This document shows positions 1 to 64,000 of a DNA stretch of 64,000 bases, piece by piece. The notes beneath the pieces were generated by a model. The model did no database searches. It was not told the DNA's origin and worked only from the letters and a program-made list of their open reading frames with translations. Position 1 is the stretch's first letter, and each line of letters starts with the position of its first letter. Origin of the DNA: Prototheca cutis (Eukaryota; Chlorophyta; Trebouxiophyceae; Chlorellales; Chlorellaceae); NCBI GenBank assembly GCA_002897115.2, contig BCIH01000009.1, forward strand, positions 564,415 through 628,414, read 5' to 3'. The translations under genes and the position numbers were made by a program.

Positions 1-24
1 CCCCCCCCCCCCCCCCCCCCCCCC
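1..24. repeat. Poly-C tract at intron 3' end
   Basis: Twenty-four consecutive C residues (cut by the window edge) run straight into the AG acceptor of the first USP exon. The tract serves as the polypyrimidine tract of that intron. Confidence 0.85.
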
Positions 25-26
25 AG

Positions 27-617
27 GATGGCCAAGCTGTCGCACCGCGTGGTGTTCCCCTTTGAGCTCAAGATCGTCAACACCACCGCTGACTGCGAGG
101 ATGCCGACGCACCCTACCACCTCATCGGCGTCGTCGTCCACATGGGCGCCCAGCCCAATCACGGTGCGGGGTTGGGCGGAAGAATTCCCGGCCGTTTCTT
201 TTCCTCTGGAACTGGAGACACAGGCACATCAAGGTGCATGCCAAGCCCTCCCCTGCTTCTCCTCCATCCTACCCCAACAGGCCATTACGTCGCATTAGTC
301 AAGAGCAGTGGTCAATGGATCTGCTTTGACGACGACCAAGTCATCGCCATCTCCGAGTCCCAGGTCTGTTCAGTGTGCTTTGAGGAGTGGTCTGTCTTTT
401 TCCTGTCGCCTTAATGTGGTGTAACTATTACTTCCACCCGAGGGCGCTCAATCGCATTCGCCACGCCGCCTTGACCATGCTCCCCCCCCCCCAAAACACA
501 CTGCCATAACCGCAGGTGCAGAGCACTTTTGGGCTTCCACATGACCCGCATGCCTCGGGGGCAGGGGGCATCGACCACGGCTACATCCTCATGTACCAGA
601 GGGCACCAAAGGGCTGA
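27..617 (+). CDS. Ubiquitin carboxyl-terminal hydrolase, USP12/USP46 (plant UBP3/UBP4) type, 3' part
   Basis: C-terminal part of a deubiquitinating cysteine protease; the catalytic cysteine lies left of the window. Exons 27-163, 281-363 and 516-617 splice in frame at GT-AG sites. The reading begins with the conserved [13 protein letters not shown] strand. It continues through the His-box [16 protein letters not shown], whose histidine is the catalytic base, then FDDDQV, and ends [13 protein letters not shown] followed by a stop at 615-617. In this family the His box and the GYILMYQ end are diagnostic. The first intron ends in 24 C residues directly against the AG acceptor. The next gene, RPL18A, is on the opposite strand and its stop lies about 210 bp away, so the two converge. 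Assignment to the USP12/46 subfamily rests on the spacing and wording of the C-terminal block and is likely but not proven. Confidence 0.88.
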
Positions 618-721
618 GCGGAACGGACTGCACTCTCGTCGGCGCCGTGCTCCGTGGACTGCCAAGGGCCATCCAGGAGCCAACCAAGACCCCTGGCCGC
701 CGAGCGACCGCTGCCATGGGT

Positions 722-746
722 CCCCNNCCCCNCCCCNCCCCNCNCC
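722..746. other. Uncertain bases in a C-rich tract
   Basis: Six N calls (726, 727, 732, 737, 742, 744) are interspersed with C4 runs. This looks like a collapsed homopolymer that the sequencer could not resolve. It lies between two convergent genes, outside coding sequence. Confidence 0.8.
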
Positions 747-798
747 TCCTTGACAATCGCGGCATCCCCCGCCACACATGTGCTCTGCAGAGCGGTTG

Positions 799-803
799 TT
801 ACA
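799..803 (-). terminator. Candidate poly(A) signal TGTAA for RPL18A
   Basis: TGTAA on the minus strand, about 22 bases past the RPL18A stop. TGTAA is the known chlorophyte polyadenylation signal. Confidence 0.5.
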
Positions 804-825
804 CGCGCGCACGCAGTGCAGCAAC

Positions 826-1912
826 TCAGAACATGGCCACGTTGGGCCTGGAAGCCTTGAACACCGACTTGTACTTGCGGTCGCTGGGCCTTCGAGGATC
901 GGTGGATGGCAGAGAGGGCAAGCAGTGAGGGCCTGTTGTATGGCGTGTCACCCTGGGCCACACCTGCGCCATCTTTCCTCCAGCGTGCACACACGAAACA
1001 GCATACAAAACAACAGACAAAGCAGAACCACCAACGATACCCCCAAACATACCGGGCCATGCGGTGGGTGATGGGGAACTTGATGTTGGAGTCGTGGAAC
1101 TGCTTCACGTTGGCGCGCTTGGTGTCGGCGGCCTTGACCGTGGCGGTCTTGATGATCTGCAGGGCCGACGCGCGGACGCGGTGGCGAGAGCCCATCTCCT
1201 GATACAGCTGCTCGACGGCGCCGTTCAGCGTCACATCGCGGTACTCCTTGTACATGTTGTGCACACCCGTGCGCGAGGTGTAGCGCACCCACACGCCGTA
1301 GTTCTTGATGGTGGTCGGCCGGCGCTCGAAGATCTCGTTCACAGCCAGGATCTGACCGTTGGCCTTCTTCACCTTGCGCAGCTTGCGCAGGAAGTACCTG
1401 GTGGCAGGTTTTGGTGATTATGCAATGTTGGTTAGAGGCCTGCAAGGCTGGCCCAGAGGATGGGCCCGCGCGCACCGCGCGCTTGTCGCCTGTCGGTCAC
1501 CCAGCACTGCCCTCCGTTCCTCCCCAGCCCCCCCTGGCACGACACCCCGCACCGAGCACCCTACGAACACTGCCCCCTGCTCGAAAAACGTCTATCCATG
1601 CAACAGCTCCAATCCAGAGACTCCAATGAGGGGAAGCCATGCTCACCAGAACTTGCTCTTGGCGCGCACAGAGTCCTCGGCCCACATCTTCATGCGGTAG
1701 ATAGTGGGCTCGGGGTCATTCTCCGTGGGCAGGTGGCGGCCCACCACCTGGTATTGGTGGTACTTGTAACCTCCCTGCGGGAATGGAAGGATCGAAAAGG
1801 TGAGCGCCGTCCCGCTGCACCAGCAACACCGTGCAGACCGCCTGGCGCCGGCTCAGCGGCACCATCGCCCTGGTCCGAGCCTCCACAGGCCCAGTCACAC
1901 CTGAGTCGGCAT
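826..1912 (-). CDS. RPL18A: 60S ribosomal protein eL20 (L18a)
   Basis: Structural protein of the large cytosolic ribosomal subunit. Exons on the minus strand are 1901-1912 (MPTQ), 1647-1774, 1053-1397 and 826-889, giving about 182 residues (the family is about 178). Conserved blocks are [53 protein letters not shown], the [14 protein letters not shown] block and the C-terminal [10 protein letters not shown]. The start was chosen because ATGCCGACTCAG is followed by a GT donor and splices in frame to GGYKYHQYQ, matching the usual MGxFRFHQYQ start. All introns are GT-AG. The gene converges with the USP gene and is divergent from the DUF5054 gene, with nearly 1 kb between the starts. Confidence 0.95.
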
Positions 1913-2899
1913 GACTGCAGCGCGCCTGCTAAGCCGAATTTACAGCTCTGAAAGGACAGAGACCGGCTGCCGGCCCTGGGATGTCTGCTGGCGGGGGACA
2001 GGGCCCAGGGGCCAGGAGGCTGGCGTACAGACGGGCAAAGAGGAAAGACGGAATGTTCCCGCCATGGGCGCGACGAGCACCTCGCGAGCCTGGCACCCTG
2101 CCTTGGAAGGGTGTCATGACGCTGAGAAAGACCAGGCAAATCGGGCTGTGGCTATTTCATTGATCGAGTATGGGGCCACAGCAGGATGTAATCCCTTGCA
2201 CACTGCCGTAGGGAACGTATGTCGCGCTGTGCGGTTCCCATGCGCGCGTGTCACCGTCACTGTCGACTCGATTGTTGACCTACAACACGTCATGTACTGA
2301 TTGGTATCTGCAATAGCGTTGCGATCGTCTCGTTTATCTTTGCTTCGTTGAGTTATTACGGAGCTGCGGGGCCCGTTGTGCATGCCATTTGTCTGGTGGG
2401 CCCTGTAGCAGGCATCCAAAACCAGGCAACGACCTGACCTCGGCGTATTTCGGGTTCTCATTGCGCAATGGAGAACTGGATGTGGCGAGCATGCATTCAT
2501 GCACATCGGCCAACAGAATCACTGACCAAGTCGGGCTATGGACACGCGCTCCCTACCTGGCTGGAGGAGTGTCAGGTTGCCTGGGTCCCCCAGAGTAGGC
2601 ATGCAGGCCCCTGGTATCCACGAGCTGTCATGATGGATCCATTTCGTCAGATGAACAAACTGATCACGGAAAATACGCGCCGCAGCGTCCCAGGACCGGT
2701 GGCAGTTCATGTCCGGATGCATGTTTCGGGACGGATACGACCCCAACCCGTGTCAACTCATCTTCCGATCCACCGAAACCACGTTCTGCGCTTTTCTCAC
2801 GTTTCACAAGCTCTCAGCACAAGAGACATGCGATTAAAAAAAAATGTCACCTTTTGTAACTACATATTAATGCCTTGCGTTGGCAATGTGAGCTGCTAA
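1913..2899. other. Intergenic, divergent promoter region of RPL18A and the DUF5054 gene
   Basis: Almost 1 kb without a convincing coding exon on either strand. Short open frames here show no family motif. The right end is AT-richer, with an A-run near 2836-2846 shortly before the DUF5054 start, so promoter elements for both genes should lie here. I see no recognisable TATA box or transposon. Confidence 0.5.
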
Positions 2900-4733
2900 A
2901 TGGGTGTCCCACAGCTCATCTGGGCTGCGTGGGCCCTGTTGGCCCTGCTCGGCCTTGCTCTGCCTGCTGGCGCCGGGAACATCACCACCGTGCACGTGGT
3001 GTTTGGGAGCCACCTTGATGTGGGGTTCGATGGCATTGACCCAGCGATCGGCACCGACGACAACGTGCTCAATGTCTACTTCCAGCACCACCTGCCCAAG
3101 GCCTTAGCGGTGGCAAAGGCCCTGAGGCAGGCAGGCGGCCAAGACCGGTTCATCTACACCAGTCATGTGAGGGTTTGGGGCCATGGCTGACGTGCCTGCA
3201 GGCATACATGCGGATGCACCCATGATTTTCCTGGGTGCAGGGGTGCTGCCATTGCCAGGCACCCCCCAACTGCATAAGAACAAACCCACGGCAGGCATAC
3301 TCTCGCAAAGAATGATGCATGGTGACAACTATCGCCCTGCAGTCGTGGCTGGTGTCTATGTTCCTGGACTGCCCCGCACGCATCGGTATCAAGTGTCCCA
3401 GCGAGGCCTCCAGACAGGTGAAAACCCGGGTTGGGATTGGCCAATGGCCTTGGAGGGTTACTACCATCAGGCTCTGTCGTGGTGCAACCTCCCCAGCGTT
3501 CGGCCTGCCCTTCCCTTTTCAGGCAATGATGGAGGGAATAGAGGCGGGGGACATTACCTGGCATGCCATGCCCCACAATGGCCAGACCGAGTTGTATGAC
3601 GCTCCGCTCCTGGAATGGGCGGCCAAATTCACGCACAGTCTCGACCGGCGGTTCGGCCAGCGCGAGAAGATAACGATGAGCCAGGTTCGTGAGGGGGCCG
3701 GGGCCAAGGTGTCTGGGTGTCGGTGACTTGAGAGCAGTCCCGTGATTGGGACCGCGATCGAAGGAGTTGGTCGACTGGTTGTCGCGGCCCAGTGCTTCAT
3801 GACTTAAAGAGGAATGCACTGGAGTTGGTGATGTGCGTCCACCTCCAAATCCACGGCAGCGGGACGTGCCGGGGCTGACCCGGGCGGCAGTGCCCATCCT
3901 CGCTGGCGCCGGGATCAAAGCGCTGAGCGTGGGCGTGAATGGCGCGTCGGCGCCGCCAGACGTGCCCCTCAACACACCGTTTTGGTGGGTGGATCGTCCC
4001 AGCGGCAAACGGCTCCTGGCCTTTTGGCATGCCGGCGGCTACTCAGGCGACCCCGTGGATTCGCCCGACGAGTGCGTGACCGTACAGGGTCACGACGAGG
4101 CGCTCTGCATCGCCTGGCGTGGCGACAACCAAGCCCCTCCCGGGGTTCACCAGGTGAGATATTTCTTTTTTTCTTTGTGTGTGTGTGGGGAGGGGGGGGG
4201 TTCATATGCAGGGACCGTTGTCATGCATCAATGCAGCGGGCATGCGCCGCAAGACAATTGCTTTCTCCAAATCCCTCCCAATCTGCCACGGTGTGACACC
4301 CCTCAGGTCGAGCGGATTCTTCAGCGGGTGAGGGATGGCTGGCCGGGCGCGACGGTGCAGGCATCGACATTCGACACGTTTACGCACAAGCTCTTGAAGC
4401 GGGCAGACAAGGGTGGGCTCACCATGCCGGAGGTGAGCATTTGATTTCGGGTCCTTTGTCGTGTGAGAGAGGGAGTTGCGTGGAACTCAGACTGTTCTCT
4501 AGGATTATGTCATCCAGCATGCGGTAATGTTCTGTGAATGTCCTCTTTCTGCAGGTGACAGAGGAGATTGGTGACACCTGGATCCATGGTCAGTCTTTCT
4601 TTCTTTTCCTGTGTATGATTGTTGGGTTTGGCTGTGATGTTCTGTTGGAGCAGCAGCGCTGCCTGCCTGGTGGTCGGCAATGTCACTGTCCAACAAGCAA
4701 GTACACATTCACCAGCCATCATTGCAACCCCCC

Positions 4734-4783
<50 letters not shown>

Positions 4784-7038
4784 GGTTGGCTCGGACCCCG
4801 GCCGGGTGTCGGAATTCCGTGCCCTGCTGCGCATGCGCCGGGCGGCACCGCAACTGGACGAGGATCCGGCCTTTGATGCCTTTTCCCGCATGCTCCTCAA
4901 GGTCCCGGAGCATACCTGGGGTGCCGACGTAAAAAAGGGGCTGGCGGACTGGGGCAACTGGTCCAACGCCGAATTCCACCGACAGGTTGGCTCCTTTGGT
5001 GACTGGGCGAACGAATGACTGACTAAACATGCCTGAACGTTGGTTGGTTGATTACAGCATCACCATTTTAAAAATGCTACAATGTGCAGCTCAAGAACGG
5101 GGCACCGAATTACTTGGCAATGGTGCATTCATGGCTGCGGCAGCGGGCCTACAACCTGTGGGCGGTGCAGGAGCTTGGGAATTCGCCGCTCGGTGTGGCG
5201 GGCTGGGCGGCCCTGAACGACCTCCAGGACGGCAAAGCCCTGCCCAGTCCCGACACAGAGGGTTCGGGGTTCACGGCCTGCCCGCTGGACGCACCCCTCG
5301 AGTTTGAAGGAGACGCCTGGAGATTCGGGATTGATCGCGGATCGGGGGGACTGGCGTTTGTCCAGCGACGTGAGCCGGGGGAGGCGACAGGTGCCGATGA
5401 TGCGAGCGTAAGCTGGCCGTGGGCCCTGGAGCATGCAGCGAGGGGCAGCCGAGCCCAGCACGGACTGCATGCACACAAGAGGGGCGTCTGCGGGCAGCGT
5501 CTTCCCCACAACGGGACAGAGTCAAAGCTAGGAAAGGGACGGCGGCGCAGCCACGCGGCGCTTTCCAAAATCATCTACAGCACCTACTCTGGCGAGTGCG
5601 GCGTTGGGGTCGTTTGCTGGTTGAGCATGGCGTGGAAAAGAGGGAACGGCAATGCCTGGTGGCGACGGACCCCCAGGAGAAATCATCTGGACTGGATCGA
5701 CAGACAGACTCCCATCCACTCATCTACTCAATGCAGAGGACGACTACTCTGGATTTCTGGATCGGTATGGCTTCCAGCGAGACCCCGAACCCTGGTGGTA
5801 TGAGTTGGATTTTGGCAAGCCAAACGCGACACGTGAGTATTTGCATTGAGGGCTGCTGTTTGTGACGTTCCTACCCCAATCATGCCCTCTGATACTATCA
5901 ACCTTGTCGCTCAAGCAATCCATTCCCCTTCATGCCACAGGGCTTGGGGGTGCGGCCAGGGCCGATGTGTCGCCGCGGTTGGATGCCGTGTGGGCCTTGA
6001 CCGACGGCAACGGGCACGTGCACGTGATCACACGGGCGGCATTCCCCACAGCAGTGGTGCAGGGCGCGGGGGCCCCGGAAGCCATCTGGACCGAGATCCG
6101 CGCTCCCCGGGGATCGGACGACCTGCTTGTCGATGTTGTCTGGCAGAACAAGACCGCCACGCGGCTGCCAGAAACCCTGTGGCTCCGGTGGACTCCAGAG
6201 GAAGGTGGGTCCTGGGATGGGATGGGATGCATCGGCGTCCGTGTGTTTCCAGGCAGGCAAGAAGGGGGTTGCTCCGAGATGCTGGCGCGGCCATGCACCA
6301 CGGCCTCCCGATAGCTTTCCCCCACGCAATGCAGTGAATGCGAGCACGTGGGCCATGTCCAAGTTGGGCCAGTGGATCAGCCCGCTTGGGGTGCTGCGGA
6401 ATGGGAGCCATGCCATGCACGCCGTGGGCGATGACGGCATCTCCGTTCTTTCCAACGACGGCGCCCGGAGATTTTCCATCAGGTCTGTTTGCCGGCACCG
6501 ATTGCCTGCGTTGGGATCTCCTTTTCAGCCCAACCCAGTGGGTCCTGCCTTGCAAGACATACCAGGCCTGGGCACCCTCTGCCTGCATCCTCATGTCCCC
6601 ATCGCCCCGACTCCTACAGGTCGCTGGATGCGGCACTCGTGTCCCCCGGCCTTGCGACGCCGTTTCCAGTGTTGCAGGGACCACCCGCGCTCGAGCAAGG
6701 AGGGATGTCCTTTGCCCTGGTCAACAACATCTGGGGTGCGTGGATGGACAGTGCTGGTACTGTGTTGTTAGTACCCTGCTTGGCGTTTTGCGGCCTTGCT
6801 CCACAGCTCGGATGGGCCAAGCGAGAGTGTCGGGATGTCGTTGGGGTTTGCAAGGGGCATCTGGCTGACCTGCCTCGATCCATTTTCTTTCTTCACGGGA
6901 AGGAACAGCTCGTTCCCTTGCGCAGGGACAAATTATCCAATGTGGGCTCCGTACCAGGATAACGACAGGAACATGCGGTTCCGGTTCATTGTGCAAGAGG
7001 AGGCGGCAGAGCGGCGGGCCAGCGTTGCCGCGGAATGA
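2900..7038 (+). CDS. Secreted DUF5054 (GH38-like) family protein
   Basis: A large secreted protein of about 800 residues from 13 exons: 2900-3166, 3343-3417, 3523-3684, 3860-4153, 4307-4432, 4555-4588, 4783-4985, 5090-5591, 5737-5832, 5941-6204, 6335-6482, 6620-6735, 6926-7038. Residues 1-26 are a clear signal peptide (hydrophobic WAAWALLALLGLALPAGA). The mature end begins with VHVVFGSHLDVGFD, a strand-HLD motif like the metal site of alpha-mannosidase-type enzymes. Other family marks are GDITWHAMPHNGQTEL, DVPGLTRAAVPILAGAGI, DTWIHGVGSDP and the C-terminal NNIWGTNYPMWAPY. DUF5054 proteins resemble GH38 hydrolases, but their substrate is unknown to me, so a glycosidase role is inference. The 5090-5591 exon could hide one more small intron (GTAAGC near 5409). 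A TGTAA lies 38 bases past the stop. Confidence 0.85.
4735..4782 (+). repeat. (CA)n microsatellite abutting a 3' splice site
   Basis: About 24 CA units end directly in the AG acceptor of exon 7 of the DUF5054 gene, so the repeat takes the place of the polypyrimidine tract. Confidence 0.9.
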
Positions 7039-7075
7039 AATGGGTCGTGGGTCAGTGCGCGCATTTCCATTTCAA

Positions 7076-7080
7076 TGTAA
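7076..7080 (+). terminator. Candidate poly(A) signal TGTAA for the DUF5054 gene
   Basis: TGTAA 38 bases after the stop codon, in the expected 3' UTR of a chlorophyte gene. Confidence 0.5.
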
Positions 7081-7271
7081 TCGTAGATCAAGGGAGATGC
7101 ACTCGGGGTCAGGTCGTGCCCGGCAGGGACAGGGCCGTCAGCAGTCAAGCGTGAATGAATGAATCTCGTCTGTTGGAAACCCTGCACGCTTGCGAATGCC
7201 ACTGAGCGCAAGGGTTTTGCAGGAAAGAAGGCTGTCCTCCGTACACTGATGGATCCACAAGGGCAGCTCCA

Positions 7272-8722
7272 TCAGTCGAGAGGCCGGACGTAGGGCATGA
7301 GCCCGCCCCGTTTCAAGGCCTCGCACTCCTCCTTGTACGCCGCATTGGCTTTTTCCAGGGCGCGCTTTGCCGCATCAAACACCGACAGCTTGACACCTGT
7401 AGGATTGTGTCGTGGGGGTTCATGAATTTATTTGAGCAAGGGGTGAAGGAGGTTTTTCAGTCACAAAATGAAAGCCCCACCGTTTCAGAATCGCAGCCGC
7501 CACCAATCAGCAGTCATTCGCGCTGTGTTCCCGGCCCCTTTACCTTCCCTGTTCGTTGACCCCATTCAAAGCCCTAACTCACACGTCAACGCACCCCTCA
7601 CAACCCCCACGACTCACCCTTGTTTGGGAGGTTTTTGAATGAGTTTGGGATGAACCCTCGGTACATGCCCTGGATCCCCGCGTCGCGGAGGATGGCCGCG
7701 GCGGCCGTCTGCCAACCGAGTTGGACGCCCGCGGACAGCTGTATGTGGCGGCGCACCGTGTCGAGCGGGTAGCACGACACCGTTGCCACCAGAGCGGCCG
7801 TAAATCCACGGGCAAAGGACGGCACGTTCCGTGGAATCAGGTCGTATGTTGCCAGTTCCAGCGCCATGTACGGCGCGATGCCCAGCATGGAGGCGCCCAG
7901 GCCCCTGTAAAAGGCCGGCCCGCGGCCCTCGCGAATCAGCACCCGCACAGCGCCAGGCAGCGAGCGGCAGCCGGGGTCAACGGCCATCCGTAGCCGCAGT
8001 GTGTCCAGCGGGTACGTCAGCTGTCATTTGGGATAGGTGCTGGATCTTATGGGATACATTGTCTGGTGTGAATGGGGGGTGCATGTCTGGACTGCCAGTG
8101 AAAGCGAATGCATGGCACTCTTCCTTGGGTTTGGCTGCATGCATGCATCTTCACACACACATGGATCCAGAAGGGCGTGCTTCCAGCCGCTGCGCAAAAC
8201 ACTTCAGTCCAACTCCTGCCCGACCCTCAAAACCCGCACCAGGGTGGCGAGCATGCCGGCGCAGGCGCCGGCGGCCAGGCGGCGGGACACGCTCAGCTTT
8301 TTGTTCTTGCCTCGAAAGGCCGTCTTGAACACCTCGTAGCTGTACAGCTGTGCCGCACTGTGGGGTACAACCTTGAGCACCTGGGGGAGGTTGCCCTTCC
8401 AGTAGCCCAGGATGCCCTCCTGCTGCCAGATGGCAGCCATGGCCTTGACCAAGTTCCCCTCCGCCGCAGCGGCCCCCAGGGCGCCGCCCTGCATCCCGCC
8501 CTTGACCTGGAGCAGGATCTTCACCCGATCCAGCGGCGCGGTGAGGGTCTTGGCGATGGCCCCCGACACAGCGCCGGCCGTGAAGAGCACCAGGGGCCGG
8601 GGCACCAGGGCCAGCAGCGCCACTGGTCTGTGGGCCGCCAGGTGCAGCACGCTGGGCTTTATATCTTCATCCAACTCACACAAAGTAAATACCGGCATCT
8701 GGCTGGCCGGAAGGGTCTTCAT
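7272..8722 (-). CDS. Mitochondrial-carrier-family adenine nucleotide transporter, TAAC/PAPST1 type (plastid)
   Basis: Six-helix solute carrier of the mitochondrial carrier family. Exons 8240-8722, 7618-8020 and 7272-7396 give 336 residues. The three signature repeats are visible: AKTLTAPLDRVKILLQ, TYPLDTLRLRM (split by intron 1 just before TYP) and CYPLDTVRRHIQ. The blocks LPQVLKVVPHSAAQLYSYEV and GMYRGFIPNSFKNLPNKGVK match the plant thylakoid ADP/ATP carrier TAAC, also described as the PAPS transporter PAPST1. Those act in the plastid envelope or thylakoid, but the N-terminus here is short and shows no clear transit peptide. An upstream exon may be missing, or location may differ. It shares a 469-bp divergent promoter with EB1. 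Confidence 0.88.
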
Positions 8723-9191
8723 GGCTCAGCGCCAGGGTGGTACACCCTAGTCTCGAGTGCCCACACCGCCCACGCCACGTCGACTGCCGGGGAGCACGGT
8801 CAAACACGCATTCCGCACTCAAATGGCATTACAAATTCCAAGTGCAGTTTGGATCACGCATGCAGGACGCGAATGCTTCCCGATCATCGGCGTACCTTTG
8901 AGGGGAGAGCAATGGGAAAAAACTCCGAACCCACCGTTGCTTCGCGCCATTGTCACCAACTGTCACGTGACGCGCCCTGGTTCGCGATCGGATCCTACGA
9001 AAAATTTCAAGCGATGGAAGGCTCGTCGGCAGCTAAAGTTGTGTCCCCCAAGGCTGTTCCTCGACATCTTCAACGGTTCGCCGGGACGACGCGGGACAAA
9101 GTTATTGACTTTTTGACATTGTCAGAGAGCTTGTATAGGTACTTGGAGCAGGTCATTGCGTGCTGGAGGACGAGCCTGGGCGTGTACCGAG
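8723..9191. promoter_or_regulatory. Divergent promoter of carrier gene and EB1, with a G-box palindrome
   Basis: 469 bp between two start codons that point away from each other. At 8962-8971 lies the perfect palindrome GTCACGTGAC, containing the CACGTG core recognised by plant bZIP and bHLH factors (G-box). No coding exon is evident. Function of the box is inference. Confidence 0.45.
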
Positions 9192-11157
9192 ATGACGTCC
9201 CGCGGAATGATGGCAGAGAACATGTTCAGCAGCAAAGCGGCCATTTTGGGATGGCTGAACGGAGTATTGAGTCTTCGACTTGAACGAATTGAGGATGTGA
9301 GTGGAGCAGGGCCCCCGTTCTGCACGGTCTCTCCCTGGGTGCCCTTTGGTGGACGGACCTCATGCAGCGGGTTTTGGCTGGCCCGCCACTCGGCTCTCAC
9401 GGACACCTTGTGGCCCTCTGCAGACCTGCAATGGAGCTGTGGCATGCCAACTTATGGACTGCCTGCACCCTGGATCGGTAAACATGCGCAAGGTGGGAGC
9501 TGTGGGGTTGGTGCGCGGAGTGTCTTTGGCGCATTGTGCACGGTCCGGACTGCGCTCCGGCCGTCGGCCTGAACCCTGACGACCCACGGCCCGCCTGTAG
9601 GTCGATTTCAACGTCAAAAACGATTACGAGTTTGTCGGCAACTACAAGGAACTGCAACAGGCGTTTAACAAGCACGGCATCGACAGGGTGCGTAGGGTTG
9701 GCGTGCGAACACAGGCACGGTCTGGGGGCAAGTAGCACCCTCTGGCCCCAATGCGGCCGCCTTCCCGGTCAGCAGGGCGGCGCGCTCAACAGACTGCTCC
9801 AACCCACCCTCTGCAGGCCTTTAATGTCGCCGCACTGAGCAAGGGGAAGCTTCAGGACAACAATGAATTCATGCAGTGGTTCAAGGGTTACTGGGACAGC
9901 GTGACAGGTGGGCGCAGCTGGAGGGGCGTGTGGCGATGCAACGAAGGGCTGTGTTTGCTTTCGATGGCCAGTCCTCGCGGGGCACCACGCCCATGCTGCC
10001 TTGTGGGGTATGCCAGGCCTTGGTTCCTGCTGTGCCTGCAGCAATTTCATTTCTCTGTGCACGGTGGCCTGGTGGGTCGAGGCATGCCGACCCCGGACAC
10101 CTGAGCCCAACTGTCCATGCAGGCGGCCTTGACATCGAGGACTATGATCCCATTGCACGCCGCCAAGTCTGCAAGACCGGCGACTGGAAAAAGGTGCAAA
10201 GCGCTGTGGGTGGTGGTTGGTGGGGTGGCCCAGTCCTGATGTGATGTGTGTCACCTTGCACCGTTTAGTGGCAGCAGCCAAATGCGCTCACTCTTTTCAT
10301 TGGCGTCAGCCCTATCAGTCTGTGTTTACCCAACAGGCTCATTCCAACAATCCCCGCCATGCCATTGCAATACCCTGCAGTGGTCCAAGGGTGCGGCTGG
10401 CGGCCCCGTGAGATCGTCCACCGCTTCTTCCCGCGGCACCGAAACCATCGCCGCGTACAGGCGAGCCGGCGCGGTACCGGTCCGTGGGCCCGTGATGGCA
10501 ACCCACAGCGCCAAGGTTTGTTTGGGGGATTCAGGGGGCCCCTGGTTGTTTGTTTGGTTGGTTGGGTTGGGAGTGTGGCGACACGGATTTGTTGGTCAGG
10601 AGCTTGGTGAAACCCTTGTTGATTCCTGAAACCCCGGTCACCCAGGATGTCAAGTCGTCCGTGTCCATCAGCGCGGCCCACCTGCGGGAAGCCCAGGCCG
10701 AAGTGCAGGACCTCCAAGATGAGGTCAGTTGTTGCTGTTGTTAAGGATCGTGTCTGTTGGGTTGCAGAGCGCTGAAGTGTTGAGTCTATTGGGGTTGTGT
10801 GCACCGGAGCGGCAGCCTGTGGCTGCTCACTCCTCCCCAGCCTTTGCTGGCCGCACTCTTCCTTACAAATTACACCACCACACACACCCCGCACATCGAT
10901 ATCCCAACACAGGTGGCTGACCTGCAAGCAAAGATGCAGACACTGGAGCACGAGCGCGATTTCTATTTCGATAAGCTGCGGGACATCGAGATTCTGTGCC
11001 AGTGGCCCACCATCGCAGACCAGCCGGTACAACTGTGTGTGATTTATGTGTGATTCTGTGATGTGAGTCACTCCATCCAGCCACGCTGGTGTGCTCAAGA
11101 GCCCGACGACTGTGGGATACGCCACTTCCAATGCGGTGCTGCCTCCCTGCCTTTCAC

Positions 11158-11228
<71 letters not shown>

Positions 11229-11419
11229 ACCCAACCTCAACCCACCGCAACCCCAAAACCATGCAGGTCATCAAGGTGATTGAGCGCATTCTGTTTGCGG
11301 CCAATGCGGAGGAGGGGCAGCTGGTCATGGATGAGGCCGTCTCCATGTACGGTGGGGTCGGGGTGGCCACTGAGATTGTGGCTCCCGAGCTGCCGCCCGC
11401 CGACCAGCTGGAGTGCTGA
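9192..11419 (+). CDS. EB1: EB1 microtubule plus-end-binding protein
   Basis: Binds growing microtubule ends and recruits other tip proteins. Nine exons: 9192-9296, 9424-9492, 9601-9687, 9817-9907, 10123-10193, 10381-10515, 10646-10723, 10913-11026, 11267-11419; 300 residues, normal for EB1. The N-terminal calponin-homology domain is clear (AAILGWLNGVLSLRLERIED, GAVACQLMDCLHPGSVNMRK, KGKLQDNNEFMQWFKGYWDS, DYDPIARRQ). A serine-rich linker and a coiled coil lead to the EB-homology segment ERDFYFDKLRDIE. The start MTSRGMM was chosen because plant EB1 proteins begin IGMM just before the CH domain. The protein ends DQLEC, so the EEY/F tail that animal EB1 uses to bind CAP-Gly proteins is absent. 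Intron 8 carries 70 consecutive C. Confidence 0.93.
11159..11228 (+). repeat. 70-base poly-C tract in the last EB1 intron
   Basis: Seventy uninterrupted C residues, 38 bases before the acceptor of EB1 exon 9. The true length is uncertain because such tracts slip during sequencing. Confidence 0.9.
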
Positions 11420-11524
11420 GACACGCACCCCATTGCCGCTCCGCCATGAGGGCTCTTGCAAGAGAGAGCCCAATCCTACCATTAAAACCCTCCGACGCCA
11501 TACTTGTGACACCACGATAGGATA

Positions 11525-11529
11525 TGTAA
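11525..11529 (+). terminator. Candidate poly(A) signal TGTAA for EB1
   Basis: TGTAA about 105 bases after the EB1 stop and within the short spacer to the convergent QCR9 gene. Confidence 0.45.
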
Positions 11530-11604
11530 TGTTTCGCTTCTTCTTCTACAATCAACGAGCCAGCAAGGCGTCACAGCGGCGGGAGGGGGGAGGCATCCGG
11601 CAAA

Positions 11605-12107
11605 TCATGCGTTCGCCTCCTGCTCGGCCACGATATCCTTGAAGAGCTTCTGCGCAACGAGGGGGGTTGACGAGCAGCAGAGATCGGCCAGGAAGAACTC
11701 GGAAAAGCAAAATGATTCCTGCTAACACACTCTTCATAATGCAGGCACAGGCTCCCGCTCCCAGAACCGCCCTCACGCACCCCCTTGTTGTTGGACTCCC
11801 ACAGGGACTCCCCCAGGCTGTCAAAGGCCCGCGTGCCGAAGAAAGCACCGGTCAGCACAAATCCTGCGCATGTGTGGGTGGTATCGGCTGAGTTGCGCGT
11901 CCAGGTTTGCCCGGCCAGGTCCTGCGAGCACGCCTCGCCCAGCCCATGACTCACCGATGTTGATGCTGTTCCTCCGCCCAAGGATCTGTGGAGGCGGGTG
12001 TGGCGCGCAATCAGTGAGTATGATGGACCTAGACCTCTTTGCAATCACGTCGGCCCACGCAGCCGAGGCGCTGCGCGCACCTGGTACAGAGAGTCGAGCA
12101 GGGCCAT
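11605..12107 (-). CDS. QCR9: Cytochrome b-c1 complex subunit 9 (QCR9/UQCR10)
   Basis: Small single-helix subunit of mitochondrial respiratory complex III. Four exons on the minus strand, 12081-12107, 11955-11985, 11781-11863 and 11605-11649, join in frame to about 61 residues, the normal family size. It starts MALLDSLYQ and continues RRNSINI, then the hydrophobic GFVLTGAFFGTRAFD. The family hallmark LWESNNKGKLFKDI follows, and it ends AEQEANA. The hallmark W-x-x-x-N-K-G-K-L-x-K-D is shared with yeast Qcr9 and animal UQCR10. All four exons are too short to stand out as open frames. The gene is convergent with EB1 (185 bp between stops) and divergent from U2AF35. Confidence 0.85.
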
Positions 12108-12425
12108 GGCGACGAGTCCTCTTGTGAACGGTGGGAACCCTCCCTGCACAAGTCGGCTTGCAACGGCACCACAATATATCGCACAGTAGAGCTGAAGTCC
12201 GCCACGCCAGGGTTCTTTAGGGATGGCTCCACTGTGCGGGTGGTGGGCATGGCGGGCAGGCAGGGCCGAGGAGCCCAGTGTGTCGCCACCCAATCATCCC
12301 TGCCGGCCGATGAATTTCCGCCCGGCCAGGGTGGCCAAACAGCACCCGTCTGTGCCCATTCTGCGTTGTTGGCTGATGTTTTCTCAGGCATTTTGAGCGT
12401 TTAGTATCGTTCAAGGCTCGGCAGG
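12108..12425. promoter_or_regulatory. Compact divergent promoter of QCR9 and U2AF35
   Basis: 318 bp between the two start codons, no coding signal. Both promoters must fit in this stretch. No specific element recognised. Confidence 0.4.
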
Positions 12426-14167
12426 ATGGCGGAACATCTTGCGAGCATCTTCGGAACGGAGAAGGATCGAGTGAACTGCCCCTTCTACTTCAAGATTGGG
12501 TGAGCGGGGGCTACGGACAGTGCAATGCGTGTAGGCATGGCGTGCACGGTCATGGACATCGCGAAACCTCATGCGCCGACTCACCCTTCCCACTTGCACC
12601 CTCCCTATCTTACCAGGGCCTGCCGCCATGGCGACCGCTGCTCCCGGCTCCACAACCGGCCCACCATCAGCCCCACGCTGCTCCTCCAGAATCTTTACCA
12701 GAACCCGGTGCTGAACGCGCCCCTGGGACCTGATGGGCTGCCGCTGCCCGTTGACCCCAAGAAGGTCCAGGAGTTCTTCGAGGTCTGTCTCAGAGAGTGT
12801 TGTCCTTCCGGAGGTTTCTAGGGTTGGGCAGGGGGCTTGTCAAGTGGCTGCACGGGCGTTTGGGGCCATGCCCATGCGAGATGATTGTGTATGTGGTGGT
12901 GGCGGGAGGAGGGAGTGTCGCTCATAAGTATGGCAGTTTTGTGTCACGGCACCGGTGGCCGCACTTGGGGGGGGGGGGGGGGGGGGGGCGGTGGCATCGG
13001 GCTTGGGGAAGTGGACACTTCGCTGCAGTCCAGGGCCGTGAAGTAATATACGTTGTCGTCCTTGTCAGCACCCTGGAAACTGATGTACCGGGTGCGGGGG
13101 GGGGGGTGCAGATGCAGCAGTGTGGCACCACCACGAACCTGTCAGCCCCCTCGCTCATAGTTCTTTTTCACTTGCAAGAAACAGCCCACTGACACCCCTC
13201 CAACCCCCGCCCTCCCAAACGTCAGGACTTTTACGAGGATATTTTCCTGGAGCTGGCCGAGGGCGGCGAGATTGAGTACTTGAATGTGTGTGATAACTTG
13301 GCCGACCACATGGTTGGGAATTGCTACGTCAAGTTTCGGGACGAGGAGGCAGCGGCTCGGGCGCTGCAGTCGCTGCAGGGCCGTTACTACGCCGGCAAGC
13401 CCATTGTGGCCGAATTCTCGCCCGTGACTGATTTCCGGGAGGCCACGTGCCGGCAGTATGAGGAGGGCACCTGCGGCCGCGGCGGCTACTGCAATTTCAT
13501 GCATGTCCGGCCCGTGTCCAAGGCGCTGCGGAAGCAGCTGTTTGGCCGGTACCGCGACGGGACAGGCGGCTCCACACGCTTCCACGACCGCGCTGGCGGC
13601 CGCGACCGTGGGCGCGACGGGCGCTACGGCGGCTACGGCGGTGGCGGTGGTGGCTACGGCGGCGGCCGGTTCGAGGACCGGGGTCGGCCGCGCTACGGCG
13701 GTGGCGGCGGCTATGGTGGTGGTGGCCGTTATGGCAGTCGTGATAGTTCAGCCGAGCGCCGGGCAAACATCGCGCGGTGGAACGCCGAAGCTGCTGCACG
13801 TGCCGGGGGCGCGTCGTCTTCAGGCGGTGCCGCGCCTGCGGCAGGGGCCCCGCCGGCGCCGATGCCAGCGGAGTCCGTGCCTGGCGGCTACGGCGCACCT
13901 CCCTTGCAGGCCAATGCCCCCATCGGCATGCCCGCCGCTGCGCCGGCGATACCGATGCAGCCGGCTTACGGCATGCCCCAGCCCGCAGCCGCGTTTGCGC
14001 AGCAGGCACAGTATGCACCGCCTCCGTCATACGGCGGCGGCGGCGGTGGACGGGGCTACGGCGCCGGCGGCGGCGGCTTCGGTGGTGGACCGGGGGGAGG
14101 TTCTGGGGCCAACACTGTCCCCATTGCAAACCCCAGGACGTTTGCCTACCAACAGCAGCCGCAGTGA
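12426..14167 (+). CDS. U2AF1: U2 snRNP auxiliary factor small subunit (U2AF35)
   Basis: Recognises the AG of 3' splice sites together with U2AF65. Exons 12426-12499, 12617-12782 and 13226-14167, about 393 residues. Order of domains: first CCCH zinc finger ([20 protein letters not shown]), a UHM-type RRM ([40 protein letters not shown]), second CCCH finger ([19 protein letters not shown]), then [15 protein letters not shown]. Instead of the usual arginine-serine tail it has a long glycine/tyrosine-rich tail ([19 protein letters not shown], from about 13620) and an alanine/proline/glycine-rich end. The start ATG follows GCAGG and gives the conserved [18 protein letters not shown]. Intron 2 holds a long G tract near 12967 and another near 13096. 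Confidence 0.95.
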
Positions 14168-14566
14168 CGGCCGTTCAGTTGATGTGCTGTGATTGCATGT
14201 ACCCACAGGTTCTGGTCGTAGGTTGGTTGATCTTTCCCCTGAGAAGTTTCAGTCCTGGCTGGGGGACCTGGGACCGTCCAAGGGAAAGAGGTTCGATCAG
14301 CTTCCTGCCGTCTCCTTGTCGGATCTCGTGGCACATGCCTCGACAACCGGCCTCGAATCGACATCTGTGGCTTCGCACGCACCAACGTCAAGGGAATGAA
14401 CTCTCATGGTAAATGACACGTAAAGTAAGGGCCGATGAAGTCTGCTTGTTTGGACACTCACCATCCCCGCGTTTGGGCGGTTTGAACAACGACAGTTGTT
14501 AACCACCTGGGACGGCAGGGTTGTCCAATAGGTTGAAAGACCCGAGTCCCCCAGGCGGCTTACAAA
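14168..14566. other. Spacer between U2AF35 and the orphan gene
   Basis: About 400 bp with no convincing coding exon or repeat. It should hold the U2AF35 3' UTR and the promoter of the small gene at 14567. Confidence 0.4.
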
Positions 14567-14857
14567 ATGACTTCCAACGCATATCTGGACAAGGAGAACG
14601 TGGACACTGGCGCTCTGCAGGGCATGGAGGAACTGGGAGGCGTGTCGGATCTGGCGCCGTGTTTCGACGGGTCGGTGCCGGCCAAAGCCAGTCGACCGGC
14701 CCGGACCTGGCAGAATCCTACCTATGGCTGGTCCAAGCAGGCACCCTGCACGTCATCGACAGATGATCAGCTGATCCCTGCGTGCCGTGGCGAGTCCTGC
14801 GGCCCTATCGTTGCGGAGCGCCCTGTGTACACCACCTTTAGCAACGACCTGTTCTGA
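14567..14857 (+). CDS. Small protein of unknown function, single exon
   Basis: An intronless 96-codon frame starting MTSNAYLDKENVDTG and ending VYTTFSNDLF. The ATG follows ACAAA, a good eukaryotic context. The product is soluble, acidic at the N-terminus, has no signal peptide or membrane segment, and contains four cysteines, two of them in CRGESC. I do not recognise a family. Lack of introns sets it apart from every neighbour. It lies between U2AF35 (same strand, 399 bp upstream) and the 3' end of PIP5K (opposite strand, 172 bp away). It could be a lineage-specific gene; it could also be chance, though the start context and position within an otherwise empty gap argue for a gene. Confidence 0.5.
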   Translation: MTSNAYLDKENVDTGALQGMEELGGVSDLAPCFDGSVPAKASRPARTWQNPTYGWSKQAPCTSSTDDQLIPACRGESCGPIVAERPVYTTFSNDLF

Positions 14858-15029
14858 GACCTTTGCTTGCCCAGCTGCCGTGCATTTGCCGAGTGGTCCT
14901 GACGCCCACCACACTGAGAATATGTGCTTGTTTCCATCAGTACCAGAGAGTGAGAGAGAGGAACAAAAATGGGATCACAGTGCCACGTCTGCAAGGTATT
15001 TCGGTTTGGACATTGTCCCATCTAGTGTG

Positions 15030-18000
15030 TCAGTCCTTGAGGCTGGGTCCGGGGACAAACAGCTCGCCAATCGTGTCCATGAATCGTCGGGCGTAGGCTG
15101 GTGCGCTGACCACCGAGATCTCTGCGCCGCGGTGTATCTGAGTCTTGGCGATGTGCTCGATGCGCTTGCGCAGGTTGTATTCCTGCAGGAAATCGATGAT
15201 GGCAAAGTAGAGCAGCACGGGCTGAGGCCGTGCCCCCGCCGCGCCCTCCCCTGCCACCTGTACCGCCAGCGCAGGGACCCCCATGCCCCAGCTCCGCACG
15301 GCCCCCACATCACCCTCGTCCTCTGAAGGACGCGGGAGCACGCTCGTCCGCGGCGTGGCCCCGCCTTCCAGACCCAGCCGGCTCCGCCCCGGTACGGGTG
15401 GTGTCCCGCCCAGCGGCGACGACCGTGGTGCGTTGTCGGCGGCCCGGTCCCTGTTCGCCGCCGCCGCCGCCTCGACGAGCGGCGGCGTGCCGGGAGTGCT
15501 GGCCCCCGCGGCTGCCGCGGCCAGCGACTGCATCCTCGTCAGCAGCGAATGGGAGCGTGTTCCTGTGGCCGAGCGGATGGGGATGCACACCTCTTCCACC
15601 ACGCTCAACTGCCGAGACAGCACCTGCTGCACTTGCTGCAGTATGTATTGTGGAGTCGCGGGTTTTGAAGCCTGTTCTCGTTATCGTAAGGGTGTATCTG
15701 TGGGTGCCATCTACATATGCATTTTGTCGTCAAGCCCCCCCCCCCCCCCCCCAGCCCCTCCAAACCCCCCAAAACCATAGAAAATCCACCGGACCTGATC
15801 GGGCATGCGGGTGTCGTCATGGAGGGAGAGGCGGACGGCGCTCTGCCAGGCGGCGACCGAGCTGCGCCCCACGCGGGTGACGATGCTGGCGGCGGACCGC
15901 AGGGCTTCATTGCCCACGGCACCAGAGGCCGTGGCGGCTAGGCGCGCCGACTGCAGCGCGGCGGCCAGGCCCGCGGCGCCGTCACGGGGGGCGCCCCAGC
16001 TGGTGTCGGGCGGCACGGGCGCAGCCAGGAGGGGACCCGCGTTTGAGCCCCAGGTGCCAAAGGGTGGTGCCCAGTGCGTGTTTCCCCACCCAACAAAGTG
16101 CACACCCAGGAGCAGCGAGTAGTCCATGACATTGAGCGATTCAAGCAGCGCGCAATCCGACGCAAGCTGCGCCATCACGGCAGCATGCGTCGCTGCAGGC
16201 AACACAAATTTGACGTCCACATCAAGGTCTTTGAGCGTCACAAACGGCTCGGTCGTCCGACGGTCACCCGCTGTCCGGCCGTACGTCGAACCCTTCAAGT
16301 CGTACCGCCGGTGCAGCCGCAGGTGCGATGGCATCGCATTCTCCATGATCAAGAAACGCACCTGCTTGAACAGGGGTTTTTGAGGGCTTTTCCAATGGGA
16401 GGAGTGGGTTGAGCGGCAATGTCTTGTGTGTTCCAGCGAGAAAGGTGGCATTTACTGTGTAGGAACAATAAATAAATCAACGCAAACAAACAATCAAGCA
16501 GGTGCCCTTCTCCCTCTTCTTCCCCTAGCCGCTCACGTACCCTGCGGCCTAGGAGCGGGGACACGCGGTGCACGCCGTAGAAGCGGACCAGCAGGGTGTG
16601 CCGGTGTGCCGTAACGTGCTCGAAATAGGCAGGAATGAGCTGCAGGATGACCTGCATCTCCTCCTTGCGGACCGTCTTGGCCAAAAATCTGGACGGGTTG
16701 AGGATGGGTGGGCAATTGAGGGCACCTGGCTGGGAGGCATTTCCACCAGCCAGGCAGGCCCCCCCCGCGCCCCAACACACACCCACCCACCTGTCATCCT
16801 CGGACATGAGGAAGATGCTGCCGCTCTTCCCAGGCGAGGGCAGCAACCGCAGCGCTTCCCCGCCAGTCATGGACAGCAGAAAATCCCTGTTGTCGATGCC
16901 AAACGCCTCTCGCAAGCCCTTGAATACGGCGGGAAGGTAGTCTTTCCAGGTAAAAGCAGGCACCGAGCCCGTGGCAGGGATGTGCTGTTTGGTGATTTTT
17001 CCGTCTTTTGTTTTTGGGTTTGCCCCCGTCCTCCCCTGCATGATGTTTGCTGGTGAGTAGTGGGAACGACGACAAAGAGGGTTGCCTCGAGCTGGGCTGG
17101 AGACTGGCCCGCCTGGCAAGCTGGCAGTTTCTTTGCACGCCAGCGGCCACCCTCCCTTCCCGCACGCCTGGCGCGACACAATCCATGGCAGCACCACCGC
17201 TCCCTGCGCAATCCCGCACCGCGTTTTGGCTCTGGGCGATGGAGTACGTCAGCCCCAGCTGGAGTTGCTGCACCAGGTCAAAGCTGCGATGACCCCGGTA
17301 CACCGGCTCCCCAGGCCTTGGCGCCTTGTAGTGCTCCTTGGCTGCCATGAGCGGAGGGGACAGGACACGTAGAGTGGTCAGATGGAAGTGGTTTCCATTG
17401 CTCTCTTTGACTGTGGCACACGCACACACGCACGCACGCACGCACGCACGCACGCGCACATGTCTTACAGTCAATGGCTCAAGAACAGGCATCCTAACCA
17501 CGCCTCTCAACAACCACCGCTATCGGGCACGACAACCCACCTCGTCGCTTGGCCTTCTTGGCGCCCTTGAGCTTGAAGTGCTGGCCTTCAACTTCGATCA
17601 GGTCTTGTCGGACAAGCTGGCCATGCTCATACTCGCACATCGTCAGTGTGTTGGGGCTGCAAAGAAGAAAAAGGGGATTCGTAAATAAGGGCGCTGCCGT
17701 CCTAGCATTGTTGTGTTCAACCACGCACTGTAGTTTTGCCCCTCAAGAATTCCCCCCACCCCTCAGGCGTTTACTTGGTTCGCGTGTGGACAATCTCGCC
17801 GTGCATCCTCCCCTTGTCCCAGGTTCCATAAAAGGTGCCCTCTGCCTCTGTGCCAACGTAGACGCCGGACCCTTGGGCGTGTCCCGCGGCGAGCGCGCCC
17901 TCGTAGCGGGCGCTGCTGGGGAACAGGATGAGACCCCTGCCCTCCAGCCTGCCCCCCTTGACCTCCCCAAAGTAGACCACACCATCGGGCAGGTCCACAC

Positions 18001-18196
18001 GGTGCTCCCCATCTTGCAGAGGTCCCAAGTCCGCGTCGAGCGCGATCAGGGGCCACACGGGGGAAGAGCCCGGAGTCCGTGGAGGTGCTCCAGTGGTGGA
18101 AAAGGGAGAGGACGGATTCTGGATGCTCCCGTCATCCACGGTGCCCTCCGTGCCTGAGGTGGTGGTGGTGCCCCTCGGGGGCGCCACATCCGTCAT
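15030..18196 (-). CDS. PIP5K: Phosphatidylinositol-4-phosphate 5-kinase with N-terminal MORN repeats
   Basis: Makes PI(4,5)P2 at membranes. Seven exons on the minus strand: 17775-18196, 17541-17656, 17220-17341, 16791-17035, 16541-16688, 15795-16361, 15030-15635; all phases agree and give about 741 residues. The N-terminal third has MORN-type repeats (VVYFGEVKGGRLEGRG, ARYEGALAAGHAQGSG, GTFYGTWDKGRMHGEI), a fusion characteristic of plant and green-algal PIP5Ks. The kinase core shows LLPSPGKSGSIFLMSEDDRF (glycine loop), FLAKTVRKEE (catalytic lysine), RYDLKGSTYGR, NVMDYSLLLGVH and, near the end, LYFAIIDFLQEYNLRKRIEH, which includes the IID metal site and start of the activation loop. A low-complexity insert of about 260 residues separates GVH from the IID block. 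Confidence 0.93.
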
Positions 18197-18725
18197 GGAT
18201 GGGTCCCTCCAGACCAGGGGGACCCCTGGCGCAGGTGCCGGTGCTCCACCCTGGCCTTGGCCGGCTGGGTCGGGGAAGATCCAAGACCGTCAACAATATC
18301 CACTCGCCGCTAAAATTTCAACGCCGGGCATGGATCGTCAATGCAGCCTCCACTGGCCGTGGAGCAGGGGACGTGCTGGCGTCGTTGGCCCAGTGGCCGT
18401 TCAGGCCTCCAACCCCCCGGCCCCTGTCGCGACCATTGAGCACGCAGTGTGGAAATGTACAACGCTCACAAACACGGAGAGAATTGGGGATCGGCGCGTC
18501 CATGGCTGGGAAGACGCGCCGGGCGATTGGCAGGGACGAAATTTTTCGTGATCTCGGGCTCGGGTCTCCATGAACAAAGATCGCCCAGACCGGGGCACCC
18601 ACGAGACGAGGTGACAAAGGTCCTCATGCCTGTTCGTCACGAGCTCCCCCATCGTTTCCTCATTTGTACAGACGACTTTGCTACCCCCCACCTCCCCCAT
18701 GTCGTGACGCGCTTGGGAACACCGA
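18197..18725. promoter_or_regulatory. Divergent promoter region of PIP5K and MUB
   Basis: 529 bp between the two starts. Open frames here are fragmentary and lack motifs. I see no recognisable element. Confidence 0.35.
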
Positions 18726-19418
18726 ATGGCGCACCAGGTCTTCGACGTGCGTTTTCGGCATGTCAATGGCGACATCGGCCCGCTCAGCTTCCCTCTCACA
18801 GCCCCCGTGTCGGATGTGAAGTACAGGCTTTGGCAGGAGTGGCCCACAGGTGGCGACGATTCCTGGCAGGGGCGAGGCATGACCTGGCTCCATCTACCCT
18901 CGGGGCTGCTTGCTGAGACCAGCCCGCCACCTTACCCCCACACTCTTGCAGATGGGCCCCTGTCCGCGGAGCGACCCACTAGTCCCATGGAGATTCGGTT
19001 GATATGTAATGGACGGTTTCCTGAGGACGGACAACCACTCAAGAGTACGCTGGGCTTGGCAGTGTGCATGGAACGGCGAAGCGCGACGAGGGGGTACCTG
19101 CATCGTCGAGCGCTGCCGTGCATGATATTTCACGTCTTAGTCCGATGCCATGGCACCCCGTTCCAGGTCTGACATACATTGGCGCTGAGCAGCCCAGTGA
19201 CTTTTTGGTTACTTTCCATGTCATCATTCGTCCGGTCCCGGCTGCCAAGGCATCAGCAGGTGTGCGCCCGGGCGTTGGCATTGACATTTTGGTTGTGACG
19301 CTGCAATGCATGCATGCATGTCGACGCACGTAATCGACTCCCTTATCCCGGGTACCCCTACCCCGCAGGAGAAACGGTGTCGAAATCGTCAAGCAGCGGC
19401 TGCTGCACCATCTGCTGA
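18726..19418 (+). CDS. MUB: Membrane-anchored ubiquitin-fold protein (MUB)
   Basis: Ubiquitin-like protein that plants attach to the plasma membrane by a C-terminal prenyl group and that docks E2 enzymes. Exons 18726-18849, 18952-19044, 19167-19259 and 19369-19418 give 119 residues, the usual MUB size (about 118). The beta-grasp core reads VFDVRFRHVNGDIGPLSFP, VSDVKYRLWQEWPT, MEIRLICNGRFPEDGQPLK, then FLVTFHVIIRPVP. The C-terminus SSGCCTIC ends in a CaaX box (CTIC) preceded by one more cysteine that could be palmitoylated. The CaaX end in the small fourth exon is what separates MUB from other ubiquitin-like proteins. MUBs are known from plants, animals and fungi; the sequence here resembles the plant form. 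Confidence 0.9.
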
Positions 19419-20201
19419 GCTCTGGCGGAGGAAGAGGCGACCGCTGCCGGTCAAGGCGGCATCGCTTCATGGCCCGCAGGCATGGAAGCACGCCATGGAA
19501 ACAGAAACACAGGCCGCGGCTCAGGGCCTCGGCCTTGCCATGCGCTGCAGAGGCCTGCGGACCGGGCGTCGGCTGAGTGGGTGCGCCGCAGGCATGCCGT
19601 CCAGACACCCGCCAGCATAAAAAATGCATTCTCAGAATAATAGGCATTGTGTGCGTGGCTGCTCGGCCGTCGGGCGTTCGTCCTTGTTTTGATAGCATGT
19701 GTGCTGATTATCGAGCCTGGGGGTGCCACGGTTCCCGAGTCCTGCCCCTGGGCCCCATTGTTGCCACCCGAGTTGGGCGGCTTGACCACCCTGGGACGCA
19801 GAGCAGTATCCAGGCTGGGCTGCAGGGAGCCTTCACTTGTGCATGATGACACGGGCTTCCCCGTATTGCTTCCTGCACGCCGCCGCCAACTCGCTCCTGC
19901 TTGTTCCTCTCCTCCAGCGGGCCCCATGGGCCTGCCGGCCACCGGCCTTTTTACCCCCTTTGACAGCATCTGGCACGAGCCTAACCCTGCAGCGGGCTTG
20001 TCATCCCGGTGCACTGCTGCCATGTTTTGAACATGAATTGCAACAACATTATGAGGCTCGAAGGCTGGGTTGGGGACGGACCGGTGGGGATGACTAAAAA
20101 TGGACAACATCAACCGGTGCGAGAGCAGGGTCGGTTTGACGACCAGCCGTTGTCAGAGTTCTTCAAGTGCCGGCAGTGGTGGCACTGCCCCATGCCGGTC
20201 A
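19419..20201. other. Intergenic between convergent MUB and RRP5; one doubtful secreted ORF
   Basis: 783 bp. A 127-codon plus-strand frame at 19647-20030 begins with a hydrophobic stretch (RRAFVLVLIACVLIIEPGGA) that looks like a signal peptide, but the rest has no motif. An overlapping minus-strand frame of 220 codons is equally unremarkable. I cannot say that either is a gene. Notably, no HAT-repeat exons that would complete RRP5 are found here. Confidence 0.3.
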
Positions 20202-22228
20202 TCACTTGCTGTCAGAATCGCCAGCGAGCTCGTCGTCCAGATCCATGGACTCTTCATCGCCCTGTTCCGCTCCCTCGGACTCGCCATCAAGTTCGCTGTC
20301 ATCCTCATTGCTGTCTTCAGGCATCTGCAGGGGTGGGTTGGGTGTCGAGGCAAGCTCCATCGGCAAGCGTCGCCGGGCGGCGGGGACGGCAATGCATGCT
20401 GCGCATCCACACACACATGCACACGGACAAGGCGCCGGGCCACTCTGCTACTCACCTCCTCCTCCTCACTGCCTGCCAGCTCGTCCTCAAAGTCAGAGGG
20501 GGGGCTTTCTTCATCCGAGACATCCTCGTCACCGGCGCCAATGGCCAGCTCGCCCTCAAAATACGAAGGCTTGAGGCCCAGGGACAGCCGCCCCTTTTCA
20601 AGGTCCACCCCCAGTACCCGGGCAATCACCTCTGCAGGCGGTGTGGGTGGCGGGAGGGTTGCCCTTGCTCATGAGATCAGTCATTATTTTTGTTGTGGCA
20701 TCGTAGCAGAGGTGCAGCGGGTGTGTGGGTGCTGTCGCAGTTGAACCACTCCACCCAGCTTCAAATCAACAGCCCAGACCAAAAGCACACAACCGTACTC
20801 ACTCTGGCCCGGGGTGAAGAGTCCCGCCGTGGATTTCACAAAGCGATCGGCGAGTTGTGAACGGTGGGCGAGTCCCACGACACCGCTGTCCTCGAGCCGC
20901 AGAAAGACACCAAATGGCTCGATGCGTGTGACCTCGGCCCGGACGGCCTGCCCCAGCTCCAGGTCCTTGAGCCTGTCCCCGGTCTGCGGCACGGACTTGT
21001 GCCGCGTGCGCCGCGTCAGCTCCACGCGGCCATCGACGATCCGCGCGACGCGGGCCACGAGGAGCTTGCCTGGCGTCATGCCCTCTGGCACGCGGTCCAC
21101 AAAGCTGCCGTCGGCCGCCAGCCGGCCCAGCCGTAGCCGGGCGTCCAGCCCGCGGGCCAGCGTCACAAACACTCCCGCTTTTCCCGTTCCACGAATGTAG
21201 CCCGCAACGACCTGGCCGGGGGTCAGGGCTTCAGCCGTCGCTCCGCGAGGCAGCAGCGCCGGGGCGGGTTCTGATTCCTCGCCGTTCTCGGGCGCATCGG
21301 AGGGTTCAGGTGCACAGGCGGTCCCATGTGCCTCGCACACACCGCCGCTGGAAGGCCGGAGGCTCAGGGTGCACAGCGGCGCACCAGATCCCCCGTCCTT
21401 GCCCGCCCCTCCCTCGACGCCCGTGACGCGAGCCAGGACCCACTGCTTGGGTTCCAGGCCCGCCAGCACATCGGCCCGCAGGCCGTCGTGGATGTCCACC
21501 AGGGGAACACGGCCCGTGCACCGGGAGCCCAGCGCGCACAGCACGCCGCGCCCATCGACAGCCACAATCTGCGCCAGCACCAGCGCACCGACGACTGGCG
21601 GTATACGGGCGGCAGTCAACGTCACGTCGAGCTGCATGTCCGCAGGACTGACGCCGACAACCGTTGCGGCGACGGCCGTGCCGGGCGGGTACCGGGTCAT
21701 CAAACACGGTACCTCCTCGGGCGTCGCTGCTGCAAGGGCCGCGTGGGCCAGACCCCGGATGCCAGGGCCAAAGACGCACCACACGCCCCCAGGCCCGGCC
21801 TCCTGCACCCAGCCCAACAGCCGCTGGCCCACAGCAAGGGTCCGCCAGCCCAGATGCGCGGGCAAGGCCGTACCAGCTGCCGCGGCGGTGAGGGCATCAG
21901 TTCTGGCTGAAACCTCGGCTCTCGCCGAACGCTCCTCGGCCCCGCTACGTGTGTGTGCCGTCACCACCACCTGTTTTTTTTGGTGTGCATTCGTGCGTGT
22001 GTGTATTCTGGGGGGAGAACAGGAGGTTGAATATCTGGACAGAGAAAGGCTGCCAAATAACGCAGAACAGCTTGCGACTACTCCTTCACATGCACCTTGA
22101 TGGTGTCGCCAGCGGTGAGCCGTCCCAGGGGGTTGACCACCTCTGAGACGTCATCCTTGCCAGTGGAAAGCGCGGCGTCTGGGGCACCCTCTGCTTCCGT
22201 CACGCTGAGTCGTGTGTGGTGGCCTGCA

Positions 22229-22297
<69 letters not shown>

Positions 22298-25200
22298 TTG
22301 GGCATTGCAGGGCGGTCGAGCTGGGTATATGATGGCAGCACATGGACACCTTTCCAGCGGCCTCCAGCCGACCCCCAACCGACCCACGCACCTGTTTCGA
22401 GGAGCAGGTCGGCATGCGTCGGGTGGATAACTTCCACCGTGGCAGACAGGACCTGGCCGACGGGGGGCAGATCTGCGAGCCGGGCAGCCTTGCCGGGGCG
22501 GCCGTCCTTTCCTCCCGTGGCCGCCGCTGCGCTGCGCTTGGACCGTGACTTGGCCGTCGGGATCAGCAGCAGGCGGCCCGATGTCTCTGGCCCAGGCAGC
22601 GCCGCCACAACGGCATCCAGGTTTGACCCTGGCACCACATCCTCGGTCGCCCTCGCCTCGTTGAACCCGGCCAAGGCCAGGAACCCGATCCGCGGCTCGG
22701 AATGCTCAGGCAGCGACAGGACCGCATACCCTTCATCCAACTTGGTCTGCGAGGAGTGGGTTGGTTGACGTAGTCATGTGTCAGCTTATTTATTTTATTG
22801 GGCAGAGAGGATCAACGTCATCCAGCGTACCCACAGATCCATCACTGCTATCACCACGCACCAGTTCGACGGTGCACTGCAGGCTCTGGCCCTGCGCCAC
22901 TGGCTGCTGCTGCTGCCTCCCACCCTTGGTCTTGCTCAGCCGTGGCAGGAGGCTGAGATCCACAACGCCGTCGGCCGGGTTCCAGTCCAGCACGGCCGCC
23001 GTGACCCGAGACTCTGCACGGTATGCTTCCATCCTCCCGTCCTTGACCTGGGCGATGGGGTGACTGGTTGGTTGGCGTTCTCAAGGGGAGAATGCGGCGT
23101 GTTGGGGGGCGGGGAGAGGGTGGGTGTTCTGCAGGCGGAGCATGATGAGCACCGGCCTGGGGACGCCCTAGGATGAGACCACGGCCACAGCCTCATCACA
23201 CCACCCCCCAATACGGCTGGAACTGCACAGGCCCAAAGCATACATGCACCCAGCAACCGACCTGGTTCGGGGCAGCAATGCCGACGATGTCTGGGTGGGC
23301 ATCAACATCGCACAGCACGCCATACTCCTTGACTTCACTCACGGCGCCGGCCACTGCAGTCGATTGTGCAGATGTGAGTGTGTTTGTACAGAGAAGAAAG
23401 CGGGAAGATCCAGCAAGCACTGCAGTGGGTCACCTTGTCTAGAACCGCCATCAAGAATGCAAAGAAAATAAACAAAAAAGCACACCGGTGGACCCGATGG
23501 GCAGCTCGGCCTGCCAGTCAATGTCGGTTGGTTCGGAGCTCCACTGCGCCGCCGTGGCAATGTCCCTGCGATTGGAGAGGTGGAATGTTGGGACACGTTT
23601 CATGAGACAGGTTCTCAAGCACCCAGGCACCGCAGGAGAGGAGGACCTTTGGATCCTAATACCCAGTGCATTCAGTGGTCGAGTTCCTGGGCCTCAGGCA
23701 TCTGTACCCACCCGCACCCACAGCAGTACTACTGTCGCTCTCACCTAAAGTATCCTTGCAGGTACTGCACTCCGGTGTCTGGAACTCTGAGAGACACAGA
23801 GATGCGCCCCGCCTCGGCGTCCACGTGCGTGATCCTTGCCCTCACGGTCTGGCCAACGCTCAGCTGTGGCAGCGGTGCCGCGGGCATGCCACCGGCCAAC
23901 GGTGCACCCCCCAGACCCGCGCGGCCGGTAAAGGTACCAAGGAACCTGTGCACCAGCAAGGTGAGTGAGCCATGTGTGCGTGAAGCTCACTTCCGATGCA
24001 GCGAGAGTGTTGGATCGATTATTTGGTAAGGCAACTGCGCACGCAATTTTTGCCCAGCAGACATGGGACGTACCCTCCTGCACCAGCCTACGAACGACAA
24101 CCAACTCAGCTCGTACCTGACAAAGGCGGCATCCTGGGTGAGCGAGGCGACATACCCCGTCACCACGGCGCCCTTGGCCGCCGCTTCCACCTTGCTCGGC
24201 AGCTCTCCGGCCTCGGCCGCCGCGATGAGCGCCGCCTTGCGTGTGGCCTTGAAAACTGGAAACTCCTTTTCTGCCTGCGGGCGCCGTGGAGAAGGATTGG
24301 TATGTGCATTCCTTCGTGGCGTGCAGTGGAGTTTGTCCGAGGTTTGTTCTGTGCTGTCATTGCAGAAGCCCATCCGTCCCCTTATCACGCCCACTGTGCA
24401 CTCACGCTGGGTGCCTGGAGGATGAGCAGTCTGCCCAGCTCCTGGCCGGGGCGAAGATGCTCCGCGAGCGCAGCAGCCGCCGACGGGTGGTCGGCCAGAT
24501 GCGCTGCATCCAGGCGAGCCAGGCAGCCCCGGATGCCCGGGGATTCCACGCTCTCCTCCCACCGCAACTCCACCATGGCGTATGCGGTGTCAAGGACTGG
24601 TGCGTCTGTACCAACGCCGTGCACGCTCTTGGCCCGGCCCCACACCAGGGACCCCTCTGCTGGCAGCGCAGCGGCCGGAGCCTTGCCACCAGCCGCATCG
24701 TTTGTCACTTCTGTGGCTCCGGCAGCCTTCTTGCTGGACAGCAGGCTCAGCTTCAGGCCACGGCCCTTGGAGTCCACTCCTAGCACACGCGTCTTGACCA
24801 CTGTTATGGTGGATATTATTTTTCAGAGGTGAAGAAAGGGTCATGTTTGCTCGCTTTTATCGATACTAGAATGGGACATGGAGCGTGAGAGAGGGTGGTG
24901 ACACCATGGCCCTGTGGCACAACTGCAGGACAGCTTCCACCACACCCCAAGCAGGACTCCAACAGCAAGAGGGCATTTCCTCTCTCTCTCACCTTGGCCG
25001 ACAGTGTACGCCTCAGCCAGACTTTGCCCGGGGGCCAGGGGGCACTCGGTCGCGGGGACCATGCCCTTGGTCTTGCCAAAGAAAGAAACAAAGACTGCCT
25101 TGTCTGTGACACCTGTCACAACACCATGACCACGGGAGCCCAACGCCACAGACTGCAGGGTGGGGGTATGAGGGTCGGAATTGCAGGTGAATTTGCAGGT

Positions 25201-26290
25201 AGGCTTCCGGCTTTCAACAATGGCACGGCCTTGGGTGCCTCAGCTGGTGCATGGAGAGGCAGGCACATGAAGCAGCAGTACAAGGGCAAGCCGCCACATG
25301 TTTCTGTCCACCAGAGATCATATAATGGCATCCCATTCCCGCACAACATGGCACAAAGAGACATGACAAAGGCAGATCAAGACAACCCCCATTAAACAAA
25401 CTTGCCTCCATGGAGGTAATGGGCTTGAGCTTGCTGGACAGCAAGCTGGGCTTCAGCGTGAGCACCACTTTTTTGTCCCCCTGGCTGCACTCCAGCACCA
25501 GGCCCGACACGTGTTGGCCAACCTTGAACTTGCGGGCAGCCTTGCGCGTGCCGACCTCCGAGGCATGGGCGTAGGGCACCAGTGCACTGATAGATCGCGT
25601 GACATTTACGATCAGCCCAAAGTCCTCCACCGCAGCCACGGTTCCCTTGATGGGCATGCCCACATGCAAATCTGTTTGTTTCAAGAAGGGGGGAAGGGGT
25701 ATGTAATTAAGGTGGTTCCGTAATGGAGGAGGTTAATTGGGTTGGGCTGGAGCTGCAGGAGCACGACGTAGTTGTCTGAGGATGTGGCTGGATTCTGCAC
25801 CCGGGTGGTCCCAGCCGTTTTAGCTCCAGGCATTCAAATTACCCCCCCACCACCACACACACACACACAGAAAAAGAAGGATTCCAGCCAATCCTTGTGG
25901 ACCTGCAAAGCTGAAGACGGTTTGGTTGACGACAGTAGGGTTGAGGGTGAGCACAGCCAGTCCGTCCATGGGGCGAAACCCCGTGACCCGTGCCGCGACC
26001 CGCTGGTCAATTTTGAAGTTCTTCTCCAGTGAGGCTACTCGGCCCTCGGCAGCGTTGCTGATGTGGCAAAACCCGGGCGGGTACGCCAGGTGTCCCTCGC
26101 CCGAGGGCAGCGTGCACAGCAGCCCCAGGCCGGCATCCACGCGCAGCACGCGCGCGTCGGAAAAGACTTGGCCCATGGCCGGGAAGTTGGCGGGAAGCTG
26201 CCGGGCAACCAGACCCTTTTGCAGCGTCAGCATCACACGCTTGGACTCGGGGTCAACGAACAGCACACGCGCCCTCACCCGCTGCTTCTC

Positions 26291-26352
<62 letters not shown>

Positions 26353-28422
26353 GGATTTGGAGTGGTAGGTGATCGGGTGGGGTGGGCATCGCTTAGACCC
26401 AGGTCTGAACTGCTGCACATCGATGGATGCCTCTCCAGCAGGAAAGGGCTCATGCCAAACTCCCCCAACTGTACATGCACACTGGCTTCCCATGCACCTG
26501 TAGGCCTTGGCCTTGAGTGCCCCGGGCTCCTGGAGGTGGTACGGGTCTACGGTGCCCGAGAAGAAAGTAAGAAAAGACAGAACCAAACCGTCTGACAGCA
26601 CGTTCCGCACGGTGGCAGACACCAGCATGCCTGGTACCAGCGAGTCTGCATGATGGTGACAGGTGGGGTTTGGGTGCAAGGTTTCAATAAGTCTGACACG
26701 GTCTCTCACCACACTCGCTCGCAAGCAAGCCCAGGAACCTCCCCAAATCCTCCTCCCCAGCGCATCATTCTCTCACGCACCAAGTGTCATGCCCGGCCAC
26801 TCCTGGGTCATCGCGTCACTGACGGCTTCCGGGGTCGCGTCCACGATGGCCCGGGACCCATCCTGGACTTTCTTCACCACGACATCAATAATCATCCCGG
26901 GCTTGAGGGGTGCAGGGCCCATGGCCTTCTTGGGCAAGAACGCAGTGGTGCCCTGACAATGCAGAATTTTTGGGGATAGAGGATTGGGTCGTTCTCGCAA
27001 TGCATCGACCGCTGTCCAGCTTGGCTGCTCTGCAAACTCATTTTCCAAAGTCAAGCTGGAGAAGTACTTGTGACCCGAGACAGCAATCCCCCCCTCTTCC
27101 TCGCCCCTCACAAGACAAAGGTGCACACCTGAATGCCAAAAGAAAGCACGGCGCCGTGGTCCTCCAGGCTCTGAACCGTCGCTGGCAGCGACAGTCCCTT
27201 CACCAACGAGCTCGCATCTATAGCGGTATTCGAGGAGGTGGCAGTGTGTGTCAAATGCTGGATCAGCATTGTTGGGGCTGGGCCTGTCCCAATCCATTCT
27301 GGCACACGCCACCAGCACCAACNCCCCCCCCCCCCCGAAAAAGCACCCACCCATGCCGGCGTTGATGATAGCCGGTGCCAGGGACAGGATAATCTTCTTC
27401 TTCTGCTTCTTTCCAGCTTCCTCTCCAGCCGGCGGGACAAAGCCATCGCCCTCGGCACCTGGCAGCCGCGTGACCTGGGCAGCCACCAGCTGGCCGATTG
27501 AGAAGATGTCCAGCAGGTCGGTCTCCTGGTTTGTCCTCGCGCCGACATCCCCTGCAGGGACAAATCCCTTGAGCCCATGGGGCAGCGAAACAACCAGGCC
27601 ACGCTGGGAAACCTCCACAATCACCCCCCAGAGCCTCGAGTTGACGTGGAGCATCTGCGGTGTTGCAGGAACACAAGGGGCCGTGGCATGAGGGGCATCC
27701 CGGGATGCACTGGAGCTATCACCGCATGAGTCTGTGTCCAGTCAACGGGGTACGACAGGCCGCACGCACAGTGCTAGGACCCAAAATTCCGACGGCATCT
27801 CCCACACATGGCAGAATGCACTCGTTTCAGAAGGATTCCATCAGCATCACCGTCCGCGTACCTTGAACTTGAGGAGCTCGGCAAACTTGGGAAGGCGGTT
27901 GGTGGTCGCCAGCGCCGCAATGAAGCTCTCGCCCTCATCGGTGCCCTGCAGAGTGGGCAGTTGTTCGAGGTCCGGCAACAACAACAATGGTGTGTGGCTT
28001 GCAGGTGAAAACCCCCTTGTTCTTATGACGTCAACTAATCAAACAAGCAGGTGTCCCAGAGCAGCCACGAATGAGCCTCAGCAAACCACACCTTGTGCAA
28101 AGTCTTCTTCTTGGACTTGGCGCCCTGGAGCTCGGCCTCAGCCTCCGCCAGAGCATCCTGGTAGCAGAGGGAATATATGTTTGCATGTCACGAGACGCAG
28201 GATGGAGACCTGGTGACAGGGACAGGCCCAGAACCAGGCATTGTGGTGGCCCCCTGGGCACCGTTCTCAGAGTTGCCCTCGCCACATCTATATGCGCACC
28301 CTCTTGAGCTTCTTCAATTCAATGGGTTCCAATGAGGAACCCCCTCCACGTGGGAATGCCTCGTCCTCATCCCTGGCCGGTGCAGGCTTGGCTTTCGCCT
28401 TGGCTGGAGTTGCCTTCGCCAT
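20202..28422 (-). CDS. RRP5: S1-repeat rRNA biogenesis protein RRP5 (PDCD11), lacking the HAT-repeat half
   Basis: Nucleolar protein needed for both 18S and 5.8S/25S rRNA processing. The gene has about 18 exons on the minus strand, starting at 28422 with a lysine/alanine-rich MAKATPAKAKAKPAPARDED. Successive S1 modules are visible in coding order near 27.6-27.4 kb (VIVEVSQRGLVVSLPHGLKG), 27.2-27.1, 26.95-26.8, 26.65-26.5 (LVSATVRNVLSDGLVLSF), 26.3-25.9, 25.7-25.4 (VAAVEDFGLIVNVTRSISAL), 25.15-25.0, 24.8-24.4, 23.95-23.75, 23.4-23.3, 23.05-22.8, 22.75-22.4, 22.2-22.1 and a long exon 21.95-20.81 with at least three more (VTRIEPFGVFLRLEDSGVVG). It ends in acidic exons 20.63-20.46 and 20.33-20.20 (SDFEDELAGSEEE; QGDEESMDLDDELAGDSD). 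RRP5 normally continues into seven HAT/TPR repeats; none follow here. Individual exon ends are approximate. Confidence 0.85.
22231..22295. repeat. (GT)n microsatellite in an RRP5 intron
   Basis: About 32 GT units on the plus strand, hence (CA)n on the coding strand. It sits a few bases upstream of the acceptor AG (22224-22225) of the next RRP5 exon. Confidence 0.9.
26293..26352. repeat. (GT)n microsatellite abutting an RRP5 3' splice site
   Basis: About 30 GT units on the plus strand; on the coding strand this is (CA)n that runs directly into the AG acceptor of the exon encoding EKQRVRARVLFVDPE. Confidence 0.9.
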
Positions 28423-28812
28423 GCCGGCCTCCCGGCGAGCGGAACTGGATAGGGCTCGCGGGCAGACAGTCAGTCAGTCCTGCATATCGACAGACGATGC
28501 ACACTATATATGAAACTTGAAGTTTTGGAGTATGTGCATGCCGGGCGAGGTGGTCGACAGGGTGGGCCCGATACCGCAGATGCCAATGGTTTTGCATGCG
28601 GTGCTCTGGTCGCGCCTTCACTGCATTCGTTGCCATCTAGGGCCCCCCCACGTGATGTCCCACAAGACGAGCACCCACGATGCACATGCCCCCCTAAATC
28701 CCACACATTTCTGACGCGAACGATACACGACAATAAGGCAACGCAAGCTCTGCTCTAACCTGTTAGTCGTATTCTTCAGCCTCAGGCGCAAGTCCTGCAT
28801 CAAACCTTGAGC
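28423..28812. other. Upstream region of RRP5
   Basis: 390 bp between the RRP5 start and the left LTR. No coding motif. It must contain the RRP5 promoter; the retroelement inserted just beyond it. Confidence 0.35.
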
Positions 28813-28981
28813 TGTACTAACTGTATGCCTTCGCTACAAGGTCACAGTACTGCGCTCGGAATAGAATCATATAAGGGAATACCCACTGAAGAAGTGCAGG
28901 CAAGGGTGGGATCAAAATTTAACAGTCCGTCAACCTCGGGATCAGAAAGAAGGGCTGCCAAGATCCGTTTGGAGCGGTACA
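28813..28981 (-). repeat. 3' LTR of the chromovirus
   Basis: 169 bp with the TG...CA ends of a retroviral-type LTR; the ends extend to an inverted TGTAC/GTACA. On the coding (minus) strand it directly follows a purine tract. Confidence 0.7.
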
Positions 28982-28982
28982 A

Positions 28983-28996
28983 CTCCTCCCCTCTTC
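28983..28996 (-). promoter_or_regulatory. Polypurine tract of the chromovirus
   Basis: GAAGAGGGGAGGAG on the minus strand immediately before the 3' LTR, the expected plus-strand priming site of an LTR retrotransposon. Confidence 0.6.
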
Positions 28997-29230
28997 AAAG
29001 TGGTGTTCAACTTGTGGAAAGAGGGCATGTGAGCATGATCAATCAGGTAGTGTGGAATCCATCTTGGGTTGGGATCATCCGTGAGTTTGAACAAATAGTG
29101 CACGACATTGTTGTGGGAATTCTTCTTCAAAGAGTTTCAACCTTGAAATCAGGGGATGCAGTGTCATCGCCTTCGGGAAAGAAGCGTGACCAATCAAAAG
29201 GGTTCTTGGTGGGGTCACCTTTGTAAGGTT

Positions 29231-29757
29231 TCAGCAGGTTGGCGTGGAACACAGGGTGAATCTTGAGGAAGCCGGAAGGAACAACTGAAAAGCAGTGGGA
29301 TTGACCTCACGGACAACCTTGAATGGTCCAATCCACTCGGGTAGGAGCTCCCTCGGCAATGAAGACGAAACGGGAAGGTTCTTTGTGTGCAGGAGGACAC
29401 ATTGTACAACGCTCAGCTCGTTGGTGGGTGGCAAATGAGTGATGAAATCCATCGATACCGAAGTCCACGTCTCAGCCTCAGAAGAGAAGGGTTGCAACTG
29501 GTAAGTTTGGGCCAGTTAGCCAATTTCGCGGATGAAGTGGGATTGTCTTTCTTGCAGTCCCTGGCCAAATGACCCGGTTGATTGCAAGTAAAGCACAAAC
29601 CCTTCATGCGCTGGATGCTCAAACCACCCTTGTTACTCCCTGAGCAGGTGTGCTTCGTCTTGTAGCTCGTCGCGGGTCTGGACCGAGCGACCGTAGCCCC
29701 GGAGGACATACCAGGCTGTGAAGCCGTCGAGGCTGTCAGAGCACTGGGATGGTGCAT
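29231..29757 (-). pseudogene. Gag zinc knuckle joined to integrase scraps
   Basis: Two overlapping frames on the minus strand. One ends gag with the CCHC knuckle; the other carries WTSVSMDFITHLPPT from the integrase core and then the WIGPFKVV segment that should lie far downstream. The order shows at least two internal deletions that removed protease through RNase H and most of integrase. Confidence 0.65.
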
Positions 29758-29766
29758 CTGCGTGCT

Positions 29767-30616
29767 TCATTGCCAGCAGCGATCGAGCAGTTCACCGTAA
29801 GTGTACACAGGGGGTGTGTTCACCATATCCGCCGTATGGGGATTCAGGCTTCTTCCGAGTAACAGGAGGTACTGCTTGGTCTTGTCCGTTAGATCGTGTG
29901 CCATGCACATAAGATCACAGAACTTTCCCAGAAATTCAGCCAAAGGCATACGCCCTTGTCTGAGGTTCATGAGAGCAAACTGAGTTTCAGCTTCCACGTC
30001 GGGAGTTGCAAAGGATGTGCACAGTGCATTCCCAAACGCTTCTACCGAGCACAGTATCTGTCGCTCAGTATCCGGCAGTGTGGTAAACCACTTCATTGCC
30101 AATCCATCCAAATTGCAACGCAGGATTTGGATCTTTTCAGTCGTGTCCACAGGACCGTCTGTCAACTCCATACTCTCTCTCGAAGAATATGTCTGTTCAC
30201 GGCCGTCAGCCATTTGTCGTGCTGTAATGAATGGCACCCAACGTACCAGTAAAGCGCGAGGGCATCTGTACTCCAAGTGAGTCTCTAATAGACTTCCACG
30301 AAGCCTTGGATCGTGTTCGGTCCACACGGGCTTCCTGGACGTCTTCCACTGGATCGGAAACGTCCTCTCGCGCTGGCTGTGGAGCCGGCGCCGTGGAACC
30401 AGACGGTGCTTTCATCATCTGTTCCATCATCATCACAAGACGTGATATGTTCGCTGCAACTTCTTGCAGTGTGTGGCTGTCATTCTGACTAGCCTCTACA
30501 TCCCGCTGTGGTGATGTTTCTCTGCGGCGTGGAGTCCGCTCTGCCTCATCTGAGGGCATCTTTGACTGCAGCCGTTTACCTTGTAAACAACGAGCCATTG
30601 CACACAAAATTTGCAA
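29767..30616 (-). pseudogene. Gag capsid region, frameshifted
   Basis: Minus-strand retrotransposon gag. An N-terminal low-complexity and coiled segment (30206-30616, ending SKASWKSIRDSLGVQMPSRF) continues in another frame at 29767-30327 with the capsid-like block MKWFTTLPDTERQ and LRQGRMPLAEFLGKFCDL. The frame change between the two shows that the copy is dead. Confidence 0.65.
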
Positions 30617-31278
30617 TATTCAGGACAATGCAACAAGCAGAGTCCTGTGAATGTGTGGGGATTCAGACAAACATGTCCGGTGAGTTTCGGACCAAGCCTT
30701 CACACGCTCTAGGTGGCGTTCAAGGCGGTCTCTTCCGCTCCCTTGTGGCGCTGACGCCACTTGGCAGTCCCTTTCCGTGCTGCAACACAGTCACGAAGAC
30801 TGTTTGCAAACGGGACTTCCCTCTCCAACGGAGAAGCTGTCCGGTGTTCGAGTTGCTTCTCTAGGAGAGCAATCACCTTGTCAGCTCCGTGCTTAGCAGC
30901 CAGAAGCTGTTGAACCTGCTGTTCAAGGGATCGAAGCTTACCCGAAGGAAAGCTTCTTCCGAGACCCAGCGAGGGTCAGGATCGCGCCGAGTGGGTGGAG
31001 CAGCGATCGTAGTTGCTGGCTTGTCAGACTTCTTCTCCCGGGTCCTGGGAGAGGGTCTAGAAATCCACGACGAAGGAGGATCTGGTCAACCACGAAGGTC
31101 GAATGTCGAGAACAGCGTACTCTAATGATACATAGAATATACCAAAACAAATCAACACGCAGTGGATCCCAAACAACGTCCGGTCAACAACCTAGATTTC
31201 CGAAACCGAAACTGTGGCGACCCAATCAGACGATCCCCCCTACCATTGGGCACACCACAGCTAATCCCTACACTAGCC

Positions 31279-31440
31279 TGTACTAACTGTATGCCTTGCT
31301 ATGATACAGTACTGTGCTAGCATTAGGATAATATAAAGATAGCCACTGAGGAGAGGGATCGGGGTATACCCAAATCTGTCCTGGCCTCGGGATCCGGAAG
31401 AGAGGTTGCCCCAAAAAGGATCCCTTTTGGGGGCGCTGCA
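31279..31440 (-). repeat. 5' LTR of the chromovirus
   Basis: About 162 bp, recognisably the same as the left LTR at its TGTACTAACTG start and around CCTCGGGATC, but otherwise diverged. It ends in TGCA about 195 bp before the start of the next gene. Confidence 0.65.
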
Positions 31441-31634
31441 GAGAAGCGCCAGCAGGGCACCCAGTTTCCCTGGAGGGATGACCGACTCAGTATCGTGTTG
31501 ATCTGGCCTTGATTAGAAGCATACAACCTTTGGCCGATTCGCATCATATACATGGTGCATTAGAACGTTAAAGGATTGTTTTTGGAGGCCTGCGACAGCC
31601 TTGCAAGCGTCCCGAGGTTGTGCAGCGTCAGAGG

Positions 31635-34600
31635 ATGCAGCTGCACACTTGGGCCCTCCAGGCGGTCCTCCTTGGCGGCTTGTTGCTCCAGGCATCATGT
31701 GAGTTGATTATTCTGTTTGAAGTTCTCATGATGTCGTTAAAGGTGGATTTCGGGCAGGTTGAACGAAGCCCGCCCTCCGTCACCGTGTTTGAACCCTGCG
31801 CCATGTGCCAGGTTTGTGCATTCGGAACAGCACCGCCCAAATCAGCTCGAGCATTTTCCTCGCCGGGAATTGGGACTACATGGATTGGTATCATAATGGA
31901 AGCAGCAACTGCATCTCCATGGTGGACAGGTGGGGCTGGGCGAAGCTAGCGTCCGGGTGGTGGGTCCGACGGCTAGGGCTGTCGTCACGTCCGCCTAGCT
32001 AGGGAGGCCCCGATTTGGATGTGGTCTTCCAACCCCCCATGCATGCCCCGCTCCTTCCCCCAGAGACCCACCTCATCTCGCCTTTGATCACAGGATTGCT
32101 GAGAATAATGTGAAGCAGGTCCAATTCCTTCCCACATTTTACTGGGTAGATGAAGGTCCTCTCGACCCACCCCCTGGGTTTGACCCCTCCTGCCAAAACA
32201 GTGACTTGTCAGGTGAGCCCTCACCTGGGAGGCGATTGATCCACATGCTTCCGTTGAATATGGTCGAGGACTGGTTGTGCTTGCCTGTGCCATGGGGGAC
32301 CTGCACCCTGCTACTCAGCCGAGATGGCCTGAAGTCGGTCGACTCCAGACAGCCACCGGTGCCCTGTGGCGTCATGTTGGGTGGACTCCAGTGCCTACGC
32401 AGATGAACAGGACCCATGTGATGTTGTCCATTCTGTACTGCATCAACACGTGCAGGGTACTACTGTTTCAACCGTTTCAATGCCACCGAGGTGAAGCACT
32501 GGTGCTACGATCGACAGGGACACAGCTGCCCCGAAGTCACCGAGAGCAACATGACTGACTTGATCGAGAACCTGGGCCAGTGCATGCAGGTGTGCCGGAA
32601 GAAGGTGGGGTTTGCTGTTTTTGGTCAAAGTGACTGGCTACTGTATGATAAATCCTGGCACGGCCTTCCCGACCAGTTCCTCGGCGCTGCACACCCGTTT
32701 GCACAGCATGCCACGGATCTTGGCCTGGACATCGCCATCAACACACGAATCGACGACGGCCTCGCCCTTGGAGGTGAGGGCGCGATGAATGGATGGGTTC
32801 TTCCGACGGCACTGAGGGATAGTCTGGTACAGAGCATTCACTCAACCTCCCAAGCAGGTTGGCGGAACACGCTGGCTTTCAACCCACTTGAAGTCGCCGG
32901 CCGCTGGTCTTACCTGGAGGCCATTCTGTTCCCTCTGGCCGATGCCGTCCGACTCGCTGCCAAGCCGACGACCAGAGTGAGAGATGACCTCCGAGTTGTG
33001 GGGTCGGGGTGGTGCAGACTGCAGCTGTCATGACGGGTGAGTCCCTGGTCCCCTCACATGCCAGCACAGAATGGCCAGGGGCTCTTCTGCCTAGAAATGC
33101 ACGCACAACTCCCCTTCTTATCTCTGCACAGGTTGACTTTGTGCTCCAGGGGGAGATGGGCGCTACAATCTTCTTCTACCCTGATGAGTGGCGGACAGCC
33201 AAAGATGAAGTGTTAGCGCGGCTGACGGGACCCGACCCGCAGCTGCCGGCACTTGACCCGGGGCAAGTCTTCTTTGGCCTCGCGGTTAACAACAACAAGC
33301 TCTGTGGCTGCATCGACGTGGGGATCGTGGATGCCAACGTGTACCTGGCTGCCTTTCCAGAAAGCTTTGAAGCCGTAAAGAGCGGTGCGCGGATGGCAGG
33401 CCTGTTTGTTGTTGGGCTTTTCATGAACCATGCGACGTAGCCCTTGACAGACCTTCTCAAGCTGCACCAGCCGCCATATAACATCTGAACAGAGTTTGAC
33501 CTGCCCGCCATCCGGGAGCTTTTCTTCGACTTTGATTTCATTGGTGCGCCGGGGTGGATGACGGCGGGCAGCGAGTTTGGCGTGAGGGCGGCTCAATCCT
33601 GCCGCATGGATGAACTCACTTCCGCCTTGAACCCACTCCACCGATTGCCGCTGTCTCTGCAGGAATTTCGGCTTACGTCCCCATGCCATCACCTAAGTGA
33701 GTGTGTGTGTGTGTGTGAGGGGAAGGATTGGTTGCATGCTTGATCCCGGTTCAAAGAGTCATTGATGGCACGCTTTGGTGACAGCCTGATGCAGTGGCGA
33801 TGGCGGGGGGGGTTGACGCTGAAGGAAACAATGCAATACAACCAGGAAAATTTCTCCTGATTCAAGCCATCCACCATGTGGTGTTCCATACAGCTTTACA
33901 ATCTGCCAGTTTGAGGGGCTGATGGAGCGAATGGACGAGGAGATGCAGTACTACAACCTGTCTCTCACGGAGCTCGTGGAAGCAGGTAGGTACTGCCATG
34001 GTTGATGGCGGTGATACTGTCAATGAGCGCTATGCCGTCCAGGCCTGTGAAGGCCTGCGATCATGACACCAAAGGAGCCATCCCATGGACCCCACGTTCC
34101 ACCCGCCTACCTCCCCCAGGCAAGGGCATCCACTTTATCGAGTTTGGAGTGGGGGGCGGTCTCAACCAGCAAGGCACCCAGCGTGCCACCACTGCAGCAG
34201 AAGCAGCGTACTACCCGTTTTTTGGAATCTATGGCTCATACAGGTGGGGGATTGGGAGGGGGGGATTAGCACATTTCCCAGGGAAGGAATGTTGCTCATA
34301 GATGACTGTTGTCACATGCTGAGGTAGGCCAAATAATAACTCCCCCCTCAATCCTGGCGTGCTTGCCATCTGCCCAAGCCCTGCGTTTAGATACCCATCC
34401 ATTGCCCACCACCCTGTCATCGTTTGGCACATTCCCGCAGCTGCGAGAACGATCCCTTCCAGATGTGCGACACCACCGTTCCCTCGCCTGTGCGCGACTA
34501 CCGCCGGAAATATTTTGAAGGCATCTCCGAGGTGGGACCAGGGTATGGTGCGAGTGATGGTGTGGTTGTCGGGATGCCCTGGAGAAGATGGCCAGCTTTT

Positions 34601-35271
34601 GAATCGAATGCACTCTGTCCAGGCCCTGACTGCTTGCATTCGCTTGCAGTACCTGCTGAGCGGAGGGTGCAAGTACACTGTCTCCACGATCTACCTGTGG
34701 TAAGCACGGTGGGGGAATGGGCACATCATGTGCGTGGCATGGTTCCAGTGTTCTTCTGGCATGATGGCATTTGGACCCCTTTGCAAGACTGGGATCTGAA
34801 CAACCCCATGCCACATATCGCAGGAACCTGGAGTCTTGGGACCCTCAGGTAGGCGGGGGTTGGTTGACCAACCTGATGAGTCACCTGTTTTACCCAATTG
34901 ATTTGATTTCAATTCATTGGCACCTCCTTGTTGGTTGCCTGGGCATCCCCTCACAATGGCATTCTCAATTCCGGCACCTCTGCTGACCTCAGTTTGACCG
35001 CCGCCATTCAACATCGCATCCGCTGCAGAGCATCTACCCGCTTGGTTTTGTCGACGCGGCATCTCAACAGCTCAACCCGAGGGGTTACTACGACCCCGTC
35101 ATCGTCAAGACCATTAATGACCACAACATGGAAGCGACGGCGATGTCGGACGGCTGCACTGAGAATGAGCAGCCCGCCGAATCCCAGAGGCTGTGGCGGA
35201 GTCCCCGCCTGCTTCCTGGCGACCGTCCTGATTACGCCACCCCGAGCCCGCTGCCGGGGACAACGGTCTAG
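31635..35271 (+). CDS. Secreted algal protein of unknown function, probably TIM-barrel-like
   Basis: A multi-exon gene of about 14 exons. Exon 1 (31635 to about 31697) is a signal peptide (LQAVLLGGLLLQAS). Exon 2 (31812-31929) gives IFLAGNWDYMDWYHNGSS. Later blocks are FNRFNATEVKHWCYDRQGHS, GLDIAINTRIDDGLALGGW, RNTLAFNPLEVAGRWSYLEA, VDFVLQGEMGATIFFYPDEW, FDFIGISAYVPMPSP, HFIEFGVGGGLNQQGTQ and the C-terminal YLWNLESWDPQSIYPLGF, with stop TAG at 35269-35271. Strand-like blocks ending in charged residues (IDDGL, QGEM, EFGVGGG) suggest a glycoside-hydrolase-like barrel, but I cannot name the family. It carries several N-glycosylation sequons. Splice sites are GT-AG. The gene appears intact although an LTR lies 195 bp upstream. 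Confidence 0.7.
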
Positions 35272-35425
35272 GACATGCGAATGATGCGTTTTTGTCCGTG
35301 ACACCCAATTCTCACCCCACCTGACACTGGCCTCCATTGATTCATCATTCATTCAGACCGAGAGTTGCATTGTTCCGGGTCCGAGAGCGTCCTGCCTCGG
35401 CCCCAGTTGTCCTTGCAGTCACATG

Positions 35426-35430
35426 TGTAA
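35426..35430 (+). terminator. Candidate poly(A) signal TGTAA for the secreted-protein gene
   Basis: TGTAA 155 bases after the stop at 35271, between this gene and the convergent gene ending at 35573. Confidence 0.4.
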
Positions 35431-35572
35431 CACTGTGCATTGGCTTTTGTCAGGGAGATGCTGGGAAAGCAGTGGGATGCACCGTCAGGATCCAGGGCAC
35501 CCCGCTTGATCCAGGGGTATGAGGACTCCAGGAAGAGGATAACCACTTCACCCACCGCACTACTCTGCTCTC

Positions 35573-37300
35573 TCACCGCTTGCGTTGGACAAGAGGGACG
35601 TCGTCCTCGCTGTCGTCCTCGCCATCAAACCCTCCATCCAAAAAGGCGACGTCACGATCGGTGCGGCCCGTGCTTGCCCGCCGGCGGGGGCCGGGCTTGG
35701 TTTGGGCATGGGCAGGCACCACCAGGTCGTCCGAACCCGAGTCTGCAGCCGACGAGGTCCGGCGCTTTTTGGAAGGCAGGACCTCGGGCTCGCTGTCTTC
35801 GTCACTCCACTCAGCCTCGCTTTCTTCCTCGCGCTTGGCCGAAATTGTTTTCTTCTTCTGCGCCGACACGGCAGAAGACTCTGCTTTGCAATGTTTGTTG
35901 GGGAGGAGGGGGGGGCTATGAGTGCGTGTGGGCGAACGAGACGGCAACCACTCTGGTGCTGAACCAACTTTGCCGGCGATGCCAGCCGTCCAGCAGACAG
36001 TTCACAGCGCTCGGCAGTGGTGCTGGATCATGTGATCAGACAAAATAAAAACAAGTTCCTGGGCTCCTCTCACGGACAAAAGAAAGAAAGAAAGACAACC
36101 CCCAGCTCCCCACGCATCAAACCAACCAACACCGACCTGTGCTCTTGCGCTTGGCGGGACTTGGGTTTGGCTGTGTCTGGCGCGATGCCGGTCGGGACAC
36201 CTGGCGAGAAGCTGGCCGTGCAGCGGCCCGCTTGGCTGCCTGCTCATCCGCCCACGCTGCCGCGTCAGCCTCGGGAAGCAGGCCGTGCATGGCGCACCAC
36301 CGCCGAGCCATCTCGCTGTCAGGCCGCTGCGTCAGCAACGACACGTAAAACTTGCGGAGTGGGTCGCCCTGGGACGAAGGGGTTGGGGGGGGGGGGTGCA
36401 GCGGTGTCTTCTCTCAGGCCCATGGTGCGCTGGTGGGATGAAGGCAAGGGGAGCCAGTCATGGATAGGGCCTGTCCGTCGGCCGGCAGCCCAGCATGAAA
36501 ACAATCATGTCACCTCCTCAGGGGTGTCGCGAGTCTGTCCCGGGAGTGCGTACTCCTTCTTGACCTTGACAGCTTTGCTCTGAGACTGAGAGGTCTGGGA
36601 TACCGCCGCGCTCTCCTGTGCACTCGACTGCCCATTCTCAGACTTGACAGGCTTGGGCTCCGCCTTGACGGGGGAAGGGTCCTGCCACGGGCACAGGGGT
36701 AATGCATGGCGTCAGATCATGCGTTTTCCAGATGTCCAGGCAGGAACCAGGGCAGCACGGGCGGGGGTTCTGTGCAGTTGCCAAGGGGCCCACCATGAGA
36801 ACCACATAAAACACTGTCCACAACCCTGGTCCCAATGCACGCATGCAAAGTCCACACAAATGAGATGCATGCATGCCCATACGCACAGGCTTGATGGTCA
36901 CACGGGGCTGGGTTGGAGGTTTTGCCGAAGGTTCGGCGGTGGCAGTCTCCTGCAGGATCGGGCAACAGTGTTCGCTGCATTTCGTGCCAGCCACTGACGG
37001 TCCTGATGTCGGTCTTGATTACCAGCAGCCAACATCGTATTGCAATGATGCGTGATCAGCAAGTCCCAGCTCACCTTCTTCGGGGATACGGTGTCAGCCT
37101 CGCTCTTCACCCCTGCACGGGTTAGGCAGGGGAACCATTCCGATGGGATGGGGATCGGGAAATGCCGTGGCGAGCCTGTAGCCTGCGTTTCCTAGTCGGA
37201 GTGCCAAGCATGCCCCCGAATGCACGGATTCGCGATCACCTGCGAGATGCTTCCGTTTCTGAGCGAGCGGGATGTCCTCGTCGCTGCTGCTGTCACCCAT
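35573..37300 (-). CDS. Acidic/basic low-complexity, probably nuclear protein; function unknown
   Basis: Six exons on the minus strand. It begins at 37300 with MGDSSSDEDIPLAQKRKHLA. Short exons near 37.1 and 36.95-36.89 kb follow (TATAEPSAKPPTQPRVTIKP), then one near 36.68-36.52 kb (VKAEPKPVKSENGQSS). The only globular-looking block comes next, at 36.37-36.16 kb: LRKFYVSLLTQRPDSEMARR followed by WCAMHGLLPEADAAAW. The last exon (about 35.89-35.57 kb) alternates acidic patches and KKRR-type nuclear signals and ends EDDVPLVQRKR. The family is not one I can name. The PDSEMARRWCxxHGLL block looks conserved and is the best handle for a search. Paired SDED and KRK clusters suggest a chromatin or nucleolar protein; that is inference. 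Confidence 0.65.
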
Positions 37301-37828
37301 GGCACTCCCGAGCGCCAGCTGTCAAACCGGCTGCCTGCCCCCACAGGGCAGGGTGGGCGCAGTCAGATTTGAGGTTTGGAGCGGAATGCGTCCTGCGATG
37401 CTGGGCAGGGCCGTGGGACAGCTCTCTGGGCGTCCCGGAATGCGGGCAGGCAGAGTGCTCAGATGTCCAGAGGCCGTTCAGCAACGGATCGCCGTCATTG
37501 GCGTCAGGACATGCAGTCCAAGACTGTCAACATCAAACAATATTCCGATGCTAGTCAAATGTCTACAATAGGACCAGTGTCAGACCATCGCGGCTGGCCA
37601 GTGTGCCACACGACTTCCGTACACCCCTTTCTGGTGCCCCGCCAGGTCGTCCGGTGTGGGGCAATTCGAGATAGGGGTGCTCTCAACGCTCGACCTTGGT
37701 GCGCACCGCGTAAAATGCCTGATCACATGCGGCGACTATGTAAACCGTCCGACACAAACACATTTGCATATGCTTTACAAATGACCTGGCGCATGATTGT
37801 GTGGATGTCCTAGGGAGCGGAGAGGGCC
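37301..37828. promoter_or_regulatory. Divergent promoter region, unknown nuclear gene and subtilase
   Basis: 528 bp between the two starts. No exon or repeat recognised; slightly AT-richer near 37720-37800. Confidence 0.35.
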
Positions 37829-39433
37829 ATGTTGCCGCCCACCTGGGTGCTGCTGTGGATCGCCCTCCCAAGCTTGCTCCTGCTGGCGGCAGGGGCCTCC
37901 TCAGCCTCCCCTCCCCTCATACATTTGAAATCTGGGAGCATACGAGCACATGCCCACAACAACCGGTGCGTTTGCTGCAGGGACCTTGCCTGCGCCCTTT
38001 TGCGTGGCGGAGCGTGGCTGCCAGCTTCCGCAGGGCGTGGCAGTGACCTTGTGGCAGACCTTGCCCTGCCTCAGCCCCGGTACCCCCCACTCCCCGACCG
38101 CAGGGAAACCCACCAGCGATTGCTGCTGTCGGAACCCAACTTTTACACGTATTCCAGGGACTGGGGTGCTCTAGCCAATGTGGAGCAGTGGCTGGTCACG
38201 GGGCTGGAGAACAGCGACACCGACAGCGCCGCCACTGCTGTGGAAGCCACTGGGGGTCAGGTAATTGGTTACATCCCGTCCAGCACACTGCTCGTCCTGG
38301 CGTCCCCAGAAGCTGTGGCTGATCTGCTGCAGACACCGGCCGCAATCAATGGCAGCATCTCTGTGGTGGGTTACGTGGGGCCGTGAAAAGGGGGGGGGGG
38401 GGCTGGCCCGTTTGATTTCTTTCCTTGGATCCGGTGCTTGGTACTGCCCAGGTCCTGGGTTGCTGTGGATTTCTGGAGCTTTGTGGTGCTGAACGTACAG
38501 CTCCCGAGCTTGTCAGTTGTTGCACTGATTGATTGATTGTGACGGGCCTGCCCTTGAGAGTGGCGTCCTTGCAGAGAGTAAACAAACGCAGCAATATCGT
38601 GTTCGTCCACCCACCACTATGCTCTTGACATGCAGCTGCCCTTTGAGGCACGCCACAAGATGAGCCCCGGATGGAGCCGTGTGCATGCACTGCTGCAAGC
38701 TGCTGGCGGTGCAAACAGCTCGCTGGTCGGGCCGGCACTCCGGGCGGCCGGGATTTCTACTGAGATTGTGGACGCCAAGCCGCGTGTCAAGGTGTCGGTG
38801 GCCTTTGCCCCCCTGCATCAAGATCCCGCTGCACACTGCGGCCGGGCAGCGGCCGCTGACTGGCTGCCCCTGCTGCAGGCTCGGTTTGGCGCTGGCATGT
38901 CCCTCGGGGCGCAGACAGTCAGCGCGGTGTTTCTGGACGTGGAGCCCCAGGTTCTTGAGGTGGGTTTGTGGGAAGGGTGCGCGTCACTTTCTTTTCTTCG
39001 CAATCGCATCCGTAGGCTGCTGTGCTCTCTGATGCGCGACAAATGCCTCTCCTGCGGCACCACAAAATGATAATGAAAATACGAATGCCCTCTCTCGCTG
39101 TCCACAGGGCGTGCTGGACTGGCTTGCAGCGCGGCCGAGCGTGCACTGGGTGTCGCCCGCGCCAGCAGTGCGCATGCATAACATCCAGGCGAGTTCAATT
39201 ACGCAGTCAGGCCAGGCAGCGGCCTCAGCCACAGACAACACAAATGTCAGCCCCGACTACCACCCGATTTGGGCCTCGGGCCTCACTGGTGCTGGGCAGA
39301 TTATCGGCGCCGGGGACTCTGGCGTAGGTGAGATACACACTGATTGATTGCGTGGTTTTGTCGAGTTGCTTGCTTTAGGGTATGATGTAATTGCATTGTC
39401 ATCTGATCTCCAACAACTCTACCAACTTCTCAC

Positions 39434-39490
<57 letters not shown>

Positions 39491-39494
39491 CCCC

Positions 39495-39525
<31 letters not shown>

Positions 39526-42500
39526 ACACAGACCGCTATCACTGCTTCTTCTACGACCCTTCAGTGAGCTGGGCTTCGGGCCTTTCAAATCAGGACGGCG
39601 TAGAAGTGTTTTCAAGCACAGAGCACCGCAAGATCAGGTGCGTGTGGGTGTTGGGGCTTGGAATTGGCGGTTGCTGCTGCCTCGTGGGTACGCTGCTTGC
39701 ATCTCAACCAATAAAAGGATCAATGCAATTGACCAACCAGCCCTGCTTCCCTTTCCTGCACTGCCCTGCAGGTATTACCGTGCCTTTGGCGACTTTTCTG
39801 ATGCCAATGGGCATGGCACGCACACGATGGGCACACTGCTGGGCGCCACGGAGACGTCCAACACAACTGCAAGCAGCGTCGTCCAGTACGAGGGCATGGC
39901 CCCCGGTGCCAAGCTCGCCTTTATCGGTGGGTGACATGCAATTGTGTGTGTGTGTGTGTTGGGGGTGAGTGGGGGCCATTGTCGGATGGTGTCAACCCCC
40001 CACGATCTCCTCCCCTGACACACCGCCACAGATCTTGCCGCCGGCAATTCAGACAGCATCTACACGCCTGCCGACATCCAGAACGATTTCTTTGCCTACA
40101 CCACAGCTGTGGTACGTGTGGGCTGAGCCAGGGCTGGGTTGGTTGACTCGCCAGTTCCGCCGTTTGAAAAGACGACAAACACGCTCTAAGACAACCAAAT
40201 GAACAAACAGAAACGGCCCTCCTTCCCAAAAATAAATAAGTAAGTAATAAATAATAACAATAGCACTAAGACCTCAACGTAGGGTGCACTGCTGCATTCT
40301 GATTCGTGGGGCAGCACGTCGCTGGAGTACGATTCACTGGCGGCGCAGGTGGACCAGTACCACTGGAACAATCCTGACTTTCTTGCCATGTTTGCGGCAG
40401 GCAACGACGCAGAGACGACGAGCAATGGATCCATGACGGTGATGAGCCCCGCCACGGCGAAAAACATCGTGGCTGTCGGGGCGACCCAGACCGCGCAGCA
40501 GGGCCTGGGCGCTGCATCGACAGCTGCCACGGTGTACGACGCGGCGGTGACGCAGGACGACGGCCAATTGCTGCTGTCCTTCAAGGTTGTCCAGGCCAGT
40601 TTTGGCCCAGATTTATCTGCCTCGCTGATCAATGGCAGGTATGTCTTAGCTGCCGCCGACCCCCTGCTGGGCTGCGGCGGGGCGCTGGCGAATGCGAACG
40701 AACTCGAGAGCACCGTCGTGCTTCTCGAGCGCGGGAACTGCGTGCTGGTGGACAAGACGCTGGCTGCCCAGTCGGCCGGCGGTGTCGGCGCGCTCATTTT
40801 CGACAACATCCTCGGCGGCTATTTCGTTGCCGCGGCGAATGGGAGCGTTTCCAGCAGCGTGACCATCCCGACCGCGTCGGTGACGCGGCGGCTGGGCCAC
40901 ACCCTGGCCACCTGGCTGGCCTCAGGCATCTCGCTGAAAATCAGCTTCTCGGCAGCCTCTGCACCGAGCGCATCCTTTCAAAACCTGGCAGCCTACTCGG
41001 CGCAGGGCCCAACCCAGGACGGCCGGGTCAAGCCCGACCTGGTGGCCCCGGGGTCGCTGTATTCCGCCCTGGCCGTGGACAGCGGCGCGGAGGTGTGCGG
41101 GCTGACGGGGATGCAGGGCACGAGCATGGCGACTCCCGTGGTCGCCGGAGCTGCTGCACTGGTGCGGCAGTACTACGTCGACGGGTGGTACCCCTCGGGG
41201 GCGCCAAATGCCAGCGCCGCACTCACGCCCTCGGGAGCCTTGGTCAAAGCCACGCTCATGTCTGGGGCCGCGCCATTGACGGGGTATGAAGCCCTGACCG
41301 GGCTGCCCGTCGACCCCCCACCTTCCTTTCGCCAAGGGTTTGGCCGCATCCAACTCAGTGCGTTTATTATTTGTTGGTGATGTCTGCGTTTTCTAAGACA
41401 CATTTGCACACGTTTTGTGCTGTTCTTGATGTTGCGCTGCATTGGTTTTCAACCAGATACAAACAAACGCCATCTTCTACAACTCCCCCTGGCCCCCCCC
41501 AAAAATCCCCCTTACCCATAGATTCGACGGTGCCGCTGGCAAATATCGGGGGCTCGGCGGCCAGCCCCTCGACGCTGACGCTGCAGCAGGTCGACAAGGT
41601 GGACATCAGCACGGGTGACAGCCACAGTTATTGCCTGTGGACGACGGGGGGCGCCGTCACCGTGACCCTGGTCTGGACCGACTACCCCGGCCTGCCCAGC
41701 GCGTCCAAGGCACTCGTCAACGATCTCGACCTCACCGTGCGCGCCGGGGGCCTGGGTGGCGCGGTGCTGCTGGGCAACGGCGGCTCCATCACCAACGAGA
41801 CGGAGCCCGACCGCGAAAACAACGTGGAACAGGTGTCCATGCCCCTGGTCCCCGCAGGCCCACTCGCCATCACCGTGTCGGGGTACTATGTCTACTCACG
41901 CGCGGGGCCCCAACCCTATGCCCTGGTGGCCACAGGAGCATTTACGGGCGAGCTCGTCCGCCCCGACCAGCAGGGCGGCAACGCGGCCTGCAACGTCATC
42001 GAACCCAGCATCACCTCGGGGCCCGCGGGACCAACAAATGTTACACCTGTCACGTTTGCGTTTGGGGCCGCTGATGGATTGGTGGCGGTCGGCGTCACCT
42101 GGCAGTGCAGCTTGACGGATGAGTCTGGTGCTGTCGGTGCCACGGGTACCTTTGACTGGGAGGCGAGCGAGAGTTTTTTCCTTGTTGTTTCGAGGCTGTT
42201 GCTGGGGGGGGGGCATCTGGAGGCTGCACTTACGCGCCAGGCCCACGCATGCTCATGTCCATTCCAGAAAGCATCCACCTTCACAGCGAGCCGTGCTCCA
42301 CGCCACCCGTACCCGCCACAGGATTGCACGTCGCCCATCTCGCTGGATGGGCTGGACGACGGGTCGTACATGTTTGCGGTCCGGGCCAAGGGAGACACCG
42401 CCACAGCCAACAGCACCTTTATGCTGGTGAGAAGCTGCTTAAGAAAAGTTCCAAACGCTGGTAACATGGAGCATGCACATCGTGTGCTCAACCTTCACCC

Positions 42501-45500
42501 AATCGACGCACACTCAACCGACACAGGACACGACACCGCCTGTGATGTCATTTGGGTCCAGCAGTCCGGAGTCGGATTCGAGCTCGGATGCGGCAACGGC
42601 CAACGTGACTTTTACTGCGACTGACGAGCTCAGCGTCAATTACACCTGCTCGCTGGCTGTGGCACAGGGTGCCGCGACGCAGGGCACAGTGTTTTACGGT
42701 CAAGTCAATCCTTCTGCCTGGGCGCTGGACACCGTGGCGGACTGTGCCTCGCCTGCCGTCTTTCATTGGCTGCTTCCGGGGCAGTGGACCCTGACTGTCA
42801 CCGCCATGGATGCAGCAGGGAACCAGGTGTGTTCATGTCTCCGTTCTTTCTTGGAGCTTGGGGGTGTGGACGGGTGGGCATGTGGTGGTGCCGCCCCGGT
42901 GTTGCATCGCATGGGCCTCGCAACGTACGCCCCACACACCCTCCATAGAACATTTCCCCATCAATGAACTCCTCATGCAACGTCCACGGCAGGCATCGCC
43001 ACAAACCTATTCCTGGACGGTGGCGTTCTACGCAAACGAGCAATATGCCCGCCTGACCAGGCACGTTGCCTTGTCCCTGGGCCAGAGGGGTGGGCCAACT
43101 GGGATGGGCTCGGCTGATGCGGGAGCATTCGATAGACGCATGCATGCATGCCACGTTCTGGGACCCCAACATGCCCACAATGATCCCCACCAAAATCAAT
43201 GCAGTGGTCCATTTGGGCTGTCCAAGCTGCTGTCCCAGGTGGCCTTTAACTTCACCGTGTTTAGCTCGGCCGATGGGAGCGCCAGCGCGCTCACGAGCAT
43301 GTTGTCCGCCGGCACAGACTGCTGGCTGCAGGGCCCCGGGGAGAGCTCGTCCTCTGCCGATTGGAAGTCGTGCACTTCTCCGGTTGCCTACTCGGGCCTT
43401 GCCCAGGGCTCCTACACGTAAGTGGGCTTGGGGCTTGTCGGTGGGTCTTGTTTAATGCTGGTTGAGGGAAGGGAGTCTGGAAGGAGGTGATCTCTCACAG
43501 ACTTGATTGATCAAGCGCGGATGCATGCATGCATGAATGAAGGAATTCATCAATTCATGAATGAAAAGGCATGCGTGGTGCACAGCAGACCCACAACACG
43601 ACTCTAGTACCCTACCAACTGCAGGTTTTACGTGCAGCCCACTGCCCAGTCGTCGCTGTCGCTGACCAGCGATTCGGATGCGGCGCTGACGAGTGGGTCC
43701 ACTGCACAGTCCGCGTTCACCATGGACGGTACCATACCCAACGTCACCTTTACATCAAACACACCAGCCATCCTTGCAGTGAATACCACCGCTGTCGCGT
43801 TCGAAGCCGACAAGGACAACTGCACCTTTACCTGCGCGTACGTTGTGTGCATGGGGCCGATTGTGGGAATGGACATGCATCATTATTTATTGTTCAGTGG
43901 GTTTGTGTGTGCGCACCAAAGGGGGGCAGGGGGTTGTCCATGTTGCCTCTTCTTGGGGTGGGCAAGCAGGTGCAATTTCCCTTCGGCCAATGTCTGCGCA
44001 GGCTGACCGGTCCCGGCGGTGCTGGCCAGGCGCACACTTGCACATCACCGGTGGCATTGGAAAACCTCGCGGACGGCAACTACACGCTGGGCGTGGTTGC
44101 CACCGACATTGTAAGTCTGTGCTCGTAGTCTGCCCTGTGGGATTGAGCGTGTTTCTTTCTTTGCTTTTCTGGTTTGCGGAGAACAGATATTGAGTGCCTG
44201 CAGTGATGGCAAACGTGCCTGACAGATGCCTCACTCGCAAGGCGGTGAACTCACGGTATCCACATCATGAACACCCCTCGCTGGCCCCCTTTTGCAGGTC
44301 GGGAACGTAGGTCCTGCAGCAGAGCTTGGATTTATGGTGGACACCACACCGCCCTATTTCACAACACTGGCATACCCCAATGGCACGAGTACCGACAGCT
44401 TTGCCGTGCAATTTGCGGCCAGCGACGGAAATGGGTGCGTGGTTGTTGCAGGGGGCATGCATGCTGGGATCGCGCTGCTTTGACTAGCGGCCTTTGCCCG
44501 AAATTGCAGGTCTGGTGTCGTGAAATGCCATGTGAGTGCAATGCCTGATACCAAAGCACTCGAGGCATGGGCCCTATGCACATACAGGAGCGGCATTGCC
44601 AGTGTGGAGTGCCGTCTGACGGCCGTGTCGCTGGTGTCGAATGATTCTTCCTCGGCCGATGCTTACTCCAGCTGGAAAGACTGTACCAGTCCTACTACGT
44701 TCCAAAACCTCACGGTGTGTGTTGACTGTGTGGGTTGGAGGGGGTTGTGGGGGGAGGGGGAGGGGGGGTTCATCATTCGAAACATGGACTCATTGTGACC
44801 TGAAGGAGTAGAGTGCTTGCTGCTGCACTTTCAGACTGGCCAGGGAAACTGCACAAAAAATTGAGCCGAATCCTTGCCCTACGCCCAAATCATAAATCAC
44901 CAGGAGGGTCACTGGGGCCTGGAGCTGGTGGTGACTGATCAGGCAAATAACAGCTTTGACACTGGCCTCCTTGGCGTCTGGGTCTGGAGCACACCGCCCA
45001 CCATCACCGTCGCCAGTGGGCCCAGCAGGTGTGCGCTGCATGAGCAGGTGTTCTTTTTCTCCTCTGTGAGAGCGATGGAGTCGTGGCGGCATGCACCCTG
45101 CCGCCGCGGCGATTGCCCTTGCCACCAAGAGCACATGCGCTGTCAATGGACTCTGCCGGCACGCACATCATCTGGTGACAGCAAAATACCAACCTCTGCC
45201 CAATAAATATTCCAAAATCCACAGGTTGGAGACGGTACAGGACGTGTTCACGGTGTCGTTTGCGCAGGTGCAGCCTTCAGACTATACCACGGGCACGGCC
45301 GCGCCGGTCCAAACTTACCAGGTGCTCCTGGCTGGCCTGACGAGCGAGCAGTGGTCTTCCCTGAGCAATGGATCGTCATCCACGGGGACAATCACCCGTC
45401 GGCGCCTGCTGGACGACACATCGTCGACCGTGTCGGGAGATGCAGCTCTGGCAGGCTGGACCAACTGCTCTGCTAGTTGCACCATCGAGGTGCGCATGTT

Positions 45501-46477
45501 ATTCATGGCCCAGGGGAGGGGTTGTTTCTTGTGTTGCACTAGTCAATATGTGGAGCTTCCAAGACCAGCAGGCAACTCTGCGCCAACCTTTGTCTCCAGG
45601 GTTTGGGTTCCGGGCAGTACACCTACTCGGCACGCGGCATCGACGTTGCGGGCAACGTGGGCAGTGCCACCACGCCCGTGCCCTTCCAAATGGAAACCAG
45701 CAGCTCCAGCGGGTTCCCCGTCTGGGCCATTGTAGTCGTATCAGTCGGCGGCGCACTGGTCGTTGTTGCAGCGGTGCGCCGAGTGGCTGTATTGTGGTGG
45801 TGTGTGCAAGAGAGGGTGTGGGGGTTGGGGCAGAGGGTGTGGGGGTGTGTGGGGGGGGGACGAGTGTGTGCCCAGATATGGCAAATGAGCAGTGAAATTG
45901 CATCCAATGAACTTTGCGCTTTTCCTCTACCAAAAAAACACAGGTGCTACTCGTCTGGTGCTGCTGCTGCCGGCACAAGAAGACGGCGCGGCCTTCGGGC
46001 GCCGCGTCTGCCAGCCCTGGCAGACCCACTGGGTCCCAGGCCGCTGTCCACGGCACGGCCGGGCCGTGGGCTGCGCCAGTTCCGCAGGGATGGACGCCGA
46101 ATTCTCTTCCGCCTGGCTGGCCATCGACTGCCGGCCACCGGCCTCCTCCCCCGCCACCGCCTGCCCAGGCCGGGCCCTGGGCAGCACCTCCGGCATACCC
46201 GCAGTACGGCTATAACTATGCAGCACCGCTGCAGTATCAAGGAGCAGCCCAGTGGCACCCTTCACCATACGACGTAAACGCACGGGCACGGGAAGAGCAG
46301 GAGCTGGCGCTGGCCCTGGCGGCATCGAGGCGTGAGGCCGAGGCCGCTGCTGCAGGCCAGGCACCGCCGCTTGCTGACGGCCACAGTGACCCGCAGCTCC
46401 GGGCAGCCATCGAAGCCTCGCTGCGGGACCAGCAGGAAAAGGAGCAGCAGTCGGCCTGGGGCAACCCTTGGCGGTGA
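37829..46477 (+). CDS. Giant membrane-anchored subtilisin-like protease (S8) with PA domain, repeated ectodomain and UIM tail
   Basis: A serine protease gene of about 20 exons. Residues 1-27 are a signal peptide. A propeptide-like region follows, then the S8 catalytic domain: Asp in IIGAGDSGVD (39.31/39.53 kb), His in DANGHGTHTMG (39.8 kb), oxyanion Asn in MFAAGNDA (40.39 kb) and Ser in GMQGTSMATPVVAGAAALV (41.1 kb). A PA insert (VVLLERGNCVLVDKTLAAQS, GVGALIFDN) lies between Asn and Ser. A C-terminal beta domain (VTLVWTDYPG, VNDLDLTV) ends near 41.95 kb. Then come several modules with DTTPP, NxTFT and CTSP..L..G.YT..V.ATD motifs (42.0-45.7 kb). One transmembrane helix follows (FPVWAIVVVSVGGALVVVAA, 45.71-45.78 kb), then VLLVWCCCCRHKK, a proline-rich stretch and two ubiquitin-interacting motifs. 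Stop at 46475-46477. That all exons form one transcript is supported by continuous phase and the single signal peptide and helix, but is not proven. Confidence 0.8.
39435..39530 (+). repeat. Poly-C tract plus (CA)10 abutting a 3' splice site
   Basis: About 76 C residues with one T (39488) followed by ten CA units that end in the acceptor AG of the subtilase exon encoding DRYHCFFYDPSVSW. Confidence 0.9.
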
Positions 46478-47019
46478 TGATTGAAGAGGATGGAGAAATC
46501 ACCATCATCACCATGGCAGGTGTGCCTCCGGTACCCAGAATTGCAGCAGCAGGCCCATTCTAGGAATCCATCCAGATTTGGGCGTTCAAACACTTGCAAG
46601 ACATCCTCCCTTGGCACGAGATTCGTTGCAACGCCTTTCCCAGGTTTTCTCTGTTCACTTGTGTTCCATCAGAATGTACCCACCTACCAACTGCAACACC
46701 GCTGCTTGGCATGTCGATAGCTCTGTTTGCCACCGGAACAGACGCATGCTTACACTCCATGCACCCGCCAAATTGCTCTTTATAGCACAGGCCGGCCTCC
46801 CACTGTAACAGTAGGGGCGAGCACGCACAAATGCAACGCGCGACAACACGGCCGTGCGTGTCCTTTGAGGGATCACAGAAGAATGGGATCGCCACGGAGG
46901 GTCATGGTCCAGTCTGCACGCGAGATGGCCTCCCGGGTGAGTCCACAAACAGCACCGTGGAGGTCTTGAAAGCCACCTCGCATGGTGCCTCAGCCCTGCC
47001 TTGGCATCCTTCTCTGCGC
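46478..47019. other. 3' spacer between convergent subtilase and eIF5 genes
   Basis: 542 bp without a coding signal. It holds TGTAA on the plus strand at 46804-46808 (for the subtilase, 327 bases past its stop) and on the minus strand at 46750-46754 (for eIF5), so the two 3' UTRs may overlap. Confidence 0.4.
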
Positions 47020-49704
47020 TCACTCTTCCTCGCTTTCTTCCTCGGACTCGGCCTCCTCGAGCCAGTCCACGACAGGCTGCACCGCGATGCGGACGGCCGC
47101 TGCGGCCTTGGGAGGGACGCCCAGCGCAGCCGCCGCGTCCTCGCGCTTGTGCCTGTGGGTCGAATGGTGCACAGCACAAGGGCCGTGAGGCTTGGCTGGT
47201 TGGCTTCCAGGGGGATCGTTTCTTCTGGGTCTTCCAGCACTTTAACAGCAAACCCTGCGCACTGCAACGAAAATATGTAAGAGAAAACAGAAATCCCCCC
47301 CTTTTGACACAAACAAACAAAGGAGGAAAAGAAAGCACTCACCATGCAACGACAAGCTCCTCATCGACAAGGTCGAGGTCATAGAGCGCCTTGACGGCCA
47401 GGGGCGCCTCGCGGATGCGGCCCTCCAGCGTCACGGTCACCAGCTTCTCGAGGGCCAGGAGCTGTGCCAGCTGTCCCGCCGCGTCACGGCAGTGTGGTGC
47501 GAGGTATGCCTGCTGCGCCTCCACCGCGCTTGACAGTTTGGCCCCGGCGCCCAGGTCGCCAAACAGCGCCTCGTACAGCAGCGCCGTCCGGGCCGCGGGG
47601 GGCCCCGGGAGATCCATCGCCTTGAGCTCGCTCACCACGTCGGCGGGACTGCGCTGCGCGGCCAGCAGCTGGCGCAGCGTGGACAGCGCGGCCGACTCGG
47701 GGCTCGCCAGCGCCAGCTTCGCGGCAGTTTCCTCTGCCAGCCGCGCCTCCTCCTCGGCCTGCAAGAGCATGTGCGTTGAGGAAGGTGACAACTGGTTGAA
47801 TGCGTCGAGTATTGTGTGCGTGAGAGTATGTATGTTTTATTCATAGTAGAGACCATTGCAACAGCCCCACCAGCCCTGCAAGCATGGCCCCCCCATTTGA
47901 TTTCCCTCAAAAGGAAAAGAAAGAAGGGAAAGAAAAAAGGGAGAAAAAAGTTCCAGAACCCCACCTTGCGCTTTGCTTCTGCTTCTGCTTCTGCTTCTGC
48001 TTCTGCTTCGGCCGCGGCTGCAGCCTTGCGTTCGGCGGCCTCTCGCTCCGCCTCGACGTTGCCCTGCGTGACCATGGCTGCCGAGGCGGCAGACAGCTCG
48101 GCGGCACGGGCCGCCATTGCCGCCTCGGAGGTATCCGTCATCCATACCACCTCGTCCTCGTCTTCGTCCTCATTGTCCTCACCACCGTCCCCAGAAGCCG
48201 CATCATCCTGCATGCAGACAGGCAAGCAGGGCGTTGATAAGAAAGACACAAGTCAACAACGACGGCACACACCCGCACTCGCCCTCCAAAGCAGCCACAT
48301 GATTCAGCAATAAACGCACATCGGGCTTGGCATCGTTGTCGGTGGCATCGCCCTTGGACTTGCTCTTCTTCTTCTTCTTCTTCTTTTCTTCCTTCTCCGG
48401 GTCGGGGATGTCCATGCCCTTCATCCGCTCCTTCTCCATCTTCTTCACCCTGAAAGTGCAAGGGGGTCGGGGGGTGCATTGGGGTGTGTCCACGGTCAAC
48501 AGACAATGGCAAGGCCATCACGCAACCACCACCATGCCGCCAGTAGCCACTCCTGCAATCCATACACCCCCCTCCTCCGCCGCACTTCTTCTCGGCCTTG
48601 CTCAGCTTGTTCTCAGGCGGGTTTTTGAGGATAAAGGTGTTGAGCTTCAGGCGAGAGTCCACCTCCGAAACGTAGCCGCAAGCCTGCAGGTGAGCAGTGG
48701 ATTTTTGGAGGGGAAGAACATGGAGAAAGGAGGAGGGACAGAACATGGACAGGCGCCCCACCACCACGCACACACAAAACACAGCAAGCTGCTGTACCTT
48801 GCACTTGAGGAAGATGTTTTCCTTCTTGATTTTCACGACCGTCTCGGGGTTGCCGCAGGAGTAGCACTGGACGTACCTGCAGCACCATGGCAGGCGTCAT
48901 CATATGCTTTGCAATGTCGTCCATCCAGGACCAGAAAGTTGCGTGGCTAATGCACGCACGGTCAGGGTGTCGGGGGGCCCTTTCCAACGAGAAAGACAGT
49001 AGCAAGACCTGACTCGGGACCATGATACACGGCCCCAAAACAGGGCCTTTTTGCACAGGCAGCTACAGCTCATTTCCCTGCCCCGCCTGACACAAACTTT
49101 TTGATGAAAGACTCGAGGAGCTCCGACAGGCGGCTGGCGTCATGGGCACCGTTCACAATGCTCGTCCCCGAGCCTTTGTCAAACTTGGTCTGCGCACCGA
49201 GTTCGCACCCGAAAAACTTGAGCACGTCTGCGGTTGGCCAAGACGGAAGCCAAAAAGAAGCGGTCAGGCTGCACGCATCATGCATGGGGCTGTGCAATGT
49301 CCGTGGCACAGCCATGTCCACTGCCCCGTCAGCAAAGCCTGTCTCGGCCGGGCCTTGGCCCGGCCTCTTCCATCTCAAGCTGTCCGTATTTCTTGCCAGG
49401 AGAAAGGCACCTGCATCGTATTCCAAATCCCCACCACTGCTTACACTCAGGAGGGCGCTCCAGGGCCTTGGCGATGTCCACGTTGTTTTCCACGTTGGTC
49501 TTGATGCCATTCCCCCGGCCCTCGATCTGCATGGGGGGCAGTGGTCAGGGAGTGAGCAGCCGTGTCAGCCCATGCCCATGAGAAGCCCCAGCGAGGCCAG
49601 CCAGCATGCCACAGGCGTTCACGCACCCTGGCCTTGAGTTTGGGCATTTTGTAGCGGTAGAACGCATCCCCTGCATTCTCGCCACCGATGTTGATGCTCG
49701 CCAT
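47020..49704 (-). CDS. EIF5: Translation initiation factor eIF5
   Basis: GTPase-activating protein for eIF2 in start-codon selection. About ten exons on the minus strand. [26 protein letters not shown] is encoded first (up to 49704), followed by [20 protein letters not shown] and [17 protein letters not shown]. The zinc-ribbon region is [20 protein letters not shown] plus [18 protein letters not shown], then [14 protein letters not shown] lysine-rich and glutamate/alanine-rich linker ([15 protein letters not shown] near 48.0 kb) leads to the C-terminal W2/MIF4G-like domain (47.79-47.34 kb), which ends in the acidic-aromatic box [16 protein letters not shown] with stop at 47020-47022. The N-terminal arginine finger residue falls in the FYRYKMPKL block, as in other eIF5 proteins. 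The gene starts beside the gene-poor Fanzor-relic region. Confidence 0.93.
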
Positions 49705-51550
49705 GCTGGTGAACTCGACGTTACGTTTTGGCTGCCCGCCGCGTGCAGGTTCCTTCAGAACCTGATCTATGCCGTACTGTGTGCAGTAGACTGGAGCTCA
49801 ACCGCATAAGCAGGCCGAGGACCACCCTGCCGAAAAGGTGCGTCGCCGGCAAGCTCCTGGAACACGCTGTGAACGCTGCCTGTGACCGGTCTCGCACCAG
49901 TAGAGCCTCACTCAGGAAACCTCGCAATTGTATTGCACAATGGGCGTGTTTTCCCAGTTTACAATGCGGATTTGGGAGGAGAGTGGCGGGAAGTGGGGCC
50001 TCGCCCTTTTGCAGGTGACCGCCGAGTGCGACATGCGGTGGCCGAAAACGGGAAGGGAAGGAATAGCCAATATTCGACAATCCCTTCCAGGCCCTCCCGC
50101 GCAGCACCCCCTTGTACGACTGCGTGATGATGTTTATTCCGCACCAAAAGTCCAGTCTGTGAACAGGGCGGGGCTAGAACGGGGTGCGTTCGTGGGCAAC
50201 CACCCTTCGACGTTCGGGGGCTGCGCAGCTGTGGAGGACGGGGCCACCAAACCGCGCGTGCAGCCCTCGCAACGCCTGTTACCCCAGAAATCAAGATAAT
50301 GAAAGGATTGAGGGTGCGAATGGGAGTTGCTATTATGTCGGTTTCTCGCTCGGCGGCTCTTTGCCTTCGTCAAACGCGCCGCCAGCAAGCGCGATCGGGA
50401 TTGGCAAGAACCAAAGAGTCTTACACCTGTTTGGGCCCCAGAGCAGGTGCTGTTTGGGTTGATGTCAGAAGAAAATCTCGCCTTACACCTCCATATCATC
50501 ATTAAATTGCCCATTGTTTTGTCGAATCAAGGGGAGTACTGTGCAGACAAAGACAGGTCAATCTATCTAGGGATCAGAATCAAGTTCAGCAACAGGCAAT
50601 GTCGTGGCCACCGTTTTCTGGGCCTCTGCAGCTGCATCTGGCCTCGCTGTGGTCCTCCGCTTGTACTTCTGGCAGCTACGGTTCTGTCTGCCACCCGATC
50701 TTCTGCTTCTTGGATCCAGAGCCTGAGTTGGGAGGTATCTCAGCCCAGAGCTCTCTTCTTCCAGCTCTGCTGCTCACTTGTCCACGGATTCCGGGGAGCG
50801 GGTGCTCAGCATTTTGTGAGTGAATCGAATATGGTCATCCTTCGGTGCGTGTGGGTTCTTTAGCATGCGGTACTGCACGATCCCGTTGAGGACAAAGTCT
50901 TTCAGGGGGTGCCGAGGGGCAGGGGTTGAAGGTCCAACATTGTCCCCACTTTGGGGTTTCCCGCTCAGGGTCAGCAAGGCCAGCTGGCTATCCACAGCAG
51001 CTTGCTGGGATCTGGTAGCATGGTTGTCTCATGGTGGACCCTGCTCGGCATAGCGAGGGTTGGGCCAGCACTGCCGGTTGCAGTCCGCCGGCTGGCTCAG
51101 ATCGTGCCAGTCATCCATGTGCTGGGCTTCATCGTCGGGCTGAGGAGCTGTGGTGGCTGGTGCCAGTTGATGTCCACAGTCAAAATGCCTTCTCCTCATC
51201 CTGCGTTGAAGCGGACCACAGGAATGGATAGTGCAGCCACTGCATCTGTCTGGTCGACGTGCCGGCTGTCGCAGCATCGGACACAGCACCCTGGTCGGCA
51301 CCGGGCCGCCCCGCACGACGCACTGCTGCTGCGTGAGCACGACCTCGAAGGGAGGGCTGCACCGGCGGCTGTCCCAGGATGCGCGCTGCAGGGGTGGCAT
51401 TGAGGTGGCCGACCATGCACAAGAGTCACGCCTTCACGATGCGGCGGGGGNNNNNAGANNANACNCNNCCAGGNGGTACGCCGGCATCAAGCGCAGCAGG
51501 TGCTCCAGGCCGGGGTGAGGCCGGTGGACGTGATGCCCCGCGGTCGATAG
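49705..51550. other. Gene-poor stretch; possible degenerate mobile DNA
   Basis: No exon with a recognised family. A 73-codon minus-strand frame at 50774-50995 (HPLKDFVLNGIVQYRMLKNP) looks protein-like but has no motif I know. Frames further right are interrupted. Its content fits decayed transposon DNA upstream of the TnpB/Fanzor-like relic. The first few hundred bases must hold the eIF5 promoter. Confidence 0.35.
51451..51474. other. Ambiguous bases (N) in the Fanzor-relic region
   Basis: Twelve N calls in 24 bases after a G run. The true sequence and reading frame across it are unknown, so the neighbouring relic cannot be extended leftwards with confidence. Confidence 0.85.
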
Positions 51551-51785
51551 TGGCCCCCATCCAGCAGCAGCACTGCGCGCAACCCAAACAGCAGCACTGC
51601 CCGGAACAAGTACGCCATCCTCAAATGCCAGAGGTGTGGCATGGTGTGGAACTGCGACGTCAACGCCGCGCGGAACACCCGCCACCTGGGGGAGAGACTG
51701 GTCCTGACCGGCAAAAGGCCGCTGCCTTTTGATCGCAAACCCAAGCTCCCCCCCCTCGCACCTCCGCCTCCCGGGCGCTCCATCT
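51551..51785 (+). pseudogene. TnpB/Fanzor-type RuvC nuclease, C-terminal relic A
   Basis: An open segment of 78 codons, closed on the left by an in-frame stop (TAG at 51548-51550) and ending at TGA 51783-51785. It carries YAILKCQRCGMVWNCDVNAA followed by RN. That is the second half of the four-cysteine zinc ribbon (CxxC) joined to the RuvC-III motif, whose conserved aspartate precedes VNAARN. Typical TnpB/OrfB and eukaryotic Fanzor proteins end in exactly this C-x2-C-G-x-x-W-x-R-D-V-N-A-A-R-N arrangement. After it comes a basic tail with KRPLPFDRKP, similar in style to Fanzor C-termini. The usual R before D is C here. The RuvC-I and -II regions were not found upstream, so this is a fragment. 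Confidence 0.55.
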
Positions 51786-52164
51786 GATATGATCTGATCA
51801 CCAGGATTCACCGCAGGCCCTGCGCCACGGAACAGTACCATTGAACGCGTGCTGTGAGGCAATACCCAGTAACTTCATTGCTCGGTAACCTCGTGGGGCG
51901 CCTCCTCTCCCTGGTGGAGAGCAGGCGCTGTTGTGGGGTGCCCCCCAGTTTGTCTGGAATGGAATCGTACCCCACCCCCGGAAAAACCGGTCCCATGAGC
52001 GTGGAATCTCCAGTCCTCCCAAGGACCACGGCTCACACTGTACATTACCGGCAGAAAATGATGAAACCTTGTCGAGATTCGCCGACTCCCACCTGCACAG
52101 CAAGGGCATGCCTCCCAAATAAAATGCCTGTTGGACCGCATTCCCTGGGCGCATCGCTCAGAGA

Positions 52165-52398
52165 ATGGGTTGGTTTCCTTCTTGGCAGCAGGACAGGTCG
52201 TGCAGAGAGCAGACGCCCACGGTGGTGTGCCATCAGCTGGTGCTGCACCAACGAGGAGTGCCGGCCCCCAAACAGCGAGCATCGCCTCTGGAACAGAGAC
52301 TTGATGGCGTGTCTGAACATGAGGCACATCATGCAGTACCCCTGCGGAAGACCGGCAAGCGGCCTCTGCGCTTCCAGCGCCCAGCGCCGCAGTGCTGA
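52165..52398 (+). pseudogene. TnpB/Fanzor-type relic B
   Basis: Within an open frame (51854-52543) the stretch CCTNEECRPPNSEHRLWNRD followed by LMACLNMRHI has the layout of a Fanzor end: a cysteine pair, a short spacer, LWNRD with the RuvC-III aspartate, and an A-x-x-N-x-x-x-I helix. It lies about 500 bp downstream of relic A on the same strand and differs enough from it to be a separate copy or subfamily, not a recent duplicate. No upstream catalytic motifs are recognisable in frame. Confidence 0.45.
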
Positions 52399-52728
52399 TG
52401 AGCATACATCCATCCATCCTGGGGGGTTATGGCCTTCCCAACTGGGGGTGGGAACCCCCGGGGCTCCTTCCCTCCCCCGGGAAGGGAAAGGAGGTGGTCC
52501 ATCATTGAGGTGGTCCACCTTCCTATTGCCCTGTGGGGGGTGACAATTCACAGCCATCAGTGATGCCCAGCAACCCCCCGGGTGATGTGACGCTGTTGCT
52601 GGCTGAGCTGGTTGCATTATTTTTGCCCTGCATGGTACAATGTGCATGAGTGTGCATGGGGAAACAATGTCATGATGATGTGTTCTGAGAAAAAGGCCGA
52701 CCCTTGGTCACCATGCCATAGTCCACGC

Positions 52729-54335
52729 TCATGGCCGCGAGTACCCGTAGTACAGCCATAGGACCAGCTTGGTGGGGTTGAACCGGAAGAGCATGGCCAC
52801 AGGGAGCAGCACCGCCATCACCGCAATGGGTGCCAGGATCAACTGCGATTTGGTTTTAGAAGAACAGGCGGTTGAAGTGGCAGGACCGTCGAGTGTGCTT
52901 GGCAGGGAGCTGTGTCGACGTACCGCCCCCTCCCCACGACCGCCCCCTCCAGGCAAGCCAACGTACCACAGTGTTGTCAAGACCTGGAAGGACACTGTAC
53001 CCCAGGAACGTTATGTAGAGGTAGCAGGCTGCCCCCACAAAGTAGAGCGTGCAGGAGAGTGCCGATCCCAAGAAACTGTGTGACAGCAGCAGTGGCGATA
53101 GCACCAGCTGCAGGCCTGTGGAAGAACAGTCGTCATCGGTGGGGGAAGTTGTCCATCGCTGGGCTCCTTGTCCTGTGGGCCTCTGCAAAGGCATGATCCC
53201 ACGGTTCCAGTTCCCAACAATGACACCCGTTATTCCTGCTCCCACAGCTGCAAGGGCTCTTTGTTTGACCAATGCTTTTCAAATTCCATGCCAATGCCAC
53301 CCAGCGCTGCAGAACAAATCCAACACAGAGAGACACCACCGCACCATCGACGACTGCCAGCCAGTGGAGCAGCGCGTTGCAGTGGACGTCGTAGGCGTAC
53401 ATGAGTTCCATGCGTTGGTCCACCGCGTGATGGTCACCAGCGCGGGGGGACCAGAGGAGCCGCGTTGCCAGCAGCCACCCTGCCAGCGAGATGACGCCGC
53501 CCACCAGCAGAAAATCCCGGATCAGGGCCAGCGCAATGATGACAAGCGACTTCCAAAACCCAGGGCCAAAACTGTAGGCAGTGGTGGTGGACTTTGTGTG
53601 GACGAGGTGTTTGGCATTGCGGGGGTGTTATTTTTGGGGGGAAAGGTTGTGGTGCGGCGCCAGGATTGGTACCGGGAGGGGCTTGGGAACGCAAAAGGGG
53701 CGGTGCAATGCATGCCACATCCGCAACGCAGCCGGCATTGCAACAGTCAACCCCAGGCCTAACAGCAATGACACAAACAAACGAGACTCACGCTAGGCAG
53801 TAGGCGGCGGTGACCAGGGTGACGAGCCCGGCCAGGATGACCACAAAGGCCGGGTCATCCCGTGCCCAGTGGTCCTTGGTCTGACGGTGGTACGATGTGT
53901 GCCGGTACCTGTGTAAAGGAGGTTCATCAGCATCGACAGCTCGGGGCACTGCGATTTACAAGAGACAGACGTGCCATGCGGTCGTACAGCGGACTTGGAG
54001 CCGATCCAGGCCTGCGCTCTGGCAACCACCGACCAACTCATCGCAGGAGAACGTACGCTGTTTTTGGAGAGACAAGAAGCTGCAGCATGGTCCATGCCGT
54101 GTATCTGAGGATACGAGGGACAAAGTTAATTTGCACAGGCACCAGAACCACTGTCTGGCCTGCCAACGCATGCGCCCACCCCACAGCCTCATGCCCCAGT
54201 CTCATCCACTCACTGGAAGTCCATCTGTGATGGCTTGAAGAAGCGGTGGAGGTATACCCATATATAATGTTTTGTTTTGCTGCGGGCTGCGCCAGGCCGT
54301 CGGACGGCAGGCGCGGCAGTTGTGACGGGCAGCAT
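52729..54335 (-). CDS. UNC50: UNC50 family Golgi membrane protein
   Basis: Multi-pass membrane protein of the Golgi that supports trafficking (GEF1/ARF pathway in yeast). Six exons on the minus strand: 54214-54335, 54057-54104, 53792-53908, 53345-53571, 52967-53115 and 52729-52842, total 258 residues, the usual UNC50 size. The start MLPVTTAAPAVRRPGAARSK leads to YLHRFFKPSQMDFQYTAWTM, matching the family's RLFRxxQMDFExAxWQM block. Also conserved are SYHRQTKDHWARDDPAF, ELMYAYDVHCNALLHWL, ACYLYITFLGYSVLPGLDNT and a final hydrophobic helix ending LYYGYSRP. About five hydrophobic segments are visible. All six junctions keep frame. It diverges from SPRTN. Confidence 0.93.
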
Positions 54336-54860
54336 GGGCCCAAGTCTAGCGGGAGGCCCGCTGCGATACTGGCTCGCCGACAAACGACTGGAGGCCCCAC
54401 TGCAGTCTAAAATGGAGTCCTAAACCCGCAGATCCACTGAGAGTCAGCAGGACTTCGTTGCACGCCGCACGCTCGCAGCCCGCACTAACCGATCCTCTGC
54501 AGCCCGCTTGCGCCGATCAACAACTCCAAGCCGTTGATTTTCTGATCTAACGAATCTACAGACTTTTAAAGTAGTTCTTGTGGACATGTGTAGGTCATCC
54601 AACACGCCAGCCAGTCGCGAGCAAGTGATCTGGAGAGCGACCGCGCAAACAGTTCACGGAAGGAATTAGCGGCCTCAGGCAAGCATACAAATGATCACGG
54701 ATCTTACCGACTCAAAACTGCCATGCGCACACGCATTGTCAAATGATTGTTTTATGAACGCGTTATTGGGTAGTCGTGAAAGAAAACTTGTGCGGGATAG
54801 GGCCCTTGCGATGAGAGACGAGCAACGCAGCGATCCATGACGCAACCCTGACTCCGGCAG
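54336..54860. promoter_or_regulatory. Divergent promoter of UNC50 and SPRTN
   Basis: 525 bp between the starts, moderately AT-rich near 54530-54590 (e.g. ACAGACTTTTAAAGTAG). No exon or known regulatory site recognised. Confidence 0.4.
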
Positions 54861-56549
54861 ATGGCCGGGGCGCCGGACCATGACTTGAATGACCCGCACA
54901 TCGACATACACTCGCTGTTCTCGTACTACAGCACACTCTACTTTGATGGTAGACTGGGCGCCTGCTCAGTGGAGTGGAGCTCCAAGCGGATGGTCTCCTG
55001 TGGAGGGGTCTGCGAGTACAGACCAGGCGGCGGGTGCACGATCAAGCTGTCAGAGCCACTGCTCAAGGTATGCTGACCTGGTTGGCATTATGATATGATG
55101 TGCATGCCCAAAGTGTGGGTCAGTGCAGCTTGCTGCAGCGTGGTAAAGTTGTCGTCACTCAGAGGAGCGTGTCTTCAGCACCCAACGGAACCAGGCACAT
55201 GGTGCTCCTCTTTACACAGTTCCGGCCTCCAGATGACATGAAGCACACCCTCCTGCATGAAATGATCCATGCGTACAATTTCCTGTGCGGACCCCGGGAC
55301 GACGGCCGTGACGGTGGGCGGGGGTTGCTGTGTATTGGAGGGGAGGCACGCTTAGAACCATCCAACGCATGTGATGGCATCCGCGTATACTGCGGTGTGC
55401 ATGTGGTGATTGCGAGCTGGCCCTACCCTGAAAACTCTGGCCTCTGCTTGTGGGGAGCGGTTCCTGCCCTGAACACACCCTCTTGTTTGGACCACTGCCA
55501 CCACAGGACACGGAACGCAGTTCCAGCTGCACATGAAACGCATCAACACCTCGGAGATCACAGACATGTTTCGTCCTGGTGGCGGTTATAGAATAACGGT
55601 ACGCCTCTGGAACGGGGGGGTGCGATGGCACGGGGACTGATGCCACTGTTCACGCTGGTGCCCATGGTGCCGTTCCTGGTCTCCTCCACTGCAGATGCCG
55701 TTCCGTGCCCATAATACCCCCCCCACTCCCCTACAACCACACAGATCCGGCACGACTGGTTTGAGGAGGTTGCATACTACCGACAGCACCACTGGCGCTG
55801 TGAACGCTGCGGCGACGAGGTCAAGCGCGCCACCAACAGGTGGCCGCAGGAGGCCGATTGTTTTGCCCGTGCGGGGCCGCGGTGCAGGGATGCACGGTGC
55901 CGTTGGCACATGCACCTTCGGTACTGTGGCGGCGAGTATGTGAAGACTGCCGAGCCCGAGAAACGCAAGCCTTCGACCGGGGCCCGAGGTGTGCAGCTGG
56001 CACGGTGTAGTGGGTGGGCCAGGTGGGCATTTGAGCAACACCTTTCTCGTCACATCTGAAGGCTGTGCACCATCGACCAGTCTGTGCACACCCTGTGCAT
56101 CAGTAGAAGGCACAGCTTTGAACCATGCCCATGCAGGACGCAAGAAAGAGGCAGAGGCAGAGGCTGGGCAGGGGCGCGCTGCAGAGCGCCCGGCTCCCTT
56201 GCCGCCAAAGGGGCAGCGGCCCATCGATGCCTCCTACCGCCCTCTATCAAGCAGCAGCGCGACACAGCAAACGAGTCCGTCTGCTGAGCAGGATGTTGTC
56301 AACTTGTTGGATGAGTGCATGAAGGCCCGGTCTGTGCCTGGAAGTGCCCCCACAGGAACGGCCGGGGAGCAGACCAATGCCGTGCCCTTGGATCCCGCTC
56401 AAGAACTCGCTGCCCGGCGGGCACGCCTGGCTGCTGCAGCCATGGCCCGAATCAAGAAGCCACCAGGGGAACCGTCCAGACAGCTTGACACATCGGACAA
56501 TCACTACGAGACCGATGGTGATGGTGAGAAAGTAATCGACCTCACATGA
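54861..56549 (+). CDS. SPRTN: SPRTN/Spartan DNA-protein crosslink protease
   Basis: DNA-dependent metalloprotease that removes proteins crosslinked to DNA during replication. Exons 54861-55067, 55220-55313, 55507-55598, 55745-55988 and 56137-56549 join in frame to 349 residues. The SprT domain has the start DPHIDIHSLFSYYSTLYFDG, CTIKLSEPLLKFRPPDD and the zinc site HTLLHEMIHAYNF (HExxH), with the third histidine region in GHGTQFQLHMKRIN. A cysteine-bearing basic segment follows (WRCERCGDEVKRATN). The tail is low-complexity and ends GEKVIDLT, a VIDL-type SUMO-interacting motif, at the very C-terminus. I do not see a clear PIP box or UBZ finger, so PCNA/ubiquitin docking differs from the animal protein. 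Intron 3 has a G-run at its start and a C-run at its end. Confidence 0.92.
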
Positions 56550-56936
56550 GCGGCTCATGGTGTGCTGTGTTGGCAGGTGGCTCCTAGGATGGAACTGACC
56601 TCGTCCCCCCTCATGGCTCTTGTGCAATAGAATGCAATTTTATTGTAGAAACAAACTCCAGAGTGCCATGAAGACATTCCAAGGATTTTCGCGTCGTCTG
56701 TGTGCGATACTGACTGTTAACATTCAGCAATGGTGCCAGGGACAAACGAAGCAGAGAGACCGACCATCAATCAGGGGAAAGGGACAAGCACAGTGTACGC
56801 CAATCCACAGATCAAACATCGACACGTTCTGATATTGTGTGATCCGTGCATTTAGTCCGCAAAACCTTCTCGTTAAGACGCATCGCACAGCGGTGGTTCC
56901 CTTTTCTGACTTGACCGCCTGCTCAGATCTGCAGTC
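56550..56936. other. Spacer between SPRTN and DMC1
   Basis: 387 bp without a coding signal. It should contain the SPRTN 3' UTR and the DMC1 promoter. Confidence 0.35.
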
Positions 56937-59475
56937 ATGGCAGCAGCGGAGCTCGACAGGTACGCTCTTGCCGATGAAGCTCGTACGACGGACACATCTT
57001 CATGTGGCATGTCCATTGCTTTTAAAATGACATTAAATGCCCATGCAGACCTGTGGAGACCCTGGAATCGGCGGTGGAAGACGTTGAAGAGGTGTGCGAG
57101 TCACTCTGCTCGTGTTTCAGAGCCTTGGGTCGAGGCCTTCGGTTTTGACTCGGTGCACATTCTTACGCACTGCAGTTTCAAGCTCTGGAGAAAGTTGAGG
57201 CCCTTGGAGTGAACAAAGGTACTTAGGAATGCCCGCGGGCATCTGGGGATGCCTCATTGGTTGGTTGTTAACTCCGTGTCCATGGGCCAATGCGTGTGGG
57301 TGCCATGGTCCTGGGCTTTGAGACCGTCAACTGTGCACAACCGCAAAGCCGATCCTCAAGGGGCTCATTTCGTTTTACGCTTCACGTTCTGCAGCTGACA
57401 TAAAAAAGGCCAAGGATGCAGGCTATCACACATGTGAATCGCTGCTCATGCAGCCCAAAAAGGTGAGGCCAGGCCGCCGGCCTGCCCACGTGCACATGCT
57501 TGCCCTATAGTAGATTGATTGACCAGGAGGACTCGGTGTTTCTCCGACTCTTCAGAGATTGGTGGAGATCAAGGGCCTCTCAGAAGCCAAGATTGACAAG
57601 CTGCTAGAGGCTGCCCGGAACACCTGTCCCAACTTTGGAATCATGACTGCGAAGGACTTTGAGGGCCAGGTAGGGTTAGCAGGTCATCGGAGTGACAGTG
57701 CTTGATAAAGATGGCTAGCATTCCAGACCTCACAAACCACCATCCAACCACGATAAACCTCGACAGCGTCAGCGTCAGATTATCCACATTTCCACTGGCT
57801 GCCAAGCCCTGGATGAGCTCTTGGGCGGGGGCATTGAAAGCAAAGCCATCACTGAAATTTTCGGCGAGTGGCGCACAGGGAAAACCCAGCTGTGTCATAC
57901 TCTCTGCGTGACAACGCAGATCGGAGAAGGTCTAGGTAAGGGTATCCTTGGACCGTGGTGTCTGAACAGATTCTGAACTGCCTGGCCGCCGCAGTGCCCT
58001 GATGCACTGGTGGTGCCGCCAAAAGCAGGTGAAACAAACATGGCCCTCCACCCGATGATCCCCCCAACTCGTCGGCATACCCCACTCGGCATGACCCAAT
58101 GCAGCTGCCGGCAGAGTAGCCTATTTCGACACCGAAGGCACCTTCAGGCCGGAGCGCATCCGGCCCATTGCCGAACGGTTCAATCTGGACGGGGACGCAG
58201 TTCTCAGCAACGTTCTCTATGCCAGGGTGTACACCTTTGACCAACAGTATGGTGAGTGCAGTGTTGTGTCCCGCCCAATTGCGGTAATTGGACCCCAGGA
58301 CTTGAGGCTTGCCTGCAGTCCTTGGCTGAGGATGGTTGACTGGCCTTGGGCAACAACGCGGCCACGTAATAACCCCCAACATGTCTCGTCCAACCACTGC
58401 AGACCTCCTGGAGCCACTCGCAGCCAAAATGGCAGAGGAGCCCTTTAAGCTCCTGATCATGGATTCCATCACCGCCAACATGCGTGTAGACTACTCCGGC
58501 CGTGAGTGGGCAGGGACGTAGAAAGGCTCTTGCCTTTGATGCATAAACAACTCAAGGGCTGAGCCACCAAAAAAGGGTTCCCTCCAACCCTCACTCCACA
58601 GGTGGAGAGCTGGCGGAGCGGCAGCAGAAACTGGGCTTGCTAATGAACCGGCTGAGAAAGGTGATTCCATCTGGTGGTGGCGGCAGCGGTGTTGAGTACT
58701 GTTTGGCCCTGCAGCTTTCAAAGGCGCCTGCCCACTGATGTCGGCCTCATTGCCGCAATTTCCTATCCTCTCGCTCTCCACACACCCCAAACTCCTTGGC
58801 AGTTGGCGGACGAGTTTAACCTAGCGGTGCTCATCACAAACCAAGGTGCGTGGTCCGGCCTGGGCAAGAGAAACAGGGGGTCTGCAGTTCATGGCTTGGA
58901 CCTGCACGGATCTCAGTCGGTTGCCTCCACCCTCCCCGTGTGCAGTGATCTCTGATCCCTCTGGCGGTGCCATGTTTGTAGTGGATCCCAAAAAGGTGGG
59001 ACCAGGCTTGCTCCTGCATGTTGGGCATCATGGTCACCGAAAATCTCCTCCATAGTCAACCCCGCTCCTACATCTCACACTCACACTCACGCAGCCTGTT
59101 GGTGGCCACGTCATGGCCCACGCATCCACCATCCGGCTCTCTGTGCGCAAGGGCAAGGCAGAGCAACGGTGTGCTCGTGTGCTTTTCTGACGATGGAAGG
59201 GTGTTCGACACTGGATGGCTTGGGTCTGCAATGACGAGGTGTGGCTAGCTCTTCCTGGGGGTTAAGACGACGCCCGCTGGTCCATGCGCCACATGTGCAG
59301 GCTGATGAAAGTCGTGGATGCCCCCAACCTTGCGGAGGCAGAGGCAAGCTATGCCATCAGCACGCAGGGCATCATGGACTACAAGTAAGCTGATGGGAGC
59401 CTGTGCAGTGGGCCTTTTGCCCAGCCACCAGCCGACTGTGCCCTCTCCCCGTGCGCCCCAATTTCCAGGGATTGA
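56937..59475 (+). CDS. DMC1: Meiotic recombinase DMC1 (RecA/RAD51 family)
   Basis: Strand-exchange ATPase of meiotic recombination. Fourteen exons: 56937-56959, 57049-57091, 57176-57218, 57395-57462, 57556-57669, 57767-57935, 58117-58251, 58403-58501, 58602-58660, 58803-58845, 58946-58995, 59095-59168, 59301-59384, 59469-59475; 336 residues (plant DMC1 is about 344). The N-terminal helix-hairpin-helix reads [20 protein letters not shown] and [16 protein letters not shown]. Walker A is GEWRTGKTQ (most relatives have GEFR), Walker B is LLIMDSI. The choice of DMC1 over RAD51 rests on [52 protein letters not shown] and [20 protein letters not shown], which follow the plant DMC1 pattern. The last exon adds only D and the stop, giving ...MDYKD. 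Confidence 0.9.
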
Positions 59476-59941
59476 TTGGACTGCAGCGAGAGTGACAGGT
59501 GTCGACAGGAGCTCCGACTCGTCATCCACTTACTCGCCCAAGCTGGGCACCGCCGCCATTTCCATGGACTCTGGCATTCCTGCATGTCGTGCAGGCAAAA
59601 AGGAAATCACCCTGCCACCAAGCAACCCCCTCAGTGTGACCTTGACTGCCGCATGCTACGAGCGAAGAAACTGGTTCCCCATGCTGCTGCCTTTCAATCC
59701 CTGCTCAGCTCGCCGGGCCGTGTCCGGCCCTCGCGTGTGAACCCGCTGTCACAGTCAAAATAAGCCAGCGCTGCACTCAGCACGACCAGGTTTGCTCGTA
59801 TCTCGCCGCTCTGGGGTGCGAGGTGCCACACTCACACAACCACATGCATCTGCGTGCAGTCACGGACTCAATGGTGCTCCAAGGTACGTGGCGTGGGGGG
59901 GTGCTGTGACGGAGCACACCAGATATCGACCTTCCAGAGCC
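59476..59941. other. 3' spacer between convergent DMC1 and NAA15
   Basis: 466 bp with only motif-free open frames. No repeat or signal recognised. Confidence 0.35.
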
Positions 59942-62517
59942 TCAATTGAGCGACAGGGCCTTGACCCCCGCTTCAAGGGCCGCGGCATCGCCAGCCGCTG
60001 CAAACAGGTCAGACAGGGGGAAGCGCGCCGCACAGAAACGGCGCCACGTCTCTGCGGCCTCTGTCGCTCCGAGCTCACTACGAAGAAAGTCCAGCACCTC
60101 GGCCGCATCGTCGTGGGAGGCGGCGCCCAGAAGCGCCTGCGCATCGTCGACAAATGCTGTCGCCAGATCCGCGCCGCGGCCCTCTGGGGCGATGGCCCTG
60201 CCGCTGGAAAGCGCGGCGGCCGCGTGCCGGAGCGACGCCGCCCGGTGCTGTGTTGCCCAGACGGCGACATAGCTGCTTACGTCGTCGTGCGGCGCCAGCA
60301 GCGTCCGCACGCCTGCCTGCAGCGTCGCCTGGACATCCGCGTTCTCAGCGCCGTCCTCGAGCGCCTGTGCTGCACCCTCATTCTCAGCAGCATCCTGTTG
60401 CTTCCCGGCAGTGCTTGCTGCACTTTCCTGCACGGCACAGGCCAGGCGCACGATCATGCCGTGCACCGCGGGGTCGGCGGCGGCGCCGGCGAGGCGTCGA
60501 GCACGGCGGACGGCGCGCAGCGCCGCCAAGAGCTTGCCCCGTCGGAGATAGACCTCAAACGCGAGCGCGTGCGTCACGGGGTTATCCCGCGCCGAGCGCT
60601 CCAGCTGGCGCACCATGGGCATGGCCTGCTCCAGCGGGTCGGCTGCCGCGGCCAGTGCGGCGCCGTCGGGGTCGTCGTCCGCCGGCTTGCCGGGCTTTTG
60701 CACGCCGCCCTTTTTCGCGCCGGCCTCGGTGTGGCTCGCAGCAGCGGCCGAAGCGGCGGCGGCCTTGGCGCGGCGCTGCTCCTCCTTGCGCGCCCTTTGC
60801 CGTGCGAGCTTGGCCTCTGCCATCGACAAGCCGTTGGCCGCGCCTGCAGCGCCATCGGTGGCGTCGTTGCCAGCGGCGTTGTGCGCACCAGCGCCCTTGC
60901 GCTGCGCTGCGTCGTGGAGCAAAACGTATGTCTTGATAGCTCCTTTGGCGGCGTCGACGTACGCTCCATGACTATAGAGCTCGTCTTCGAAGCGCAGCAG
61001 GTCGACATAGCCCCGCATTGTCTGCTTGCGCAGGCAGTAGTTGTGAAAGTCAAACTGGTCCTCCTGGAACTCGGCATAGTGCCCGACCGCGCGCATAAAC
61101 ATCTTCAGCGCGCGGCCGTGGTCGTCGCGGGCCGCAAACGCCCTCCCCGCCTCCAGCTCGTACCACGTGGCCTGCATCTCAAACAGGTTGTTGGTGACCT
61201 CGCCCTCACGCATGAACAGAGCCGCGGCCGCCTCGGCCTCCGCGATGCGACCCGCCCGGAACAGCGCGCGCACGGCCGAGCAGTTGATGTAGCGGTCGGC
61301 GCGGTCCGCAGCCCGTGCGGCCTCCGCCGCGTCGGCAGCCGCCGCCAGGCCTCCCGCGGAAGTTAGGATGGAAGACTTGACGGACAGCGCATCCAGCAGG
61401 CCGGGGCACGCCGCCAGTGCAGCATCCACAGCCTCAAGCGCTGCGGCCGAGTCACCGCGCAGGGCCAGGGCCTGCGCCCGGAACAGGCGCACCCAGACCA
61501 GCGGCGACTCCCCCGAATCCTGCACGGGCGATGTCGCGCTGGCCTCTGCCTCGGGGCCAGGTCCGGCAGCGGCACTGCCGTTGCCCTGGGTCGCCGTGCC
61601 ACCAGCACCGCCAGCCGCCGACACAACAAAGCCGCGACCTTCCGCCAGCGATGCCTCGAAGCGCTCGGCGATGCCGTGCAGCGCCGCCGCCTTGGAAGTG
61701 TCTGCAAACAGCGGCGACAGGTCGGAGAAGAGAGAGGGGATGCCTCTTTCCAAGAACCGCTTGATGTACTGCTCTGCTGCTGTGACAAAGGCATCTCCCG
61801 TCTGCTTTGCAATGTGGGCATTTGTTGGTTGGTGAATGGAGGCCTGGTCATTAAGGGCTGCATGCTGCATCACACGACCATGTCCCCCCACCCACCCACC
61901 CCCACACACATCCGCGCACCAGGAAATCCAGGGGCATCCGCTGCACGGCGATGCTGCGCGGGAACTCGGCCTGAAGTTCACTGTACAGCTCCACCAGGCC
62001 GGACAGCTGTCCCTCGCTCAGCGTCTCGCCCGGCTCCCCGGCGCCCAGGAGCTTGGCGGCGCGGAGACCCTTGTGGTATGCATGGTTGTCGGGGTTGCGC
62101 CGCAGCAGCCGCCTGTTTCATTTCATTTTGATCATGGTGAGGGTGTGTTGTGTTGGAAAGGGACCGTGATGCATCGCCAGACACCCAAGACACGAACGAA
62201 TGCCCAACGCAGCACAGCATACATGAAGGCGTCTTGCGCTTCCTCCTTGCGATCCAGGGCCAGCAGCAAGCGACCCCGGGCCTCCAGGGCGCCAAGATCG
62301 TCCCGGACAATGCCCCGTTCCTCCGCGCTTTGAATGGCCTTGAGTGCAGCCTCATGCTGACCGGCTGCACAGTGTGATTGTTGGGGTGGGGCTTTGCAGC
62401 CTTTTTGCATGACAGTCAATCTTTCGGATAACAATCATGTATTCTATACGATGCCCACTCCCATTCTTCTCCCGGCACCCAAGCAAACGACCCCCCCCCC
62501 CCCCCCCCCCCCAAAAA

Positions 62518-62549
<32 letters not shown>

Positions 62550-63774
62550 AAAAAAAAAAACACGCGCGTCAACAGAATGACTCACCCTCTTCCAGGATCT
62601 TGGCAGAGTAGAGCATGACTTCGCTGATCTCGTAGGGCTCTTCTTCGATCGTCTTCTTGTCCAGTGTCGCCATAAATCCCTCCAGCACTTCCACGGCGAC
62701 TTCATGGTTGCCATTCAGATGGTGCGCCAGCGCCAGACTCAGCCAGTTCTGCCGCTGGTTGGGCCGCGCCTCGAGCAGCGCCTGCCGCGTCTGCAGGAAC
62801 CCGGGCAGGTCCCGCAAATGGATCTGCGATGCGCTTAAAAAGGCGGTGGAGGGGTTATTGGTACCTGGTGGGTGACGGATGTGCAGAAGCAGCAGCGGAG
62901 GCGGCTGCCGGGCCATGACGACATGCAACCTTCATTGGCAGCCCCACTTCCCCATGTCACTGTCACATGCCTGTAACCCTACCCTCCCATGCAAACACAT
63001 GCTTGCCTGGATGACAGCAAGATCACGAAGGATGGCGGGGTCGCCGGGTTCAAACCGCAGGGCATTCTTGTAGCACTTGGCGGTTTCTTCGTAATTTTTC
63101 TCCATCTGGTAGATCATGCTGCAATGTTGTGTGTGTGTGTGAGCGTGTGCGTTTTGGATAAAGGCAATGATGACCACGTGTGAATGCGTAACAGCTTCCA
63201 GCGCCTCAGTCCAATGACCGGCCAGCGGAGGCCAGAGCACGGCCCCCCGCCACCCGCCCTGACCACGTACCCATACACATGCCAGCAAAATTGGCTGCGC
63301 AGGTTGTGCCGGACGCCGAGCTTGGCGAGCTCCATGGCCGCCTCCTTGTTCCCGACATTGCTCTGCAGCAACGCCTTCATGGCCAAGGTCTCCCCATGTT
63401 CGGGGCAGGTCTTCAGGATGGCGTCTGCCAGCTTCAGACCCTTCTTGTACTGCTTGGTCTGCAGGTTGTGTTGATGGGCATGCATGGGGGATTGTAAGCC
63501 TGTACCGCGCTACAGCGAGTCATGGTGGAGGCCTGCGCTGCACGCTGTAGCAGGGGGGGTGCGGGTACTGATGTGCATGCACGGCACCCCCCTCACACAC
63601 AGGCAGCCCATCCCCAACGACAGCCCAGGTCGCAAGCCATGCTGGAGCATGAATGAAATCATCATTTCATTTCATCACATTTGTATATGATTTACCTCAT
63701 AATGCTTTTGCATCTGCCGGTAGAGGTTGGCCTCCTTCGTGGGCAGCACATTGCGGTCACCCTGCCCAGGCGCC
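59942..63774 (-). CDS. NAA15: NatA auxiliary subunit NAA15 (N-terminal acetyltransferase, TPR protein)
   Basis: Ribosome-anchoring TPR scaffold of the NatA complex, partner of the catalytic subunit NAA10. About seven exons on the minus strand. The first encodes NVLPTKEANLYRQMQKHYE (start 63774), spliced to TKQYKKGLKLADAILK and HGETLAMKALLQSNVGNKEA. Then come EKNYEETAKCYKNALRFEPG, NWLSLALAHHLNGNHEVAVE, GLRAAKLLGAG and PRSIAVQRMPLDFL. A very long last exon (about 61.8-59.94 kb) carries the remaining repeats, with TWYELEAGRAFAARDDHGRA, MRAVGHYAEFQEDQFDFHNY, CLRKQTMRGYVDLLRFED and a lysine/alanine-rich segment near 60.8 kb. The tail is alanine-rich and ends AGVKALSLN. These blocks are hallmarks of NAA15/NMDAR1. 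The start was chosen because it precedes the conserved LPxKExxLFRxxxxxYExKQYKKGLK block. Confidence 0.93.
62491..62560. repeat. Composite C/A homopolymer tract in a NAA15 intron
   Basis: C22, A7, C20 and A21 in a row on the plus strand (T and G runs on the coding strand), just downstream of a NAA15 5' splice site. Exact lengths are doubtful. Confidence 0.85.
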
Positions 63775-64000
63775 ATTGCCCCCTGCTCAGCCGATCCGCA
63801 GGGCCTCTGCTCTCCCAGATCCCGGGGAAAACTTCCCAAATACAATGGTTGAAGAGGGCGATGGCGATACTGCTGCGCGAGAATGCAGGGCTGCAGGCAC
63901 TGCCGAGACCCCAGCCGGGGCGCCAGTTCTTCGTGGGAGGGCGGGGGGCCCGATTGGGCAGCCCCAGATCACGGGGCGCCCGGGTCGGACCAGCTCAGCT
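63775..64000. other. Upstream region of NAA15 to the window edge
   Basis: 226 bp; a motif-free 61-codon minus-strand frame is the only open frame of note. It should contain the NAA15 promoter. Confidence 0.3.

Follow-up and report, generated by a model that had tools for sequence, protein, structure and literature searches.

Could a protease of the subtilase (peptidase S8) family be joined through a membrane helix to ubiquitin-interacting motifs (UIMs) on the cytosolic side? A sequence-only reading of 64,000 nucleotides of Prototheca cutis DNA (the window, C9:564415-628414) had proposed such a protein, a transmembrane (TM) S8 protease with two UIM-pattern motifs in its tail. The gene model, the orthologues, and the predicted helices of the tail support that proposal.

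We built the gene by hand from splice signals. It occupies positions 37829-46477 of the window on the + strand, with 21 exons that encode 1792 amino acids, 18 GT-AG and 2 GC-AG introns, and no internal stops. The model was corrected by alignment to the Auxenochlorella protein P0001, which the predicted protein matches over its entire length, with 951 of 1792 residues identical. The Pfam scan, the first homologue search, the count of matches to the first pattern, the lysine counts, and the first tree were made with an earlier model, which differs at three junctions and has an identical tail. Pfam domain positions also come from that model, with the S8 and PA coordinates renumbered onto the corrected one (Table 1). 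The intron before the exon at 39532 contains a poly-C tract and, after it, a run of AC (39434-39531). Downstream, a convergent gene lies on the - strand at 46900-49100; we take its frame to be eIF5-like.

Table 1. Coordinates of the S8-TM-UIM gene and its encoded features (positions in the window)
Feature	Positions	Strand	Basis
Exons 1-7	37829-37965, 38104-38374, 38636-38959, 39108-39327, 39532-39637, 39772-39926, 40032-40111	+	
Exons 8-14	40283-41357, 41522-42162, 42322-42426, 42527-42826, 42993-43060, 43205-43417, 43625-43837	+	
Exons 15-21	44002-44110, 44298-44434, 44588-44714, 44904-45028, 45225-45489, 45600-45773, 45944-46477	+	
Predicted signal peptide, hydrophobic N-terminus, ~27 aa	37829..37909	+	Read from sequence by eye
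Peptidase S8 catalytic domain, aa ~305-785, introns included	39288..41344	+	Pfam PF00082 8.4e-36
PA domain inside S8 domain, aa ~552-639	40643..40906	+	Pfam PF02225 6.3e-11
Ig-like repeats Big_13 / Big_3_3	42000..45719, outer limits approximate, by reading	+	PF19077 8.8e-11, PF13750 2.9e-7
Single TM helix VWAIVVVSVGGALVVVAA+VLLVW	45720..45958, coded by 45720-45773 + 45944-45958	+	Hydropathy peak
Cys cluster CCCC, membrane-adjacent	45959..45970	+	Sequence
PPAY, PPxY-type WW-binding motif in Pro-rich stretch	46187..46198	+	Sequence
UIM1 EEQELALALAASRREAE	46292..46342	+	Pfam UIM best stretch of tail; HMM 7.7 bits
UIM2 DPQLRAAIEASLRDQQEKEQQ	46388..46450	+	Pfam UIM_2 best stretch of tail; HMM 22.5 bits

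The order of parts supported by this model is a predicted signal peptide, an S8 domain with a PA insert, Ig-like modules, a TM helix, a cysteine cluster, and a proline-rich tail with two putative UIMs. By its sequence the protein belongs to Peptidase S8. The Asp/His/Ser triad is intact within the S8 domain (codons GAC at 39315-39317, CAT at 39812-39814, and AGC at 41123-41125), and the signature motifs GDSGVD, GHGTH, and GTSMATP are present. With P0001 as the query, the nearest solved chains were KP-43 (1wmd, E 4.2e-40) and SubHal (5fax, E 1.4e-39).

No stretch of the protein is more hydrophobic than the TM helix (mean 3.03 across 19 residues in the earlier model), which shares 12 of 23 residues with P0001, with one gap. 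All 23 N-glycosylation sequons found lie N-terminal of the helix and none C-terminal. The hydropathy peak and the sequon distribution, both read from the sequence, agree with a putative type I membrane topology. Exon 20 stops in the middle of the helix, and a phase-0 intron (45774-45943) connects FPVWAIVVVSVGGALVVVAA with VLLVWCCCCRHKK. Because this in-frame intron splits the helix, helix and tail share one reading frame. The earlier description of the tail, as a single helix followed by a cysteine cluster, a proline-rich stretch, and both motifs, was borne out in one + strand frame from 45720 to 46450. The same S8-TM-UIM order was sought among homologues, and 41 other predicted proteins among the matches listed have it. 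The sequence-only reading had left in doubt whether tail and protease share one transcript; the coding of the TM helix across the junction, together with these 41 proteins, largely answers that doubt. The gene model is predicted from DNA alone, and the tail exon could in principle be a separate gene, with the protease ending earlier. Neither a transcript that stops short of 45 kb nor a start of its own for the tail fits well with the split helix and the orthologous models, and P0001 aligns across the whole length; such an artefact is scarcely credible.

Whether the two motifs qualify as UIMs was assessed by pattern, by profile, and by predicted fold. The consensus is acidic-x-hydrophobic-x-x-Ala-hydrophobic-x-x-Ser-x-x-acidic, and by sequence the window tail carries it. 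UIM2 fits the first, stricter pattern, which has 1 match in the tail versus 0.003 expected in shuffles. UIM1 fits only a wider pattern in which Arg may follow Ser. The statement that each motif conforms at all key positions stands for UIM2; in UIM1, Arg directly follows Ser, a position at which Leu is commonest in orthologue motifs (43 of 70). For a motif HMM we took 70 motifs found in 34 orthologues, with the window and P0001 excluded; they were gathered by pattern, so their Ala and Ser positions were imposed and not discovered. The HMM matched the window tail with E 1.4e-9 in a three-sequence search, and by its score UIM1 is weak when taken alone. When 1625 six-frame segments of the window were searched, this tail had E 9.9e-7 and the runner-up 1.4.

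A domain search of the tail had been suggested, and its outcome was divided. For the window tail alone, Pfam scored UIM at 17.0 bits (E 0.0051) and UIM_2 at 15.9 bits (E 0.014); the tail fell below the Pfam gathering cut-off (21 bits) for UIM and for UIM_2, and the whole protein reached 9.9 bits for UIM. Of the 42 tails with the UIM pattern, 19 were scanned, the window included. In 18 of them the best-scoring Pfam family was UIM or UIM_2, and 7 passed a cut-off for one or the other (P0003, P0012, P0014, P0015, P0017, P0018, and P0122); the V. africanus tail had no match to a UIM family. The contrast tails from Cymbomonas and from Astrephomene (P0023, a record labelled partial) gave neither UIM nor UIM_2. 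Among the matches listed in the Pfam lists of homologues no UIM family appears, and domain annotation misses the UIM tails of these proteins. A PDB search with the tail returned nothing over noise, a Vps27 chain coming last (E 6.4).

Genome-wide searches covered 19.9 Mb in 23 contigs. The window tail was not among the matches listed for Pfam UIM, so that search is not a census. It listed 6 other matches at 5 loci. Apart from one frame at L003, which reaches a hydropathy of 2.2 at ~0.9 kb from the UIM match, none of these loci has a same-strand stretch with hydropathy of at least 2.0 within ~3 kb. A frame at L005, presumably Rpn10 by its signature, has three UIM-like motifs and scored 16.0 bits, a value from another search mode that compares only roughly with that of the tail. 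UIM-like motifs also occur at L004 and L001, in an XPG-like nuclease frame and an OTU-like frame, both named by reading. In the same genome the chlorophyll a/b-binding family had no match, and dynein heavy chain matched at two loci only, among the matches listed; dyneins may be reduced in this colourless alga. The missing chlorophyll a/b-binding match, and the best homologue, which is from Auxenochlorella and is the first to bear an organism name, suggest a non-photosynthetic relative of Prototheca or Helicosporidium type.

The single-sequence AlphaFold2 model of the tail alone had a mean pLDDT of 62.9 and contained only two helices, at residues 108-136 and 150-173 (pLDDT ~89), and these coincide with the UIM stretches. 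UIM1 lies within the first and UIM2 in the second, so that in the predicted fold each has the single helix of ~20 residues expected of a UIM. In one species pair, the window versus Auxenochlorella P0001, UIM1 with three flanking residues is identical at 18 of 20 positions and the first 16 residues of UIM2 at 12 of 16, versus 22 of 108 for the tail upstream of UIM1. The CCCC cluster is a possible palmitoylation site; at least 2 Cys near the membrane are found in many orthologues as well. The proline-rich part has weak Pfam similarity to WBP-1 (E 0.02). A PPxY motif recurs in the proline-rich part of tails P0004-P0007, P0011, P0012, P0121, and P0124.

The homologue set comprised 338 proteins (protein searches, best 120 each) and the window, 339 in all. 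As TM-plus-tail proteins we counted those whose last 700 residues contain a hydropathy peak of 2.0 or more that is followed by 15 residues or more. Among the listed proteins 63 of 339, window included, have this layout, and the widened UIM pattern occurs in the tails of 42 of the 63, one to five times per tail. Across all 339 proteins, the 433,499 residues that precede the candidate helix contain 10 matches to the pattern. The 21 pattern-free proteins include six that are green by their labels (Klebsormidium, Closterium, Mesostigma, Cymbomonas, a paralogue from Edaphochlamys, and the partial Astrephomene record); the remaining 15 are unnamed or prokaryotic. Elliptochloris P0135, which ends in UIM-like repeats and has no helix in its model, was not counted.

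A quick tree, supported by SH-aLRT only, was computed from 55 rows: 32 of the 42 UIM proteins, 7 of the 21 TM proteins without UIMs, and 16 others, leaving out near-duplicates and most unnamed or prokaryotic rows. All 32 UIM rows fall within one clade of 38, in which the other six have no usable tail, and support at the fork of this clade is 85. Over the 39 labelled rows the fewest state changes is 1. On this tree the UIM tail maps to one gain, and the sampled UIM proteins all belong to a single core green algal clade. The clade includes Auxenochlorella (Trebouxiophyceae, Chlorellales) and Bryopsis (Ulvophyceae), whose classes were looked up. Further members are Micractinium, Myrmecia, and Coccomyxa, which we take to be Trebouxiophyceae, and Edaphochlamys and Volvox, which we take to be Chlorophyceae. 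A loss of UIMs in Chlorophyceae, considered for Astrephomene P0023, was dropped because the record is partial and because the tails of Edaphochlamys P0224 and Volvox P0225-P0227 have the pattern.

The tail of Cymbomonas P0025 has, in place of UIMs, two C2H2-like fingers after the TM helix (CPICN...HLDTAH and CPVCG...HLDQAH), which recall ubiquitin-binding UBZ fingers. Pfam assigned this tail to Zn_SUZ12 (2.2e-7) and C2H2 families. In a PDB search with the second finger, other fingers and rubredoxins came first and RAD18 was weak (2mre, E 0.41; 5vf0, E 0.74). If the fingers are UBZ-like, a second ubiquitin-binding module would have arisen at the same place.

What might such a tail do for the protease? 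We tentatively favor a reading in which it binds ubiquitin on neighboring proteins in trans and couples the protease to ubiquitinated membrane proteins or to ESCRT sorting; this seems the most likely of the readings, its rivals being sorting in cis, docking on ATG8, and incidental helices. The ubiquitin-dependent endocytic sorting, or sensing, that the sequence-only reading suggested would be one of several readings of this architecture. The protein would be a single-pass membrane protease with its S8 domain, PA insert, and Ig-like stalk directed toward the lumen or the cell surface. Its cytosolic tail would be a flexible arm on which two helical UIMs grip the ubiquitin of neighbors. Binding would collect the protease and ubiquitinated membrane proteins where TOM1-like proteins or ESCRT work, at the endosome or at budding sites of the plasma membrane. 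Ubiquitin made in the cytosol could thereby set the site at which the protease acts outside, or the membrane proteins that it encounters. The genome contains one place each for VHS and UEV, which belong to the ESCRT route, and TOM1-like proteins replace ESCRT-0 in plants, according to an excerpt of PMC12051064. Reading in trans may work much as the UIM of the rhomboid RHBDL4 does, a likeness that serves as precedent only: in the portion of PMC10920636 consulted, this membrane protease uses a cytosolic UIM that aids binding of ubiquitinated TMED7, and its lumenal domain specifies cleavage.

The distal tails of 36 proteins contain 36 Lys versus 373 Arg, compared with 1428 versus 2224 in their ectodomains, and the Lys share is lower in the distal tail than in the ectodomain in 35 of the 36, which are related rows. 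With few distal lysines there are few sites for self-ubiquitination there, which hints that ubiquitin is read in trans and not carried, although the low count may reflect composition. In a mixed control, 13 TM tails without UIMs are Lys-poor as well (22 K versus 110 R); we therefore do not take the scarcity of lysine as proof that ubiquitin is bound in trans and give it little weight.

The alternative that the protease itself is ubiquitinated, at membrane-proximal lysines and perhaps via PPxY, is somewhat unlikely; its UIMs would then promote coupled monoubiquitination, or endocytosis, vacuolar degradation, or vesicle release. Lys is kept within the first 20 residues after the membrane in 24 of 36 tails; the window tail has two such lysines and also the PPAY motif. 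The Chlamydomonas TM subtilisin VLE1 is found on cilia and ectosomes, and ESCRT has been proposed for ectosome sorting, as described in part of PMC10886904. Against sorting in cis stand the Lys-poor distal tails and the presence of PPxY in just 9 of 36 tails. Among the matches listed, every WW place is more than 20 kb away from any HECT place, and a NEDD4-type ligase is not visible. The NEDD4 route via PPxY was set aside on these two grounds, the unlinked HECT and WW places and the PPxY count.

UIMs can bind ATG8 as well, and UIM2 fits the ATG8-binding consensus hydrophobic-hydrophilic-X-Ala-hydrophobic-X-X-Ser given in an excerpt of PMC7301642. The helices might engage ATG8, at its UIM-docking site, in place of ubiquitin and lead the protease or its membrane to autophagy. 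We consider this quite improbable: the orthologue motifs favor upstream acidic residues and Leu after Ser, beyond that consensus, even if the collecting pattern partly asked for this. It is quite improbable, too, that these are conserved amphipathic helices which serve self-association or bind another partner and resemble UIMs only incidentally. Ala/Glu-rich helices are common, and 12 of the 19 scanned tails lie under the cut-offs with modest Pfam scores. Yet the pattern recurs throughout the 42 listed proteins while the preceding tail drifts, and in 18 of 19 tails a UIM family ranks above all other Pfam families.

With a subtilase connected across the membrane to ubiquitin receptors, the ubiquitin code of the cytosol would gain control over proteolysis in the extracellular space or along the vacuolar route. 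A broader proposal is that a ubiquitin-guided ectoprotease is conserved in core green algae, with multivalent tail UIMs that recognize ubiquitin where other membrane proteins reach the cytosol and direct the subtilase across the membrane to cut those proteins in the lumen or the extracellular space. We regard it as unlikely; if true, it would amount to inside-out ubiquitin-directed proteolysis, independent of the proteasome and of rhomboids. Trebouxiophyceae, Ulvophyceae, and Volvox-type Chlorophyceae all have lineages on the tree that retain the trait, which is thus testable in tractable algae.

Several known systems share parts of this architecture. Dictyostelium Tag proteases lend their name to the algal homologues P0017 and P0129 in the source records. 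They carry an ABC transporter, which the Pfam scan of the window protein did not find, and we know of no UIM in them. KP-43 and SubHal, the closest solved chains by sequence to P0001, are secreted bacterial subtilases without a PA insert, an Ig stalk, a TM helix, or a UIM. Hrs/Vps27, STAM, and Rpn10 are soluble or peripheral and are not proteases. RHBDL4/RHBDD1 is polytopic and has no S8 domain, and to our knowledge no homology to the algal S8 protein is to be expected. Hrs/Vps27, STAM, and Rpn10 do have one or more ubiquitin-reading UIMs (for Hrs and STAM, an excerpt of PMC12051064). RHBDL4/RHBDD1 is likewise a membrane protease with a UIM in its cytosolic tail, ubiquitinated membrane substrates, and a possible cut on the lumenal side, whereas its fold is that of a rhomboid intramembrane protease with a p97-binding motif (PMC10920636, in part). 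Chlamydomonas VLE1 (Cre01.g049950), the sporangin hatching enzyme, is also a green-algal S8 protease (PMC8643629, in part). By its published description it resembles the window protein in having a transmembrane domain, with a location on cilia and ectosomes, and differs in its reported homology to human PC7 (PMC10886904, in part). Among open-licence PMC papers, a literature search returned none that pairs UIMs with subtilases, subtilisins, S8 peptidases, or membrane-anchored proteases. Each half has precedents, in transmembrane subtilases and in membrane proteases with a UIM; it is the union of both that seems to be new.
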